DNA from: Brevibacillus brevis | GTDB lineage: Bacteria; Bacillota; Bacilli; Brevibacillales; Brevibacillaceae | Assembly: GCF_001039275.2 (NCBI RefSeq) | Contig: NZ_CP030117.1 | Coordinates: 5,931,001 to 5,995,000 of the forward strand | Direction: 5' to 3' | Length of the DNA stretch: 64,000 nucleotides | Notes under the pieces: generated by a model | Seen by the model: only the letters and a program-made list of their open reading frames with translations | What the model was told of the DNA's origin: nothing | Databases searched by the model: none | Shown here: positions 1 to 64,000 of the stretch, piece by piece | Position numbering within the stretch: position 1 is the stretch's first letter | How the letters are laid out: each line of letters opens with the position of its first letter | Made by a program: the position numbers and the translations under genes

Positions 1-918
1 GCGGTAGTAGGCATTATAGTGTTCGTCAATCGCACTGATGATACTCACGCGCATCAGATCAAGCCCGGCATCAACAATGCCTTTGATATGATCCGTCAAG
101 CCCGCATTCGTATTGATGTTGATAAAGCCCATATCTGTCGTTTCCCGTACACGACGCATAGCAGGAACAATGATGGAAGCCATCGTAGAAGGCTCACCCT
201 CGCACCCCTGTCCGAAGCTGATAATGCTCTCCGGTGTTTTCAAGTGGTGCAGCATGACTTCTACCAGCTCGTCCTCTGTCGGTTTGAAATTCATCCGTGT
301 CTGTGGAGAAGGGAAACCACTGTCATCTGGTTGCTCGGAAATACAGCCGTAGCAACCGGCATTACAGGTATAGGAAACAGGCAAGCTGCCTTCCCAGCGG
401 TTGAAAAAGTTATTGGAGGCCGTCAAGCATTCGTACTCCAACGCACAGTGGGACAAGTGGTTCAAAATGCGGTTTTGCGGAAACGTCTCCAACGTCTTTG
501 CCACTCGCTGGCGCAGTTCATCCATCGGGAAGTTCAACGGGTCCCATTTGTAAATATCGTCACTCTCACGCCCCGTTACCCAGAATCGGTTATCCTTCCA
601 GACGACTGCGGAATAGCCAAACAACGGCAGCTTGCTTTCCTTGTTCGTTTTCACATAGCCTGGCAGCAAGAGCCTTGTAATTCCTTGTGGCACAAGTGCG
701 CCTACTGCTGTACAGCCATCCAACTTGACCATTTCACCTGTGTCAGGGTCCATTCCGATCGGCTCGGTGTCCGGCAAACTGACCAACGTCGATCCTTCCG
801 GGAGCGGGATCAGTTCTTCTTCCAGAATTTCTGTCAATATATCTCCGTTACGAGCCACTGCAAAAAGACCTGGGTGGTCGTATACATTGCCTTTTTCATC
901 TGCGTAAACTAAATACAT
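1..918 (-). CDS. Radical SAM protein (C-terminus beyond window)
   Basis: The reading frame is open from an ATG at 918 to the left edge, giving 306 codons without a stop. The N-terminus reads MYLVYADEKGNVYDHPG. A radical SAM motif CNAGCYGC (CxxxCxxC) begins near residue 185 and would bind a [4Fe-4S] cluster for AdoMet cleavage. It follows an N-terminal region of about 180 residues that I do not recognise. Downstream text such as FGQGCEGEPS and ININTNAG fits a radical SAM barrel. The substrate cannot be named. It lies 70 bp after the M23 peptidase gene on the same strand. In B. subtilis, from memory, rpmE and tdk follow rho, so this part of the order differs. Confidence 0.8.
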   Translation of the reverse strand, partial: MYLVYADEKGNVYDHPGLFAVARNGDILTEILEEELIPLPEGSTLVSLPDTEPIGMDPDTGEMVKLDGCTAVGALVPQGITRLLLPGYVKTNKESKLPLFGYSAVVWKDNRFWVTGRESDDIYKWDPLNFPMDELRQRVAKTLETFPQNRILNHLSHCALEYECLTASNNFFNRWEGSLPVSYTCNAGCYGCISEQPDDSGFPSPQTRMNFKPTEDELVEVMLHHLKTPESIISFGQGCEGEPSTMASIIVPAMRRVRETTDMGFININTNAGLTDHIKGIVDAGLDLMRVSIISAIDEHYNAYYR

Positions 919-988
919 GGGAAAATCGCCTCGCTTCTTTGCTTTGCCCATTGTATCGCATTGAAAAAGCAATGTAAATTGTATAGGG

Positions 989-1891
989 TTACCTGCCAAG
1001 ATAGGGAAGTGGATTAATCGGCACATCATCCTGTCGCACTTCAAAGTGCAAATGATATCCCGTAGAGTTACCCGTTTGCCCCATGTATCCCAATATCTCC
1101 CCCGCTTCTACAGTTTGACCAGGTGACACCAGCAAGAGACGCATATGGGCATAAAAAGTTTGCAAGCCATCTCCGTGATCAATTACGACCATCCGCCCGT
1201 ACCCTGACCTGTTGGCCCCTGCCTCCACAACAACTCCTGCCCTTGCTGCCAAGATCGGTGTCTTTGCTTCCTGTTCATTCCACAAATCCACACCCTTGTG
1301 TGTTTTTCCCCAACGCGCACCAAATCCGCTTGTAAGCGTAGCTTCTCTGACTGGCCAACTGAGACCGCCGCGAATCCTCGTAATCACTTGCCGACTTGCC
1401 GCTTGAACGGCACTTCGCTTCTGCTCTGGATCATTGCCCAACATCGGATTACCCTTAGCGATAGGGACATACACGACCTGTCCTACATACAGGTTGTCCG
1501 ACAGCCATTTTAGTAGCGGATTTCGTTCGATTAACGATTCCCGACTCACACCATACCGTCTTGCTATGTAATCCAGCGTTTCTCCTCGTTTCACCATATG
1601 TCCGACTTCATCACGCTTGATAATTAGCTTCATGCCCACACTCAACAGATGGGGATTCGTAATACTATTAGCCTCTACCAGATTTTTCAAAGATAGACCG
1701 TAGCGCTGGGCAATACCGGATAGCGTATCTCCTTGCCGAACAGCGTACACCACCGATTTTCCTTTCGTTGCTGGTGAGGGTGAAGCCAGACTGGCATAGG
1801 GATTAAACGCTTTAAATAGCGCCTGCTCCACGACAGCTTTTTTCGCTTCCATCTGTGACTCCACCGGAGCGCTAACTTGCACGTACTCCAC
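989..1891 (-). CDS. LysM-LysM-M23 peptidoglycan endopeptidase without signal peptide
   Basis: The 300-residue protein has two LysM peptidoglycan-binding domains (about residues 47-92 and 97-142) and a C-terminal M23 metallopeptidase domain. The zinc-site motifs HKGVD and HLHFE are both present. M23 enzymes cut cross-bridge or stem peptides in the cell wall. The start is a GTG with an AAGGAGGAG site seven bases upstream, so it is well supported. The N-terminus (MEYVQVSAPVES) nevertheless has no signal peptide or membrane segment. Either an upstream exon-like piece has been lost, or the protein acts without Sec export, for example in the mother cell. It starts 75 bp after rho, beyond the rho terminator. 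Confidence 0.88.
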   Translation of the reverse strand: MEYVQVSAPVESQMEAKKAVVEQALFKAFNPYASLASPSPATKGKSVVYAVRQGDTLSGIAQRYGLSLKNLVEANSITNPHLLSVGMKLIIKRDEVGHMVKRGETLDYIARRYGVSRESLIERNPLLKWLSDNLYVGQVVYVPIAKGNPMLGNDPEQKRSAVQAASRQVITRIRGGLSWPVREATLTSGFGARWGKTHKGVDLWNEQEAKTPILAARAGVVVEAGANRSGYGRMVVIDHGDGLQTFYAHMRLLLVSPGQTVEAGEILGYMGQTGNSTGYHLHFEVRQDDVPINPLPYLGR

Positions 1892-1945
1892 GAAGCATCT
1901 CCTCCTTCTTTTCCAGCTCCCTTCCTAACGGTATGCCAACGCCAC

Positions 1946-1982
1946 AAAAAAAATGACGGTGAGTCATCATGAACTCACCGTC
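1946..1982 (-). terminator. Intrinsic terminator overlapping the end of rho
   Basis: A perfect 10-bp stem (1955-1964 with 1973-1982) and 8-base loop is followed on the minus strand by eight T residues. The rho stop codon (1967-1969) lies in the loop, so the 5' arm of the hairpin is rho coding sequence. Confidence 0.85.
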
Positions 1983-3247
1983 GTGCTAGCTGCTTTCCCT
2001 CTGCTCTGTTGCTTAGATTCAAGGGTTTGCAAAAATTCTTCGTTTGTTTTTGTATCTGCCAACTTTTTAATAAAGGAGTCGACAAACTCATTTGTTTCAT
2101 TCATGTTCTTCCGGATCATCCACAGTTTATCCAGCTCTTCTTTGGTGAGCAGAAGCTCTTCGCGGCGCGTACCCGAACGGCGGATATCGATCGCCGGGAA
2201 AATTCTGCGCTCCGCCAGCTTGCGATCCAAATGAAGCTCCATGTTTCCGGTTCCTTTGAACTCCTCATAGATCACATCGTCCATGCGAGAGCCGGTCTCA
2301 ACCAAAGCCGTAGCCAAAATGGTCAAGCTGCCGCCTTCTTCAATGTTCCGCGCTGAACCAAAAAAGCGCTTCGGACGATGGAAGGCTGCCGGATCAATAC
2401 CACCGGACAATGTTCGACCACTTGGAGGAATAACCAAGTTGTAGGCACGAGCGAGACGTGTAATGGAATCCAGCAGGATCACCACGTCTTTTTTGTGCTC
2501 AACCAGTCGCTTCGCACGCTCCAAGACAAGCTCAGCAACTTTGATGTGATTCTCAGGCAACTCGTCAAAAGTCGAGGCAACTACCTCTCCTTTGACAGAT
2601 CGTTGCATATCCGTCACCTCTTCCGGACGCTCATCAATGAGCAAGACAAACAAGTGGATATCCGGGCGGCTTTCGGTAATGCTGTTGGCAATCTCTTTGA
2701 TCAGCATGGTTTTCCCCGCTTTTGGCGGAGCCACAATCAATCCACGCTGACCCAGTCCAACAGGAGAGAGAAGATCCATCAGGCGAGTGGAAACACGTGC
2801 AGGGGCTGTCTCCAATACAAGCTTGGTTTGAGGATACAACGGTGTCAATGCGGGGAAATGTAGACGCTCTGCGGCTGTCTCAGGGTCTTCTCCGTTCACT
2901 GCCTCTACTTGAAGGAGTCCAAAATAACGTTCATTCTCCTTCGGTGGTCTTGCTTTTCCAGATACCACATCCCCCATCCGCAGATCAAAACGGCGAATCT
3001 GCGACTGGGAGATGTAGATATCTTCCGAACTGGGGAGATAGTTAATGGGACGAAGGAAACCGTATCCCTCCGGCAATATTTCGAGAACCCCCTCCATAAA
3101 CATGAGACCATCCCGCTCCGCTCGTGCCCGAAGAATCGCGAAAATCAATTCCTTCTTCTTCAGCTGGGAGTAGTACGGAATATGGTATTCCTTGGCAAGC
3201 TTATAGAGGTCGGTCAACTTCTTTTCTTCTAGTTCAGAAAGTAACAT
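1967..3247 (-). CDS. rho: Transcription termination factor Rho
   Basis: Rho is a hexameric RNA-dependent ATPase that ends transcription of untranslated RNA. The 426-residue length is typical of the family. Residues 1-45 form the N-terminal helical Rho_N domain. The RNA-binding cold-shock-like domain follows ([15 protein letters not shown]). The Walker A motif APPKAGKT is at 173-180, and [14 protein letters not shown] and [12 protein letters not shown] mark the Walker B and Q/R-loop regions. It follows glpX on the same strand with a 66-bp gap, as in B. subtilis. It ends in its own intrinsic terminator. Confidence 0.98.
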
Positions 3248-3313
3248 ACATCCACCACTCTTTATTTACTCTTAAAAAACCTAGCTCAACAAATAAATGC
3301 GAAAATTGTTTTC

Positions 3314-4276
3314 TTACAAACCGTTACTCGGCTTGCGTTCTAAGCGGTGGTTCCCTTCAATGAAACGTACCGTTCCGGTTTTTGCACGCATAACAACGGA
3401 ATTAGTCGTCGCACGAGTTCCTTGGAAGCGAACCCCTTTGAGCAACTCGCCATCTGTTACACCTGTCGCTGCAAAAATGGCGTCATCACCTTTCACCAAA
3501 TCATCCATGAACAGTACTTGATGAGGGTTCGTTAATCCCATTTTGACACAGCGTTTAATCTCATCTTCATTTTGTGGTAACAGCTTGCCCTGAATTTCTC
3601 CCCCGAGGCATTTCAAGGCAACTGCTGCCAGAACACCTTCAGGAGCTCCTCCAGAACCGAACAAAATGTCTACACCTGTATCCGGGAAAGCAGTATTGAT
3701 CGCAGCAGCTACGTCTCCGTCTGAGATGAGGCGAATACGCGCACCTGCCTCACGAATTTCGTGGATCACCCTAGAGTGACGATCACGGTCAAGCACAATA
3801 GCAACCAAATCGCTGATATCTTTCCCCTGTGCTTGCGCTACCGCTTTCAGGTTGTCACGAACCGGTGCGTTGATATCGACTTTGCCGACTGCTTTAGGCC
3901 CTACTGCCATTTTCTCCATATACATGTCAGGAGCATGCAACAAATTTCCACGGTCTGCAATGGCAATGACCGAAATCGCTCCCCATGTACCTTTTGCGAG
4001 GATATTGGTTCCCTCCAAAGGGTCAACAGCCACATCGACTGCCGGAGCCACTCCCTGGCCCAAACGCTCACCGATGTACAGCATTGGTGCTTCGTCCATT
4101 TCGCCCTCACCAATTACTACCACGCCATCCATCGGCACTTTCATAAATTCATTGCGCATTGCGGTCGTTGCCGCATCGTCAGCCTCATCTTTTTTTCCGA
4201 GACCCATCCAACTGGCAGAAGCCAAAGCAGCAGCTTCAGTCACACGTACCAGTTCAAGTGTTAAACTGCGTTCCAT
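3314..4276 (-). CDS. glpX: Class II fructose-1,6-bisphosphatase GlpX
   Basis: The enzyme hydrolyses fructose 1,6-bisphosphate to fructose 6-phosphate in gluconeogenesis. The 320-residue protein carries the GlpX metal and substrate signatures: [26 protein letters not shown] and [14 protein letters not shown]. The ATG is preceded by AGGAGAGGAG. It lies 28 bp after murA and upstream of rho, matching the B. subtilis murA-glpX-rho order. With fba and tal it forms a small sugar-phosphate block. Confidence 0.96.
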
Positions 4277-4304
4277 TCTGGAAGACTCCTCTCCTGGTGA
4301 TTGG

Positions 4305-5588
4305 TTAACGCTGGTGGTTTTCCATGCTTTGCAGGCCTACCCGAGTAATATCGGCCCCCAAGGCTTGCAGTTTGCCCACCAAGTTTTCGTAGCCACGATC
4401 TATATGTTCAAGTCCTTCTAATTCTGTCGTGCCGTTTGTTGCCAGTCCGGCAATGAACAGAGCTGCTCCCGCACGCAAATCCGAAGCTACCACTTTGGCA
4501 CCATTCAGTTTGCTTCCGCCTTCGATGACAGCCGATCTTCCTTCAATCCTCAAGGAAGCTCCCATACGGCGCAGTTCATCTACATGTCGAAAACGCGAGC
4601 TGTAAATATTGTCCGTCACGATGCTTGAGCCTTTGGCAAGAGTCAGCAAGGTCGTGATCGGCTGCTGGAGATCCGTTGGAAAACCCGGATACGGACTCGT
4701 TTTCACATCGATTGATCGATAAGAATCATATCCGATGACTTGGATACTATCATCCTGCTCTACCACTTGCACACCGATTTCGCGCAGCTTGGCCGTCACA
4801 GACTCCAAATGCTTTGGAATGACATTCTCCACCATCACATTGCCGTTCGTAGCCGCTGCTGCAATCATGTACGTCCCCGCTTCGATGCGATCAGGGATAA
4901 TCGTATGACGGCATCCGCGCAAGCGCTCTACGCCTTGAATGCGGATCATGTCCGTTCCCGCGCCTTTGATGTTTGCTCCCATGTTGTTGAGCAAGGTCGC
5001 TACATCGACGATCTCAGGCTCACGGGCAGCGTTTTCAATAATGGTCACACCATCTGCTTTGGCAGCAGCCAGCATAATGTTAATGGTCGCACCAACACTG
5101 ACCAGATCGAGATAAATTCGCGCGCCCTGCAACCGTCCATTTTGGGCACGAATAGTCATGACTCCGTTTTTGTTCTCCACCTCGGCGCCCATCGCTTCAA
5201 AGCCTTTGATATGCAAATCTACTGGACGCGGGCCCAAATCACAGCCACCTGGCAAGCCAACCTGCGCTTCACCGAACTTGGCGAGCAAGGCTCCCCACAA
5301 ATAGTACGAGGCGCGAAGCTTTTTGATGCGACCATTTGGCATGAGCATCAGCCTCATACCGCGTCCATCGATTTCCATCCAATCTTCTTCGAACAGCACG
5401 TCAGCTCCCATTTCCTGCAAGAGCTCGTGATAAATACCTACATCCTGAATACGGGGGAGATTCTCAATAACAACGGGTCCATCTGCCAGCAACGCTGCTG
5501 GGATGAGTGCGACTGCGCTGTTTTTTGCTCCGCTGATGGTCACCGTCCCCGCGAGCGGTTTTCCACCGTTGATGATCAGCTTATCCAT
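4305..5588 (-). CDS. murA: UDP-N-acetylglucosamine 1-carboxyvinyltransferase (MurZ-type)
   Basis: It catalyses the first committed step of peptidoglycan synthesis, transfer of enolpyruvyl from PEP to UDP-GlcNAc in the cytoplasm. The 427-residue length is typical. The conserved Lys (AKNSAVAL, K22) and the catalytic loop cysteine C116 in [16 protein letters not shown] are present, so fosfomycin sensitivity would be expected. The loop sequence and the position between tal and glpX match the second Gram-positive copy (MurZ/MurAB) rather than the atp-linked MurAA. The ribosome site is GAGGAGAG, close before the ATG. Confidence 0.96.
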
Positions 5589-5667
5589 GCTTTGCTCTCC
5601 TCAGGCGTAATCGGGAAAGAAGCACCTTCCCCAATGGAAAAGGTGCTTGGACTTTCAACACATGTCC

Positions 5668-6312
5668 TTATTTTTGCATGCTTGCCCAGTCAGCGAGGAA
5701 TTTCTCCAAGCCACTGTCTGTCAGTGGATGGGCAATCAGTTGTTTGAATACTTTCGCTGGAATGGTAGCGAAGTGAGAACCACGGCGAGCTGCCTCTGTT
5801 ACGTGAACAGGGTGGCGCACAGATGCCGCAATGATCTCGGTGTCGATACCATGAACAGAAAAGATTTCTGCAATATCTTCGATCAATTGCATGCCATCTT
5901 GACCAATATCATCCAGGCGTCCCAAGAACGGAGACACAAAGCTCGCACCTGCGCGCGCAGCCAAAAGTGCCTGGTTCGCGGAGAACACCAGTGTTACGTT
6001 TGTTCTGATTTTGCGTTTAGCAAAATACTTCGTTGCCTTCAAACCTTCTGCGGTCATTGGCAGCTTGATGACGATGTTTTTCGAAAGAGCAGCGAGCTTC
6101 TCTCCCTCTTCAATCATGCCTTTTGCATCTGTACTGATGACTTCGGCACTGATCGGACCGTCAACAATATCGAGAATTTCTTTCAGGGTTTCTACAAAAT
6201 CGCGTCCTTCTTTGGCAACCAGGGACGGATTTGTCGTTACACCTGCCAGAACTCCCCATTCGTGAATCTCGCGGATTTCTTCAACGTTTGCTGTATCAAT
6301 CAAAAAACGCAT
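5668..6312 (-). CDS. tal: Transaldolase (small TalC/FSA-type)
   Basis: This 214-residue single-domain aldolase of the TalC/fructose-6-phosphate aldolase subfamily interconverts pentose-phosphate and glycolytic sugars. The Schiff-base lysine is K83 in NIVIKLPMT. Other family motifs are [24 protein letters not shown] and [13 protein letters not shown]. It starts 14 bp after fba with a GGGAGG site. The order fba-tal-murA is that of B. subtilis fbaA-ywjH-murAB. Sequence alone does not cleanly separate transaldolase from FSA activity. Confidence 0.93.
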
Positions 6313-6326
6313 GATTAGCCTCCCAG

Positions 6327-7181
6327 TTACGCGCGGTTGCTGCTTCCGAACAAGCGCATTTTTCCTTTTACTACTTCCTTGATCGCATCGCGAGCAGGGC
6401 TCAGGTATTTGCGTGGGTCGATCTCATTCGGCTTAGCAGCCAGCACTTTGCGAACTGTTTCCGTGCATGCGACTTGGCTTTCTGTATTTACATTGATTTT
6501 TCCTACGCCCAAACGGATGGATTCGATAATCGCTTCGTCTGGTACGCCGGAACCACCGTGAAGAACGATCGGCGCTCCAATGTTGCTCGCTACTTTTTCG
6601 ATAATGTCGTAGCGGATTTTTGGAACTCCTTTGTACATACCGTGTGCTGTACCTACAGCAATCGCTACGTAGTCTACTTTTGTTTCTTCCCAGAAGCGGA
6701 TTGCTTCCTCAGGATTTGCCAGAGTAGCATCTTCCTCGTCAACAGACAAGTCGTCTTCCACTCCGCCGATGGTACCGAGTTCACCTTCTACCGATACGCC
6801 AACAGCGTGAGCAGCCTCTACAACCTGTTTGGTCAGGCGAAGGTTATCTTCAAACGAATGATGGGAACCATCGAACATAACAGAAGAGAACCCAGCGCGA
6901 ATGCACTTCATTACCATGTCGAAATTGCTACCATGGTCAAGATGCAAAGCAACAGGAACTCCTGCGCGTTCAGCAGCCACTTTTGCAATCGCTACTGTAT
7001 AATCGATCCCCATGTATTTCAATGCACCCTCAGAAACACCAAAGATCACAGGCGATTTTTCTTCCATCGCAGCTTCCGTAATCGCTTGAGTAAACTCCAG
7101 ATTGTTCAGGTTAAATTGTCCGACGGCGTATTTATGCTTTTTGACGTCTTCGGTAAAAGCGGTCATAGGTACCAGTGGCAT
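6327..7181 (-). CDS. fba: Class II fructose-1,6-bisphosphate aldolase
   Basis: The zinc-dependent aldolase cleaves fructose 1,6-bisphosphate to dihydroxyacetone phosphate and glyceraldehyde 3-phosphate. The 284-residue protein has the family motifs ALHLDHGS (H83, zinc ligand), [19 protein letters not shown] and [10 protein letters not shown]. The ribosome site AGAGGAGG lies just before ATG. An extended -10 promoter lies at 7222-7230, so fba and the genes behind it (tal, murA, glpX) can be read independently of spo0F. Confidence 0.97.
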
Positions 7182-7221
7182 TTTGTAAATCCTCCTCTAG
7201 CAGACTTCAGTCATGTGGCTT

Positions 7222-7230
7222 ATTATACCA
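7222..7230 (-). promoter_or_regulatory. Extended -10 promoter of fba
   Basis: On the minus strand TGGTATAAT occurs, an extended -10 element (TG-N-TATAAT), about 40 bases before the fba ATG. No good -35 at 17 bp is visible, which is usual for extended -10 promoters. Confidence 0.6.
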
Positions 7231-7284
7231 CAGACAAGCATTTGTTAACAGGGACGCTTGTACCCTGACCTTAGCAGTCAGTTC

Positions 7285-7659
7285 CTAACAAGCTAATTGC
7301 TGATGCACCGCCATTCGTAGTTCATCGATATCAAATGGCTTTGTAAAATGAGTCAATGCTCCCAGTTGTGTTGCTTCTTTGATCATGTCCAGCTCTCCGT
7401 AAGCTGTCATCATGATGACTTTGATTTCCTGATTGATCTTCTTGATGTGTTTCAAGATCTCAATACCATCCATCCCAGGGATCTTCATGTCGAGGATAAC
7501 CAAATCTGGCGATTCTTTTTCCACAATCTCTAATGCCATTTTCCCGTTTGCTGCCTGAAAGGTCTTGTACCCTTCTTTTCCCAGCACCTCATACAGTAAA
7601 ATGCGAATCCCATACTGGTCATCCACAACCAGTACCTTTTTATCTTGTTTGTCGAACAT
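7285..7659 (-). CDS. spo0F: Sporulation phosphorelay response regulator Spo0F
   Basis: This single-domain receiver of 124 residues has no output domain. It passes phosphate from the sporulation kinases to Spo0B in the Spo0A phosphorelay. The acidic pocket VVDD (12-13), the phosphoacceptor D57 in [13 protein letters not shown], a conserved Thr/Ala region (MMTAYGE) and the Lys in HFTKPFD are all present. The ATG has a GGGGGG site upstream. A sigma-H-like promoter and a weak 0A-box-like element lie upstream. The position beside fba is as in B. subtilis. Confidence 0.94.
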
Positions 7660-7701
7660 TCTGATTCCCCCCTGACGAATGCGTTTTCTTAATTATTATG
7701 G

Positions 7702-7726
7702 GTTCGCCTAAAATCAGGAAACTCCT
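7702..7726 (-). promoter_or_regulatory. Sigma-H-like promoter of spo0F
   Basis: On the minus strand AGGAGTTT (7719-7726), a 12-base spacer and CGAAC (7702-7706) approximate the sigma-H consensus (AGGAATTT, 11-12 bases, GAAT). A TTCAGCAAA element about 20 bases further upstream partly matches an inverted 0A box. Both are expected for spo0F, but the matches are imperfect. Confidence 0.5.
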
Positions 7727-7779
7727 TCACCTTTTTTGCTGAACGTCTGCTTAAAATTTCCCACAGGCCTCATTTCGAG

Positions 7780-7785
7780 TATAAT
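7780..7785 (+). promoter_or_regulatory. -10 element of amj promoter
   Basis: TATAAT lies about 45 bases before the amj start, in the shared spo0F/amj intergenic region. The -35 is weak (TTCCCA at 16-bp spacing). Confidence 0.45.
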
Positions 7786-7830
7786 GGGAAAAACCAATTT
7801 CCCCTACACACAAGGAGCCAGATACTTACT

Positions 7831-8625
7831 ATGGATGCTCTGTGGCTGATTTGCTTGTTAACATTTATTATCCATACAACAGAGACACTTACCTACGGAA
7901 TCCGTTTTGCAGGGGTACAAACAGGCAGGATAGCTGTAGCGATGTCTCTGGTCGGGATCGTATTGCTCCTCTCCCGTACTTCCAACCTGATTCAAGGACC
8001 CTTTACCGGGGGATTGATGGATCAAGCTGCGATCGAGCACTTTGATCCTAGCACGCAATTGCACGTGATTATTGCAGCGTCCTCGCTCGGAACCTTGGCG
8101 GCTATCGTACTGTTCCCCACTTTTGTCCAACTATCGAAACGAATGATCTCGCACTTGGAGATAGCGGGCTCAATTCCGCAAATGATTCGCACGGCAGTTA
8201 CTGTCGAAACCATCCGCCGTGTCCACCATCATGTCCGGATTCCTAGCTGGCAAGCCATCTCTCGGTTTCGAATCAAAGGCGTTCCCAAACGATTACTGTT
8301 ACTTAATGCATTGGGGACAGCTATCTACACAAGCAGCGTACTGTCCGTGTTGTACGCGACATTGCTAGCCCCGGATTACAAAGCAACTGTTCTGATGTCT
8401 TCCGGATTAATCAACGGCTTTGCCACGATTTTCATGACGATTCTGGTAGACCCGCAAATTGCCCTTTTGACAGAAAAAGCAATGCAAGGGAAAACCACGC
8501 AGCAATCGATTCGCGACATGTACCTGTGGCTGATGATCTCACGTTTTATCGGAACGATTTTGGCTCAATTCCTGCTCATTCCGTCCGCCTACTGGGTAGC
8601 CTGGCTATCTCCCTTGTTCCATTGA
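7831..8625 (+). CDS. amj: Lipid II flippase Amj family protein
   Basis: The 264-residue polytopic membrane protein (about six segments) resembles B. subtilis Amj (DUF2837). Amj is an alternative flippase that moves lipid II across the membrane for wall synthesis and substitutes for MurJ. The family-like N-terminus HTTETLTYGIRFAGVQTGRIAVAMSL and the segment LSRTSNLIQGPFTGGLMDQA are the basis of the call. AAGGAG lies 13 bases upstream of ATG, rather far. It is divergent from spo0F and convergent with pyrG, an insertion relative to the B. subtilis order. Confidence 0.82.
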   Translation: MDALWLICLLTFIIHTTETLTYGIRFAGVQTGRIAVAMSLVGIVLLLSRTSNLIQGPFTGGLMDQAAIEHFDPSTQLHVIIAASSLGTLAAIVLFPTFVQLSKRMISHLEIAGSIPQMIRTAVTVETIRRVHHHVRIPSWQAISRFRIKGVPKRLLLLNALGTAIYTSSVLSVLYATLLAPDYKATVLMSSGLINGFATIFMTILVDPQIALLTEKAMQGKTTQQSIRDMYLWLMISRFIGTILAQFLLIPSAYWVAWLSPLFH

Positions 8626-8642
8626 TCTGCTTTGGAAAGCAC

Positions 8643-8679
8643 AAGACGCACCTGCGACTATACATCGCGGGTGCGTCTT
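8643..8679. terminator. Bidirectional terminator between amj and pyrG
   Basis: A long stem (8643-8656 with 8666-8679, one mismatch) lies between two convergent genes. It has a short T-rich tail on the plus strand and A-rich sequence before it. Confidence 0.75.
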
Positions 8680-8697
8680 TCTATTTAACGAACTATG

Positions 8698-10494
<1,797 letters not shown>

Positions 10495-10498
10495 GGAC

Positions 10499-11059
10499 CT
10501 ATTTCTCGTCTTCGTCGTCGAGCTCTTCGTCAGATTCCTCTTCCTCAAGCTCTTCGTCCTCTTCGAACATCTCATCATCTTCGTCTTCGAGTTCTTCCTC
10601 GTCGATTTCTCCATCGATTTCTTCTTCTTCGATTTCAGAATCCTCGTCAACGAATTCCTCTTCGTCCTCAAAGATGACAACATCGTCGTCCTCGAATTCT
10701 TCGACACCTTCGTCTTCGGAATCGTAATCGTCGAAGTCGTCTTCCGTGACGATTTTCTTCTTCTTCGTTCCGCCACCCTCTTGGGTTTCTTCCACGGTGT
10801 CGGTTGGGTACCAGCGTTTCAATCCCCATACGTTGTCACCGAGGCACACGAAGCGGCCATCAATGTTAATTTCTGTGTATACTTGCGCGATGATTGCCAT
10901 GAGTTGTTCATCTGTCAGCTTGCGCACTGCAACCAGTTCATTCATCAGCTCGCGGAAGTTGTAAGTGCGGTTAGTTTCACGCAAAATTTCATACGCAATG
11001 TCAACTAACGCCATCTCACTCAGTTTCTCGGAATCCATATGAGCAAACAATTGACTCAC
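10499..11059 (-). CDS. rpoE: RNA polymerase delta subunit
   Basis: RpoE increases RNA polymerase recycling and initiation specificity in Bacillota. The 186-residue protein has an N-terminal folded HARE-HTH domain (to about residue 90) and a very acidic Asp/Glu tail from about 105 to the end, as in the family. The start is a GTG, with GGAAAGGA about ten bases upstream. The later ATG (residue 8) has no ribosome site. It precedes pyrG as in B. subtilis. Confidence 0.95.
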   Translation of the reverse strand: MSQLFAHMDSEKLSEMALVDIAYEILRETNRTYNFRELMNELVAVRKLTDEQLMAIIAQVYTEINIDGRFVCLGDNVWGLKRWYPTDTVEETQEGGGTKKKKIVTEDDFDDYDSEDEGVEEFEDDDVVIFEDEEEFVDEDSEIEEEEIDGEIDEEELEDEDDEMFEEDEELEEEESDEELDDEDEK

Positions 11060-11280
11060 TCAGGGCACGTCCTTTCCATATAAAAACGATTGATTTGAAT
11101 ACTGACCCGGTGCCCTGTTCGGGGGACGCAGGCTGGTATAAGTCATTCATAAATGATATCGATTTCTTCGATTGTACATCGTACAACATAAGAAGGCTAT
11201 CATACAGTATTCCTTATTTTAGACGAAAATGCAAGGCTTTCAAACAGGGGCTGACTAATTCTTGTCGACACCAAAACCAA

Positions 11281-11317
11281 AGACATCCCTCGGCAATCGC
11301 TACCGAGGGATTTGTCT
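11281..11317 (-). terminator. Terminator after icmF
   Basis: The stem AGACAnATCCCTCGG / CCGAGGGATnTCT (11281-11293 with 11303-11317) directly follows the icmF stop codon. A short T-rich stretch follows on the minus strand. Confidence 0.75.
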
Positions 11318-14300
11318 TACATATTTCTGCGGTATTGACCGCCTACTTCATACAGAGCAGCACTGATTTGTCCAAGCGATGCTACTTTTACCGTCTCCAT
11401 CAGCTCAGCAAAGATGTTCTCTCCCGCCATGGCCACTTCCTGCAGGCGCCGCAGCGCAGTCGCAGACACATCCTTGTGGCGCTCCTGGAATGCACGGAGA
11501 TTTATGATTTGCTGTTCTTTTTCCTCTTCGGTTGCCCGAGCCAATTCAATCTCGTAATCGTCCTCAGATGCATTCGGATTGATGAACGTGTTCACCCCAA
11601 TAATTGGCAGCTCGCCTGTATGCTTTTTCATCTCGTAATACATGGACTCGTCTTGAATTTTGCCGCGCTGGTATTGAGTCTCCATCGCTCCCAGCACGCC
11701 TCCGCGAGAACTGATCCGCTCGAACTCTTGCATAACTGCCTCTTCTACCAGATCAGTCAACTCGTCGATGATGAATGCCCCTTGAAGCGGGTTCTCATTT
11801 TTCGCGAGTCCCATTTCCTTGTTGATGATCATCTGAATCGCCATCGCGCGCCGCACAGAATTCTCTGTCGGGGTCGTAATCGCCTCGTCGTATGCATTCG
11901 TGTGAAGTGAATTACAGTTGTCGTAAATGGCAATCAAGGCCTGCAAGGTCGTTCTGATATCGTTGAAATCCATCTCCTGCGCGTGCAAGGAACGGCCGGA
12001 TGTCTGGATGTGGTACTTCAGCTTTTGGCTGCGGTCATTTGCACCATAACGATTCTTCATCACGGTTGCCCAAATCCGGCGAGCCACACGTCCAATCACG
12101 GTGTATTCCGGATCGAGACCATTGGAGAAGAAGAAAGACAAGTTCGGCGCAAAGTCATCGATGTTCATGCCACGGCTTAAATAGTACTCGACGTAGGTAA
12201 ATCCGTTAGACAGCGTAAACGCAAGCTGCGTAATCGGATTCGCCCCCGCCTCCGCAATATGATAGCCGGAAATGGACACAGAGTAGTAGTTCCGCACTTT
12301 CTGATCGATAAAATACTGCTGGATATCCCCCATCATCCGCAAGGCAAATTCTGTCGAGAAGATACACGTGTTTTGCCCCTGATCCTCTTTCAAAATATCC
12401 GCCTGAACGGTTCCGCGAACGGTCGACAGCGTGTACGCCCTGATTTGCTTCGCTTCGTCCTCGGTAGGCTGGCGCCCTTCTTTTTGGACAAAAGCATCTA
12501 GCTGCTGCTCAATCGCCGTATTCATGAACATGGCCAAAATCATGGGCGCAGGACCGTTGATCGTCATGGACACAGAAGTGCTAGGTGCACATAGATCAAA
12601 GCCGGCGTACAGCTTTTTCATGTCATCCAGGGTGCAAATGCTAACCCCACTCGTACCGATCTTCCCGTAAATGTCCGGGCGGTAGTCAGGGTCCTCACCA
12701 TACAGCGTAACCGAGTCAAAAGCCGTACTGAGTCGCTTCGCATCATCATTTTGAGACAGGAAGTGAAAGCGTTTGTTCGTCCGCTCTGGAGTACCTTCGC
12801 CCGCAAATTGTCGCTTAGGGTCCTCTCCCTCACGTTTAAACGGAAATACTCCTGCGGTATAAGGGAATTCACCTGGTACGTTTTCTTTTAACGACCACTT
12901 TAAAATTTCGCCCCAATCCTCGTAATCAGGGACGGCTACTTTTGAAATGCGTGTACCAGACAACGATACACTGAAAAGCTTGGTAATCAATTCCTTGTCG
13001 CGAATTTTCGTGACGAATTGATCCTTCCGATACGCTTCCTTCAGCTTAGGCCAATTTTCGAGAATACGTCGGCACTCCGGATGTAGCTTTTCTTCAAAAA
13101 GAACGATTTGCTTATCGAGCACCGCTGCCAGCTCGGTAGCCGCAGAATCTCCCGAGGCAAGTACCGTCTCCTTTGCGCCCTGCAACTGGAACAGCTTGCG
13201 GGCAATCAACGACTGCTCTTCGGCATAGGCACGGTATTGGCGGACGGTGTTGGCAATGTCTTGCAAATAATTGATTCTCTCTGTCGGAATCAACGAAGTT
13301 TTATGAATGTTAACAGGAGTCGTATCCAGATGCTCCACAGGCCAGTCAACGCCAGTCTTTTCTACCATTCGATGCATCAAGGCAGCAAATAACACATTCG
13401 TTCCCGGATCGTTAAACTGGCTCGCAATCGTACCATACACAGGAACCTTTTCATCCGGCAGCTCAAAAAGCTGATGATTGCGTCGATATTGCTTGCGAAC
13501 CTCGCGAAGAGCGTCCTCCGAGCCTTTGCGCTCAAATTTATTGATCGCGATCACATCAGCAAAGTCCAGCATATCAATCTTTTCCAACTGGGATGGTGCC
13601 CCGAATTCACTGGTCATGACGTACATGGAGACGTCGCACACTTCTGTGACCTGCGCATCCCCCTGACCAATCCCGCTCGTTTCCACAATAATCAGATCAA
13701 AATGGGCAGAACGGGTTACTTGAATCGCGTCTTTTAATGCAGCAGACAGCTCCATGCCTGATTTGCGGGTGGCGAGACTGCGCATGTATACGCGCGGTGT
13801 CGAATTCGCATTCATACGGATACGGTCACCTAGTAACGCTCCACCTGATTTTTGCTTGGATGGATCGACAGACAAGATCGCAACCGTCTTCTCGGGATAA
13901 GTGCGAATAAATCGACGAACAAGCTCATCAGTTAATGAGCTTTTTCCTGCTCCACCCGTGCCTGTGATCCCTAATACCGGAATGGTTGAATCAGCTTCCA
14001 CTAAAATTTCCCGGAGAGGTTCTGTCCATACGGGTTGGTCCACTGCATACTCAGCAACGGAAATAAGCCGGGCAATCGCCTGATGGTTTTGCTCGCGCAA
14101 GCCTGCTACTTCTTCCTCCAGTTGCTTAACGGTTGGAAAATCGCTATGTCTGATCATGTCGTTGATCATGCCTTGCAAGCCCAATCGTCTGCCATCATCT
14201 GGCGAGTAAATTTTACAGACTCCGTACTCTTCCAATTCCCGAATCTCGCGTGGAACGATAACGCCGCCACCGCCGCCAAAAACACGGATATGCTCTGCTC

Positions 14301-14568
14301 CCCGCTCGCGTAATAGATCAATTACGTATTTGAAATACTCCACATGACCGCCTTGGTAGGAACTGATGGCAATCCCTTGCACATCCTCCTGGACAGCGGC
14401 TGTTACAATATCGTCAACAGAGCGGTTGTGTCCGAGATGGATGACCTCTACTCCCGACGATTGTAAAATACGGCGCATGATATTAATCGAGGCATCGTGA
14501 CCATCATACAGACTGGCTGCGGTCACAAAGCGAACCTTGTTTTGCGGACGATACACTTCCGTTTCCAT
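11317..14568 (-). CDS. icmF: Fused isobutyryl-CoA mutase IcmF
   Basis: IcmF interconverts isobutyryl-CoA and n-butyryl-CoA using adenosylcobalamin. The 1083-residue protein is the three-part fusion typical of the family. An N-terminal B12-binding domain has [10 protein letters not shown] with H24 as the cobalt ligand. A MeaI-type GTPase chaperone has P-loop GTGGAGKS near 205. A C-terminal mutase barrel makes up the rest. It is the last gene of the acyl-CoA run, behind the TetR gene and two acyl-CoA dehydrogenases. The product butyryl-CoA could feed those enzymes. Several family members also act on pivalyl- or isovaleryl-CoA, so the exact substrate is open. Confidence 0.93.
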
Positions 14569-14604
14569 CGTTCCACTCTCCTTTTCATAAGTTTAAAAAG
14601 GCGG

Positions 14605-14660
14605 AAAAACAGAGCCAAGCAGATCAAGGCGCGGTAGACGCGAGGTATGCTTGGCACTCT
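14605..14660 (-). terminator. Terminator after the TetR gene
   Basis: An 11-bp stem (14611-14621 with 14648-14660, one irregularity) encloses a smaller CGCG hairpin and is followed on the minus strand by TGTTTTT. It separates the TetR gene from icmF, although read-through is possible. Confidence 0.65.
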
Positions 14661-14689
14661 TTGTTTCCCAGACTTTTCAAACTTTCTTC

Positions 14690-15322
14690 TTAATCGGAGA
14701 CACTGATTTCGCGAAGCAACAGGGCAATTTGCTTCTCTGTGTACTCCTCAATGGTATAGTGCTTTTTCAATGCCCAGCGGCGGAAGACCCACATTTCGCC
14801 CAGCACCATGATATTGTCGGCCATCAGCTTGACGTTCTTTTCGTCAATGCGCAGCGAACCATCGGCAATCCCTTTTTCCAGAATTTCGACGAAAATGTGC
14901 GAAATCGCTTCTTCACGCCCCAACACGTAGCGGAGTGTTTCTTTTGGCAATGATTTGGCTTCCTGATAAATAAGCAAAACGCGGTCGCTCATCTGATCCA
15001 TTACGCGGATCAGGCTCTTTAGTGCGACCTTTAATGTTTTCAAGCCAGTTCCGTTGAAATTGATCGCCTCACGCAAGCGCGTCTCCATCTCCGCATGAAT
15101 GGCATCGCAAACAAGATAAAGCACGTCTTCTTTTGACTCGATATACTCGTACAACGTACCAATACTAAATCCAGACGCCCGGGCAATCTCCCTTGTCGTC
15201 GTTTTATGAAAACCTTTATTAATGAAGAGATGAACGGCAGCCTCAATAATCTGCTCTCGTCTTCTCTCGATCAGTTTTGGGTCCTTTACCAGGGACGGTA
15301 TCGTTTTTCTCTTGTCAGACAC
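14690..15322 (-). CDS. TetR/AcrR family regulator of the acyl-CoA genes
   Basis: The 210-residue repressor has an N-terminal HTH (IIEAAVHLFINKGFHKTTTREIARASGFSIGTLYEYIESKEDVL) and a ligand-binding C-terminal domain. I prefer the GTG at 15322 because AAAGGTGG lies eight bases upstream; a GTG four codons earlier overlaps that site. A palindrome upstream (15343-15362) recurs before the thiolase and Fe-S oxidoreductase genes. I therefore infer a FadR-like role, with acyl-CoA as a probable inducer. The sequence is not especially close to B. subtilis FadR as I remember it. Confidence 0.85.
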   Translation of the reverse strand: MSDKRKTIPSLVKDPKLIERRREQIIEAAVHLFINKGFHKTTTREIARASGFSIGTLYEYIESKEDVLYLVCDAIHAEMETRLREAINFNGTGLKTLKVALKSLIRVMDQMSDRVLLIYQEAKSLPKETLRYVLGREEAISHIFVEILEKGIADGSLRIDEKNVKLMADNIMVLGEMWVFRRWALKKHYTIEEYTEKQIALLLREISVSD

Positions 15323-15342
15323 TCCAAAATCCACCTTTCCAA

Positions 15343-15362
15343 CCGACTGAGCGTTTGGTCAG
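15343..15362. promoter_or_regulatory. Candidate operator before the TetR gene
   Basis: CCGACTGAGCGTTTGGTCAG is an imperfect palindrome (ACCgA...GGT) sharing the GAGCGTT core and TCA end with the sites at 20120 and 24948. It lies downstream of the TetR promoter, as expected for autorepression. Confidence 0.6.
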
Positions 15363-15366
15363 ACGC

Positions 15367-15462
15367 CTCATAGAAAAGAAGGCGCAAACACTCTACTTTT
15401 GTATCATTCGCAGATCATTATACGCGAGTAAGAGCACAAAGCCAAACTTTTCTTTTCTATGA
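15367..15462. repeat. 14-bp inverted repeat enclosing the TetR promoter
   Basis: CTCATAGAAAAGAA (15367-15380) and its exact complement (15449-15462) flank the promoter of the TetR gene (15417-15445). The 68-bp spacing is long for a terminator. Confidence 0.7.
15417..15445 (-). promoter_or_regulatory. Promoter of the TetR gene
   Basis: -35 TTGGCT (15440-15445), 17-bp spacer, -10 TATAAT (15417-15422). Confidence 0.65.
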
Positions 15463-15493
15463 GTGTAATTGTGTTGGAAGACGGGACAGCTTC

Positions 15494-16636
15494 CTACTCT
15501 TTTAGCAGGAAATTGCTGATCACGACACGTTGGATTTCATTTGTTCCTTCATAGATTTGTGTAATTTTGGCATCACGCATGAAGCGCTCCACAGGATACT
15601 CCCGTGTGTAGCCATAACCACCGAAAACTTGAACAGCCTCAGTTGTTACTTCCATTGCTGTATCTCCTGCAAATACTTTGGACATCGCAGATGCTTTGCC
15701 ATATGGAAGACCTTGATCCTCCAACCACGCTGCTTGGTAAGTGAGCAAACGGGATGCCTCGATCTTGGTAGCCATGTCTGCCAATTTGAACTGGATTGCC
15801 TGCAAGGAAGCGATTGGTTTGCCAAACTGGCTGCGTTCTTTGGCATAATTCCGTGCATGCTCGTACGCACCTTGTGCAATTCCCAATGCTTGAGCGGCGA
15901 TACCGTTTCTTCCTCCGTCCAATGTCATCATCGCGATCTTGAACCCTTGTCCTTCTTCGCCCAGCCTATTTTCTACCGGCACGCGCACATCTTCAAAATT
16001 GACCGCAAGTGTTGGCGAGGAACGGATACCCAGCTTTTTCTCCTTTTTCCCCATCGTGAAGCCGTCCGTGCCTTTTTCAACGATGAAAGCCGTAATGCCT
16101 TTGTGCTTCAGCTCTGGTTGGGTGACCGCGAATACGATGTAGATTTCTGCTTCGCCTGCATTGGTAATGAAAATTTTGGTGCCATTTAAAATGTAGTGAT
16201 CGCCATCGCGTACGGCTGTCGTGCGCATTCCTGCAGAATCAGAGCCAGATCCCGCCTCGGTCAAACAGTACGCCCCCATCTTCTTGCCTTCTGCCAATGG
16301 ACGCAAAAACTTTTGCTTTTGCTCCTCTGTCCCGAATTTGTAAATCGGCCAGCTCGCCAAGGAAACATGTGCGGACAGTGTCACACCGATGGAGGCATCC
16401 ACACGGGAGAGTTCTTCCACTGCAATGACGTAGCTCAGGTAATCTGCACCTGCTCCGCCGTATTGTTCCGGCCAAGGAATGCCTGTCAGTCCAAGCTCAG
16501 CCATTTGCTCAAAAATAGAACGATCAAAGCACTCTTCTTCATCGCGCTCGGCTGCTGTCGGAGCTACTTGATTCTCTGCAAAGTCGCGAATCATTTTGCG
16601 CATCATGTCATGTTCTTCGGTCAGTTGGAAATTCAT
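15494..16636 (-). CDS. Acyl-CoA dehydrogenase (copy 1)
   Basis: This FAD enzyme introduces the alpha,beta double bond into acyl-CoA and passes electrons to ETF. The 380-residue length is standard. FAD/substrate motifs are [12 protein letters not shown] and FITNAGEA. The catalytic Glu lies in [13 protein letters not shown] near the C-terminus. The ATG at 16636 is chosen because GGGGGAG is eight bases upstream; a GTG three codons earlier has none. It is a paralogue of the gene at 16669 and lies 32 bp behind it. Short- or branched-chain specificity is inferred from the neighbouring thiolase, hydroxyacyl-CoA dehydrogenase and icmF. Confidence 0.94.
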
Positions 16637-16668
16637 ATGAATCACTCCCCCATGTGTTTTTCATCTTT

Positions 16669-17814
16669 CTATGAATCAGCAAGCAAATGCTTAGCGATAA
16701 CGATTCGCTGAATTTCGTTGGTGCCCTCATAGATTTGCGTTACTTTCGCATCCCGGAATAGACGCTCAACCGGATATTCTCTGGTGTAGCCATAGCCGCC
16801 AAAGATTTGCACGGCTTCTGTGGCGAGCTCCATCGCTGAGTCTGTGGCAAAGCGTTTTGCCATCGAGGCTTCCATTCCACAAGCGATTCCTTGACTGCGC
16901 AGCCACGCCGCTCGGTATACCAGCAACCGGGCTACTTCTGCTTTCGTCGCCATATCAGCCAGCTTGAAGGCGATGGCTTGCTGCTTGCCAATCGATTGTC
17001 CGAACTGCTTGCGTTCCCGCGCATACTCTGTCGCGTACTGGACTGCGGCCTCGGCAATACCAAGGGCTTGTGCAGCAATCCCGATTCGTCCGGAATCCAG
17101 ATTCGCCATCGCGATACAGAAGCCTTCCCCTTCCTGCCCCAGCAGGTTGGCAGCCGGTACACGCGCGTTGTCGAATACGAGCTCTGTCGTGTAGGAACCG
17201 TGTAGTCCCATCTTCTTTTCCTTTTTCCCAACCATGAAGCCCGGTGTATCCTTGTCTACGATAAAGGCCGATATTCCCTTGGTTCCCTTTGTAGAGTCAG
17301 TTACGGCAAACGCGATATACGTATCTGCTTCTCCGCCGTTCGTGATGAACACTTTGTTTCCGTTTAGGATGTACTCGTCGCCTTTTTTCACGGCTGTGGT
17401 TCGTATACTGCTCGCATCAGAACCTGCATGCGGCTCTGTCAAGGCAAAAGCCCCGAGGTATTCCCCACTTGCAAGCTTCGTCACGTATTTGCGTTTTTGC
17501 TCCTCGGTACCGAAGTAGAGAATCGGGTTCGTCCCGACGGAGGTATGCACGGACAAAATGACGCCTACTGTCGCACTCACCTTGGAAATCTCGTGAATGG
17601 CCAAAATGTAGGAAATAAAGTCCGCTCCTGCTCCTCCCCACTCTTCGGCGATCGGAATGCCCATGAGCCCCATCTCGCCCATCTTTTTCAGGATCTGACG
17701 CGGGAACTGGTCCGTCTCTTCCATCACCGGGACGAAAGGGGCGATCTCTTTCTGGGCAAAGTCTCGCACCATGCGGCGCATCATCTCTTGCTCTTCGTTC
17801 AATCGGAAATCCAT
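16669..17814 (-). CDS. Acyl-CoA dehydrogenase (copy 2)
   Basis: This 381-residue flavoprotein of the same family as its downstream neighbour has [21 protein letters not shown] and the catalytic Glu in [13 protein letters not shown]. The two copies are similar along their length but clearly diverged, which suggests different chain-length or branch preferences. The ATG is preceded by AGGTAGGA. A palindromic repeat element separates it from the 3-hydroxyacyl-CoA dehydrogenase gene upstream. Confidence 0.94.
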
Positions 17815-17853
17815 GTCCGTCCTACCTTTCTGCGAAAAGTCCTCTCTAGCAAA

Positions 17854-18020
17854 AGTTCAAAAAGTCGTCATTTCAGCACCGAGAAAGTGGCGAGAACCTG
17901 AAGAAGGAGGAGCGGAATGTAGAGAACTACATGAGCACCGGACTTCGAAGGTGTACGCCACTTTCGACGTCGCATACGCTTTCAGTACTACTTCGTGATC
18001 AAAAGATGACTTTTTGAACT
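17854..18020. repeat. 167-bp palindromic MITE-like element
   Basis: The ends are perfect 13-bp inverted repeats (AGTTCAAAAAGTC ... GACTTTTTGAACT). A second inner pair (GAAAGTGGCG at 17883-17892, CGCCACTTTC at 17956-17965) would make a long hairpin RNA. No transposase or convincing ORF is inside. It sits in the gap between two genes of one operon, with its right end seven bases from the dehydrogenase stop codon. A 22-bp copy of one end occurs at 61821. Confidence 0.75.
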
Positions 18021-18027
18021 ACCTTGC

Positions 18028-18879
18028 CTAGTTGTACACGTAGAAACCACGACCGGATTTTTTGCCTAGCCAACCTGCTTTGACGTACTTGCGCAGCAAT
18101 GGGCATGGGCGGTATTTCGAATCACCGAACCCTTCGTGCAGTACCTCCATAATGTAGAGGCAAGTGTCCAGCCCGATGAAATCGGCCAACTGAAGCGGCC
18201 CCATCGGATGGTTCATGCCCAGCTTCATGACTTCATCAATCGCTTCCGGTGTTGCAACTCCTTCGTACACGCAATAAATCGCTTCATTCAGCATTGGCAT
18301 CAGTACCCGATTGGACACAAAACCAGGGAAATCGTTTACGCTCACGGGTACCTTGCTCATTTGTTTGGACAAATCTTCTGTCAACTGATAGACCTCATCG
18401 GATGTTTGCAGCCCACGAATGATCTCAACCAGCTTCATTACGGGAACGGGGTTCATAAAATGCATCCCGATCACTTTTTCCGGACGCTTCGTAACTGCGG
18501 CAATCTCTGTAATTGGCAGGGAGGATGTATTGCTCGCGAGCACCGTATGCGGCGGACATACCTCATCCAGTTTGGAAAAGATTTGCGTTTTGACCGCCAT
18601 GTTTTCTGTCACTGCTTCTACCACAAAATCTGCATCAGACGCATCTGCCAGATCAGTAGACAGTGTCAAACGACCGAGAATCGTTTCTTTTTCCGCTTCG
18701 CTGAGCTTGCCTTTTTCCACGTTGCGCGACAAGTTTTTCGTAATCGTAGCCAGGCCGCGTTCCACAAATGCTTGCTGGACGTCGTTTAAATAAACGCGAA
18801 AGCCAGCCTGCGCCGCTACTTGGGCAATTCCGCTGCCCATCTGTCCTGCTCCGATGACCATAATCGTTTGTACGTTCAT
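18028..18879 (-). CDS. hbd: 3-hydroxybutyryl-CoA dehydrogenase
   Basis: It reversibly oxidises 3-hydroxyacyl-CoA to acetoacyl-CoA with NAD(P). The 283-residue protein has an N-terminal Rossmann domain with [12 protein letters not shown]. Further motifs are [11 protein letters not shown], the family segment [19 protein letters not shown] with the catalytic His, and the C-terminal helical domain ([16 protein letters not shown]). GGGAGG lies nine bases before ATG. It starts 15 bp after the thiolase gene, so the two are surely co-transcribed. Confidence 0.94.
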
Positions 18880-18894
18880 GCAAAAAGGCCTCCC

Positions 18895-20073
18895 TTACTC
18901 TACTTTAATCAAGATAGCGTCACCCTGTGCGGCACCACTGCAAATTGCCGCGATCCCTAAGCCGCCGCCTCGTCTTTTCAATTCATAGGCGAGGTGCATA
19001 ATGATCCGAGCGCCACTCGCGCCAATCGGGTGTCCGAACGCAATCGCTCCCCCGTTTACATTCACTTTCTCTGCGTCCCAGCCAACGATTTTGCCACTGG
19101 TCAAAATCACTGCGGCAAATGCTTCGTTTACCTCAAATAGATCGATCTCCGAAAGCGAGACACCTGTCTTTTCCAAGAGCTTGTTGATCGCAAGCCCCGG
19201 AGTTGTCGCGATATAAGGAGCCTCTGCGCCGACCGCGGCGTGTCCCAGTATCGTCGCAAGCGGCTTGATCCCCAACTGTTGTGCTTTCGCGTCTGACATC
19301 AGCACCATTGCTGCCGCTCCGTCGTTGATTCCCGGCGCATTGCCTGCCGTGATTGTTCCGTCCTTTTTGTACACGGGTGGCAGCTTCGCCAATCCTTCCT
19401 CGGTGGTATCCGGACGTGGTCCTTCATCGACGGTTACTTGCAGTGGCTCCCCTTTTCTTTGCGGAATGGAAACCGAGACGAGCTCGTCGGCAAAAAGTCC
19501 TTTTTCCATCGCTTGTGCGGCTCTCTGCTGGCTGCGCAGCGCCCACGCATCCTGCTCTTCTCGCGTAATCCCGTTCTCTTCCGCCACATTGCTGCCATGA
19601 ACAGCCATCGCCACTTGATGAAACGGGCAAGTGAGGCCGTCGTACATCATGAGATCGCGAACGGTCGAATCTCCCATCCGCATTCCGTTACGTGCATCCG
19701 GCAATGCATACGGTGCGTTGCTCATGCTCTCCATGCCGCCCGCGACGATGATTTCTCCGTCCCCTGCGCGAATGATCTGATCCCCCATCGTCACTGCACG
19801 CATCCCGGACGCACATACTTTGTTGATCGTCTCACTCGCTACATTCCACGGCAAACCAGCCTTGCGAGCCGCCTGGCGTGAGGGCACCTGACCCGCGCCT
19901 GCCTGCAAAACCATACCCATGATCACTTCGTCCACCTGATCGCCGGAAATGCCAGCGCGTTCTACTGCTTCCTTGATTACAATGGAGCCGAGTTCCACTG
20001 CCGATAGCGCTTTCAAAGCTCCGCCAAACTTACCAAACGGGGTACGCGCTGCCCCTACAATGACCGTTTTCAT
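18895..20073 (-). CDS. Acetyl-CoA C-acetyltransferase (thiolase)
   Basis: The thiolase condenses two acetyl-CoA or cleaves acetoacetyl-CoA (392 residues). The nucleophilic Cys is C87 in [11 protein letters not shown]. The second active-site motifs are [10 protein letters not shown] and CSGAAQGDA near the C-terminus. The ATG at 20073 is preceded by GGAGG and fits the family N-terminus [14 protein letters not shown]. An in-frame extension to 20181 has no family similarity. It is first in the run thiolase-hbd-acd-acd. A putative TetR operator lies 47-66 bases upstream of the ATG. Confidence 0.95.
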
Positions 20074-20119
20074 CGAATGACCTCCATTCGGATGATATTT
20101 CACATCAACAAAAACTAAA

Positions 20120-20139
20120 TTGATCGAGCGTTCGTTCAT
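20120..20139. promoter_or_regulatory. Candidate TetR operator before the thiolase gene
   Basis: TTGATCGAGCGTTCGTTCAT is palindrome-like and matches the site before the TetR gene at about 13 of 19 positions, including GAGCGTT. A possible promoter (TTGACT near 20177, CAAAAT 17 bp on) lies just upstream of it. Confidence 0.55.
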
Positions 20140-20288
20140 TTTGCATACTTTTATTTTGCCGTCTTCCGTACGAATAGTCAATCAATAATGAAAAAAAGAA
20201 GGCGTCCAAAAAGTCGAGTTTTGATTGACTTCCTGGAGCCTCTTTATTCAACTATCGTTGGCAAGCCTTCTTACTGGCTTTTTTACGT

Positions 20289-20882
20289 TTACTCTGGGGG
20301 TGCTTCATCGTACATTTTTTTGTTGATGATTTGGATTCTGTCTGCATTTCTGACTTTTCCCGCAGGAAGCTTCTCGTCCGCTGCATAAATATAGACGAGG
20401 TTATCTGCCGCTTCATAATAAATAACATACTCCTCCCTGAGATCGCTCCACCCTTGCTCTGAAGGTTTGCCCACTTTCTTGATGATCGATCCCAGATTCA
20501 TTTCGCTCAGATGTTGCGCTGCTAACTCGATCCCGTATACACGATCCTTCCCGTCGAAGAGGACAGATCCGCCTTTCAGCTTTTCAAAATCGTGATAGAT
20601 CCCACCATTCCAGAAATCCTCTTTGGTGACTTTTCCATAAAGGGAAATGACCTCTTCCTTTTTCATGCCGATTGCGATAGGAAAGCCGTTTATCTCGTTC
20701 TTTTCAAGAGACTTCAGAAATTTTTCATCGAGAATGACCTTAGGCTCTGCTTCCGCTTGTTTTTGCTCTACAACTGGCGGCTGTGTAGGCTCGGTAGCTG
20801 CACTCGAACTAGAGGAGTAGCAACCTCCGACAATTAAGCCTGCTGCAACCGCAATGGTGATCCCTGTGATTCTTCGTTTCAA
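20289..20882 (-). CDS. Lipoprotein of unknown function
   Basis: The 197-residue protein has a lipoprotein signal (AAGLIVGGC, Cys at about 21). A Ser/Pro/Gln-rich linker follows, then a globular domain with IAIGMKKEEVISLYGKV. This resembles small DUF4309-type domains, but I am not certain. It would be anchored on the outer face of the membrane. It follows the sigma/anti-sigma pair by about 55 bp on the same strand. A similar short motif (HVGMTQDQVKEKL) occurs in the anti-sigma-like protein, so it may belong to the same stress response. Confidence 0.75.
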   Translation of the reverse strand: MKRRITGITIAVAAGLIVGGCYSSSSSAATEPTQPPVVEQKQAEAEPKVILDEKFLKSLEKNEINGFPIAIGMKKEEVISLYGKVTKEDFWNGGIYHDFEKLKGGSVLFDGKDRVYGIELAAQHLSEMNLGSIIKKVGKPSEQGWSDLREEYVIYYEAADNLVYIYAADEKLPAGKVRNADRIQIINKKMYDEAPPE

Positions 20883-20936
20883 CTGTATCCACTCCTATTG
20901 TCCTTTTACGTGTCTTCACAACACATCTAGCCTCTA

Positions 20937-22088
20937 TTATTGCAAAGCTCTCCAACCGACTTTCCAGATTCCCTTTTTGTTTTTCTCCATGCGATAGCCG
21001 AACTTCTCACTGTTGTCCTTAAACGAAATCCAGACAACCGCTTCCTTTGCAGAGATATTCTCAATCGACATGCTGCTTCCTTGCTCAAGCAATTTGTTTA
21101 AATGCCTCGCACTATTTCGTGCGCCTATCGGATCTTTCTTTATTTCCTCCAAAAACTGCTCAAGTGTGGGCTTTTCGACTCCATCATCGTTATTGTGCAA
21201 GGCGTACATGATTTCAAGCTCATCATCTTTCTGTGCTTGCACGTAAAGCTTCAAAATATCAATCGGAGACAGCCCACGCCATAACTCATCATTTTTCTCT
21301 TCCATTTCCATATAAGCAAAATAACGCTGCTCCTTTTCATCGTCTTTTAAATCAAATAGGGTTGAGGGGTCCGGTGTATCGTTGTACTCTTCGTTGGAAT
21401 TTGAGGTCCCTTTCGAGATGCTTTCAGAATAGGTCCCGGATCTGTTTAAGCCAAAGCTATGAATCTCTTTACCTTGAACATAGCTTAAGCCATAGCCATT
21501 GACCTTTTTATCCCTCCAAAAAATCAACAGTTCCAAACCCAAGTCTCTATTCAGCAAACCTTCTTTCTCTTCCAATACCCAGTCCTCTTTTCGCTGGTAC
21601 CCTTCTTTTGCAAAAATGTTGTAGCCCCAGTACTCATCCGAGTAATCGTCCCCGCTTCCGCCATACTCGTCGATAACGATATGAGGAAACTGCAGCTTTT
21701 CTTTGACTTGATCTTGTGTCATGCCAACATGCAAGATTCCGAAAATCTTCTCTGCTGTTTCCTTAATCTTCTGATCGTCTAACGCACGGGCATCTGAGTT
21801 GGCAGCCGGCTTTTGATTCATACTTGGCTGGGCAGAAGTTTCCTGAATAGATGTTCCCTTCTCAGGGAGTATACTCGTACCTTCCTTTTGCAACCAGTAA
21901 GGGGTAGCGACAAGTACAACTGCGACAACCGCAGCACCGAGCGGGTAGGTGAATGGAAACCTTTTTTTGCGTTTTTCCTTGATACTTATCCGAATCTGCT
22001 CCTCCAGCTTTGACGTATCATTTATTTCACGCAGCAGAGTCTGATCTGCCGTTTCCTTGAACTCCGCCAGCAATTTGTCCAGGTTCAT
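20937..22088 (-). CDS. Membrane-anchored anti-sigma factor candidate
   Basis: The 383-residue protein has a short charged cytoplasmic N-terminus (about 45 residues), one membrane segment (FTYPLGAAVVAVVLVATPYW) and a long extracytoplasmic part of over 300 residues. That architecture, and the four-base ATGA overlap with the ECF sigma gene before it, make it the likely anti-sigma factor. It has no clear zinc-binding HxxxCxxC motif. The outer part contains an HVGMTQDQVKEKL segment like that in the lipoprotein downstream. The signal it senses is unknown. Confidence 0.75.
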   Translation of the reverse strand: MNLDKLLAEFKETADQTLLREINDTSKLEEQIRISIKEKRKKRFPFTYPLGAAVVAVVLVATPYWLQKEGTSILPEKGTSIQETSAQPSMNQKPAANSDARALDDQKIKETAEKIFGILHVGMTQDQVKEKLQFPHIVIDEYGGSGDDYSDEYWGYNIFAKEGYQRKEDWVLEEKEGLLNRDLGLELLIFWRDKKVNGYGLSYVQGKEIHSFGLNRSGTYSESISKGTSNSNEEYNDTPDPSTLFDLKDDEKEQRYFAYMEMEEKNDELWRGLSPIDILKLYVQAQKDDELEIMYALHNNDDGVEKPTLEQFLEEIKKDPIGARNSARHLNKLLEQGSSMSIENISAKEAVVWISFKDNSEKFGYRMEKNKKGIWKVGWRALQ

Positions 22089-22624
22089 TCGATCCCCTCC
22101 GTTTCCATCAGCGCTTTGAGCTTTTGACGTGCACGGTGCATTTTTGTGTAGACCGCTCCTGTAGTCATTTCCAAAATGACCGCAATTTCCTCTACGGACA
22201 ATTCCTCGTAGTAGTGGAGAACAATCATCTGGCGATAGCTGTTCGGCAGCTCCATGACCAGACGGGCAAAACGGGTACGAAGGTCATTTTGCAAAACGGC
22301 CGACTCTGCCCCCTCGACTACCTCTATGTCCACCTCCGATTTGAAAAACAAGTGACGGAACGACCACGAACGTAGATGTTTTTTCGCTTCGTTGACGGCA
22401 ATGCGGTACACCCATGTTTGCATCGAGCTTTCTTGGCGGAATTTCCCCAAGTTTTTGTAAGCCAACAGGAACACTTCCTGCGTAATATCCTCAGCAAGAC
22501 TGCGATCCTTGACCATCAAATACACCAGTCGCAGCACCTTTTTCAAATAGTGCCGAATCAATTCATCAAATAATGCTTCTTTTGTTTTCGTTAAACTTTT
22601 CTCTGCAAGCTCCAGCTTCCTCAC
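22085..22624 (-). CDS. ECF-type RNA polymerase sigma factor
   Basis: The 179-residue protein has region 2 (LVYLMVKDRSLAEDITQEVFLLAYKNLGKFRQESSMQTWVYRIAVNEAKKHLR) and region 4 (LVMELPNSYRQMIVLHYYEELSVEEIAVILEMTTGAVYTKMHRARQKLK). It lacks region 3 and is of the SigW/SigV type in size. It overlaps the presumed anti-sigma gene by four bases. Autoregulation is likely for the family; no promoter of that type was identified with confidence. Confidence 0.92.
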   Translation of the reverse strand: MRKLELAEKSLTKTKEALFDELIRHYLKKVLRLVYLMVKDRSLAEDITQEVFLLAYKNLGKFRQESSMQTWVYRIAVNEAKKHLRSWSFRHLFFKSEVDIEVVEGAESAVLQNDLRTRFARLVMELPNSYRQMIVLHYYEELSVEEIAVILEMTTGAVYTKMHRARQKLKALMETEGIE

Positions 22625-22677
22625 TCCCTTCCCACTCTTTTTGATTCATCTGGCTCCATTATCTTACAGTTTTTTTG

Positions 22678-22730
22678 CAAAAAAATAATGCGCAAGCCTC
22701 GTCGCTTGATTAGCACCGAGACTTGCGCAT
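22678..22730 (-). terminator. Terminator after the Fe-S oxidoreductase gene
   Basis: A 14-bp stem (22688-22701 with 22717-22730, one mismatch) is followed on the minus strand by TTATTTTTTT. Confidence 0.85.
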
Positions 22731-22739
22731 GGTATGAAC

Positions 22740-24815
22740 CTAGATGGCGTCTGCGAGAATTTCCGCGACGTCGCGTGTTTTGACGTGATCTTCCTGCTCT
22801 TTGGTCTTGATTCCGTCGTTCATCATCGTCAGGCAGTATGGGCATGCACTGGCAATTTCCGTCGGCTTGACCTCCAGAGCTTGCTCCGTGCGTGTGACGT
22901 TGACACGAGAGCCCTCATGCTCCTCCATCCACATCAAGCCGCCGCCCGCTCCGCAGCACATACTGTCGCAGCCGCTTCGCTTCATTTCGACTACCTCTAC
23001 GCCAGGAATGGCTTCGAGGATCACGCGTGGCTTGTCGTAAATTTCGTTGTAGCGGCCCAAGTAGCAGGAATCGTGGTAGGTGATGCGCTCTTTGACTTCC
23101 TTGGTTGGCTTCAATTTGCCATCCTTCACCCACTCTGCCAACAGTTCGGAGTGGTGGTACACCTCTGCATTCAACCCAAACTCCGGGTACTCGTTTTTAA
23201 ACGTATTGAAAGCATGCGGGTCGCAGGTAACGATTTTTTTGACTTCATACGCTTCAAACAAGGCGATATTTTCTTGGGCGAGCTGCTGGAACAAGAACTC
23301 GTTCCCAATGCGGCGAGCCGTATCGCCAGAGTTCTTTTCCTCGTTGCCCAGAATGGCGAACTTCACGCCTGCTTCGTGCATGAGCTTTACAAATGCCTGC
23401 GAAATTTTTTGGCTGCGCAAGTCAAACGATCCCATCGAGCCTACCCAGAACAAGTACTCGAATTCCTCGACCTGCTTCACAGTTGGCACCTCGTACTCAC
23501 CATTCAGCCCTTCAATCCATTTTGTCCGGTCTTTGCGGTTGATTCCCCACGGGTTACCCTGACGCTCGATATTGTTCAAGGCACGCTGCGCTTCTGCTGG
23601 CATGCTTCCTTCTGTCATGACCAGGTATCGGCGCATATCGATGATTTTATCTACATGCTCGTTCATCACCGGGCATTGGTCTTCACAGTTGCGACAGGTC
23701 GTACAAGCCCACAGCTCCTGCTCAGTAATGACATCGCCGATCAAGCTTTTCTCATAGACCGTGGTTGCTCCTTCCGCCGTCGCCGCTACTTCAGATGCTT
23801 GGAACGCAATCTGGTTGGCAGTCGTCTGCGAAAAAGCGAAGCTCGGCATCCATGGCGTACGCGATGTCACCGACGCACCTTTTTCGGTCAAATGGTCGCG
23901 CATTTTCGTAATCAGATCCATTGGGGAGAGCATTTTTCCCGTTCCCGAGGCCGGGCACATATTCGTGCAGCGGCCGCACTCCACACAAGCGTACAGGTCG
24001 ATGAGCTGCGTTTGCGTAAAATCCTCGATTTTGCCGACACCGAATTCTTCCTGCGTCTCGTCCTCGAAGTTAATGCTGGTCAGCTTGCCTGGCGGGTCCA
24101 GCTTTTTGAACCACACGTTGACAGGTGCAAACAACAAATGCGCGTGCTTGGACTGCGGCACATACACCGCAAAGCCGAGCAAGATGATCAGATGCAGCCA
24201 CCAGAAAACATAAAAGCCTACCGCTGCACCCGTTGGCCCTACCCCAATCGCAGAGAAGACAATCGCGAAAACTGATGAGATCGGAGCGAACGCCGATGGA
24301 TCATGTCCGAGCCAAATTTGTTCAAAAGCAAGCGAGAGCAACACAGTCGCCATCAGGGAGGAAATCAGCAAGAGTACCAGCCCCGATTTGAAGCCTCGCT
24401 TCAGACGCTTGAGCTTTTCGATATAGCGGCGGTAAAAAGCGTAGCCGACCGCAGCCAAGATGAGAAACGTGGTGATCTCCTGCATGACGGAGAAGTACTT
24501 GTGAGCGCTACCAAAAGGAAGCTCATAGCCTTTCGAAAGCCCTTTGATAATCAGCTCGATGGCTCCGAATTGCAGGGTGATAAAGCCGTAAAACATCACG
24601 ACGTGCATCACGCCGCTCTTCTTGTCCTTCAGCAGCTTCTTGTGGAAAATGACGTTGTCCAGCATCAGATTGATGCGTGCCCCAAAGTCATTTTTCACAT
24701 CCGGCTTTTTCCCCAGCTTGATAAACAAGTATCTGCTGTACACGACATGCCCGGCTAAATATAGCCCGTAAGCGAGAACCAGGAAAAAGGCGATCAAATT
24801 AATAAGTGCCAGCAT
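22740..24815 (-). CDS. fadF: FadF-like membrane Fe-S oxidoreductase
   Basis: The 691-residue protein combines about five N-terminal membrane segments with two 4Fe-4S motifs (CVECGRCTNMCP and CTTCRNCEDQCP) and two C-terminal CCG domains (for example CDSMCCGAGGG). This is the layout of heterodisulfide reductase-like proteins such as B. subtilis FadF (YwjF). That protein is encoded beside acdA and probably carries electrons from acyl-CoA dehydrogenases/ETF to menaquinone. It is preceded by two operator-like palindromes related to that of the TetR gene, so co-regulation with the acyl-CoA genes is likely. Confidence 0.88.
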   Translation of the reverse strand: MLALINLIAFFLVLAYGLYLAGHVVYSRYLFIKLGKKPDVKNDFGARINLMLDNVIFHKKLLKDKKSGVMHVVMFYGFITLQFGAIELIIKGLSKGYELPFGSAHKYFSVMQEITTFLILAAVGYAFYRRYIEKLKRLKRGFKSGLVLLLISSLMATVLLSLAFEQIWLGHDPSAFAPISSVFAIVFSAIGVGPTGAAVGFYVFWWLHLIILLGFAVYVPQSKHAHLLFAPVNVWFKKLDPPGKLTSINFEDETQEEFGVGKIEDFTQTQLIDLYACVECGRCTNMCPASGTGKMLSPMDLITKMRDHLTEKGASVTSRTPWMPSFAFSQTTANQIAFQASEVAATAEGATTVYEKSLIGDVITEQELWACTTCRNCEDQCPVMNEHVDKIIDMRRYLVMTEGSMPAEAQRALNNIERQGNPWGINRKDRTKWIEGLNGEYEVPTVKQVEEFEYLFWVGSMGSFDLRSQKISQAFVKLMHEAGVKFAILGNEEKNSGDTARRIGNEFLFQQLAQENIALFEAYEVKKIVTCDPHAFNTFKNEYPEFGLNAEVYHHSELLAEWVKDGKLKPTKEVKERITYHDSCYLGRYNEIYDKPRVILEAIPGVEVVEMKRSGCDSMCCGAGGGLMWMEEHEGSRVNVTRTEQALEVKPTEIASACPYCLTMMNDGIKTKEQEDHVKTRDVAEILADAI

Positions 24816-24897
24816 GTTTTCTACTCCCCTCTATTGCGAGTTTTTTCTTTGGACGTGGAAATCGTTTTTTCTATCTTATCAGAATCATGGAAATAAA

Positions 24898-24915
24898 TGA
24901 ATGAGTATTCAGTCA
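24898..24915. promoter_or_regulatory. FadR-box-like palindrome before fadF
   Basis: TGAATGAGTATTCAGTCA closely matches the B. subtilis FadR box as I recall it (TGAATGA-n-TATTCATTCA). It also matches the TetR-gene site in CTGAG/ATGAG and GTCAG. On the minus strand a promoter (TTCATT, 17 bp, TAAGAT) overlaps its proximal end, a good position for repression. Confidence 0.7.
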
Positions 24916-24947
24916 GTCTGTTTATTTTTTTCGAAAAATGAAACGAT

Positions 24948-24963
24948 ACTGAGCGACCGCTCA
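24948..24963. promoter_or_regulatory. Second operator-like palindrome before fadF
   Basis: ACTGAGCGACCGCTCA has 6-bp arms (TGAGCG/CGCTCA). It shares ACTGAGCG with the palindrome before the TetR gene and lies 33 bases upstream of the FadR-box-like site. Confidence 0.5.
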
Positions 24964-25040
24964 TAATGGGCACAACTCGATATTATCACACAAGTTGCAA
25001 ATCATCCATCCTCTTCGAAGAGTTGGAAATATTCTTTCGA

Positions 25041-25076
25041 AAAAAAGAAACAGCTACCTTCCTACGGGTAGCTGTT
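25041..25076 (-). terminator. Terminator after kamA
   Basis: A 10-bp stem AACAGCTACC / GGTAGCTGTT (25049-25058 with 25067-25076) is followed on the minus strand by TCTTTTTTT. Confidence 0.85.
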
Positions 25077-25084
25077 GATCATGC

Positions 25085-26449
25085 TTATTTGCCTGAAGCT
25101 TCCTTCGTCTCGGCAGTGGTCTGTTCTTTCTTGGCCTTTTGCTCTGAACGTACATCTGCGAGTGATTTGACCTTGGTTGCTTTGATGCGCTTGTTGCGCG
25201 GCAGATCAGTCGGCTCCAGATTGTCTACCTCGTCTTGCATGAGTGCTGCGATGCCAACTGCTTTGCCTTTTGCAGCCTTGCAGTATTCGCAGTTTTCCTC
25301 GTCGTGCTCGTGGTATTGCTTCGGCTCTGGATAGGACGTGATAACGCCTTCAAAATTACGCAGCACAACTTTATCAGATGCTTGCGAAATGATGTAGTTC
25401 GGGCTGACAGGAATTTTGCCTCCGCCATGCGGAGCGTCTACTACAAAGGTTGGTACTGCATAGCCGGAAGTATGGCCGCGCAGGTGCTCAATGATTTCGA
25501 TCCCTTTGCTGACAGGCGCGCGGAAGTGGCCGATTCCCTCTGACAGGTCGCATTGATAGATGTAATACGGGCGAACGCGGATTTTCACCAGGTCCTGCAC
25601 CAGCTTTTTCATCGTATTCGCACAATCGTTGATACCGGCCAAAATAACTGCCTGGTTGCCGAGCGGAACACCAGCATTGGCGAGCATCTCGCAAGCCAGC
25701 TTCGCTTCCGGTGTAATTTCTTTTGGATGGTTGAAATGTGTATTGAGCCAAACTGGATGGTACTTTTTCAGGATATTGCACAGGTTTTCGGTAATGCGCT
25801 GCGGGAATACAACGGGAGCACGCGTACCGATCCGAATAATTTCAACATGCGGGATGTCGCGCAGGCTGCTGATGATGTACTCCAGTACGCGGTCGTTGAT
25901 CAACAGACCGTCTCCACCGGAGAGCAGTACATCGCGGACTTCTGGTCTTGAGCGAATGTAATCGATACAGGCATCCAGCTGTTTCTTTGGCACGCCCATG
26001 CCGATCTGACCGGAGAAGCGACGGCGCGTACAGTAACGGCAATACATGGAGCATTGGTTCGTCACCAGGAAAAGCACGCGATCTGGATAACGATGCGTCA
26101 GACCAGGTACAGGAGAATCCGTATCCTCGTGGAGTGGGTCTTCCATGTCGTATTTGGTTCGAACCATCTCAGAGGACAACGGTACAGACTGCATGCGAAC
26201 CGGATCGCTTGGATCGTCTGGGTCCATCAGGTGAGCATAGTACGGAGTGATGTTGAGTGGAATCGTTTGCGTAGAAATACGTACGCCCTCTTCCTCTTCC
26301 GGTGTCAGGTTGATTACCTGCTTCAAATCATCGACCGTCTTGATGGTGTGCGTAAGCTGCCACATCCAGTCATTCCATTGCTCATCCGTGACATCCTTCC
26401 AAAGTTCTATCGAACGCCAATCGCGTTTTGTCGCTACTGTCATGTGCAT
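25085..26449 (-). CDS. kamA: Lysine 2,3-aminomutase
   Basis: The enzyme converts L-lysine to L-beta-lysine using a [4Fe-4S] cluster, AdoMet and pyridoxal phosphate. The 454-residue protein has CSMYCRYC (C133, C137, C140) and the PLP-lysine segment DAPHGGGKIPVSPNY. A C-terminal CEYC pair and a Lys/Ala-rich tail follow. An ATG at 26449 is five bases after AGGAG; a second ATG two codons on is also possible. It is preceded by a sigma-54 promoter and the gene of a sigma-54 activator. Beta-lysine may serve lysine fermentation, osmoprotection or peptide antibiotics. No further kam/kdd pathway genes are in the window. Confidence 0.94.
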   Translation of the reverse strand: MHMTVATKRDWRSIELWKDVTDEQWNDWMWQLTHTIKTVDDLKQVINLTPEEEEGVRISTQTIPLNITPYYAHLMDPDDPSDPVRMQSVPLSSEMVRTKYDMEDPLHEDTDSPVPGLTHRYPDRVLFLVTNQCSMYCRYCTRRRFSGQIGMGVPKKQLDACIDYIRSRPEVRDVLLSGGDGLLINDRVLEYIISSLRDIPHVEIIRIGTRAPVVFPQRITENLCNILKKYHPVWLNTHFNHPKEITPEAKLACEMLANAGVPLGNQAVILAGINDCANTMKKLVQDLVKIRVRPYYIYQCDLSEGIGHFRAPVSKGIEIIEHLRGHTSGYAVPTFVVDAPHGGGKIPVSPNYIISQASDKVVLRNFEGVITSYPEPKQYHEHDEENCEYCKAAKGKAVGIAALMQDEVDNLEPTDLPRNKRIKATKVKSLADVRSEQKAKKEQTTAETKEASGK

Positions 26450-26503
26450 CCCGTCTCCTCTCGTCTTATGGTGAACCTCTTCGTTTCACTCAACCAACAA
26501 GAG

Positions 26504-26521
26504 ATGCAAGTGCCATGCCAA
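26504..26521 (-). promoter_or_regulatory. Sigma-54 promoter of kamA
   Basis: On the minus strand TTGGCATGGCACTTGCAT has GG at -24 and GC at -12 with canonical spacing (consensus TTGGCACG-N4-TTGCT). It lies about 55 bases before the kamA ATG. Confidence 0.88.
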
Positions 26522-26596
26522 CAAATCAAAAGATTTAGAAAATAAGGAATAGAGCGTTTCGTGAGCGCTTCCTTCCCTTTTGAACCTTCATAAGTC

Positions 26597-26612
26597 TGCC
26601 GAATTTTCGGCA
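26597..26612. promoter_or_regulatory. Activator-binding palindrome upstream of kamA
   Basis: TGCCGAATTTTCGGCA has 7-bp arms TGCCGAA/TTCGGCA and lies about 80 bases upstream of the -24/-12 promoter. The same arms occur before the activator gene (28084). It is therefore the likely upstream activating site. Confidence 0.75.
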
Positions 26613-26613
26613 C

Positions 26614-28032
26614 TCAACAGGGAGGGATCATCCGCTGCGAGAGCTTGTATTGCAGCGTCTGTCTTGGGATGCCCAAGAGTTTGGCGGCACGAAGTACATT
26701 GCCGTCCGTTTGCTGCATCGCATCTCTGATCACCTTTCCCTCTACCTCACGCAAAATTTCTGGCAGCGTACAGCCTTCCTTAGACAGGAGTTGAGACGAA
26801 ATGGGCGCTTCATTTTTCTCAGACTGCGAGCGTTCCAGCAAGTGTGCCGGGAGATGATCCAGCAAAATGATGTCCGACTCCACCATATTCATGGCTGCTT
26901 CTATGACATGTTCCAGTTCACGTACGTTGCCCGGCCAATCATACGCAGCAAACAAACGTGCCACTTCACTGCTGATTCCACGCACATTCATACCGAAGAT
27001 CCGGTTGAACTTTTGCAAGAAATGATCGATCAGCATATCCACATCTTCTCTGCGCTCACGCAATGGAGGCAGTTCAAAAGAGACGACGTTGATCCGGTAG
27101 TACAGGTCGGTTCGCATGATTCCTCGCTCCACGAGTGAGTACGGTGCTTCGTTGACTGCGGCGATTACCCGTACGTCCACTTTGGTCGATTGGCTCCCGC
27201 CGATCCGTCTGATCTGCCCGTCCTGGAGGACTCGCAGTAGCTTTGCTTGCAAATCGAGCGGCATACTGTTCAGTTCATCCAGAAATAGAGTACCTCCATC
27301 CGCCAGCTCGAATAACCCTGGCCGATCATCGGCTCCCGTGAAGCTTCCTTTTGTCGTGCCAAACAGCAAGCTTTCGAGCAGCGCAGCCGGCAGCGCGGCA
27401 CAGTTTTGCGCGATGAACGGCTTACTGCTGCGGACAGACGCGTGGTGAATAGATTGGACAAACAGTTCTTTTCCCGTCCCGGTTTCGCCGTATATCAACA
27501 CGGGAGAGGTTGTCCGCGCAGCTTTTCGAGCGCGTTCTTTGAGGCGCTTCATTTTTTCACTCATCGTCAAAATATCTTCGAAATGGAAAGTCGTTTCATC
27601 CACCGGGCGTTTTGTTCGCTTCGGCTTGCTAATCTTGGCCTGAAGATCGACCAAGCGCTCCGACAGTTCTTTTAGCTTGCCGATATCCTTCGCCACCTCG
27701 ACTGCCCCGACTAACCGTTTGCCTACTCTCACTGGAAGTGTCGTGTTGATTGTCTCCACACGCATTCCCTTCCAGTTCTTATATGTCTGTGTCTGGTTGT
27801 AAATTGATTCGCCACTATCGATAACACGAAGCAGAGTACTCGACTGCCGATCAAGTGAAGGAAAAACCTCCAACAATGGCTTCCCCAACACCTCTTCTGA
27901 GGTCAGTCCATCGAGCTTGGCTGCGACGTGATTGTAGAAAATCGTAATGCCATTTGCGTCCACAACGTGAATTCCTTCATCGATAGCACCCAAGATCGCC
28001 TGCAACATTTCTACCGTATCTGACAACGGCAT
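26614..28032 (-). CDS. Sigma-54-dependent activator (PAS-AAA+-Fis) of kamA
   Basis: The 472-residue enhancer-binding protein has an N-terminal PAS domain (to about 110) and an AAA+ domain with Walker A GETGTGKE. The sigma-54 loop reads GSFTGA instead of the usual GAFTGA, a mild variant. The Walker B region is [15 protein letters not shown]-terminal Fis-type HTH follows ([24 protein letters not shown]). I chose the ATG at 28032 with AAGGAG 11 bases upstream; an ATG at 28080 is in frame but has a poor site. Its 3' end adjoins the kamA upstream site. The ligand, perhaps lysine, is inferred only from context. Confidence 0.9.
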
Positions 28033-28083
28033 CCTGGCTTTCACTCCTTCCTTCCATCCATGCTGCCAAAAAATCATCACTTC

Positions 28084-28097
28084 GCCGAATATTCGGC
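28084..28097. promoter_or_regulatory. Palindrome upstream of the sigma-54 activator gene
   Basis: GCCGAATATTCGGC is a perfect 14-bp palindrome with the same arms as the site at 26597. It implies that the activator binds its own upstream region. Confidence 0.7.
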
Positions 28098-28109
28098 ACT
28101 TTTACGAGA

Positions 28110-28502
28110 TTATCGATTACGCCCTACCTGAATGGCAAGCATTCCGGTATACAGTAAATGTCCCAATACCCAGATGAAAAACGCCGTCAAACTCATCGCG
28201 GATTGACTCAACAGGCTAAATGGGAAAAACGCAATAGAAAAACCGAGCATCCAGTACAGCAAGTATCGTACCGATCGGGCTTTTCGTTCCCGCGGGTAAA
28301 AGTGCATGAGAAAAAAGGCGACGATCACACTAATCAGCAGATGAATCAATAGTTCTACTATAGAGGGCAGGTTTTCCATGCCCGGTACATAGCTGACATC
28401 AATTAAAACGGGAAAGGTATTGGTATCAAACAAGCCATCTCCGAGCGCCAAAAAAGCAGCAAGACCCAGACCGGCTATTAGTCCATTTGCGAGTACAAAC
28501 AT
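28110..28502 (-). CDS. Small polytopic membrane protein, unknown
   Basis: The 130-residue protein has four predicted membrane segments: MFVLANGLIAGLGLAAFLAL, SIVELLIHLLISVIVAFFLM, YLLYWMLGFSIAFFPFSLL and LTAFFIWVLGHLLYTGMLAIQV. The ATG at 28502 is chosen because GGGGGA precedes it by six bases; an upstream in-frame start lacks support. I do not recognise the family. It lies between the sigma-54 activator and the DUF1934 gene, all on the minus strand, but co-function is not evident. Confidence 0.7.
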   Translation of the reverse strand: MFVLANGLIAGLGLAAFLALGDGLFDTNTFPVLIDVSYVPGMENLPSIVELLIHLLISVIVAFFLMHFYPRERKARSVRYLLYWMLGFSIAFFPFSLLSQSAMSLTAFFIWVLGHLLYTGMLAIQVGRNR

Positions 28503-28576
28503 GCTGTATCCCCCTTTCACTTCAGCCGCAAGTAATCCTATTGTACGTGCAAAAAACCGCCCTTGCAAAGGGCGGC

Positions 28577-28990
28577 TTATTTTCCTAGCTCTATTTTCAG
28601 CTCATGCTCACCAGCGTACTGCTCATTCATCCATAGCTGGTACGCGATTTCTACCTGTACAGGAACCTCTGCTTCATAGCGAATTCGCAGCTTGTTCGTA
28701 TGCGTCTCCATGGCAAACGGACCATACGGACTTTGATAGGTAGAATGGGTGCTGGCTCCTTTTTCGAATTGCTGTCTGGTTGAAACTCCGCCCTGACGAA
28801 CCAGCGTAATGGAGGTATCTGTCAGCTTCAGTGTCGTGCTTACTTCGCCTACGCCCTCCATCTGCTCTTTGTAGGTCAAGTACCACGCGGATGCTTTTTG
28901 TACGCGCTTGCCTTCATAGCTGTGGGCCGTTTCTTCCCAGTTGCCTTCGACATGATGCCGTGCCGTCAATTTTACTTGTATGTCTTGCAT
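28577..28990 (-). CDS. DUF1934 (YwiB-like) beta-barrel protein
   Basis: The 137-residue protein begins MQDIQVKLTARHHVEG and has the alternating hydrophobic pattern of a small beta-barrel. It ends in EVPVQVEIAYQLWMNEQYAGEHELKIELGK. I recognise it as the DUF1934 family, which includes B. subtilis YwiB, encoded beside argS. It has no signal peptide and its function is unknown. The ATG at 28990 fits the family start. The nearby speB-speE-pbpG block is also close to ywiB in B. subtilis, supporting the assignment. Confidence 0.75.
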   Translation of the reverse strand: MQDIQVKLTARHHVEGNWEETAHSYEGKRVQKASAWYLTYKEQMEGVGEVSTTLKLTDTSITLVRQGGVSTRQQFEKGASTHSTYQSPYGPFAMETHTNKLRIRYEAEVPVQVEIAYQLWMNEQYAGEHELKIELGK

Positions 28991-29045
28991 ACTGCTTCCA
29001 CACTCCACTTTCTTTCGCTTCCCATTTATCCCTACATTCTACCCT

Positions 29046-30290
29046 TCATCGCTCTTGTGTGGCAACCGCCGCCTCTGCTTTGGCATCAGCCAGCAAGTAT
29101 CTCATGGTAGCAGCAATCCCGATCGCCGCAAGCAACAGCAGACCCGCCAACACCAAGTACCCAACTCCTGCCCCCGTGTAATCAATCATAGCCGTAAACA
29201 AACCGATCAGGACCAAACGCATCATCATGCCGATTGAGTTGAAAAAGCTCATAACACGCCCCATCTGATGCTTCGGCACAACTGTCATATAGAGCGATTG
29301 CCGAATCAAGCGCACAGAAGCGTTACTCCACCCGTAAAACGTGTACGCTGCAATCAGCGCCCAGCCATACGGCAAAGCAATCATGACGACAATCGCAATC
29401 GCGAACAACAACGTATTGCCGATCATGGCTGCCAACTGCCCCATCTTGCGCACGACGATCGCAACGAGTAAACCTGCTGCCACGGCCCCCATTGCATACG
29501 TGACCTCTCCTAGCGAATAAACCGAGACACCCTCCTGCAACGTTTGGCTTATGTAAACCGGCTTTAATAGGTTCGTCGCCATAACAGCAATGAAGGGCAT
29601 GAGTGCAGATATGCCAAACAGCAGGAAACCTTTCTTTTGCCGAATGTACCGCCAGCTTTCCATCAACTGCATCGTCCACGCGACACCCTGGTTTTGCTTC
29701 GCCTCTTTTTCCAGCGTGAAGGTATACGTCATGGTAGACAGCAAGGTAAAGGCGAACAAGTAGGTAATCGCATTAAAGATGATGACCACATGCAGCCCGT
29801 AGGAGCTAAGTAAAATCCCCGCAAATGCGCCAGCAAGAACGGATGCCGTCTGCCCTTCGATCTCAAGCAGACTATTGATGCTGTTGTAATGCTTGGGCTC
29901 AAACGTCTCCTGAACCAGTGCGGACTGCGTCGGGTAATGAATCTGATACATAAAAGTCGTCGTCAAATAGATCACAATCAGCATCCACTCAGTGTACTCT
30001 CCAAAAAAGCCCCAGATCGCGAGCATGCCAAGTACGCCAAATCCGATCAAATTTTCGATTAGAAGCATTTTTTTGCGGGAATACCGATCGATGAGCGTCC
30101 CGATATATGGCCCAATGAAAAACATCAGTACCGCAGAAGTAAACATGGTGGAGCCCAAAAGTTGAGCAGAGCCTGTCGTTTCCACGAGGAACCAGGCAAT
30201 CCCGATCATCGTCATGCCTTGCCCAAACCCGGAGAACAGATTGGAAAAGAACAGCTTTCGAAATGGTGCGTAGGCAAATACTTCTCTCAT
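29046..30290 (-). CDS. MFS transporter (drug/siderophore exporter type)
   Basis: The 414-residue protein has 12 predicted membrane segments. It has the motif-A-like loop GPYIGTLIDRYSRKKMLLIENLIG between segments 2 and 3, as in MFS_3/EntS-type exporters. AAGGAG lies eight bases before ATG. It stands alone between DUF1934 and speB. The substrate cannot be read from the sequence. Confidence 0.88.
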   Translation of the reverse strand: MREVFAYAPFRKLFFSNLFSGFGQGMTMIGIAWFLVETTGSAQLLGSTMFTSAVLMFFIGPYIGTLIDRYSRKKMLLIENLIGFGVLGMLAIWGFFGEYTEWMLIVIYLTTTFMYQIHYPTQSALVQETFEPKHYNSINSLLEIEGQTASVLAGAFAGILLSSYGLHVVIIFNAITYLFAFTLLSTMTYTFTLEKEAKQNQGVAWTMQLMESWRYIRQKKGFLLFGISALMPFIAVMATNLLKPVYISQTLQEGVSVYSLGEVTYAMGAVAAGLLVAIVVRKMGQLAAMIGNTLLFAIAIVVMIALPYGWALIAAYTFYGWSNASVRLIRQSLYMTVVPKHQMGRVMSFFNSIGMMMRLVLIGLFTAMIDYTGAGVGYLVLAGLLLLAAIGIAATMRYLLADAKAEAAVATQER

Positions 30291-30420
30291 GTAGACAACT
30301 CCTTTGTAAGAAAACCTCCATCGACTCTTAAATCATCTCACTATTATGATTGTACTGACAATTTTATACTTTGTAAACTAAAATGTTTATTAATTGAATT
30401 GAACGTTTCCCACCAATAAG

Positions 30421-30454
30421 AAAAGCCCCCGGTTCTTTCGCAAAACCGGAGGCT
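30421..30454 (-). terminator. Terminator after speB
   Basis: The stem AGCCnCCGGTT / AACCGGnGGCT (30424-30434 with 30444-30454) is followed on the minus strand by TTTTCTTATT. Confidence 0.8.
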
Positions 30455-30470
30455 TATTTACTCAGATATC

Positions 30471-31340
30471 TTATTTTACAAAGCTCAAGAGCAGCTCGCG
30501 AACGATTTTGGACGCCGCGATTTGCGTCATTTCACTGTGGTCATACACAGGAGCAACCTCCACCAGGTCACAACCGATGACATTCGCACCGTTGTTTGCC
30601 ATGAAGTGAATGGTATCAAGCAGCTCACGAGACGTGATGCCGCCTGCTTCTGTTGTACCTGTTCCTGGAGCGTGCGCAGGGTCCAATACATCGATGTCAA
30701 TCGACAGGTAGATCGGACGGTTGCCGATGGTAGGCAGCACTTGCTTCACTGGCTCCAGTACATCGTATTTGTACAGATGCATATTTTCTTTTGCCCACTC
30801 AAACTCGTCTTTCATCCCGCTGCGGATTCCGAAAGAGTATACATTTTTACCGCCGATCAGGTTGCATACCTTTTTGATCGGGGTGGAGTGGGAGTATTCG
30901 TATCCCTCGTAGTTGTCACGCAGGTCCGTATGCGCGTCAAAGTGGAATACGACCATATCCTTGTACTTTTCATAAACCGCTTGGAATACTGGCCAGGAAA
31001 CCAAGTGCTCTCCGCCCAGACCCAATGGGAATTTGCCATCTGCCAATACTTTTGCCACGAATGTACGGATCGCATCCAGGCTACCTTCCACGTTTCCAAA
31101 AGGAAGAGGAATATCGCCAGCATCAAAGTATTTGATGTCTTCCAACAGCCTGTCCAAGTACGGGCTGTACTCTTCCAGACCGATAGAAACCTCACGAATA
31201 CGGGAAGGGCCAAAACGAGAACCCGGACGGAAGCTCACTGTCCAGTCCATCGGCATACCGTAAATAACGGCTTGGCTTTCCTCGTAATTCCCGTGACTAC
31301 GGATAAAGACATTTCCAGAGTATGCTTCGTCAAAACGCAT
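30471..31340 (-). CDS. speB: Agmatinase
   Basis: The Mn-dependent ureohydrolase converts agmatine to putrescine and urea. The 289-residue protein has the metal-binding motifs GGEHLVSW, FDAHTDLRD and SIDIDVLDPAHAPGTG, all intact. GGGGGAG lies nine bases before ATG. It lies 19 bp behind speE, so putrescine made here can feed spermidine synthase. The pair adjoins pbpG as in B. subtilis. Confidence 0.95.
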   Translation of the reverse strand: MRFDEAYSGNVFIRSHGNYEESQAVIYGMPMDWTVSFRPGSRFGPSRIREVSIGLEEYSPYLDRLLEDIKYFDAGDIPLPFGNVEGSLDAIRTFVAKVLADGKFPLGLGGEHLVSWPVFQAVYEKYKDMVVFHFDAHTDLRDNYEGYEYSHSTPIKKVCNLIGGKNVYSFGIRSGMKDEFEWAKENMHLYKYDVLEPVKQVLPTIGNRPIYLSIDIDVLDPAHAPGTGTTEAGGITSRELLDTIHFMANNGANVIGCDLVEVAPVYDHSEMTQIAASKIVRELLLSFVK

Positions 31341-31359
31341 AGGTGTAGTTCTCCCCCGA

Positions 31360-32199
31360 TTAGTCGCGGGTCAGCTCAGCCACAAAGTTAGGCAGTTTGA
31401 AAGCAGCGTGGTGAACTTCCGCATTGTAGTATTTGGTGCCCAAATCTTTGATTTTCGCTGGATCTACTTCCAACGGATCGTGTTGCTTCGAAGCGATGGT
31501 GAAGCTCCACAGTCCGGATGGATAAGTAGGAATGCTGCACGTGTAGAGACGAGTAACCGGGAAGATCGATTTCAGGTCTTTGAACACGCGCTTGATCAGT
31601 TCACGGTTGAACCAAGGAGATTCTGTTTGAGCAACCATGATACCATCTGGTTTCAAAGCATCGTGAATGCCTTGGTAGAAACCTTTTTCGAACAGACCTA
31701 CAGCAGGTCCTACTGGCTCTGTAGAGTCAACCATGATCACATCGTACTCACCTTTGTGGTCATGAATATGTTTGATACCATCAATTACTTGTACATCTAC
31801 ACGCGGATTGCCTGTCAATGCACTCGCAATCTCAGGGAAATATTTTTTGCAAGACTCAATGACGCCACCGTCGATTTCAGCCAGAACTGCTTTTTCTACA
31901 GACGCGTGCTTTACGATTTCACGAATAGCACCGCCATCGCCGCCGCCTACAACCAGAACCTTTTTCGGGTTTGGATGCGTATTCAACGCGATATGAGAAA
32001 TCATTTCATGGTAGACAAACTCATCGACATCGGTAGTCATAACCATGCCGTCGAGCACTAACATGCGACCAAACTGCTTCGTATTAATTACGTCGATTTG
32101 TTGAAACTCGGATTTCTCACTGTATAGGGTTTCTGTAATTTTCGTTGTTATCCCGTGATTTTCCGTCTGTTTTTCGGTGTACCACAATTCCATGTTCAT
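31360..32199 (-). CDS. speE: Spermidine synthase
   Basis: It transfers aminopropyl from decarboxylated AdoMet to putrescine (279 residues). Motifs: [17 protein letters not shown] for nucleotide binding, and [14 protein letters not shown] around the catalytic Asp. The start chosen is the ATG at 32199, ten bases after AAGGAGG. A second ATG two codons later is equally compatible, while the longer frame to 32295 runs into the promoter. The promoter (TTGCAA, 16 bp, TATAAT) is at 32252-32279. Confidence 0.95.
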
Positions 32200-32251
32200 G
32201 GCTATGTAACCTCCTTCAATTAACCGCATGAAAATACAATATAACAAGAAA

Positions 32252-32279
32252 ATTATAGTAGCTGTCTTCCAAATTGCAA
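32252..32279 (-). promoter_or_regulatory. Promoter of speE-speB
   Basis: -35 TTGCAA (32274-32279), 16-bp spacer, -10 TATAAT (32252-32257). Confidence 0.7.
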
Positions 32280-32322
32280 GATATTTTTCTAGCAAGGAAA
32301 GTTTAACCAGCTTGCAAGCGAC

Positions 32323-32347
32323 ACATACTACTAGTAACGTAGTATGT
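32323..32347. repeat. Inverted repeat before pbpG
   Basis: ACATACTAC and its exact complement GTAGTATGT are separated by seven bases. It lies 43 bases before the pbpG ATG, in the divergent speE/pbpG gap. It could be an operator or a leader hairpin. Confidence 0.6.
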
Positions 32348-32389
32348 CCTATTTTATTGATTCAACCGCAGAAAGGAGGAGAGGCACAC

Positions 32390-34441
32390 ATGGAAGTCAT
32401 TCGCGAAGCCCCATTGCTGCGCTATTTGCGTTGGGCTAAGAAATTCGTAAAATTTACCATTCTCAGCCTATTATGTTTCTCTTTTGCCATCTTGCTACTC
32501 ATTTTGTACTTACGCTCACAACCACTCCCGGAAACGTTTGTGAAGCAAACCACGACAATTTACGCTTCCAATGGAGAGGTTTTGGATACGATGCACCGTG
32601 GTGAGAACCGGATTTCTGTGCCACTTGCAGAGATTTCACCCGCATTGCTTGATGCGACTATCGCTATCGAGGACCGTTCGTTCCGCGAGCATTTTGGCTT
32701 TGATTGGAAACGGTTGGCCATGGCCGCTTATGTCGATGTCATTAACATGGACATGCGTCAAGGTGCCAGCACCATCACCCAACAATTGGCAAGAAATCTG
32801 TATCTCAGCTTGGACAAGACATGGGAACGAAAAATCAAAGAAGCCTTGCTTTCGATTCAGCTTGAACTGAATTACAGCAAGGATGAAATATTAGAAATGT
32901 ACGTGAATCAGATTTATTATGGTCATTCAGCTTATGGCGTACAAGCTGCTGCCCAAACCTATTTTGGCAAGGACGCCAAAGATTTGACGGTTGCAGAGAG
33001 CGCCATGCTGGCAGGCATCCCTAAGGGTCCAACTTATTATTCACCATTTGTCGATTTGGAACGAGCCAAAGCCAGACAAAAGCTCATTTTGAATGCCATG
33101 GAACGCGACAATCTACTGACATCGAAGGAAGTAGAGCAAGCCTACGCAGAACCAATCAAGCTAAAACAGCGAACAAACGAGAATGTCACTGAGCCAGCTC
33201 CTTATTTCCGCGATTACATCGCCAATTTGGTAAAAAACAAATATGGCATTGACGAAGAAAAATTTATTCATGGCGGTCTAAAAATCCATACGACCCTTGA
33301 TCCAGTCGTACAAAAAAAGGCCGAGGATATTGTCGCCTCTGTCTTACCGAAGAATAATCCGAATTTGCAGGTAGCACTTGTCGCTATGGACCCTGCTACC
33401 GGCTATATCAAAGCGATGGTAGGTGGACGTGACTACAAGGTGAGTCAGTTCAACCGCGTACTTGGCAAGAGGCAGCCCGGTTCCTCCTTCAAGCCGATCA
33501 TGTATTTGTCAGCCTTGCAAAACGGCTATACACCGCTCACTTTGATGAAAAGCGAACCAACCGTTTTTACCTACGATAACAATAAGCAGTACATCCCTGG
33601 CAATTTTGGTGGAAAATATGCAAACGCACTGATCAACATGCGTGAAGCAATCAAAACTTCCGACAACATTTATGCTGTCAAGACCATTGATTTTCTCAGT
33701 CCGCAAAAAGTAGTTGAACAGGCAAAGCAATTAGGTATCACCAGCTCGATGCAAGCAGTTCCCTCTCTGGCACTGGGAACTTCACCCGTCTCTCCCTTGG
33801 AGTTAAACGCAGCTTATGCAGCCATCGTCAACAAGGGACAAGCAGTGAAGCCCATTGCCATTACATCCATCGAGGATAGCGAGGGTAACATTTTGGTTGA
33901 AGAAAAACCAGAAAAAACACAGGTAGCCGATCCTGTCGCATCTGCCCTCTTAGTGAATATGATGCAAAGTGTATTTGAACAAGGGGGTACGGGATATCGC
34001 GTTGCTGGTGAAATGAACCGACCTGTAGCGGGGAAAACAGGATCTACGGATTATGACGCTTGGCTGAGTGGGTTCACTCCGCAGTTGGTGTCAACCGTAT
34101 GGGTAGGTTACGACAAAAACCAAAAGGTCGATGATGTAAAGGAAGGCTATCTGTCCAAAAAAATCTGGGCCCAGTTCATGGAAAGTGCGCTCAAAGGTCA
34201 GCCCCCTGCACTCTTTGACATGCCTGCTGGTGTTGTTTCTGTCTATATCGATCCCGCTTCTGGAAAACTGGCGACCGAGCATTGTCCGAATCCACAGCTC
34301 TTTTATTTCGCCAGCGGAACAGAGCCTCAAGATTACTGCACGGATCACATCCCGAAAAATGAGACACCGACACCTTTAAAGCCGCCAGATTCTTCGACCT
34401 TCTGGCAGCGTATGGGCAGTTGGTGGAAACCAAATCAATAA
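32390..34441 (+). CDS. pbpG: Class A penicillin-binding protein (PbpG/PBP1A-like)
   Basis: This bifunctional peptidoglycan synthase of 683 residues has a membrane segment at about 21-42. The glycosyltransferase domain has EDRSFREHFGFD (catalytic Glu, E94) and GASTITQQLARN. The transpeptidase domain has SxxK in PGSSFKP, SxN in TSDN and KTG in AGKTGSTD. The ATG at 32390 has AAAGGAGGAG before it; the frame is open upstream but without a ribosome site. B. subtilis pbpG, active in sporulation, also sits divergently beside speE, so that orthologue is likely. Confidence 0.93.
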   Translation: MEVIREAPLLRYLRWAKKFVKFTILSLLCFSFAILLLILYLRSQPLPETFVKQTTTIYASNGEVLDTMHRGENRISVPLAEISPALLDATIAIEDRSFREHFGFDWKRLAMAAYVDVINMDMRQGASTITQQLARNLYLSLDKTWERKIKEALLSIQLELNYSKDEILEMYVNQIYYGHSAYGVQAAAQTYFGKDAKDLTVAESAMLAGIPKGPTYYSPFVDLERAKARQKLILNAMERDNLLTSKEVEQAYAEPIKLKQRTNENVTEPAPYFRDYIANLVKNKYGIDEEKFIHGGLKIHTTLDPVVQKKAEDIVASVLPKNNPNLQVALVAMDPATGYIKAMVGGRDYKVSQFNRVLGKRQPGSSFKPIMYLSALQNGYTPLTLMKSEPTVFTYDNNKQYIPGNFGGKYANALINMREAIKTSDNIYAVKTIDFLSPQKVVEQAKQLGITSSMQAVPSLALGTSPVSPLELNAAYAAIVNKGQAVKPIAITSIEDSEGNILVEEKPEKTQVADPVASALLVNMMQSVFEQGGTGYRVAGEMNRPVAGKTGSTDYDAWLSGFTPQLVSTVWVGYDKNQKVDDVKEGYLSKKIWAQFMESALKGQPPALFDMPAGVVSVYIDPASGKLATEHCPNPQLFYFASGTEPQDYCTDHIPKNETPTPLKPPDSSTFWQRMGSWWKPNQ

Positions 34442-34443
34442 AG

Positions 34444-34482
34444 AAAAAAAGGACGTTCCTCTTCAGCGAGTACGTCCTTTTT
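34444..34482 (+). terminator. Terminator after pbpG
   Basis: The stem AAAGGACGT / ACGTCCTTT (34448-34456 with 34472-34480) ends in a T run. Confidence 0.8.
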
Positions 34483-34492
34483 GGTATGACTA

Positions 34493-34750
34493 TTAACCTT
34501 GCGTGCTCTGATTGTCCCCGCCGCCCACGACTCCATCTCCATCGGCAAAAACATGGTCGTTGACGATCGTAATCAGACCTGCATGATCAAGCTGTTCCAA
34601 TACTTCAAACAAGCTGTCCCTTTTTCCGGCAGGGAGCTTGCGTACAAAGTTGTTTATCTCGGTCGGAGTCACGTGTGTGCGGAAATGGACGCCACCGTGC
34701 TTCACAAAATGATCATGCGATTGTTCATTACCACGGAGATCTTCTCCCAA
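34493..34750 (-). CDS. Small hypothetical protein, TTG start
   Basis: The 85-residue frame starts at TTG, with GAAGGGG nine bases upstream. The protein (MGEDLRGNEQSHDHFV...) has a plausible helical core, TPTEINNFVRKLPAGKRDSLFEVLEQLDHAGLITIVNDH, and an acidic/Gly tail. No membrane segment, signal peptide or known family is seen. A TATAAT lies about 90 bases upstream, beyond the ywhD terminator. It is convergent with pbpG. The coding call rests on composition and the ribosome site, so it could be spurious. Confidence 0.55.
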   Translation of the reverse strand: MGEDLRGNEQSHDHFVKHGGVHFRTHVTPTEINNFVRKLPAGKRDSLFEVLEQLDHAGLITIVNDHVFADGDGVVGGGDNQSTQG

Positions 34751-34846
34751 TGGGTACCGCCCCTTCCGTCAAACAGTTTGGTTCAATCCTCATTAGTGTT
34801 CCGCGATATCCCAAAAACTATGATCAACAAAAGAAATTATATACAC

Positions 34847-34880
34847 AAACAGGGAAAGAGTGACGGCTCTCTCCCTGTTT
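34847..34880 (-). terminator. Terminator after ywhD
   Basis: A 14-bp stem (34847-34860 with 34867-34880, one mismatch) is formed by AAACAGGGA and TCCCTGTTT arms. The minus-strand tail is only moderately T-rich. Confidence 0.65.
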
Positions 34881-34988
34881 GTTGACCTAGTGTACATGTA
34901 CACAGATATGGAAATAAGTTTACCTGACTTCAATTGTGTGAACAATTGATTTCACGATTTGTTCACAGACCGTTCACGATTTCCAACT

Positions 34989-35486
34989 TTAGGACAAATT
35001 TTGCTTTAATTCCTCAGTGGAATTCTCATACATATCCGCGTTATTTTCAATCAAAAGCTTTTTCAGTGCGGCTTTTTCCTTCTCAGATAGATCGGACAGC
35101 ATAATACGTCTCTTCATGGAGTAATCCATGCGATTTACGTGATCCGCCAAAATTTTGAAACCCCGACGAGCTTCCCTATCGATTTCCATATAGCAAGCGG
35201 TTGCTCCTGCATAATAAGGACCAGCTTCATTGCGATCGACGGTTACCCAAACGAGCCAATATGGCTTTCCATTTGGTACTTCTTCTTTATTCGTCGTCCA
35301 TTTGATGCCCTTTTCTACAGAACTTTTGGCATGCAAGGCACCCATGTCAATGTACGCTTCGTCCCCATCGATAATGACCGAGGACACAGCATTCAGGTCG
35401 AGTACACCTTGACCAAAACCACCGTGTACATCGGTTTTTCCACTCATGATGGTAAAACCGCCTTTTTTATTATCAAAAATATCCAT
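34989..35486 (-). CDS. ywhD: YwhD family protein
   Basis: The 165-residue soluble protein resembles B. subtilis YwhD in the segments DGHGGFGQGVLDL-like (here DVHGGFGQGVLDL), IDMGALHAKSSVEKGIKW, NKEEVPNGKPYWLVWVTVDR and GPYYAGATACYMEI. Function is unknown. It stands in the same region (near pbpG and speE) as in B. subtilis, which supports the assignment. The start ATG follows AGGTTATTC, a moderate site with GGAGG slightly further upstream. Confidence 0.85.
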   Translation of the reverse strand: MDIFDNKKGGFTIMSGKTDVHGGFGQGVLDLNAVSSVIIDGDEAYIDMGALHAKSSVEKGIKWTTNKEEVPNGKPYWLVWVTVDRNEAGPYYAGATACYMEIDREARRGFKILADHVNRMDYSMKRRIMLSDLSEKEKAALKKLLIENNADMYENSTEELKQNLS

Positions 35487-35569
35487 TTGAATAACCTCCA
35501 GACAATCATTCTCCTTCCTTTTATTCTACTCGAAAAACGTGCTGTGACGCAATTTGCCTATGTGCCCAG

Positions 35570-35902
35570 TTATTTATCTGTGGGCTTTTGGGTGTTTTGT
35601 TTGTTGTTTACGAGCTGGATGAGTTTTTCGATGCCCCACATGATCAGGATCGTTACGATGGCTGTATGGACCGCCATGGCAACCTTCATGACAAACAGTT
35701 CACCTAGCATCGTGTCAGAGGGAACAATAAACAAGTAGTACACAAAGCTGATAAAAAGAACACTTAGAAAGATCAACCAGCCTCGAAAGCCTAGCGTGAA
35801 GCGAATGAAAGCGGCGATGAGCAAACCGATCAAAGGTCCCGCAAACATCAATGAAAATACGAATGGACCGAGTATGAACCAGACAATCCAATTATCATCC
35901 AT
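35570..35902 (-). CDS. Small membrane protein, unknown
   Basis: The 110-residue protein has three predicted membrane segments (WIVWFILGPFVFSLMFAGPLIGLLIAAF, WLIFLSVLFISFVYYLFIV, VAMAVHTAIVTILIMWGIEKLI) and a charged C-terminal tail. I do not recognise the family. It lies 26 bp after the hydrolase gene on the same strand and could be the last gene of that operon. Confidence 0.7.
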   Translation of the reverse strand: MDDNWIVWFILGPFVFSLMFAGPLIGLLIAAFIRFTLGFRGWLIFLSVLFISFVYYLFIVPSDTMLGELFVMKVAMAVHTAIVTILIMWGIEKLIQLVNNKQNTQKPTDK

Positions 35903-35928
35903 TGTCTTACACCCTTTGTTTTTGGTGA

Positions 35929-38709
35929 CTACTGAACATTGGGATCCGTAGATTCTTCTACCTCTGCCAGTCCACGCTCATCGAGCACGTAATGTCTGCC
36001 TGTTTCTTTGTAACGCTCCGAATCATCTGACGAGAAACGCTTGATCAGAAAGCGCGCTGACGCTTCTCCCTCTACTGCTACAGGAGGCTGGAATTCCAGG
36101 TCTTCACCATCTCGAACATGGATGACAACGATGCGATCATGATATTCAATAGACAGGTCTTCCCGTACTTCTTTTTTATTGGCGTCGAGTGTAAAGGTCT
36201 CTCCGGATTTGTTTATCGTTACTTCAGGAAAGCTTTTGTCATCTTGTGCAATGATGTAATACAGGTAGTCAGCATTTTGGTCCGGAGCATTGCGTAATCC
36301 TGATTGTAATTCCTCATCTCCCTGTAGCAATCGCGTTACTTGGTCGATGACTTCTGGTATGGTCGGCAGCTTGGCGTGCTCGCCTTTCATGTAGTATCGT
36401 TTTTTCATATCCTTCTGGGCGTAATTGGCACTCATATACGGAACGGTACCGTCCCCAACGCCAGGATCGAGAATCGGGGACCATTCGTCATAAAAAGAAT
36501 CATAAAAGTAGCCGAGCAGTGTTACTTGACCTGTACCTACGATGGAATACTGTGGAACATTGATCGTTTTGTTATCCCACTTTTCATGCATCTTGCCGCC
36601 ATGCCTGACAAGCGGCGCATAGTCGAGGCGAATATTTTTGTCCTTTAAAAATTCGTCGTAGGTGTAGTACTGAATATTACTCTTTTTCAGGAAGCCAACC
36701 GTTTCAAAGTATTTTCTAGATGGTAGCAGCTCGTAGACGGCAGGTGCATAAGAGGAAATCACTTTCCCTGTTTCCTCATCCAGCCAAGGGATCGAAAAAT
36801 TGTATCCGTGCTTAAGAGCCTGATATGCCCGTGGAGAGCCAAGGAAGGGTGTGCCCATATACACGACACGATTCACTTTACGCTGGTAGGACACATTGGA
36901 TAGAAGTGTTTCTTTTACCAAGAGCCCACCCATGCTATGTGCCACCAAATGCACCTGATTTGCCCCACTTGCCTTCAGTGCAGCGTCGATTTCTTCTTTT
37001 AGAAGTTTGGCATTTTTGGTGCTGCTGTACCGCCAATCGTACGGCAGTGCAAACAAGGTACGGTGCTTTTTGTATCCCGCCTTCTCCAGTTCCTTTACCA
37101 TGCTGTAATACTGTTCGGTAAGTTCTTTTAAAAACGGTGCATAGGAAAGATACTCGATGGCGTAAAAATCGTCTTTTTCCGGGTGGATCGTCACATCACG
37201 GACGACTGGCTGTACATCTACACTATTTGGCTTGATTGGCTCCAGAGAAAGTAGCCTGCGGTGTTTGGGATCATTAATACCAATGAGACTATCGCCAAGT
37301 CCCAACCATATTTCTGATCTCTTTCCATTCTGCTCTACTTCGAGTCGCGATCCACCTACTCCCGGGATTAAGATAACTGGGATCGTTCTGTCTCCTATAT
37401 AAAGACTGTACGAGTTAGCGGTAAATCCCGAGCGTTTGCTGGCCATGACCTTGACTTTGTAGGTTCCAGGATAGGCATTGAAAATAATATGTTCATCCGA
37501 GTTCTTCGCTTTCTCGGATCTGGCGACTACTTTTCCAGCCTCGTCGAGCAGAAATACATCCATATCCATTCCAGTAGGGATATCCTTGAGAGAGACCTCC
37601 ACAGTGGAGGAGAGCGTAAAGGATAAGCTGTAAAAATCCACATCCGTCTTTGAATGAAGATTTCCTACGATATTTCGGTTATACGCATCCAGCTCGTAGG
37701 CTGCTTCCATTGTGTCATTCGGCTCGTATTCATCTGCCTTGCCTCCTCCTTGATCCGGGGAAAAATCAGCTCGAAGGCGGTAGTAGTAATCTTTCGAATA
37801 CGAGCCCCGCTTTCCAACGACCTTGATGTAGTACCATTTGTCTTTTTCCAGTGCCAGTCCCTCGATTAGCTCAGGCTCATTTCCATGCTGCTCTGAACGA
37901 GCGAGCTCCTGCTCCTCCTCATCGTACACATACAAATCGTAATCTTCGTTTGCCCGAATATCTGTGAGGGATATATTCATCTGACCATTTGTTGTTCCTC
38001 TGATTTTCCAAAAATCCACATCATCTTTACTGCTAATCTTTCCATGGCTGTCCTTTCCGTCAAATAGCCAGTCCGATTTGCTGCCCAAGGTGTCATTCGG
38101 TTCTACCTCAAAGCGAGCTTCTCTATTGCGCAGTTCTGCTTCTCCTGGCTTATTCTCGCCTGAAAAATGCCCATAAAATTCCTCTGCCAGCCGCGAAAGC
38201 TCTTCGTCGGTGGCATCCTGTTCTTGCTCTGCCTCTTCTGATGGAGCTTCGTTTTGGTCTTCGATCTCTCGTTCGATCAACTCTAGCGGTTCTTCCTGAT
38301 CGGCAGCCATTTCATTCCAGGGCGCCTTTTTGATTTTTATTTTATCTACAGTCGGCTCGATGTGTTCAGGCAACGATAGCTCCCAGCTACGTAAGGCCTC
38401 TTCTGAATCATCGATGAACATCGTTATCTGGATAGGACTATCATCCATAGGCATTACAGCGAGGGAAATCTGAGACTCCTCGTGAAAAGAACGAGTCTTG
38501 CTGTCGCTGTCCTGTTTAACAGACAGCTCGACTTTATCCGGAGTACCCGATAATTGTGCCTGAAAACGCACCTCTCCCTCGTCGATCCATGCCCATACCT
38601 CCTCTACGAATATCTCCCGTTCTTTTGCCCAGCCCTGTTCCACTGTATTTCCCAAGCATAAAGTGAATAGGAGAAGTACACATAGCAACCGCCGCGTGAT
38701 TATTCCCAC
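35929..38709 (-). CDS. Exported PPC-domain alpha/beta-hydrolase (lipase/acyltransferase-like)
   Basis: The 926-residue exported protein has a signal peptide, then an acidic linker region to about 195. Two PPC-type beta domains follow (about 200-315 and 325-440, each with EPNDT and DVDFW/DVDFY). An alpha/beta-hydrolase domain of the LCAT/PGAP1-like type comes next, with the oxyanion region VILIPGVGGSRLE and nucleophile AHSMGG (Ser near 592). The chosen GTG at 38709 follows GAGGGGG by six bases. A TTG at 38769 is in frame but gives no signal peptide. It starts 66 bp after the 1329-residue surface protein gene. Substrate unknown; lipid or ester hydrolysis is inferred. Confidence 0.85.
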   Translation of the reverse strand: MGIITRRLLCVLLLFTLCLGNTVEQGWAKEREIFVEEVWAWIDEGEVRFQAQLSGTPDKVELSVKQDSDSKTRSFHEESQISLAVMPMDDSPIQITMFIDDSEEALRSWELSLPEHIEPTVDKIKIKKAPWNEMAADQEEPLELIEREIEDQNEAPSEEAEQEQDATDEELSRLAEEFYGHFSGENKPGEAELRNREARFEVEPNDTLGSKSDWLFDGKDSHGKISSKDDVDFWKIRGTTNGQMNISLTDIRANEDYDLYVYDEEEQELARSEQHGNEPELIEGLALEKDKWYYIKVVGKRGSYSKDYYYRLRADFSPDQGGGKADEYEPNDTMEAAYELDAYNRNIVGNLHSKTDVDFYSLSFTLSSTVEVSLKDIPTGMDMDVFLLDEAGKVVARSEKAKNSDEHIIFNAYPGTYKVKVMASKRSGFTANSYSLYIGDRTIPVILIPGVGGSRLEVEQNGKRSEIWLGLGDSLIGINDPKHRRLLSLEPIKPNSVDVQPVVRDVTIHPEKDDFYAIEYLSYAPFLKELTEQYYSMVKELEKAGYKKHRTLFALPYDWRYSSTKNAKLLKEEIDAALKASGANQVHLVAHSMGGLLVKETLLSNVSYQRKVNRVVYMGTPFLGSPRAYQALKHGYNFSIPWLDEETGKVISSYAPAVYELLPSRKYFETVGFLKKSNIQYYTYDEFLKDKNIRLDYAPLVRHGGKMHEKWDNKTINVPQYSIVGTGQVTLLGYFYDSFYDEWSPILDPGVGDGTVPYMSANYAQKDMKKRYYMKGEHAKLPTIPEVIDQVTRLLQGDEELQSGLRNAPDQNADYLYYIIAQDDKSFPEVTINKSGETFTLDANKKEVREDLSIEYHDRIVVIHVRDGEDLEFQPPVAVEGEASARFLIKRFSSDDSERYKETGRHYVLDERGLAEVEESTDPNVQ

Positions 38710-38775
38710 AAAAATCCCCCTCATCCTTTTTCTAGCTTTACAGTAGAAAAAGACAGAGAGGGGGTGCAAATATTT

Positions 38776-41700
38776 TTACTGAGTCGTATGGTTGCGGATT
38801 CCTTGTCGTTCCCATGCATTTGCAATGATACGGAAGGGTAGTTGATAATCCTTTAGCTCGTGCCCTTGCCCGGAGGCTTTATTTTGATAGGGGAAGCCCT
38901 TGTTCACGTCAAAACGAAAGGAAACGGAGTAATAGACTGCGTAGCTCGTATCCTTTTGGAAGCCATGCTGTTTATCCCCCATCAAAGGCGTATCTACTCC
39001 CACTTCACGAGTTCCTAGCTTGGAAGCGGAATAGGAGGGGCCTCTCCAGTGCTTGGGAGACACTTGTTGCAAGGCTAGCAACGACTGTAACGGCGTTTGG
39101 CGCAAGCCAGTTTCCGAAATCCACGCTCGCGCAGATGTCACGACAGGAAGCTGGTTGCTCACAGGATGGCGGTGTCGATCCTTCAGCTCCACTTGGGTCA
39201 AGATGCGCTCCCCCGCGTAGTAATCGTTTGGCTGGCTGTTTGGATACCGATCTCTGGCATGATACGCTTCCCATTCGGCTGTATGTCGAATCGAGCCTGT
39301 TGCATTCGGCTCAAATACTTCAAAGGAGCGCTCTCCCCCTTTGACCGTAATGGTATAGCGTCCTGCCATTGTTTTGGATATGTTCTGTGGTTCACACACC
39401 ACTTCATCTTCGTCGTTCGTCGTGCAGCTCTCGTAGGACAGTTCAAAATCGACCTGATAATCCATCACGATGACAAAGCCGTTGATTTCTGCTTTGTACT
39501 TTTGGGATTGGAGTACTTGGCGCCAAGTCGTCTGTGTGGGGACCGTGGTTCCTGTGTACACGACCTCTGTGCCTGTAGATGCACTGCTTACCTGCCATTG
39601 CATTGGCGCTCCAGGGCCTGTCAGCTTCAGATCAAGCTGCGATGGCGTATAGACTGCCATGCTCTTGGCATCTGAAATCCACCCGGGATTCGCAGTGACG
39701 GTTACGTTTTTAATATCGTCCCCGCTGACTGAACTTTCCAATTGCGCCTTGAATTCCGTGATTTTCTGATTGATCTCCTGCTCTGTTTTTTGGAAGCCTT
39801 CGTTTATTTTCGACTGATCAATGACCACGTGAATCCTAGCAGGTTCACGTTCCCACACGCCATCTGCATGTAGCGGCAGTTTTTGTAGCTGTCGACCATC
39901 ACTGTCATAAATCTCTAAGCCAATTTCACCGCCATCAAAATCGTCTCCACCCCCAGGCGGCTCGGGAACTTCCCCACCAATGATTTTCACTGGCCAAGTC
40001 GCACGATTGTCCGTCCAGATCGTTTCATTTTCCGGCATGGATTTCGCAGGGTTGATATGGGCGATGAAATCCTCAGATTTTTGCGGATACTTCGTCGGAA
40101 CCGTTATTTTACGCACCTCTCCCGGCTTAAATTCCTTCACATCCAAGCTGGTTTCCTTCACCGAGCTAGCCCAACGAACAGCCAATTTCGTATCATGCGT
40201 TAATTTCCCGGCATTCTTCACGTTGAATGTAATCGTCGCATCGGTTCCTGCGGCTTGAGGGCTCTTCGGATTAATTTGAAAGCTCGATTTCACAATAAGC
40301 AAATTCTCTCCATCCGGCTTTGGAGTGCCTTTTCCGATTTGTACAAAATAATGTCCGTCACAGCCATCACTTTGGGGTGAATAAAATTGCACCTTGTACA
40401 GACCTTCTAGAAGAAGATCGTTCCCATCTTTCGGAAAATATACCCAATGTCCATTTGTGGAGGTGTTAGATCCATCCAGTTCTTTACCATTTCGCTTTCT
40501 TTCCCAGTTTCCTGTGGCCGGATTGAACCACCTCATCGAAAAGCGACTATCCTCGGACAAAAACATGTGAAAACGATACCCGTCTGGAATTTCATCTGCT
40601 GCTATTTCAATCGTTTCTCCACGTTTAATTTCTTTGCTCCACTTTTGGTTTTTCAGATCAATTTCTACAGACACCAAAATATCCCGGCATTTTTGGTCAG
40701 ATTCAATGGTGAATCGTACTTCACCCGTGCAGCCAGTCTCGGACTCGAACAGCAGTACAATTTCATCACCAACATCCACAGTACCTGGCAACATGAGCCT
40801 GAATTGCTCGTCCGCTGCAAGCTTGTCGGTTAACGTTGTTTTTCCTTCGGGAGTCTTCAAATACCAAGTACCAGATACCTTCGAGGAAAACGATAGATTG
40901 GTATCGTAGTGATCTCCGAGATCAGTAAAGTATTTGAAATACACCGGGTCTGTCAGTGTATATCCTGAACTGGCTGATCCATTCATCAGTTCGCCTTCCG
41001 GGGAAAATGGCAGCGGCGGCTCGCTATGTACCAAGAATTTAACCTTTTTTTGGTCCGCTATTGTGCAGGAGGCATCTTTTACTACGATCGTGATTTCCCA
41101 ATTGCAGTCAGGCCGATCCTTCCACTGTGTCCCATCGAGGTTAAGCTTCAGTTTGTACGTTTTTCCTTGCTCAAACTGAACATCATACGGGTCATGAATA
41201 TTCCCGTACGGAAGTTTTAAGGTAGGGGAATGATAGGATCGCCATCTGCCATTGTCACTTTCCTCGACTGGTAAGATATAGATTTTTCCATTTGGAAGTG
41301 TCACATCCCACTTGAGCGATGCTTCCTCGCTATCTCCGTATTTGGTTGTGTATTTGGCTCGGAACGTTAGCGTGTCAAACGGCATAATCTCAATCGTTTC
41401 ACCGTTTCTCACCGCAGATGCCGACAGTGTAACGATGGGGCACGAGTCTTCGCCGTCTGGCGACTTGACTCTCAAATATTTCTCCCAGCATTCTGTTCCA
41501 TCATCACTGATGTAGACGACTTTTATCCTTCCAGAGCTCCCGATGCTTCCTGTCCCGACCTTCCTGTTGCCATTCGCCCCAGGCTTCATGTCATACCCAT
41601 TCATGGTGAACTTCCCCGATTTATTGGCATAGAGAGTGATTTCGGCATTTTTTTCGACAGCAATATCTGAGCCACCGCTTGCAACAGCATTGTGGTCTTT

Positions 41701-42765
41701 CATATCCTTGTCGCCAACGACTTGAATGTCCAGTTTGGTTTTTGTCGATCCGATCGAACAGGCTGGACCTGGGTCAGGCTTTTCGGGATCGGGTTTTTCC
41801 GGTGGGGTTACATCACCTACTGTGAATTGTGCTGTGTAAGGTGTGGAAACATTTATGCTGCTCGATCCTTGGCGACTTCTTTGATGCAGATCAGTGATCG
41901 TTAGCGATACTTCATACACACCTGGCTCGGTAGGCTTATATTCGGTATTTTTATAGGCCCACTTGTAGCCTGGGGGACTGCTTGTCTCGTATACCGTGGG
42001 GATAGCCGTGCTTGGATCGTTGAATTTTTGATTAGATAAGATGCTCTTGTATCCACGCCCTGTTGTCTTGTTGATCACATTTAAAGACCATACAAAAATG
42101 CCGCGGTCATAGTAAGAAAAGTCCGTGGCATTTGCATGGATCTCAACGGTTTCGTTGAGGTTGTATTTGGTTTTGTTGGTGGTTATGCTACCGCTGGGTT
42201 GTGGGGTTGTGCGGAAGTGGCCTACTGAGATGTATCCGCCCTTGCCGTCTGGGACGAGGTTGTCTCCTTTGGTGTAGCCTGCGCCGCCTGAGGCGGAGGC
42301 TAGTTCTGCGAGGTTGTAGGCTTGGTACTCTTCGAAATCTCTTATAGTACTACTAGAAACAGTTTTACTATAAACATTAGCAGTTCCACCCAAGATATAA
42401 TTTGGATTTCCGCCGAACCGTTTGATCCAGTAGTTCGTTTCACTTTCGTCTACGAAGTACCATCCTCTATCTGCTTTTTTGTTGATATCAGCGAATCCTA
42501 ATACCCTATTTCCATCAATGACCCTATCTACTTCAATTTGTGATACTGTTGCACCGAGTTCTCCATCTATTCCCGAAATCGCAAGAATGTCAAAATGATT
42601 TTTCGGTGCAAGCTCTTTCTGTGAATCTACAGTAGCAACACCAATGCCGTGGTAGTTTGGTGTTGCACCTGCAAAATTTGAATAAATAGTAAGTAGCCCG
42701 CTTATGAGACAAAAGGAGAGCACAGAAAAAATTAATTTCCTGTGCCTTATTATAAGTTTTATCAT
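38776..42765 (-). CDS. Large exported protein with Cys-bounded beta modules
   Basis: The 1329-residue protein has a signal peptide (to about 34). Near 185-320 it has a PKD/Ig-like region. Four modules follow, each opening and closing with a Cys: C336-C426, C442-C554, C567-C679 and C693-C802 (90-112 residues apart). A CARDB-like domain lies at about 820-930, then a less familiar C-terminal half with a fifth pair, C1114-C1124. Ten Cys in the mature part is unusual for a Bacillota secreted protein. Its ATG overlaps the stop codon of the SLH gene by one base, so translation is coupled. Function unknown; a surface structural or adhesive role is inferred. Confidence 0.85.
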   Translation of the reverse strand: MIKLIIRHRKLIFSVLSFCLISGLLTIYSNFAGATPNYHGIGVATVDSQKELAPKNHFDILAISGIDGELGATVSQIEVDRVIDGNRVLGFADINKKADRGWYFVDESETNYWIKRFGGNPNYILGGTANVYSKTVSSSTIRDFEEYQAYNLAELASASGGAGYTKGDNLVPDGKGGYISVGHFRTTPQPSGSITTNKTKYNLNETVEIHANATDFSYYDRGIFVWSLNVINKTTGRGYKSILSNQKFNDPSTAIPTVYETSSPPGYKWAYKNTEYKPTEPGVYEVSLTITDLHQRSRQGSSSINVSTPYTAQFTVGDVTPPEKPDPEKPDPGPACSIGSTKTKLDIQVVGDKDMKDHNAVASGGSDIAVEKNAEITLYANKSGKFTMNGYDMKPGANGNRKVGTGSIGSSGRIKVVYISDDGTECWEKYLRVKSPDGEDSCPIVTLSASAVRNGETIEIMPFDTLTFRAKYTTKYGDSEEASLKWDVTLPNGKIYILPVEESDNGRWRSYHSPTLKLPYGNIHDPYDVQFEQGKTYKLKLNLDGTQWKDRPDCNWEITIVVKDASCTIADQKKVKFLVHSEPPLPFSPEGELMNGSASSGYTLTDPVYFKYFTDLGDHYDTNLSFSSKVSGTWYLKTPEGKTTLTDKLAADEQFRLMLPGTVDVGDEIVLLFESETGCTGEVRFTIESDQKCRDILVSVEIDLKNQKWSKEIKRGETIEIAADEIPDGYRFHMFLSEDSRFSMRWFNPATGNWERKRNGKELDGSNTSTNGHWVYFPKDGNDLLLEGLYKVQFYSPQSDGCDGHYFVQIGKGTPKPDGENLLIVKSSFQINPKSPQAAGTDATITFNVKNAGKLTHDTKLAVRWASSVKETSLDVKEFKPGEVRKITVPTKYPQKSEDFIAHINPAKSMPENETIWTDNRATWPVKIIGGEVPEPPGGGDDFDGGEIGLEIYDSDGRQLQKLPLHADGVWEREPARIHVVIDQSKINEGFQKTEQEINQKITEFKAQLESSVSGDDIKNVTVTANPGWISDAKSMAVYTPSQLDLKLTGPGAPMQWQVSSASTGTEVVYTGTTVPTQTTWRQVLQSQKYKAEINGFVIVMDYQVDFELSYESCTTNDEDEVVCEPQNISKTMAGRYTITVKGGERSFEVFEPNATGSIRHTAEWEAYHARDRYPNSQPNDYYAGERILTQVELKDRHRHPVSNQLPVVTSARAWISETGLRQTPLQSLLALQQVSPKHWRGPSYSASKLGTREVGVDTPLMGDKQHGFQKDTSYAVYYSVSFRFDVNKGFPYQNKASGQGHELKDYQLPFRIIANAWERQGIRNHTTQ

Positions 42766-43664
42766 TATTTTGTACCCTTCGCTTTATAAAATTTCCGTGT
42801 ATTATCAACTCGCTCAAAAGTAGGTAATTTGTGATACATAAAAGCACCAGCATCGGTTGAGTCGTTATTATTTATGATTACTAAAGACATATAGTCTGCG
42901 CCGTTTATTAAAATACTGAAGGATTCATTATTTAAAAAACCTTCTTTAACGTTTTGTTTTGAGACAAACATCGCCCTTATCATAAAATCACTATCACCCT
43001 TAGGCACCTTCCCACTAATCTTCCCATTCACAACCTTCAAGCTCTTATGAAACTCATCCGCATACTTCGCCCCTTGCTCAAGCTGCCACTTATCCTTCCA
43101 CAAATATCGCAAAATCTCCGCCGCTTCGCCTCGCGTCACAGGCAAATCCTCACGAAATTTAGGCTGACCACTAGGTGCAGGCTTCATCCATCCCCACGTG
43201 ATAAGCGCCCCAGTATTGGTTAAATTCGGATTCTTTTCACCCCGAATCGGCTTCCATGCAGCATACACCAGCGCTGCCGTTTCTTCCTTCGTCAACAGTC
43301 TGTTCGGCTCTATCTTCACCCCCGCCAAAATCCCCGCCTTCTGCGCCTTCTCATAGCTCATCTTCGCCCAGTGCCCTGCCGGGAGCTGTGATACGGGTGC
43401 CACCTCCTTCAATCCGCGAATGGCTACTAAACTCGCGATAAACTGTCCCTGCGTGATTTGACTATTCGGATAGAAGTTTCCTTTGCTATCCAGCCATAAG
43501 TATTTCTTCTGTACACCGAAATCAATAGCTGCCTTTGCTGTATGTGAAGCGTAATCCTTCGCTGACGCTTTCGCTTGAACGGTAGGACTGTCAGCAACTC
43601 CAGTAAACCCTGCCACTGTGAGTACAGATGCTAGTAGGTACGACATCATTGCACGTTTGTTCAT
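42765..43664 (-). CDS. S-layer homology (SLH) domain protein
   Basis: The 299-residue exported protein has a signal peptide (cut after about VQAKA) and three SLH motifs (about 37-90, 93-145, 150-205). The last includes LPVTRGEAAEILRYLWKDKW. SLH modules bind pyruvylated secondary wall polymer. The last 90 residues form an unrecognised tail (GDSDFMIRAMFVSKQNVKEGF...), encoded in visibly AT-richer DNA. GGGGG lies just before ATG. The stop codon overlaps the ATG of the 1329-residue protein (TAATG), so this may be its wall anchor. Confidence 0.92.
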   Translation of the reverse strand: MNKRAMMSYLLASVLTVAGFTGVADSPTVQAKASAKDYASHTAKAAIDFGVQKKYLWLDSKGNFYPNSQITQGQFIASLVAIRGLKEVAPVSQLPAGHWAKMSYEKAQKAGILAGVKIEPNRLLTKEETAALVYAAWKPIRGEKNPNLTNTGALITWGWMKPAPSGQPKFREDLPVTRGEAAEILRYLWKDKWQLEQGAKYADEFHKSLKVVNGKISGKVPKGDSDFMIRAMFVSKQNVKEGFLNNESFSILINGADYMSLVIINNNDSTDAGAFMYHKLPTFERVDNTRKFYKAKGTK

Positions 43665-43700
43665 GGAATGACCCCCTCTTTACCGGATATTTTACCTATA

Positions 43701-44084
43701 TTATCCATTTTCGGAAAGAGTCTGATTGAGGTTCCTTTGCAAAAAGCTTCGCAACGTATTCTCGGATACCGCCCCTTCCAACTTATCGACAACCTTACCT
43801 TTTTCGACGACAAAAACAGTGGGGGTTGCCTCTGCCCCGAGTCGCGACGCTTCATCCAGCTCTTTCTGCTTATGGATATCCAGTCGTTGGATCATTTCCG
43901 GTGGATAAGCCTTCACAGCTCTCTCGAATGTCGGGCCGAACTCCGTGCAATATCCGCAGCTATCACTATAGACGTACACCACTCTTACTTCATGGGCACT
44001 GGCTGTACCCCACGCACTTATACCGACGGCAAGCATAACAACACCGAACGCGATCCACAGCCACCATTGCTTGCTTCTCCTCAC
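43701..44084 (-). CDS. Membrane-anchored thioredoxin-like protein (CGYC)
   Basis: The 127-residue protein has one N-terminal membrane segment (WWLWIAFGVVMLAVGISAW) and an outer thioredoxin fold. Its redox motif is C43-G-Y-C46 (SDSCGYCTEF), and cis-Pro lies in EATPTVFVVEKGK. I chose the GTG at 44084 because GGGAG is six bases upstream; a TTG and an ATG earlier in frame have worse spacing. It lies 36 bp upstream of the SLH gene with no terminator visible between. A role in making or reshuffling disulfides of the Cys-rich surface protein is inferred. Confidence 0.82.
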   Translation of the reverse strand: MRRSKQWWLWIAFGVVMLAVGISAWGTASAHEVRVVYVYSDSCGYCTEFGPTFERAVKAYPPEMIQRLDIHKQKELDEASRLGAEATPTVFVVEKGKVVDKLEGAVSENTLRSFLQRNLNQTLSENG

Positions 44085-44172
44085 GTCCATCTCCCTTTCG
44101 CTAATCAAAATGTTTCATAACCTATGCACTTGTCAAAGAACGATGCCCGTATTATGCGGCTCCGAGCTGAGA

Positions 44173-44201
44173 CAAAAAAAGCCAGCCCCATTGGACTGGC
44201 T
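44173..44201 (-). terminator. Terminator after ywgA
   Basis: The stem AGCCAG / CTGGCT (44180-44185 with 44196-44201, extended by CC/GG) is followed on the minus strand by seven T residues. A second weaker hairpin with eight T residues lies just upstream (about 44211-44250). Confidence 0.75.
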
Positions 44202-44277
44202 GACATGTATAAAAAAAAGACGTACCACAACTCTTGCAAGTTCGTACGCCGTGCTTGTCCTCGTATGATGTTCCCTA

Positions 44278-44805
44278 TTACATAAGTGCAGTGTCGCCGT
44301 CTTCCTTCATCAGCGCACGCAGTTCTTCAATAAATGCCTGCCCTTTTTGAATCTCTTCCTCTGTGTAGCGCTGCTTGCTTTTAAACGTAAAGATTTTGCC
44401 CTTCATTTCCTCATAAGGCAGGTGGTTGAAATACAGAATCGTAGAAACCAGCTCGAGAAAACGGGAATTCTCCTCGTTCATACGCAAAATCGCACGTTCT
44501 CCACTACCGAAGTCAACCTCATGAAACTTGAGAAAATCATGACCGGTTTCGTTCAAAGAGTAACGATACATATGAATGGCACCTTTACTCTCCATTTGCT
44601 CATCCAGAAGCCCCATGTTGCACAGCTCATCTACTCTAAGTGTCAGCTCTTCCGAATATGGTCCGTACATGTGAAACTCGTAGCGCTCATCGAAATCCAT
44701 CTCCAGATGTTTTCCTATGTACACCATCTTTTGCAATTTTTTTCGCCCGCTCACTTCGCCGACTATCTCAATCAGGCGTATGATCTTGGCGTGACGATTA
44801 AGCAT
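44278..44805 (-). CDS. ywgA: YwgA family protein
   Basis: The 175-residue soluble protein matches my memory of B. subtilis YwgA: MLNRHAKIIRLIEIVGEVSGRKKLQKMVYIGKHL, HMYGPYSEELTLRVDELCNMGLL and a winged-helix-like middle. Function is unknown. It overlaps the 3' end of the HD-hydrolase gene by eight bases, and its ribosome site (GGGAG) lies inside that gene, nine bases before ATG. Coupled expression is therefore likely. The same pair (ywfO, ywgA) is found together in B. subtilis. Confidence 0.85.
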   Translation of the reverse strand: MLNRHAKIIRLIEIVGEVSGRKKLQKMVYIGKHLEMDFDERYEFHMYGPYSEELTLRVDELCNMGLLDEQMESKGAIHMYRYSLNETGHDFLKFHEVDFGSGERAILRMNEENSRFLELVSTILYFNHLPYEEMKGKIFTFKSKQRYTEEEIQKGQAFIEELRALMKEDGDTALM

Positions 44806-46093
44806 CCTCCATCACTCCCAGACGTTCTCGAATCTTACGGGAGAGATCCCCCGGCAAAGCCATGACTTTATCCAATGGAAAGTACAGCTTGTAATCAAAG
44901 CGCCGCTTTCCGCTAATGGCCTGTACAATTTCTGACTTCTGTGACAGCTCGACCAGTTCACCTGAAGGCATTTGGAGCATAATCGGAATGCGCTCCTCTT
45001 CTTCTCCGGCACGGTAAAAATCATACGGAAGATCGGAGGTCGTGTCTACCTCCAAATAATACATCGGATCAATTCCGGCAGATTGAAATAGTTCTTTCAG
45101 CTCAGACAGCAAGCGGAAATCCCTCGGATTATATTCGACGTATTTAAAGAGATTCCTGTCCAAAAAACGGGCGCATAAATCTTTCAACACAGGGTCTTGC
45201 TCCCTGCGCCAGAGCTGCATATAGAAAAGAATAATGGACTCATCAAGCGCCAAATAGTCAGCGAGCTCTACCTTTTCCTGCAAGAAAGGCAGCAGCATGA
45301 CAGGCTCCTGCATGAACGGATAGCCTTGGGAGAACAAGAGTTTCGCCCGTTGAAAAATTTTGCACAAGATGACTTCGGCACTTCGTGTCACGGGATGGAA
45401 ATAGACCTGCCAATACATTTGATAGCGAGACATGATGTAGTCTTCGACAGCATGCATCCCGCTGAATTTAAAGACAATGCCATCCTCCTGCGGCCGCATG
45501 ACACGCAAGATTCTCTCAATCTCGAAATTGCCGTAATTGACGCCCGTATAATAAGCATCACGCAGCAAGTAATCCATCCGATCAGCATCGAGCTGGCTGG
45601 AAATGAGGCTTACGATCAGTTTATTGTCATATGTCTTATTAATCACTTCTGCCAATTTCTTCGGGAAGCTATCATCAAACCGACGAAGAATTCGGTTGAT
45701 TTGCGTATCTCCAAGCAAAATGGCACGCGTCCAATCCTCGTGGTGATACTTGAACACCTTTTCAAACGAATGGGAAAACGGACCGTGGCCCACATCGTGG
45801 AGCAAAGCCGCACATAGACACAGCAGCTTTTCCTCGTACGTCAACTGAATACGGCCTTCGAACGTCTCCAAAATTCTGCGCATCAGTTCATACACGCCAA
45901 GCGAGTGGTTAAAACGGCTATGCTCTCCACCGTGAAACGTAAAAAAGCTGGTGCCCAGTTGCTTGACTCTGCGCAGACGCTGGAATTCTGCCGAGTTGAT
46001 CAAATCCCAAATGAATTTGTCCCGCACGTGGACGTAGCGGTGAACAGGGTCTTTGAATACCTTTTCTTCATGAAGAAGCTGGGGCTGTTGCAT
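44798..46093 (-). CDS. ywfO: HD-domain phosphohydrolase (YwfO-like)
   Basis: The 431-residue protein of the dGTPase-like HD superfamily has a metal site in RFNHSLGVYELM and CAALLHDVGHGPFSHSFE (His-Asp doublet). Its C-terminal part is conserved with B. subtilis YwfO. Members hydrolyse (d)NTPs or related phosphates; the substrate here is not evident. The ATG at 46093 is chosen because GGGAG is eight bases upstream; a GTG three codons earlier overlaps that site. Confidence 0.9.
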   Translation of the reverse strand: MQQPQLLHEEKVFKDPVHRYVHVRDKFIWDLINSAEFQRLRRVKQLGTSFFTFHGGEHSRFNHSLGVYELMRRILETFEGRIQLTYEEKLLCLCAALLHDVGHGPFSHSFEKVFKYHHEDWTRAILLGDTQINRILRRFDDSFPKKLAEVINKTYDNKLIVSLISSQLDADRMDYLLRDAYYTGVNYGNFEIERILRVMRPQEDGIVFKFSGMHAVEDYIMSRYQMYWQVYFHPVTRSAEVILCKIFQRAKLLFSQGYPFMQEPVMLLPFLQEKVELADYLALDESIILFYMQLWRREQDPVLKDLCARFLDRNLFKYVEYNPRDFRLLSELKELFQSAGIDPMYYLEVDTTSDLPYDFYRAGEEEERIPIMLQMPSGELVELSQKSEIVQAISGKRRFDYKLYFPLDKVMALPGDLSRKIRERLGVMEDA

Positions 46094-46182
46094 CCTGGAC
46101 ACTCCCTTCCTGTACTGCTTTTTATCTATTACTGACAGTGAATTTTGATTCTATCATATCATACGACAGAGTAGAGAGAAAA

Positions 46183-46217
46183 AAGTAACAGCGACGAACC
46201 TCCTAAAAGGTCGTCGC
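46183..46217 (-). terminator. Terminator after the RND transporter gene
   Basis: The stem GCGACGAnCCT / AGGTCGTCGC (46191-46201 with 46208-46217) is followed on the minus strand by TTACTTTTTT. Confidence 0.75.
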
Positions 46218-46228
46218 CGCTCTCAAAC

Positions 46229-49200
46229 CTACAACATGTCTGCCTCAGGCCCATACAAATCCGGGCGCTTCGCGGCTTTTTTCGCCAGCCTTTTGATCTT
46301 GTGCTGCGTCAGAACCATATAGAAGGACGGCACGACGATCAAGGTCAAAAGTGTCGAGAACGCCAAACCGGAAATAATAGTGACTGCAAGCGGTTTGAAC
46401 AAAACGTCACCCGAAATAGCTAACGGCATCATCCCCGCAATCGCTGTAAGCGAGGTCAAAAGAATAGGCCGCAGTCGTGCCTCACACGCAGAAATAACCG
46501 CCTGCTTCAGCTCCATGCCTGTATGGCGTGCCTCCTCGATGAACTCGATCAAAACGATCCCGTTACGCACCACGATGCCCGCCAAAGCAATAATCCCCAT
46601 CATTGTCATAAAGCCAAGTGGTGTCTGGGTCACGAACAAGCCGATCAAGCTCCCCGATACAGCGAGGTAAATCGTACTGGTAACCAGTACAGGAATGGTC
46701 AAGGAATAGAATTGCATCGCGATCAAAATCAGGATCAGGAAAACGACAAGAATCGAGAGTTTGCCCATGTCGATAAAAATATCAGTCTGCTCGGAAGTCT
46801 CGCCGCCAATCTCATAGCGGTATCCTTCAGGCAAGGACATGCTATCGAGCATCGGCTTAATCTCTGCCATTACTTCTGTCGCCGTTCTACCTTTCAGATC
46901 ACTGGTAACCGTCACGCTCCGCGACAAATCGCGATGTGGGATCGTCTGTGTACTAAAAGTTGGTTTTACTTCCGCAAGCTGTGACAACGGAATCAGCTCT
47001 CCACGCGCATTGGCGATGCTGAGCCGCTGGAACAGCAATGCAGGGTCTTCCTCACCTTTTTGCAAGAACAGCTTCATATCTATCAGGTCTGAGCCCGTAT
47101 CAAACTCGCTGACGGTAATGCCTTCGCTCACGAGACGCAATGTCGTGGACAAGTCGGTGTAGTTGACGAGCTTTTGCTCCATCAGCTCTTTATTGACGAC
47201 AAATTCCAAGGTGTAGCGTTCTACCCCGAAATCGTCTTGCACATTGTACGTTCCCTCTAATCCGGCAACCTTTTCTTTTGCTTGTGCAGAAAGAGAGCGC
47301 AGCGTCTCAATATTCTCTCCATAAAAACGAATCACGACTGGTTTTCCAACCGGTGGACCTGCCTCCAGCTGCTTCGTCAAGATACTCGCTTCCGGATACA
47401 GCTTTTTAAATTCCTCCGTCCACGGTTCCAGCATGTTCTCGAGATGGGTCTCTTTTTCACTATAACGAACCACTAGCTGTCCGACGGTAATGCCGCTTCC
47501 GGCAGCTGTATCTCCACCGAACATTTTTGGTGCACTGCCTCCCGCGTACGCAGATACCGCCTCGATGCCAGGCTGCTTCAACACCCAATCTGCCGTCCCG
47601 CGCACCACTCGGTCTGTTTCTTCCAGACTGTTGCCCACGGGGAGACGAATATCGATGAGAAACTGCGGGCGATCATCGTTCGGGAACAATTCCACCGGAG
47701 TGAGCGGTATCAACCCATATGCTGCCGTTCCAATCAATACGCCAATCATTCCTGCCAAAAGCGGTCGCTTCAAAATTTTCGGCATGAACTTGCTGGCATA
47801 CCATTTGGTTAGCTGCAACAATTGTTTCCCCAAAAGTCCAGCGGGCTTGCGATACCCTTCTACGCCAGCCTTTCTACGTTGCTCATACCATTGGCGAAAG
47901 ATCGGGATGATCGTCAGCGACATGATCATCGACGCCAGCATTGTCATCGAAATAATGACAGGAACCGGACGAATGAACTGCCCGACGTTGCCGCTCAAAA
48001 ACATCAAGGGCGCAAACGATGCAATCGTAGCCAGCGTAGCAGTCGTGATCGATATTGATACTTCCTTGGCGCCGTTAACCGCCGCAGCCATCGGTTTTTC
48101 GCCCAGGACAGACAGTCGCCGCTCGATATTGTCATTAACCACCACGGCGTCATCGACCAAGATCCCGAGTACAATGATCAACGAAACGATCGAGATCATG
48201 TTGAGTGAAATACCCAGGGATGGCAGGAACATCAGCCCCACTGCCAAGGAAATCGGAATCGCCATCGCTACTACCAACGATGTGATCAGGTTCAATCCGA
48301 GTGCACACACCACCAAAACTGCGATGATGGCAATCATCATTTCCCGGGTCAGGTCGCTAAAAAGCTCATCCACGCGTTCATTTTGACTATAAATCGAGTG
48401 TCTCTCGGCCCCTGCCGGAAGTGTTTTATCCAGAGTCACCATCATCTCGTCTACGCGCTTCTGCAAGGACGGCACATCACTTCCTGTCTCTGCATTGACG
48501 CTGATCGTAATCGAAGGCTTCCCATTGAAATACGAAGTTGTTTTCACCGTCTCCGTCGTCATTTTGACCGAGCCAATGTCCTTCAGATAGATCGGGAAGC
48601 CCTCTTTTGAACGGGAGATAATGACTTTGTTCAGCTCTTCGACATCTGTATTTTCCGCCAGCTTGAGCTGGTAGGTCCGTTTTTCTGTGGTCAGGTCGCC
48701 AAGCGGGATTTTTTCATTTTCCTTTTTGACAGCCATCATCACCTGACTCCACGTGATCCCGTACTGACTCAGCTTTTGCGTATCAACCTCGATGTGGACT
48801 TCCTGCTCCGGTAGACCTTCCACCAGTACATCCGCTACGTTCGGAATCGTGCGCAACTGTTCTTTCCACGATTTCAGCATGGTACGCATGCTGTACAATT
48901 CCTCACGCGTGTCAGCGGTAACCGAAAACGATTGGACAAACGTACGGTTCAAATCATCATTGATGATCGGTTGTTTCGCATCGGCTGGCAGATCAGCCTC
49001 TGCGTCCTTTACCTTCTTTCGCAATTCATCCCATTTTTGCTTTGGATCTACATCACTCTTTGCTTCCACCATGATAAAAGAGACTCCGAGGGAAGAGGAG
49101 GAGGATATATAGTTAAGTCCCTGCAATTCATTGATTTTTTCTTCCAGCTTTTTCGTAACAGCCTGCTCGACCTTTTCCGGCGAAGCACCAGGATAAACCG

Positions 49201-49339
49201 TCGTGATCGTCGCCATGTTCACGATAATATCCGGCATCTCTTGCTTAGGCAGTTGAAAAAAGCTGAGGGAGCCTACAAGTACAATCATGCTGAAAAACAG
49301 GAGCGTGATTTTACGCTTTTGTACGATGTACTTGATCAC
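46229..49339 (-). CDS. RND efflux transporter permease (SwrC/AcrB type)
   Basis: The 1036-residue protein has 12 membrane segments and two large outer loops. TM4 carries the proton-relay acidic pair in LGILVDDAVVVNDNIERR. The start GTG overlaps the MFP stop (GTGA) and has GGAGG nine bases upstream. It shares an operon with an MFP lipoprotein and a TetR gene. In B. subtilis SwrC exports surfactin and other amphiphiles; the substrate here may be an amphiphilic peptide, but that is inference. Confidence 0.95.
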   Translation of the reverse strand: MIKYIVQKRKITLLFFSMIVLVGSLSFFQLPKQEMPDIIVNMATITTVYPGASPEKVEQAVTKKLEEKINELQGLNYISSSSSLGVSFIMVEAKSDVDPKQKWDELRKKVKDAEADLPADAKQPIINDDLNRTFVQSFSVTADTREELYSMRTMLKSWKEQLRTIPNVADVLVEGLPEQEVHIEVDTQKLSQYGITWSQVMMAVKKENEKIPLGDLTTEKRTYQLKLAENTDVEELNKVIISRSKEGFPIYLKDIGSVKMTTETVKTTSYFNGKPSITISVNAETGSDVPSLQKRVDEMMVTLDKTLPAGAERHSIYSQNERVDELFSDLTREMMIAIIAVLVVCALGLNLITSLVVAMAIPISLAVGLMFLPSLGISLNMISIVSLIIVLGILVDDAVVVNDNIERRLSVLGEKPMAAAVNGAKEVSISITTATLATIASFAPLMFLSGNVGQFIRPVPVIISMTMLASMIMSLTIIPIFRQWYEQRRKAGVEGYRKPAGLLGKQLLQLTKWYASKFMPKILKRPLLAGMIGVLIGTAAYGLIPLTPVELFPNDDRPQFLIDIRLPVGNSLEETDRVVRGTADWVLKQPGIEAVSAYAGGSAPKMFGGDTAAGSGITVGQLVVRYSEKETHLENMLEPWTEEFKKLYPEASILTKQLEAGPPVGKPVVIRFYGENIETLRSLSAQAKEKVAGLEGTYNVQDDFGVERYTLEFVVNKELMEQKLVNYTDLSTTLRLVSEGITVSEFDTGSDLIDMKLFLQKGEEDPALLFQRLSIANARGELIPLSQLAEVKPTFSTQTIPHRDLSRSVTVTSDLKGRTATEVMAEIKPMLDSMSLPEGYRYEIGGETSEQTDIFIDMGKLSILVVFLILILIAMQFYSLTIPVLVTSTIYLAVSGSLIGLFVTQTPLGFMTMMGIIALAGIVVRNGIVLIEFIEEARHTGMELKQAVISACEARLRPILLTSLTAIAGMMPLAISGDVLFKPLAVTIISGLAFSTLLTLIVVPSFYMVLTQHKIKRLAKKAAKRPDLYGPEADML

Positions 49340-50568
49340 GGTTGTGTACCTCCTGCCGCCTCGATTGGGTCACCGTCAAACAAACGGTCCACCCCTTTGA
49401 CGATCAGTTGGTCTCCTTCTTTTAATCCGTTCTTGATCTCGAGCTTATCACTTACAATCTGCCCGATAACTACGCTTGTTTTGACAGCCTTGCCGCCTGC
49501 ATTGACGAAGACATGCGCGTCATCTTTTCCTCTGCTGATGACTGCTTCTACTGGTACGTAGACACCTTCCTGCCCCGTTACCGTTTTGGTCGCTTTCACC
49601 ACCTGACCAGCAAACCAGTCACGAGCTTGGTTGGCGATTTGGACCTCTACACCAATCGTTCCGGTATTTTGGTTCGTGGCAGGAAATATTTTTGTCACTT
49701 TGCCATCCCGTTTTTGTCCATAAAGGTCAAGGGATACCGTCTCGCCTACTTTCCATGCAGAAATCTCACGGTCAGGAACGGGCAATACGACTTTTAAAGT
49801 GTCGATGTTGCCGACTTGATAGACAGGGGTACCTGAACCGACCAAATTGCCCGCAGACGAGAGCTTGGCGATGATCGTCCCGTTAATCGGCGACCGAAGC
49901 TGCGTTTTGGCCAGTGTATTGGCTGCTACTTCTTTGGCGATAATCGTCTGATTGTACACAGCTTGCGTCAACTGTTTGTCTTCCGCACGAGCCCCTTGAG
50001 TAACCAGTGAATAAGACTGCTGTGCGTTTTGCAAATCCTTTTGCGCAATCGTCAGTCCATTTTGTGCACTTTCATACTCGCTTTTGGAAATGGCGTTTTG
50101 CTGGTAGAGCTTTTCAATCCGGTTGAAATCATCCTGCATTTTTTGCAGTCCTACTGTTGCCTTCTCCACAAGCAAACGCGCCTGCGTGACTTCTTGCTCT
50201 CTCGCGCCATTGTTTACCTTGCTAAGATTTGCCGCACTCTGCTGCACGGCAGCGCTGGACGAAGCAACCTGGAGCGAGTAATCTGTCGCGTTTACACGGG
50301 CAAGCACATCTCCCGTTTTGACCGTGTCTCCTTCTTTTCGGTTCATCTCCACGATACGACCGCCTACTTCAAAAGAGACGAGTGCTTCCTCCAAAGGAGC
50401 CAGCGTACCAGACAACTCTGTGACGGTAACAGCCTGCTCCTTCTTCACTTGTGCTACAGCGACATGCTTCACTTCCTTCTGAGGTGCCGAAGCAGGTTGT
50501 TGCTCGCTGCAAGCCGTCGTAGCCAAAAGTCCGATCATCATTACAGATACAAGCCATCTTCTCTTCAT
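49336..50568 (-). CDS. RND efflux periplasmic-adaptor-like (MFP) lipoprotein
   Basis: The 410-residue HlyD/AcrA family adaptor has a lipoprotein signal (MIGLLATTAC). Two biotinyl-lipoyl-like halves (VSFEVGGRIVEMNRKEGDTVKTGDVLA and the matching second half) flank a coiled-coil of about 110 residues (SSSAAVQQSAANLSKV... to QSYSLVTQGAR). A beta-barrel and membrane-proximal domain follow. It would link the pump to the cell wall side. GGAGG is five bases before ATG. It overlaps the permease gene by four bases. Confidence 0.94.
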   Translation of the reverse strand: MKRRWLVSVMMIGLLATTACSEQQPASAPQKEVKHVAVAQVKKEQAVTVTELSGTLAPLEEALVSFEVGGRIVEMNRKEGDTVKTGDVLARVNATDYSLQVASSSAAVQQSAANLSKVNNGAREQEVTQARLLVEKATVGLQKMQDDFNRIEKLYQQNAISKSEYESAQNGLTIAQKDLQNAQQSYSLVTQGARAEDKQLTQAVYNQTIIAKEVAANTLAKTQLRSPINGTIIAKLSSAGNLVGSGTPVYQVGNIDTLKVVLPVPDREISAWKVGETVSLDLYGQKRDGKVTKIFPATNQNTGTIGVEVQIANQARDWFAGQVVKATKTVTGQEGVYVPVEAVISRGKDDAHVFVNAGGKAVKTSVVIGQIVSDKLEIKNGLKEGDQLIVKGVDRLFDGDPIEAAGGTQP

Positions 50569-50600
50569 GACTTCCTCCGCCCCTATGTAGCTATGCTGTT

Positions 50601-51227
50601 TTATTTGAGTCCTCTGATGCCTTGTAGCAAGATTTCAGAAGCATTTTCAAAAAGCTCTTCTTCTACCATTTCGATATCGAGATTGACCCGATACTTCGCC
50701 ATGAAGGCATAGAAGAAAGTGGAGACGAACATAAGAGCTGCCGTGAACGAATCTGCCTTTGGTAAATGCCCTTGCTCCTGAAATGCCAGGAGCTTGTTGG
50801 ACAATACCTCGACTGCGGTCATCGGCAGGCTACTGAACATCTGCACGACCTCCGGGTGGTTATCCGCTTCAATCATGCAGATCATGAAAATTTCTTTGCG
50901 CTCGACCAATAAGCCGTAATACGTACGTGCGTAGCTGACCAGCATTTCCTTGAGATCAGAAAACTCGCCTTGCAACCCTTGCTCCAACTGCTCTCGGACA
51001 TCCATGATTTCTTTCAGGAGCTCTGTCAAGATGCCTACCTTGTTCTTGAAGTGACGAAATACCGTTACCTCATTCACCCCTGCAAGCTCAGAAATCTTGC
51101 GTGTAGTCGCTCCCTTGTATCCCTTTTGTGCCATTAGCTGACGTGCGGCCGATAAAATTCGCTCACGGGTTTCCTGTTCCTCTTCGCCTCTCCCCCCCAG
51201 CTTTGTTTCTATATCTGGGTGATCCAT
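50601..51227 (-). CDS. TetR/AcrR repressor of the RND operon
   Basis: The 208-residue protein has an HTH at about 20-65 (ILSAARQLMAQKGYKGATTRKISELAGVNEVTVFRHFKNKVGILTELL) and a ligand-binding C-terminal domain. The ATG at 51227 follows GGAGG by six bases; the longer frame to 51269 runs into the promoter region. It is first in the operon and followed by the MFP and RND genes. Two related palindromes lie upstream, one spanning the promoter -35, so it probably represses its own operon. Confidence 0.9.
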   Translation of the reverse strand: MDHPDIETKLGGRGEEEQETRERILSAARQLMAQKGYKGATTRKISELAGVNEVTVFRHFKNKVGILTELLKEIMDVREQLEQGLQGEFSDLKEMLVSYARTYYGLLVERKEIFMICMIEADNHPEVVQMFSSLPMTAVEVLSNKLLAFQEQGHLPKADSFTAALMFVSTFFYAFMAKYRVNLDIEMVEEELFENASEILLQGIRGLK

Positions 51228-51245
51228 AACGCACCTCCGTGCCAA

Positions 51246-51262
51246 GCAAGCAATTACTTGCA
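51246..51262. promoter_or_regulatory. Proximal operator of the RND operon
   Basis: GCAAGCAATTACTTGCA has inverted arms GCAAG/CTTGC and shares the GCAAGTA half-site with the distal palindrome. It is about 20 bases before the TetR start codon. Confidence 0.6.
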
Positions 51263-51280
51263 TTTTCATATTTTTCCAAA

Positions 51281-51325
51281 CCCATTATATAAAGGGACTG
51301 CATGCATGTAAATACTTGCATGCAG
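51281..51325 (-). promoter_or_regulatory. RND operon promoter overlapped by a 28-bp palindrome
   Basis: On the minus strand TTTACA, a 17-bp spacer and TATAAT form a good promoter. The -35 lies inside a palindrome at 51298-51325, whose arms are CTGCATGCA/TGCATGCAG with GTA/TAC inside. Binding there would block RNA polymerase. Confidence 0.75.
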
Positions 51326-51357
51326 TTTGAGATGTTCATTTTTCATTTTTTCAGGGC

Positions 51358-52086
51358 TTAACGCTTTGTCAGAGTCTTAATCTGTGAGCTCGGGTCTTGC
51401 TTACATTCTGTGCTGTATTCGACCAAGTCAATTTCGCAGTCGGGGCCAATCTCGATCTTGTTGCCGCGAACGACCCTGGCCTTTGTGTTTTCCAAATAGA
51501 TTTCGTCACCTTCAATCGTCTCTACGGACAAGGTATTGTTAAGAAAATGCTTCAACAGCTTGCCCAAGGTGCTATTCCCAGTGCGACGCACCTCGATGTG
51601 CTCTCCGCCCATTTCTTTTGCCTCACAACTGCCATGCAGAAGGACCTCGATTCGCCCTGCATTCAGAAGCCCCCCGATACTAAACGCACCGTTTGCCCGG
51701 AACACTTCCGCTTCGCAATCCCCTGCGGTTTTCAATGACCCGAGAACCTTTACGTCCTCGCCTGCCATATTGCCCTGTACTTTGACGTTGCCACCTACTT
51801 TTAGACTCGTAAAATTCAAATCGTCCGCAACATCAAGCTGACCATAGACGGACAACGTTTCCATTTTCACTTTGCCTTTAATCGACGCGTTGCCCTCTAC
51901 TCTTGCCGAAGATCCAGTGAGATCTCCCGAGATACTGACATGTCCCGCACAATGAAGCGACTCGCACTCTACGTTGCCATTGATCTTGCCGTAACCTTGC
52001 ACATCTACTTTGTTGTATACGCCACCCGTAGCATTCACTGCACCATGAAAGATCAAATCTGGCTTGTTATTGTTCTCGTTCTGCAT
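51358..52086 (-). CDS. Bactofilin-like polymer-forming protein
   Basis: The 242-residue protein is made of short repeated beta-strand turns (GNVECESLHCAGHVSISGDLTGSSARVEGNASIKGKVKMETLSVYGQLDVAD...). This is the right-handed beta-helix pattern of bactofilins, which polymerise into cytoskeletal filaments. It resembles B. subtilis YhbE/YhbF (BacE/BacF), needed for flagellar assembly. ATG at 52086 follows GGGGGAG by eight bases. It starts 14 bp after the DUF4004 gene. Only one bactofilin gene is present here, against two in B. subtilis. Confidence 0.85.
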   Translation of the reverse strand: MQNENNNKPDLIFHGAVNATGGVYNKVDVQGYGKINGNVECESLHCAGHVSISGDLTGSSARVEGNASIKGKVKMETLSVYGQLDVADDLNFTSLKVGGNVKVQGNMAGEDVKVLGSLKTAGDCEAEVFRANGAFSIGGLLNAGRIEVLLHGSCEAKEMGGEHIEVRRTGNSTLGKLLKHFLNNTLSVETIEGDEIYLENTKARVVRGNKIEIGPDCEIDLVEYSTECKQDPSSQIKTLTKR

Positions 52087-52100
52087 GATATGGTCTCCCC

Positions 52101-52724
52101 CTACAAATATTTTCCTTTTAATTCCTCGATGCAATTGGCTAGATCGAGTCGCTTCACTACCTTTACACCGCTATCAAAATACAGTTCGGTAGAGCCAGGC
52201 ACCAACACGAACGTAGAAATCCCCATCTTGCGCATAAAGATCAGCTCACAAGGCTTCCCTTCGAATTTGGGATAGTGGCTAGCCAGTACCTGCAGCAATC
52301 CGCCGCCTTCTTCTACACTTAAGTCTCCAGCTGCCAAAAGCTTTTCCAAGACATAGGCGTATAAGGCCTGCTGGAAGGTAAAGGTCCGTAAGCTCCCGAG
52401 AAAAACGTTAAACACTTCTAAAGAAGTAGTCGAAACAATGTTTCGTGCCAATAATTCATCTGCGGTCAATGATGTTCCACTCATACTTGGTGAAAACATG
52501 TCCGCCAATTCATCCAGCGACAGGTCGTCTTTCATGTTCAGAATCTTGTCGATTCGAGCTAAAATCTGTTCACGTGGGAAAAAGGTTTCTTGCCCTGTAA
52601 AAGTCGCTCGGCGAATGAACCACTCCTCTGGAATCAAATTCTTTCGTTTCCATCGGTACAATTGTCCGTACGAAATGCCAGTAAGCTCCAACAGGTCCTT
52701 CTTCGAGATATGATTTGTGTCCAA
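52101..52724 (-). CDS. DUF4004 (YhbD-like) MerR-type HTH protein
   Basis: The 207-residue protein opens with a MerR-like helix-turn-helix (HISKKDLLELTGISYGQLYRWKRKNLIPEEWFIRRATFTGQETFFPRE). The rest is helical, with a C-terminal domain resembling B. subtilis YhbD. The start is a TTG eight bases after a strong GGAGG; longer starts in frame lack a site. It precedes a bactofilin gene as yhbD does in B. subtilis. A palindrome just upstream (52747-52764) could be its own operator. Confidence 0.82.
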   Translation of the reverse strand: MDTNHISKKDLLELTGISYGQLYRWKRKNLIPEEWFIRRATFTGQETFFPREQILARIDKILNMKDDLSLDELADMFSPSMSGTSLTADELLARNIVSTTSLEVFNVFLGSLRTFTFQQALYAYVLEKLLAAGDLSVEEGGGLLQVLASHYPKFEGKPCELIFMRKMGISTFVLVPGSTELYFDSGVKVVKRLDLANCIEELKGKYL

Positions 52725-52746
52725 GGGAAGCACCTCCAAAAACAAT

Positions 52747-52764
52747 GTAACATAACACTGTTAC
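52747..52764. promoter_or_regulatory. Palindrome upstream of the DUF4004 gene
   Basis: GTAACA and TGTTAC are separated by six bases, 23 bases before the TTG start. It is a candidate MerR-type operator. Confidence 0.5.
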
Positions 52765-52863
52765 GTTATTCAACTACAGACTGTTTGACACCTGGATGGC
52801 TGTCACAAAATCCCCTTAGCTGGATCAAATAAGTGATTTGAATACAGAAAGGAAGCATGACAT

Positions 52864-53877
52864 ATGAAAAAACAAACACTTGCGGTGACAAGTATGATTG
52901 CCTTGCTGTTATCCGTTGCATCTCCATTTACAAACACACAAGCGCCAGCATATGCAGCTAGTCAGGCACCAGCAGTAAAGCCAAAAATGAAAACCCTTGC
53001 TCAGTTAAACAAAAATGTCGTAGAAGCGGCGAAACAAGCGATGCAAAATCAGGCTGGCGGCGTGCCGATTGAACTGGACGAGATTATCGGAGAAACGGCA
53101 GATTGCTGGGTGATTGCGGCCAAAAACAACAGAGGTGAGGTGCTCGTTACCAAGCAGGAGGGAAAGGTTGTATCCGTATCCGTGAAATTAAAATGGAGCG
53201 AAGTGGCTGCTGATTTGCAAAATACAGCTACGAGCACGTTGAAAGGAATGGATAATCAGCATGCCTTTACGATTGATTGGGTAGAACGGATCAACTGGGA
53301 AAAACAAAACATTTGGCTGTTCAAAGGGCAACATGCATCGGTCAGCATTGACGCTGCCACCGGGAAGGTCAATTCTGCGAAATTGCATTATACAAACGAG
53401 CAAATAAACCCCAAAGTGACCGATACAGCGCAAAAGGCGCTGAAGTCTCTTTCCAGCGGTAAAGCATCGGCGCTGCTCCCTGAGGTAACACTCGTGAAAG
53501 AATCGAAAGAACGCTTGGATCAAGTATGGGCTTTCATGGATACCGAAGGGAAATACAGTATCGTCATAGGGGCGAAAACAGGGAAAGTGGTGGCAGCTAC
53601 CCTGATCAGCGAGTTCATAAATGAGAACTATACCGCGGACGAAGATATTCCCAAGGTATTTGCCAAACCATTCTTTACAAAAGAAACGGCGATTGCTGCT
53701 GCCAACCCGATGATGAAAAAGGTTTTCAACCTCGATCTGACTGGATACAATGTTTCGTCCAAATATAACGTATATACGTTTACGAAAAAGGGGAAACCGA
53801 CTGTTACGGCATCGATCAACAAAAAAGGAATCTTCTATGATTTCGCCGTTACGCCGGAAAATGGCTTGATTAACTAG
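52864..53877 (+). CDS. Secreted protein of unknown function (PepSY-like repeats)
   Basis: The 337-residue protein has a signal peptide (cleavage after about AYAA, residue 32). The mature part has repeated beta segments ending in phrases such as VSIDAATGKVNSAKL and YSIVIGAKTGKVVAATL, typical of PepSY/YcdB-like domains. Such domains are thought to inhibit or chaperone proteases. No catalytic motif is visible. AAAGGAAG lies upstream of ATG. It stands alone between the DUF4004 gene (divergent) and the pseudouridine synthase gene (convergent). Confidence 0.78.
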   Translation: MKKQTLAVTSMIALLLSVASPFTNTQAPAYAASQAPAVKPKMKTLAQLNKNVVEAAKQAMQNQAGGVPIELDEIIGETADCWVIAAKNNRGEVLVTKQEGKVVSVSVKLKWSEVAADLQNTATSTLKGMDNQHAFTIDWVERINWEKQNIWLFKGQHASVSIDAATGKVNSAKLHYTNEQINPKVTDTAQKALKSLSSGKASALLPEVTLVKESKERLDQVWAFMDTEGKYSIVIGAKTGKVVAATLISEFINENYTADEDIPKVFAKPFFTKETAIAAANPMMKKVFNLDLTGYNVSSKYNVYTFTKKGKPTVTASINKKGIFYDFAVTPENGLIN

Positions 53878-53924
53878 GGAAACTGGACGTTGGCCGGACA
53901 CAATCTCTTACCAAATACACAAAT

Positions 53925-53949
53925 GAAACCACCTATTAAAGGTGGTTTC
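53925..53949. terminator. Hairpin between convergent genes
   Basis: A perfect 10-bp stem GAAACCACCT / AGGTGGTTTC (53925-53934 with 53940-53949). Neither side has a strong T run, so termination may be weak. Confidence 0.5.
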
Positions 53950-53965
53950 AGCTTGTTGCCCGTTC

Positions 53966-54898
53966 TTATGAAAACTCCGCTTGCATCAAGCGTTTCATAT
54001 CAGATGGTATCGGTGCCTCGACTACAATCTCTTTTTCGAGAAGCGGATGCAAAAAGGACAACTTCGAAGCGTGCAAAGCCTGTCGGCGTAACAAGCCTCT
54101 CGCTCCCCCGTACATCGTATCGCCAGCAAGCGGGTGTCCAATATGGGCAAAGTGAACGCGAATCTGATGGGTACGACCCGTTTCCAGCCAGACGCGAGCG
54201 AGCGTCATTCCCTCAGAGGTCTGTTGTACTTCGTAATGCGTGATGGCAGGATCGCCACTCTCCACGACACGGCGCTTCGTCGGATGACGCGCATCTCGGC
54301 CGATTGGCGCATCAATCGTTCCAGCTCCCTCTGACAGCACACCACTGGCAACCGCAAGATACTCGCGATGAATGCCCCCTTCGCGCAGCAGCCTGTCAGC
54401 CAATTGATGACCATAGCTGCTTTTGGCTACGAGAATAGCTCCTGATGTATCTTTATCCAGCCGATGCACAGGATGCACGCTCGTCTGCTCACCCCGTGCC
54501 GTCAGTAAGGCAGCAAGTGCATGTACCAATGTGTCGGTCTCCTGTTTAATCGGGTGCACCATCATGCCTGCCGGTTTGTTGGCAATCAAGAGATGATCGT
54601 CTTCGTACAAAATGTCGATGGAGGGTATTGGTGTGATCGGTCCCGCGGGCTTCGTATCATGCTGGGGCTGCCTAGGCGCTTGCTCTTGTCTCTCGATAAC
54701 ACGAACAGCGATTGTATCTCCTACTTTTACTTGTCTTTGCAGGAAGGGCTGCTTGCGATTGAGCAAAATCCCCTTGCTTCTTGTCAGCCGCTGCATCATC
54801 CGACCCGACACGTTGAGCTTTTGCCGGACGATTTGTTCCACGTTCATTCCCGTGTCTTGTTCACTGACGATGTATTCGATCCAATCTTTGCGGCTCAC
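53966..54898 (-). CDS. RluA-family pseudouridine synthase
   Basis: The 310-residue protein has an N-terminal S4-like region and the RluA catalytic motif HRLDKDTSG (catalytic Asp D148). IGRDARHPTKRRV and TGRTHQIRVHFAHIGHPLAGD follow. It isomerises uridine in rRNA or tRNA; the target cannot be told from sequence. The start is GTG with GAGGG six bases upstream. Confidence 0.93.
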   Translation of the reverse strand: MSRKDWIEYIVSEQDTGMNVEQIVRQKLNVSGRMMQRLTRSKGILLNRKQPFLQRQVKVGDTIAVRVIERQEQAPRQPQHDTKPAGPITPIPSIDILYEDDHLLIANKPAGMMVHPIKQETDTLVHALAALLTARGEQTSVHPVHRLDKDTSGAILVAKSSYGHQLADRLLREGGIHREYLAVASGVLSEGAGTIDAPIGRDARHPTKRRVVESGDPAITHYEVQQTSEGMTLARVWLETGRTHQIRVHFAHIGHPLAGDTMYGGARGLLRRQALHASKLSFLHPLLEKEIVVEAPIPSDMKRLMQAEFS

Positions 54899-55290
54899 GT
54901 CTAATCCCTCTGTTCCATGCTTTTTTCTTATTGTAGCAAAAGGATGCCAGAGATGCTCGTCTCTCCTGCTCTAAAGACGGTTGTCCTCCAACTGTGGTGG
55001 TCGGGGGAAGCCCTGCCACATGTCTTCCAGTCGCCTGTATCCTCTCTTCGTTCGGGCGGTCTCCTTCCAGACATGTGACAGTGCTTGCGTACAGCTTGGG
55101 TTTACTTCGTGCTTTTAGAGCGTTTTGGTTGTTACTCAGGGGGAATTTCAGCTTCATTTATGAAATCCTTCCCCGAAACTTCTACGTTTGAAGCGCTCCC
55201 GCCATTTATTCCGGAGCGAACAGTCAATCCCCCTTTGCGGGGCGTAGACTGGAAATGCGCTTCTTCCCTCACCGATAGCTACGTTAAAAA
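54899..55290. other. Gene-free stretch with an inverted repeat
   Basis: About 390 bases have no frame with both a ribosome site and plausible protein. They contain a 9-bp inverted repeat (CACATGTCT near 55017, AGACATGTG near 55070) flanking a pyrimidine-rich segment, each arm next to TTCCAG. No tRNA or riboswitch signature was found. The promoter of the pseudouridine synthase gene should be in the left end. Confidence 0.5.
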
Positions 55291-55322
55291 ACAAAAAAGC
55301 CACCATGCTAAGCATGATGGCT
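55291..55322 (-). terminator. Terminator after the M29 aminopeptidase gene
   Basis: The stem AGCCACCATGCT / AGCATGATGGCT (55298-55309 with 55311-55322, one mismatch) is followed on the minus strand by TTTTTTG and more T. Confidence 0.85.
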
Positions 55323-55335
55323 CTGTCCTTTCGCT

Positions 55336-56448
55336 TTACCCTTTTAAGTTTTCCGGATTGAGTCCTTGCAACTCTGGCAAAACGAACAAACCGTCTTTGC
55401 GAATCAGCACATCATCAAACCAGATTTCTCCGCCGCCGTACTCGGGACGCTGGATGTTTACCATATCCCAGTGGATTTGACTGCGGTTGCCGTTATCTGC
55501 GTTGTCGTATGCACGGCCTGGTGTGAAGTGGAAGCTGCCTGCAATTTTCTCATCGAACAAGATATCATTCATTGGATGCAAGATGTACGGATGCACACCG
55601 ATTGCGAATTCCCCGATGTAACGCGCTCCTTCGTCTGTATCGAAAATTTGGTTGAGTCTCTCTGTGTTGTTAGAAGTCGCCTCGACGATTTTACCGTCTA
55701 CAAACTTCAGACACACATTTTCGAATTTCGTGCCCATGTAGCTTGTTGCTGCGTTGTACGTAATGGTTCCATTCACGGAGTCACGGACAGGTGCTGTAAA
55801 AATCTCACCATCAGGAATATTGCGCAGGCCAGAGCAAATGACACTCGGAATGCCCTTGATCGAGAATTGAAGATCCGTTCCCGGTCCAACCAGACGCACT
55901 TTGTCGGTGCGGTCCATTAATTGCTGCAAAGGCAAGAAGGCTTCGTGCATCTTTTTATAGTCAACAGAACATACGTCAAAATAAAAGTCTTCAAAAGCCA
56001 CGGTAGACATGTTGGCATTTTGCGCCAAAGCCGTGGTCGGGTAGTTGAGCAGTGTCCATCGTACATTGTTGGTCAGGTAGTCATTCAATTCTTGCATCAC
56101 ACTTTGGTGTGCACGACGACGCTCTACTGGAACATCGGCCATCTCACTGTCGTTGGACGGACCATTGATGACGATATATGTATCCAAATCTTTGTACATT
56201 GGCTCTTCCCATTTCGCCAAATGAGTCGCACGCTCTGCACTTGCACCGAGCATCAGCTCACGTTGGATAGACGGGTCAATAATCCGTACGAACGGATAGG
56301 CTCCCAAGTCGTATGCCTGCCTAACCAATTCCTTCGCCAAATCGTGACCCTCGCCACGAACTTCAATCAGCAAGCTTTCTTTTTCCTTCAGGCGTACAGA
56401 ATGGCTCAGCAAATTTGTAGCCAGCTTGACAATGCGTGCATCCCGCAT
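55336..56448 (-). CDS. M29 family aminopeptidase (AmpS-like)
   Basis: The 370-residue metallo-aminopeptidase of the thermophilic M29 family removes N-terminal residues from peptides in the cytoplasm. Family segments: EVRGEGHDLAKELVRQAYDLGA, VCSGLRNIPDGEIFTAPVRDSVNG (metal-site Glu), GARYIGEFAIGVHP, SFHFTPGRAYDNADNGNRSQIHWDMV (His/Asp ligands) and WFDDVLIRKDGLFVLPEL. GGGGGA is six bases before ATG. It is a single gene with its own terminator. Confidence 0.93.
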   Translation of the reverse strand: MRDARIVKLATNLLSHSVRLKEKESLLIEVRGEGHDLAKELVRQAYDLGAYPFVRIIDPSIQRELMLGASAERATHLAKWEEPMYKDLDTYIVINGPSNDSEMADVPVERRRAHQSVMQELNDYLTNNVRWTLLNYPTTALAQNANMSTVAFEDFYFDVCSVDYKKMHEAFLPLQQLMDRTDKVRLVGPGTDLQFSIKGIPSVICSGLRNIPDGEIFTAPVRDSVNGTITYNAATSYMGTKFENVCLKFVDGKIVEATSNNTERLNQIFDTDEGARYIGEFAIGVHPYILHPMNDILFDEKIAGSFHFTPGRAYDNADNGNRSQIHWDMVNIQRPEYGGGEIWFDDVLIRKDGLFVLPELQGLNPENLKG

Positions 56449-56568
56449 GCGATATCCCCCACATTCCTAACATGATTTGGTTATGTTAAAAAATATTTTA
56501 CCGAATGGAAGCACCTTTTTCAATTCTATATGTTCTTGGTACTATTCGAAAAAAACCAAAAAATTATC

Positions 56569-56598
56569 TTGCATAAATTCGACTCTTTCGAGTATTCT
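56569..56598 (+). promoter_or_regulatory. Possible promoter of the structured RNA
   Basis: TTGCAT (56569-56574), 18-bp spacer, TATTCT (56593-56598). It would start RNA about 30 bases before the closing stem at 56635. Confidence 0.4.
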
Positions 56599-56634
56599 AA
56601 TCAACAAGAGTTTACCTATGTAAAAAATTTGAAA

Positions 56635-56768
56635 GACGGGAGTGCTGAGTTCATGGTGTTTTCTGTAGTTATCTTCGCTTAGGTGGGGCCTCTCTTAAGG
56701 GGCACTGCCTCTTACAACCCTATCAAAAGCTAGAAGCTGCAGGATGCCTGAACCGCTTCCGTCTTTTT
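56635..56768 (+). ncRNA. Candidate structured RNA with long closing stem
   Basis: The 568-base gap before the MFS gene holds no plausible protein. Its first part folds: GACGG-GAGTG-GTTC (56635-56652, with a CTGA bulge) pairs with GAAC-CGCTT-CCGTC (56750-56763), and five T residues follow. Inside is a second hairpin around GGCCTCTCTTAAGGGGC. A promoter-like pair lies upstream. The shape (closing stem, large internal region, T run) recalls 6S-type RNAs, but I cannot match it to a known family. Confidence 0.4.
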
Positions 56769-56903
56769 CCCGATATGAATTGCGGGCCATGTTCTCGGAT
56801 GAACAGTCGGTTTACTGTACCTAAAACCATAGGTAGGTAACCGTCTCTCTTTTGTACTCCGTTGAACTGGTGATTTCCCGCCACCCTTGTATCGTTTGAT
56901 AAA

Positions 56904-56947
56904 GCGCAAGCGGAAGAGCAATGTCTCTACCCCGTTTGCGCTTTTTT
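56904..56947 (+). terminator. Terminator upstream of the MFS gene
   Basis: The stem GCGCAAGCGG / CCGTTTGCGC (56904-56913 with 56932-56941, one G-T pair) is followed by six T residues. It ends whatever is transcribed from the gene-free region, or acts as an attenuator for the MFS gene 71 bases on. Confidence 0.8.
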
Positions 56948-57017
56948 ACGTGGAATTTTTCCAAGAAGAGAATCGAGGTCAAGGCACCTGCCGAAAATGA
57001 ATGGAGGAATTCGTGTC

Positions 57018-58265
57018 ATGATTTGGCGTTCGTGGGATCTTAATTTGAAAGTACGTCTCTTTGGTGAATTGATTACGCACACCTTTTTTTGGATGTACTT
57101 TCCGTTTATGGCGATTTATTTTAGCGATACGTTCGGGAAGGATGTAGCGGGACTTCTGTTAATGGTACCGCCGCTGCTCGGGATGCTGTCCAACCTATTT
57201 GGCGGATATTTGGCGGACCGGGTAGGGCGCAGGTTCACCATGCTGCTCTCACTCTGTACATCGACGGTGATGTTCGCGCTGTTTGCGTTCTCTCCGTCTC
57301 CTTGGATCGACTATCTTGCCTTCATCGGGATCGGGATCGCTGGGGCTCTCTACTGGCCAGCCAGTTCCGCCATGGTGGCTGATTTGACAACAGAAGACGA
57401 TCGAAGAATTGTCTTTGCTACCTTTTACACAGCGATGAACATCGGGGTGGTCGCAGGTCCCGTATTGGGTTCTGTCTTTTTTGTTCATTATCGCCCACAA
57501 CTGTTGATGTTCTGTACCATTGTTGAGTTGCTTTTTGCGATTACCGTCTTTTTCCTGATCAAAGAAACGCTGCCTGAACACGTCCGTCAGGAGAAGGCGA
57601 AGGAGCGTTTTTCCCTGATTCAGCAATTCAAGGGCTACGCCATTATTTTCCGAGATAAAGCATTTGCCCTGTACATTGGCGCCGGGGTCTTGATCGCCAT
57701 TGGATTCATGCAGTTGGATATTTACATGGCGTTGTATGTCAAAGAGCATGTTATGCAGCAACCATTATTCTCGTGGGGCAATTGGACTTATTCTGTCGGC
57801 GGAACCAGCGCATTCGGCTGGCTCATGGCCTTAAATGGTTTTTTGGTGGTTCTGTTTACACTGCCAGTCACACGCTGGTTTGAAAACTGGAGCGATCGTA
57901 ACAGCCTCGTCATCTCCTCCATCTTATTCGGTCTCGGCCTGTTCTTGATGGCCTTTACGACGAATATTTGGCTCCTGTTCGGCTGTATGGCGATTTTGAC
58001 ATTCGGCGAGCTGATGCGCACACCAGTCGCCCAGAGCTTCATCAGTAAATACTCGCCGGAGGATGCACGCGGTCAATACATGGGAGCTTCTTCGCTCCAG
58101 TTCTCGATTGGTCGCTTCATCGCTCCCCTGACGATCGGACTATCCCAATGGCTCGCTCCTGTTGGCGTATTCGGTGTCATCCTGGGCTTAACCCTAGTCA
58201 GTGCGTATCTGTATATCATTTTGTTCCGGATGATTGGTGCCAAAGAAGTTAGCAAGAGTAGCTAG
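57018..58265 (+). CDS. MFS transporter
   Basis: The 415-residue protein has 12 predicted membrane segments and a clear motif A, GGYLADRVGRRFTM, between segments 2 and 3. It resembles drug/proton antiporters of the YttB/MdtG type. The ATG at 57018 follows GGAGG by ten bases; an ATG seven codons earlier lies before that site. An intrinsic terminator and a structured region precede it, so expression may be controlled in the leader. Substrate unknown. Confidence 0.9.
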   Translation: MIWRSWDLNLKVRLFGELITHTFFWMYFPFMAIYFSDTFGKDVAGLLLMVPPLLGMLSNLFGGYLADRVGRRFTMLLSLCTSTVMFALFAFSPSPWIDYLAFIGIGIAGALYWPASSAMVADLTTEDDRRIVFATFYTAMNIGVVAGPVLGSVFFVHYRPQLLMFCTIVELLFAITVFFLIKETLPEHVRQEKAKERFSLIQQFKGYAIIFRDKAFALYIGAGVLIAIGFMQLDIYMALYVKEHVMQQPLFSWGNWTYSVGGTSAFGWLMALNGFLVVLFTLPVTRWFENWSDRNSLVISSILFGLGLFLMAFTTNIWLLFGCMAILTFGELMRTPVAQSFISKYSPEDARGQYMGASSLQFSIGRFIAPLTIGLSQWLAPVGVFGVILGLTLVSAYLYIILFRMIGAKEVSKSS

Positions 58266-58348
58266 CTAGAGTAGTCCATGTCCGTTCTACCAAATCCCCT
58301 CCTCTCATATAAATGAGTTATAGATAGCTTGACCAGGAGGGGATCGTC

Positions 58349-58996
58349 ATGAACCAGCCGAATGCCTTTGCTGCATTTAGAGAGCATCGAGGAGTCGTCT
58401 ACCGAACTTCTACCTATCTTCAATGGGGACCAAATTCAGAGGGTCATCGTTCTCTTGGGAGCTGTCTCTTGCTGAACCCTGGTAGTGCCAAGCTTTTTCG
58501 TGAAAGACCTGCATCTGGTCATAGCATCATGGGTCAAACCACACTCGATCCCACCATGCGACAATTGATCCGGCTCGTGGAGGCGATCTACGGAAAACGG
58601 GCATTGGCAGGCAGATTTCATATTTACAACCTGTTTTCCGTACAAAATGCTGCTGCCGTGAGTGCTATATCTCATTTTGAGCAACTCATTGATGAGAAAG
58701 AAACGACGCTCGAGGCTCAGCTCGTATCTACACAGGAACTGCAAAAGCATCCGTGGCTCCTGCTCGGTTGGGGGCTTTCCCATCACCATTCCTGGCATCA
58801 GTTTTCTTCGCTCAAAAAGCTGTGGAAACAACGGATCGCAGCAGCAGGAGTACCGACCTTTGGCAAGCCCTGCCCCAAGGGAATCGATTACTACCATCCG
58901 AGCCCCCCTCTACATGCGACGAAAGAAAAGATCATGGAGGAACTGGTGGAGATCTATAGGAAAACGATTGGGCGAAAATCGGCCCATCCGCTTTAG
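58349..58996 (+). CDS. DUF1643-like protein
   Basis: The 215-residue soluble protein has RSLGSCLLLNPGSAKLF, TTLDPTMRQLIRLVEAIYG and FHIYNLFSVQN. These follow the DUF1643 pattern (LNPS-A ... DPT-R ... NLFa) in order, though GSA replaces the usual STA. Function unknown. GGAGGGG lies before ATG. It stands alone and ends at a bidirectional terminator. Confidence 0.7.
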   Translation: MNQPNAFAAFREHRGVVYRTSTYLQWGPNSEGHRSLGSCLLLNPGSAKLFRERPASGHSIMGQTTLDPTMRQLIRLVEAIYGKRALAGRFHIYNLFSVQNAAAVSAISHFEQLIDEKETTLEAQLVSTQELQKHPWLLLGWGLSHHHSWHQFSSLKKLWKQRIAAAGVPTFGKPCPKGIDYYHPSPPLHATKEKIMEELVEIYRKTIGRKSAHPL

Positions 58997-59002
58997 ATAA
59001 AA

Positions 59003-59041
59003 AAAGAGTCTGTCTCCCTACAAAGAGGAAACAGACTCTTT
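59003..59041. terminator. Bidirectional terminator
   Basis: A perfect 11-bp stem AAAGAGTCTGT / ACAGACTCTTT between convergent genes, with A and T runs on either side. Confidence 0.85.
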
Positions 59042-59049
59042 TCCATTCA

Positions 59050-61785
59050 CTACGGCATCTCGCTGCCCTCGAAAAATTCTGTTCTGTCAAAACGACCACG
59101 CATCCATTTGTACGTATCATCATAGATGGCGCGCTTGACAGGGTCCGTGCTCTTGACAGACTCTAACAATGTCTTGGAGCCGAAGTAGTAAGCGTGTACG
59201 TTGTCTTTATCCATCCCCAGCTTGTGGGTGGCAACTAACTGATTGTAGTAGGTCTGATAGAACTTCGGATCATTGTACATCTTCCAGTCGCCTTCGATCT
59301 CGATGTCCATGTCGTACTTGTTGACGACATCCAATACACCTTGAATGCGGTCAATTCCTACCGGCTTGTCGCTGTAATAGCTCGGCTGCAGGAATGCTTT
59401 ATCGAAATAAAGAGATTTCCACTCGGACACTCCCGGTGCACCGAAATACGGAATCCAATAGTAACGCAACGCCTCATCATGCACCATGCTACCCATGTCA
59501 CGAATCAGTTGGCGCTCTTTCGGTGCACTGTCCTCCACCAGCTCATGGAACCAATAGATTCCTTCCAGCTTCAGATAGGCGTATTCTTCCTTGTTCCAGC
59601 GCTTTATGAGCTCCTGGAAGTACCATTCCAACGCAGCCTTGCGATTCAAATACGCTTGCTCTTCTCCAATTCCCGCAGGGTTGAAGGAGAGAGATGGGTT
59701 CTTTTCATTCAACTGACCAAAATTGGTCTGATTGGCATTCGGATACGGCAGCGCCAACACGACATTTTCCTGCGTCGGTGTTGTATACAGCGTTCCGCGC
59801 AGTCGGTTGTACTCCCGCATTGCCTGGTTGAGAGCGTCGAGCTGCTTGTTTGAGCCGAACAAATCATTCATGTACATTGTCCAGCTTTCCTTCGTAGCAG
59901 GAATGGTCTGATACGGCAGGAACAAAATCGTATCAAACATCTGGTCACGCATATAACCATCTACGGTGCGGTAGCCAACCATCGGGAGGAAATCCTCTTT
60001 GGTCCATGTTCCAAGTTCGCCATGCTCTCCGGTATAAGCGAGCAGCATATTTTCTACACGACGACCTGCTTGTTTGGCTTCTTCCAGCTTCGCCGGGTTT
60101 GGTGGCGGCAGCAAGACAGCGCCATTGTTCCACTCGCTATCCGTTTTCGCCCATACCTCTAGCTGGCGAGCGAACGCAAATACTTTCACCGGGAAGGATA
60201 CCCGGACATAGCGGGTGTTGACGTCTGGCAGGGTTACGCTCAATGTGCGTGTAACCAGCTTGTCCTCTTTGGCGGAAACATCGTGAACAGCTCTTCCCGC
60301 ATACGACCACACTTTTCCGTCGCGAGATACCTCGACTTCCATGTATTCTGGCATCGTGATACCCGAGGTCTTCTGCTGCTTAAACGTCAGCGCAACTCTC
60401 TCCAATGGCTTCGCCTCGTCGAGCTCAACGGTCACCTTGCGCCCAAACTGACGGTGGTATCCCGTCCAGTCTTCTGTAGGCGTTACAAGTCCGCCTACCG
60501 GACCCGGATACTGCTTCTCCAGCTCCTGGAAATACGAGTCTGGCGCTCCAAAAGTAGTAACCGCTGTATAGCTGCCTGGTGCGATATTGACCAGTTCGTC
60601 CTGCTTTGCTGGCTCCTCAGTCTCTTCTTTTGGATCAGCAGGCTTCGTAGCATCCGCTTCTGTTGTTCCTTTGTCTGCGTCTGGCTTTTCTCCCTCTACT
60701 ACCGTCTTGCTTTCATCGACTTTCGTTGCCGAATCATTGGAGGAAGTCACCGGTGCAGTCTTTGTCGTGTCCTCTGCCTTTTCAACAGATGGCTTACCAG
60801 CGTCCTTGATCTCAACCGGAATTGTCGTCGTTTTGTAGCCGACTGTTACCGTGAGATTTCCTTTTCCTGCTGTAAGACCAGCAACAAAGGTTCCGTCAGC
60901 CGAGATGGTCCCCAGCTCGGGACGATCAAAAGCGAAAATAGGTGTAAACGGCAGCTCATCTCCGCTGATACTGCTTACCTTCAAGCGTTGGCTCGTTCCA
61001 GCAGCCAAACTCAGCCGCTCTACATCTACCTTGTATTTCACCTGTTCTGCTTGCTGGTAGCGTGCATCCAAGACGCGCTCAGCAATCACAGCAGCCTCTG
61101 CACGCGTGACGGTTCCTGTCGGATTAAACTTACCGCCTGCACCTTGCATCCAGCGCTGATTCGTTACTTCTTCCACGGCCGTTTTGGCGTAGTCGGCGAT
61201 CTCTTCTTCATCGCTGTATGCAACAGGAGTCTGACCAGCCACTTTGGTCACAGAGCCCTCTTTCATCAAGCGAGACAGCATGACAGCCAGCTCTTGTCGG
61301 GTAAGCGGGTCAAGAGCACCCATGGTGTGTTCACTTCTGCCGTTCATCACACCCAACTCAGATAGTCCATATACGTACGGTGCATAAGGACTTTCCAATG
61401 GTACATCTTCAAAAGCTGCATCCTCGATTTCTGTTGGTTGAAGACCGATTACTTTTGTCAAAAGCACCGCAATATCCTGCCGAGAAATCGTGTTTTGCGG
61501 GTTGAAGCGGTTTTCGCCCTGGCCACTGATCATGTGAAGGGCTGCAAGCCTGTTTACGGCTTTACTGGCGTAGCTGTTACCCAAATCCGTAAACTCTGTG
61601 TGCGCTTCTTCTTGCTTTTTGAACTGATCTTCCAGCTTCTTGGTCTCTTCTGCTGGTTTCCCACTCTCCACCGCCGGTTTCTCTGGCTCTGTTGCAGCAT
61701 GAGTCAACGGCGTGCTTTGGACCAGTAATGTAGCTGCTGCCAATAGCGCAGCCAACGTTCTGCTCCCGAATCTTTTCTTGCTCAT
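59050..61785 (-). CDS. SLH and DUF4855 surface protein
   Basis: The 911-residue exported protein has a signal peptide (to about 30, THAA) and three SLH motifs (about 48-110, 111-175 and 176-235). A BIG2-like segment follows (LSLAAGTSQRLKVSSISGD). A low-complexity Lys/Glu/Thr linker leads to a DUF4855 domain (VNIAPGSYTAVTTFGAPD... to the end) with a discoidin-like first part (YMEVEVSRDGKVWSYAGRAV). DUF4855 proteins look like carbohydrate-active enzymes, but no activity is certain. The ATG at 61785 is eight bases after GGAGGAG. It would sit on the wall polymer. Confidence 0.88.
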   Translation of the reverse strand: MSKKRFGSRTLAALLAAATLLVQSTPLTHAATEPEKPAVESGKPAEETKKLEDQFKKQEEAHTEFTDLGNSYASKAVNRLAALHMISGQGENRFNPQNTISRQDIAVLLTKVIGLQPTEIEDAAFEDVPLESPYAPYVYGLSELGVMNGRSEHTMGALDPLTRQELAVMLSRLMKEGSVTKVAGQTPVAYSDEEEIADYAKTAVEEVTNQRWMQGAGGKFNPTGTVTRAEAAVIAERVLDARYQQAEQVKYKVDVERLSLAAGTSQRLKVSSISGDELPFTPIFAFDRPELGTISADGTFVAGLTAGKGNLTVTVGYKTTTIPVEIKDAGKPSVEKAEDTTKTAPVTSSNDSATKVDESKTVVEGEKPDADKGTTEADATKPADPKEETEEPAKQDELVNIAPGSYTAVTTFGAPDSYFQELEKQYPGPVGGLVTPTEDWTGYHRQFGRKVTVELDEAKPLERVALTFKQQKTSGITMPEYMEVEVSRDGKVWSYAGRAVHDVSAKEDKLVTRTLSVTLPDVNTRYVRVSFPVKVFAFARQLEVWAKTDSEWNNGAVLLPPPNPAKLEEAKQAGRRVENMLLAYTGEHGELGTWTKEDFLPMVGYRTVDGYMRDQMFDTILFLPYQTIPATKESWTMYMNDLFGSNKQLDALNQAMREYNRLRGTLYTTPTQENVVLALPYPNANQTNFGQLNEKNPSLSFNPAGIGEEQAYLNRKAALEWYFQELIKRWNKEEYAYLKLEGIYWFHELVEDSAPKERQLIRDMGSMVHDEALRYYWIPYFGAPGVSEWKSLYFDKAFLQPSYYSDKPVGIDRIQGVLDVVNKYDMDIEIEGDWKMYNDPKFYQTYYNQLVATHKLGMDKDNVHAYYFGSKTLLESVKSTDPVKRAIYDDTYKWMRGRFDRTEFFEGSEMP

Positions 61786-61820
61786 TGCATTTTCTCCTCC
61801 AATTATGCCCCTTCTGTAGA

Positions 61821-61842
61821 GGTAGTTCAAAAAGTCATCTTT
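61821..61842. repeat. Partial copy of the 17854-18020 repeat element
   Basis: GGTAGTTCAAAAAGTCATCT plus two T is identical to the right end (reverse strand) of the element at 17854-18020, including three flanking bases, and then diverges. A local GTTCAAA/TTTGAAC inverted repeat follows. It lies in the gap between two genes. Confidence 0.6.
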
Positions 61843-61859
61843 GAACATCACTCTTCTGT

Positions 61860-63017
61860 CTATTCGGTCGGGGTAACCATTGGCCCGCGCGGCGGTCTAG
61901 GTCCGAAAAACTGATAGTAATCTACCTTGATATTTCCGTTGTAGAGCTTACGCTTTTTGCTTGCTGTACGACCAAAATGCTCCTCAAACTGTTCGTCGGA
62001 CGTAATAACGTAGAAAGACCACGTATCCATGGCAGCAAAGGTTTTCCCCATTTCGCCATACATCTTGGCTACCTGCTTCCATTCTCCCAAGCGCTCCCCA
62101 TAAGGTGGGTTGCAAATCAAGTAGCCGTACTTGCGCTTGGTTCGCACATCCCGCACATCCATGCGCTGAAAATGAATCAGGTCATCTACACCAGCCTCAG
62201 TCGCGTTGTGGCGGGCAATTTTCAGGATCTCGTCATCCATATCAGTCCCGATAATCTCCAGCTTTTGATCATAGCGCGCCAAATCATGCGTTTCTGCGCG
62301 AGCTTCACGCCAAGCTGTTTTCGGAATGATAGGCCACGTCTCCGAAACGAATTCCCGGTTCATCCCTGGAGCGATGTTTTGCCCGATCAACGCCGCCTCA
62401 ATCGGAAGTGTACCCGATCCGCAGAATGGGTCCATGAACACCCGGTCAGGCTTCCAGCGCGACAGCATAATCATCGCCGCAGCCATGGTTTCCTTCAGTG
62501 GCGCTTGTCCGATCAATTCCCGGTAGCCGCGCTTGTGCAGGCCCGGTCCTGACGTATCAATCGTCAGCGTCGCCACATCCTTGAGAAGTGCCACCTCGAT
62601 CTTGTACAGCGGCCCTAGCTCATCGAACCACTCGCGCTTGTAGGTCTTTTTCAGACTTTCTACCACTGCTTTTTTCACGATGGCTTGGCAATCCGGCACA
62701 CTGAACAAGGTAGATTTCACGGATTTCCCTTCCACAGGAAACGTCCCATCCTCTGTGATCCAATCAGCCCAAGGCAGCGCTTTTGTCTTTTCAAACAGCT
62801 CGTCAAACGTAGTCGCTTTGAACTCCCCTACCTTAAGACGCACGCGGTCGGCAGTTCGTAACCACAAATTTGTGCGGGGAATCGCAGAAATATCTGCGGT
62901 GAACGTTACCTTACCGTTTTCCACCTGTACCGGTCCGTATCCGAGCGCCTTTACCTCTTCTGCTACTACTGATTCCAAACCAAAAGTCGCCGTAGCGATC
63001 AATTCTACTTTTTGCAT
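61860..63017 (-). CDS. ypsC: THUMP-domain rRNA methyltransferase (YpsC/RlmL-like)
   Basis: The 385-residue protein has an N-terminal ferredoxin-like/THUMP region (residues 1-150) and a C-terminal AdoMet methyltransferase domain. The latter has FMDPFCGSGTLPIEAALIGQNIAPG, IGTDMDDEILKIARHNA and the amino-methylase motif ICNPPYGERLG (NPPY). It is expected to make N2-methylguanosine in 23S rRNA. AGGAG is seven bases before ATG. Confidence 0.93.
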   Translation of the reverse strand: MQKVELIATATFGLESVVAEEVKALGYGPVQVENGKVTFTADISAIPRTNLWLRTADRVRLKVGEFKATTFDELFEKTKALPWADWITEDGTFPVEGKSVKSTLFSVPDCQAIVKKAVVESLKKTYKREWFDELGPLYKIEVALLKDVATLTIDTSGPGLHKRGYRELIGQAPLKETMAAAMIMLSRWKPDRVFMDPFCGSGTLPIEAALIGQNIAPGMNREFVSETWPIIPKTAWREARAETHDLARYDQKLEIIGTDMDDEILKIARHNATEAGVDDLIHFQRMDVRDVRTKRKYGYLICNPPYGERLGEWKQVAKMYGEMGKTFAAMDTWSFYVITSDEQFEEHFGRTASKKRKLYNGNIKVDYYQFFGPRPPRGPMVTPTE

Positions 63018-63222
63018 ATGTAATCTCCTGTCCGTCCAATAATCCTTCGGGCAATGCCCTCATCCTACTACCTTACATATTATATTACCCCATTTCCTAA
63101 TAGCGTTGGTAATCTTGTCTAAATTCAAAAGACCCATCACCGAAAAACAGTGACGGGTACGGCATGTGGATCATCCATATGGGAAATCCTACGAAAAACT
63201 TTGCGTACGGGAGGAAGTCAAC

Positions 63223-64000
63223 GTGCCAGAATTACCTGAGATGGAGACCTATCGCCGACTGCTACAGGAGAAAATCGGTGGCGGAACGATTACAGCCTTA
63301 CACGTTCAGCGGGAAAAAACGATCAATCTACCGCCTGCGGAATTTGCTCGACTGCTCCAGGGCAATCGCCTGACACTTGTCGACCGACGCGGCAAGCATC
63401 TTCTTTTCCATCTGGAAAGTGGCCATGTCCTGCTGCTTCATCTGATGCTCGGCGGTTTTCTATACCTGGGCTCTGCGGAAGACAAGCTAAAGCGAACCGC
63501 CCAAGTGACTCTTTCCTTTGGAGAACGACTTTTATATTTTCACGGCCTCCGTTTGGGCTACCTGCACTTGCTCACCAACGTTCAGATCGACGAAAGACTG
63601 GCTCCTCTTGGGCCAGAACCATTGGACCCGCTGTTTACCTTTACCCACTTTACGGAGCTGCTCGCTGACAAGCGCAGCGTCCTCAAAACGGCATTAGTCA
63701 ATCAGCATTGGCTGGCGGGTATCGGCAACTGCTATGCGGACGAAATCTGCTTTCATGCCGCCATCCTGCCTACCCGAACGATCCCGACACTTTCTCTCGA
63801 GGAACAAAAACGACTGTATCATTCCATGCAAACCGTGCTAAAAGAAGCGATTCGATTCGGCGGCTACATGCAGCCGCTCTTTTCTGGCGATTCCCTGACA
63901 GGTGGCTTCGATGAGCGCTGCCAAGTGTACGATCGCGGTGGTGAGCCTTGCCCGCGCTGTGGACAGCCTATCGAAAAGAGCGAGCTCTCCTCCCGCAAAG
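63223..64000 (+). CDS. Fpg/Nei family DNA glycosylase (3' end beyond window)
   Basis: 259 codons are visible from a GTG with GGGAGG eight bases upstream. The start MPELPEMETYRRLLQ supplies the catalytic N-terminal proline and Glu. RRGKHLLFHL has the conserved Lys. KTALVNQHWLAGIGNCYADEICF is the helix-two-turn-helix, and CPRCGQPIEK begins the zinc finger, where the window stops. It removes oxidised bases from DNA with AP-lyase cleavage. MutM and Nei cannot be distinguished firmly here. Confidence 0.92.
   Translation, partial: MPELPEMETYRRLLQEKIGGGTITALHVQREKTINLPPAEFARLLQGNRLTLVDRRGKHLLFHLESGHVLLLHLMLGGFLYLGSAEDKLKRTAQVTLSFGERLLYFHGLRLGYLHLLTNVQIDERLAPLGPEPLDPLFTFTHFTELLADKRSVLKTALVNQHWLAGIGNCYADEICFHAAILPTRTIPTLSLEEQKRLYHSMQTVLKEAIRFGGYMQPLFSGDSLTGGFDERCQVYDRGGEPCPRCGQPIEKSELSSRK

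Follow-up and report, generated by a model that had tools for sequence, protein, structure and literature searches.

The question raised by this locus is why a giant exported protein of Brevibacillus brevis is encoded beside a thioredoxin-like protein, and what surface structure the two might serve. The locus lies in a stretch of 64,000 nucleotides (the window), from a genome of 6.44 Mb. The ORF list of the window places four genes head to tail on the minus strand, in the order thioredoxin, SLH protein, giant and hydrolase, just where an earlier note on this DNA had located them. The features recognized were:

43701..44108, minus strand: thioredoxin, a membrane-anchored thioredoxin-fold protein (ORF of 135 aa; CGYC active site; Thr before cis-Pro, ATPT)
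42765..43664, minus strand: SLH anchor partner, 299 aa, Cys-free (ORF list, Pfam, Cys count)
42768..43097, minus strand: last 110 aa of the anchor, common to the Cu_amine_oxidN1-type anchors (hhalign); putative docking domain for the giant
38776..42765, minus strand: giant exported protein, 1329 aa (ORF list, homologue search, Cys count)
41488..41760, minus strand: Cys module 1, C336-C426 (this and modules 2 to 4: Cys positions, alignment, structure model)
41104..41442, minus strand: Cys module 2, C442-C554
40729..41067, minus strand: Cys module 3, C567-C679
40360..40689, minus strand: Cys module 4, C693-C802
39973..40323, minus strand: CARDB-fold domain, about residues 815-931 of the giant
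38779..39972, minus strand: family-defining C-terminal region of the giant, residues 932-1329, mostly beta with one long helix
39394..39426, minus strand: C1114-C1124 of the giant, in the turn of a predicted long beta-hairpin (both invariant over 12 rows)
35929..38769, minus strand: LCAT-like alpha/beta hydrolase carrying two PPC stretches; often adjoins the giant but is not a core part
44180..44201, minus strand: terminator-like stem-loop between the upstream gene and the thioredoxin gene (consensus match only)

Layout and conservation of the gene set

The SLH stop codon and the giant start codon overlap at base 42765 (TAATG), confirming the one-base overlap described before. The gaps were 36 bp between the thioredoxin and SLH genes, and 6 bp between the giant and the listed hydrolase start. 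Between the thioredoxin and SLH genes we found no terminator-like site, in agreement with the earlier note; a terminator-like site was located upstream of the thioredoxin gene (44201-44180). Such sites were not enriched there (7 found vs 9.1 in shuffles). The thioredoxin gene likely starts with the GTG at 44084, behind AAAGGGAG, rather than with the TTG of the ORF list.

The giant was present in 26/26 genomes of the genus and in 37 of the 39 Brevibacillaceae genomes (missing in G028 and G030). Our table of giant loci had 41 entries, of which 26 are chromosomal copies in the genus, 10 come from other genera and 5 are second copies. The fragments L030, L042, L045, L051 and L054 and a 44-residue match (G011:C8) were left out of this table. 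L045 (G036:C6), a 464-aa piece cut off by the end of its contig, could be part of either G036 giant.

Thioredoxin and SLH genes were located upstream of the giant in 25/26 chromosomal loci of the genus, by which a chance neighbourhood was rejected. The 26th locus (L020) ends at a contig edge, and the thioredoxin and SLH matches of that genome lie together on another contig. The surface gene set is real and conserved. A profile of the C-terminal 400 residues of the giant matched 35 of 398 genomes of the class, 34 of them in the family; the sole match outside the family was weak (G057, E 4e-5). In a separate genome collection we found 28 loci, of which 27 are titled Brevibacillus and one Anoxybacillus sediminis. 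Together, the two scans indicate that the system is family-specific at the sensitivity used.

The hydrolase belonged to the Pfam families LCAT (E 3.6e-70) and PPC (E 9.5e-13), and 34 of the 39 family genomes had a match to it. One could suppose a four-gene hydrolase system, with the giant and its anchor displaying the LCAT-like enzyme at the wall. The short distance to the giant in the window and the adjoining position in all 26 chromosomal loci of the genus speak for such a display. It becomes very improbable in the light of the second giant copies linked to Tad genes (see below), where the hydrolase was absent from 4/4 loci with a readable downstream side (L058 ends inside the giant). The hydrolase adjoined the giant in 6 of the 10 loci of other genera; among the other four, L046 is uninformative, since it ends inside the giant. 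The hydrolase is a frequent, optional partner. Its role as a core part was rejected on the four readable Tad-linked loci, and in this respect the four-gene composition of the earlier note was not supported.

Cysteine modules and the wall anchor

The Cys of the giant are C19, C336, C426, C442, C554, C567, C679, C693, C802, C1114 and C1124, including all those listed in the earlier note. No Pfam family scored above its cut-off, the best being CARDB (E 0.0026, 18.4 bits vs 22.7 needed). A CARDB fold was nevertheless recognized. The giant was 90% identical to a Brevibacillus brevis protein (P0001). Public records name many giants “ABC transporter permease”, a name for which we found no support here.

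An even count of mature Cys was found in 63 of 71 giant homologues. This fits disulfide-closed modules and upholds the earlier claim of paired Cys. In an alignment of 41 rows, 7/8 module Cys were invariant and the eighth was conserved in at least 90%. The structure model of residues 320-830 (pLDDT 84, pTM 0.54) predicted all-beta modules. In this model C442, C567 and C693 sit just before the first predicted element of their module, and C426, C554, C679 and C802 at or just before a last strand. Disulfide pairing in the giant is well supported. Pairing across modules is argued against only by the predicted strands. One disulfide would close each module and staple its start to its last strand, and load would then bypass the fold. 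Isopeptide-bonded pilins of Gram-positive bacteria also have a covalent bond joining the first and last strands of Ig-like modules; unlike these, the giant modules have proposed disulfides.

In the anchor, the SLH domain was recognized by Pfam in one stretch (E 7.3e-7, 29.5 bits vs cut-off 20.8). Two further SLH repeats were visible by eye only. The anchor had no Cys, and those of the hydrolase (C10, C30 and C38) were all in its apparent leader (first 38 residues), as expected from the earlier description of both mature proteins as Cys-free. In seven loci of the CxC type (see below) the SLH domain was swapped for Cu_amine_oxidN1 (CuN), shown by Pfam for L048 (E 1.3e-36) and by similarity for the other six. 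Over their last 110 residues, anchors of the SLH and CuN types matched each other with a hhalign probability of 98.1 (E 1.4e-13). As this C-terminal domain is kept, it probably docks the giant, and the swapped domain probably grips the wall. The SLH partner would thus hold on to the wall with its SLH part and to the giant with its C-terminal domain. The distance from anchor stop to giant start was -25 to +35 bases in 38/40 loci. The larger overlaps in L013 and L053 may stem from upstream start codons in the ORF list.

The redox partner of the giant

The thioredoxin matched the Pfam family Thioredoxin (E 1.5e-11, 44.7 bits vs cut-off 23.5), with a CxxC motif (C51/C54) and a cis-Pro. One redox gene was found in each of 40 giant loci; the remaining locus of the 41 is cut upstream. 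It encoded a thioredoxin in 27/40 loci and a membrane-anchored SLH-like protein with a CxC motif in 13/40 (CSC in 12, CGC in one), and both motifs together in none.

The CxxC was visible in 26 of the 27 thioredoxins, the contig of L022 ending inside the gene. The active sites in these 26 were CGYC (20), CVYC (3), CRYC (1), CPYC (1) and CGFC (1). Thr preceded the cis-Pro in 26/27; the stretch was missing in L053 (G021), where the thioredoxin is apparently frameshifted. The plasmid locus L056 encoded a thioredoxin plus an SLH-like protein without CxC, the sole one without it among 14 aligned. The CxC motif may also be structural or metal-binding.

In the giant tree (23 rows), the thioredoxin and CxC types were split with 100/100 support, and the redox type tracked the giant lineage, not the host. 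The best evidence came from two second copies. L055, a CxC-type locus, shares its genome with a native copy of the thioredoxin type, and L059 shows the converse, a thioredoxin-type locus alongside a native CxC-type copy. Because both keep the partner of their giant clade, the redox gene appears to belong to the giant, and its standing as a private redox partner is fairly well supported. If true, this would be a natural gene-swap test of the assignment of a redox enzyme to one extracellular substrate in Bacillota.

The giants of the CxC-type loci, which lack a thioredoxin, had more Cys than those of the thioredoxin type. Ten mature Cys were counted in 25/27 giants adjoining a thioredoxin (exceptions L013 with 11 and L056 with 14), and 14 to 20 Cys in the 11 full-length giants adjoining a CxC protein (two others were cut). 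Three of these 11 had 19 Cys, which means that one Cys is unpaired or paired outside the giant. The earlier note had named orthologues with unpaired Cys and no redox gene as evidence against its proposal; orthologues without a thioredoxin were found, and unpaired Cys were mostly absent.

Several general thioredoxin models matched the thioredoxin, all below the NCBIfam cut-offs, which would suit a general envelope function (e.g., cytochrome c maturation or reduction of many exported proteins) with the redox gene a mere neighbour of the giant. We consider this improbable. Redox type and giant clade change together, and the two have moved jointly onto a plasmid and into another genus. Moreover, a thioredoxin at E <= 1e-10 was found in 27/39 genomes, namely all 26 of the genus plus G027, where one giant locus is of the thioredoxin type.

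As to what the partner does, DsbB/BdbC had a match in 38/39 family genomes (all except G027), and DsbD/CcdA-type proteins in 39/39. Both families are widespread in bacteria and not specific. Their presence suggests that general oxidation and reduction are probably available. On the DsbB matches, we rejected the thioredoxin as sole disulfide-forming enzyme; together with the isomerase-type active site, they favour an isomerase over a primary oxidase. Judged from sequence, the thioredoxin is more likely a dedicated isomerase or quality control enzyme than a dedicated disulfide-forming pathway. The earlier note had claimed the latter. Of that claim, the paired Cys and the single redox gene in each of the 40 readable loci remain, the thioredoxin is not general to these loci, and the disulfide-forming role as worded was not borne out. 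The general oxidation pathway (DsbB/BdbC) would make the disulfides, and the CGYC/Thr-cisPro thioredoxin, or the CxC protein in the sister clade, would correct wrong pairs.

The likeness to DsbC/DsbG lies in the CGYC active site, with Tyr in the CxxC dipeptide, and the Thr before the cis-Pro. DsbG itself has CPYC, as in L056. Unlike DsbC/DsbG, the thioredoxin has about 127-135 aa and is membrane-anchored, a length that would leave no room for a dimerisation domain, and its best library match was a plain thioredoxin. Its score against the NCBIfam DsbG equivalog was 23.2 bits vs 124 required. It may therefore work like a DsbC/DsbG isomerase, rather than be one. The isomerases DsbC and ScsC are described as having the CGYC/Thr-cisPro pattern (PMC5909903).

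MdbA of Actinobacteria is reported to serve oxidative folding of exported proteins and to be linked to pilus assembly (PMC5478893, PMC9974433), and is similar as a Gram-positive thiol-disulfide enzyme acting on surface proteins. MdbA is a general oxidoreductase, whereas the Brevibacillus thioredoxin sits in the operon of one likely substrate. It also differs from MdbA in its isomerase-type active site, and a sister clade has a CxC SLH-like protein in its stead.

Brevibacillus is a production host for disulfide-bonded secreted proteins, so a practical use of a co-evolved isomerase is conceivable.

Second copies in Tad-like operons

All five second giant copies of >600 residues were found in Tad-like operons (G020, G007, G031, G036 and G027). 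These operons had CpaB/SAF-like, TadZ-like, TadA, two TadB/C-like and pilin-like genes. TadA had a match in 5/5 loci and the pilin in 4/5 (not G007). Pfam recognized T2SSE in L056 and L057, and T2SSF and SAF in L056, with RcpC below the cut-off; the other Tad-like members were recognized by size, order and membrane pattern only, several having no Pfam match. In L059 (G027) the Tad genes are separated from the thioredoxin by two regulator-like genes, and the giant is followed by pilin-like genes. No Flp major pilin was identified in the second-copy loci or in the Tad region of the window genome (G000).

Three of the five second copies were on a plasmid or on contigs with conjugation genes. L056, close to a VirD4-like gene, is located on pBbsI, a plasmid of B. 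brevis NEB573 that is typed as non-mobilizable in the database. The L057 contig carried MobA/MobL, T4SS-DNA_transf, TraG P-loop, TrbL and M23 genes, and the L059 contig a TraG P-loop gene and an M23 gene. The mobile context of L055 and L058 was judged by eye only.

In the TadA tree (8 rows), four of the five second-copy TadA formed one clade (100/100), and the plasmid TadA was on a long branch. The second-copy giants were scattered in the giant tree (23 rows). The G031 second giant was sister to its own chromosomal copy (100/100), the G036 one (N-terminal part only) fell among its genus, those of G027 and G007 fell among the thioredoxin type, and that of G020 was placed at the unresolved base of the CxC type. 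Scattered giants against a mostly single TadA clade indicate that the giant was joined to Tad-like operons more than once.

The operon of the window is not inside a Tad operon. In G000, TadA is found at C1:168751 and the giant at C1:5969779. The G000 Tad region (~0.159-0.174 Mb) has a Tad set that includes TadE and, after it, a diverged second set; the first genes of the Tad set with TadE were assigned by eye and one stretch was masked. T2SSE, SAF and TadE were above the Pfam cut-off there, and T2SSF and CpaB below. None of the chromosomal giants had Tad genes beside it, the distance being >300 kb where giant and chromosomal TadA share a contig. TadA and pilin were each found in 36 of the 39 genomes (missing in G028, G029 and G030). 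Giant and TadA are both absent from G028 and G030, which is weak evidence for a link, because G028-G030 are one genus and this may be one event. G029 has a giant and no TadA or pilin match, so the link is not obligate. Overall, a Tad link of the giant is moderately supported, and the extra copies in pilus-type clusters suggest that the gene set is the outer part of a surface filament system.

The reading to which we give an even chance is a wall-attached, disulfide-stapled stalk that comes with a disulfide-quality enzyme of its own and works for a Tad-like filament machine whose genes lie elsewhere on the chromosome. The stalk would be an outer-wall guide, anchor or adhesive part of the filament, its exact role among these three being conjectural. 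Gram-positive bacteria have no outer membrane for a secretin, and the stalk would take the place of the outer-membrane secretin of Gram-negative cells. If true, it would be a wall-level part of Tad-type filaments in Gram-positive bacteria. On conjugative elements the stalk would help to keep donor and recipient in contact, and the mobile copies suggest that filaments assist mating in a Gram-positive genus.

A rather doubtful alternative is an adhesin or matrix protein of the wall, stabilised by disulfides and aided by a redox helper of its own, that has no working Tad link; mobile elements would then carry giant and Tad genes because both are surface genes of use in contact. The position of the chromosomal giants away from Tad genes, the giant without Tad in G029, and the predicted string of Ig-like and CARDB-like folds, as in many adhesins, are all consistent with it. 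The 5/5 second copies in Tad-like operons, a pairing that arose more than once, argue against it.

That stalk may be part of a wider picture, which we offer tentatively. The outer-wall part of a Brevibacillaceae Gram-positive Tad-type machine would be a separate, wall-anchored, disulfide-stapled giant with a private isomerase. The redox partner (CxxC thioredoxin or CxC SLH protein) would have been exchanged along with the module number, and conjugative elements would repeatedly have taken the module over from their hosts, to serve as a mating apparatus suited to the wall of the host.

Compared with known systems, the CpaB/SAF, TadA, TadB/C and TadE-like genes resemble those of Tad (type IVc) pili, in which RcpC is described as forming a conduit to the secretin (PMC12307814). 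Unlike those systems, there is no outer membrane here, and the second copies carry an SLH- or CuN-anchored giant and a redox gene in cis. The conjugative plasmid TP114 is likewise a conjugative element with a filament, a type IV pilus whose adhesive part stabilises mating pairs (PMC9045228). It is enterobacterial, its adhesin is a minor pilin with a shufflon, and its abstract names no wall anchor or redox gene (PMC9045228). Among the matches listed, we found no description of the present system in the literature, and no literature on Brevibacillus joining S-layer homology with a thiol-disulfide oxidoreductase.

In Paenibacillus, Tad/Flp-like genes and a large extracellular protein, CmoA, have been reported (PMC5072692). 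CmoA is described there as a vWFA and IPT/TIG protein in a flagellar operon, and does not appear to belong to the giant family.

Variation in the giant gene and its partners

In the wall-anchor partner of the giant Cys-module protein, the SLH domain was replaced by Cu_amine_oxidN1 at loci L039, L040, L043, L044, L046, L047 and L048. Broken remnants of further giant genes were found in two of the compared genomes (G020:C6, locus L051, and G024:C67, locus L030), and therefore giant copies have been gained and lost. The thioredoxin-like gene of G021 (L053:10851-11279) encoded a CGFC active site. An apparent frameshift 3' of this site looks like a sequencing error or decay.

Potential relatives outside Brevibacillaceae

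One gene pair, from genome G057, may be distantly related to the anchor and giant genes:

L075:8247-14723, SLH gene, then a gene for a 1736-aa exported protein

The exported protein had six Cys, and no redox gene was found beside the pair at this locus. The giant family, with a C-terminal region 68% identical, was also present in a record titled Anoxybacillus sediminis PCH 117 (L101). Because the family is otherwise found in Brevibacillaceae, this species name may be wrong.

Tad genes and surroundings of the operon

The chromosome of the Brevibacillus brevis genome carried two adjoining gene sets, called by eye and with Pfam:

G000:C1, about 159-174 kb (L061, L117), Tad set and second Tad-like set

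By eye, we recognized TadA-, TadB-, TadC- and prepilin-peptidase-like genes in the first set, and by Pfam a TadE. The second set was diverged and directly followed the first; it was this set that the Tad genes adjoining giants on mobile elements matched.

Next to the operon there was a gene conserved also in other genera:

window 44278-44805, 175-aa neighbour

Its product matched part of the DarG antitoxin model weakly (E 2e-4, far below the cut-off). Within the operon, a stretch running from the 3' end of the SLH gene into the start of the giant (window about 42600-42960) appeared AT-rich by eye, differing from the preceding sequence.
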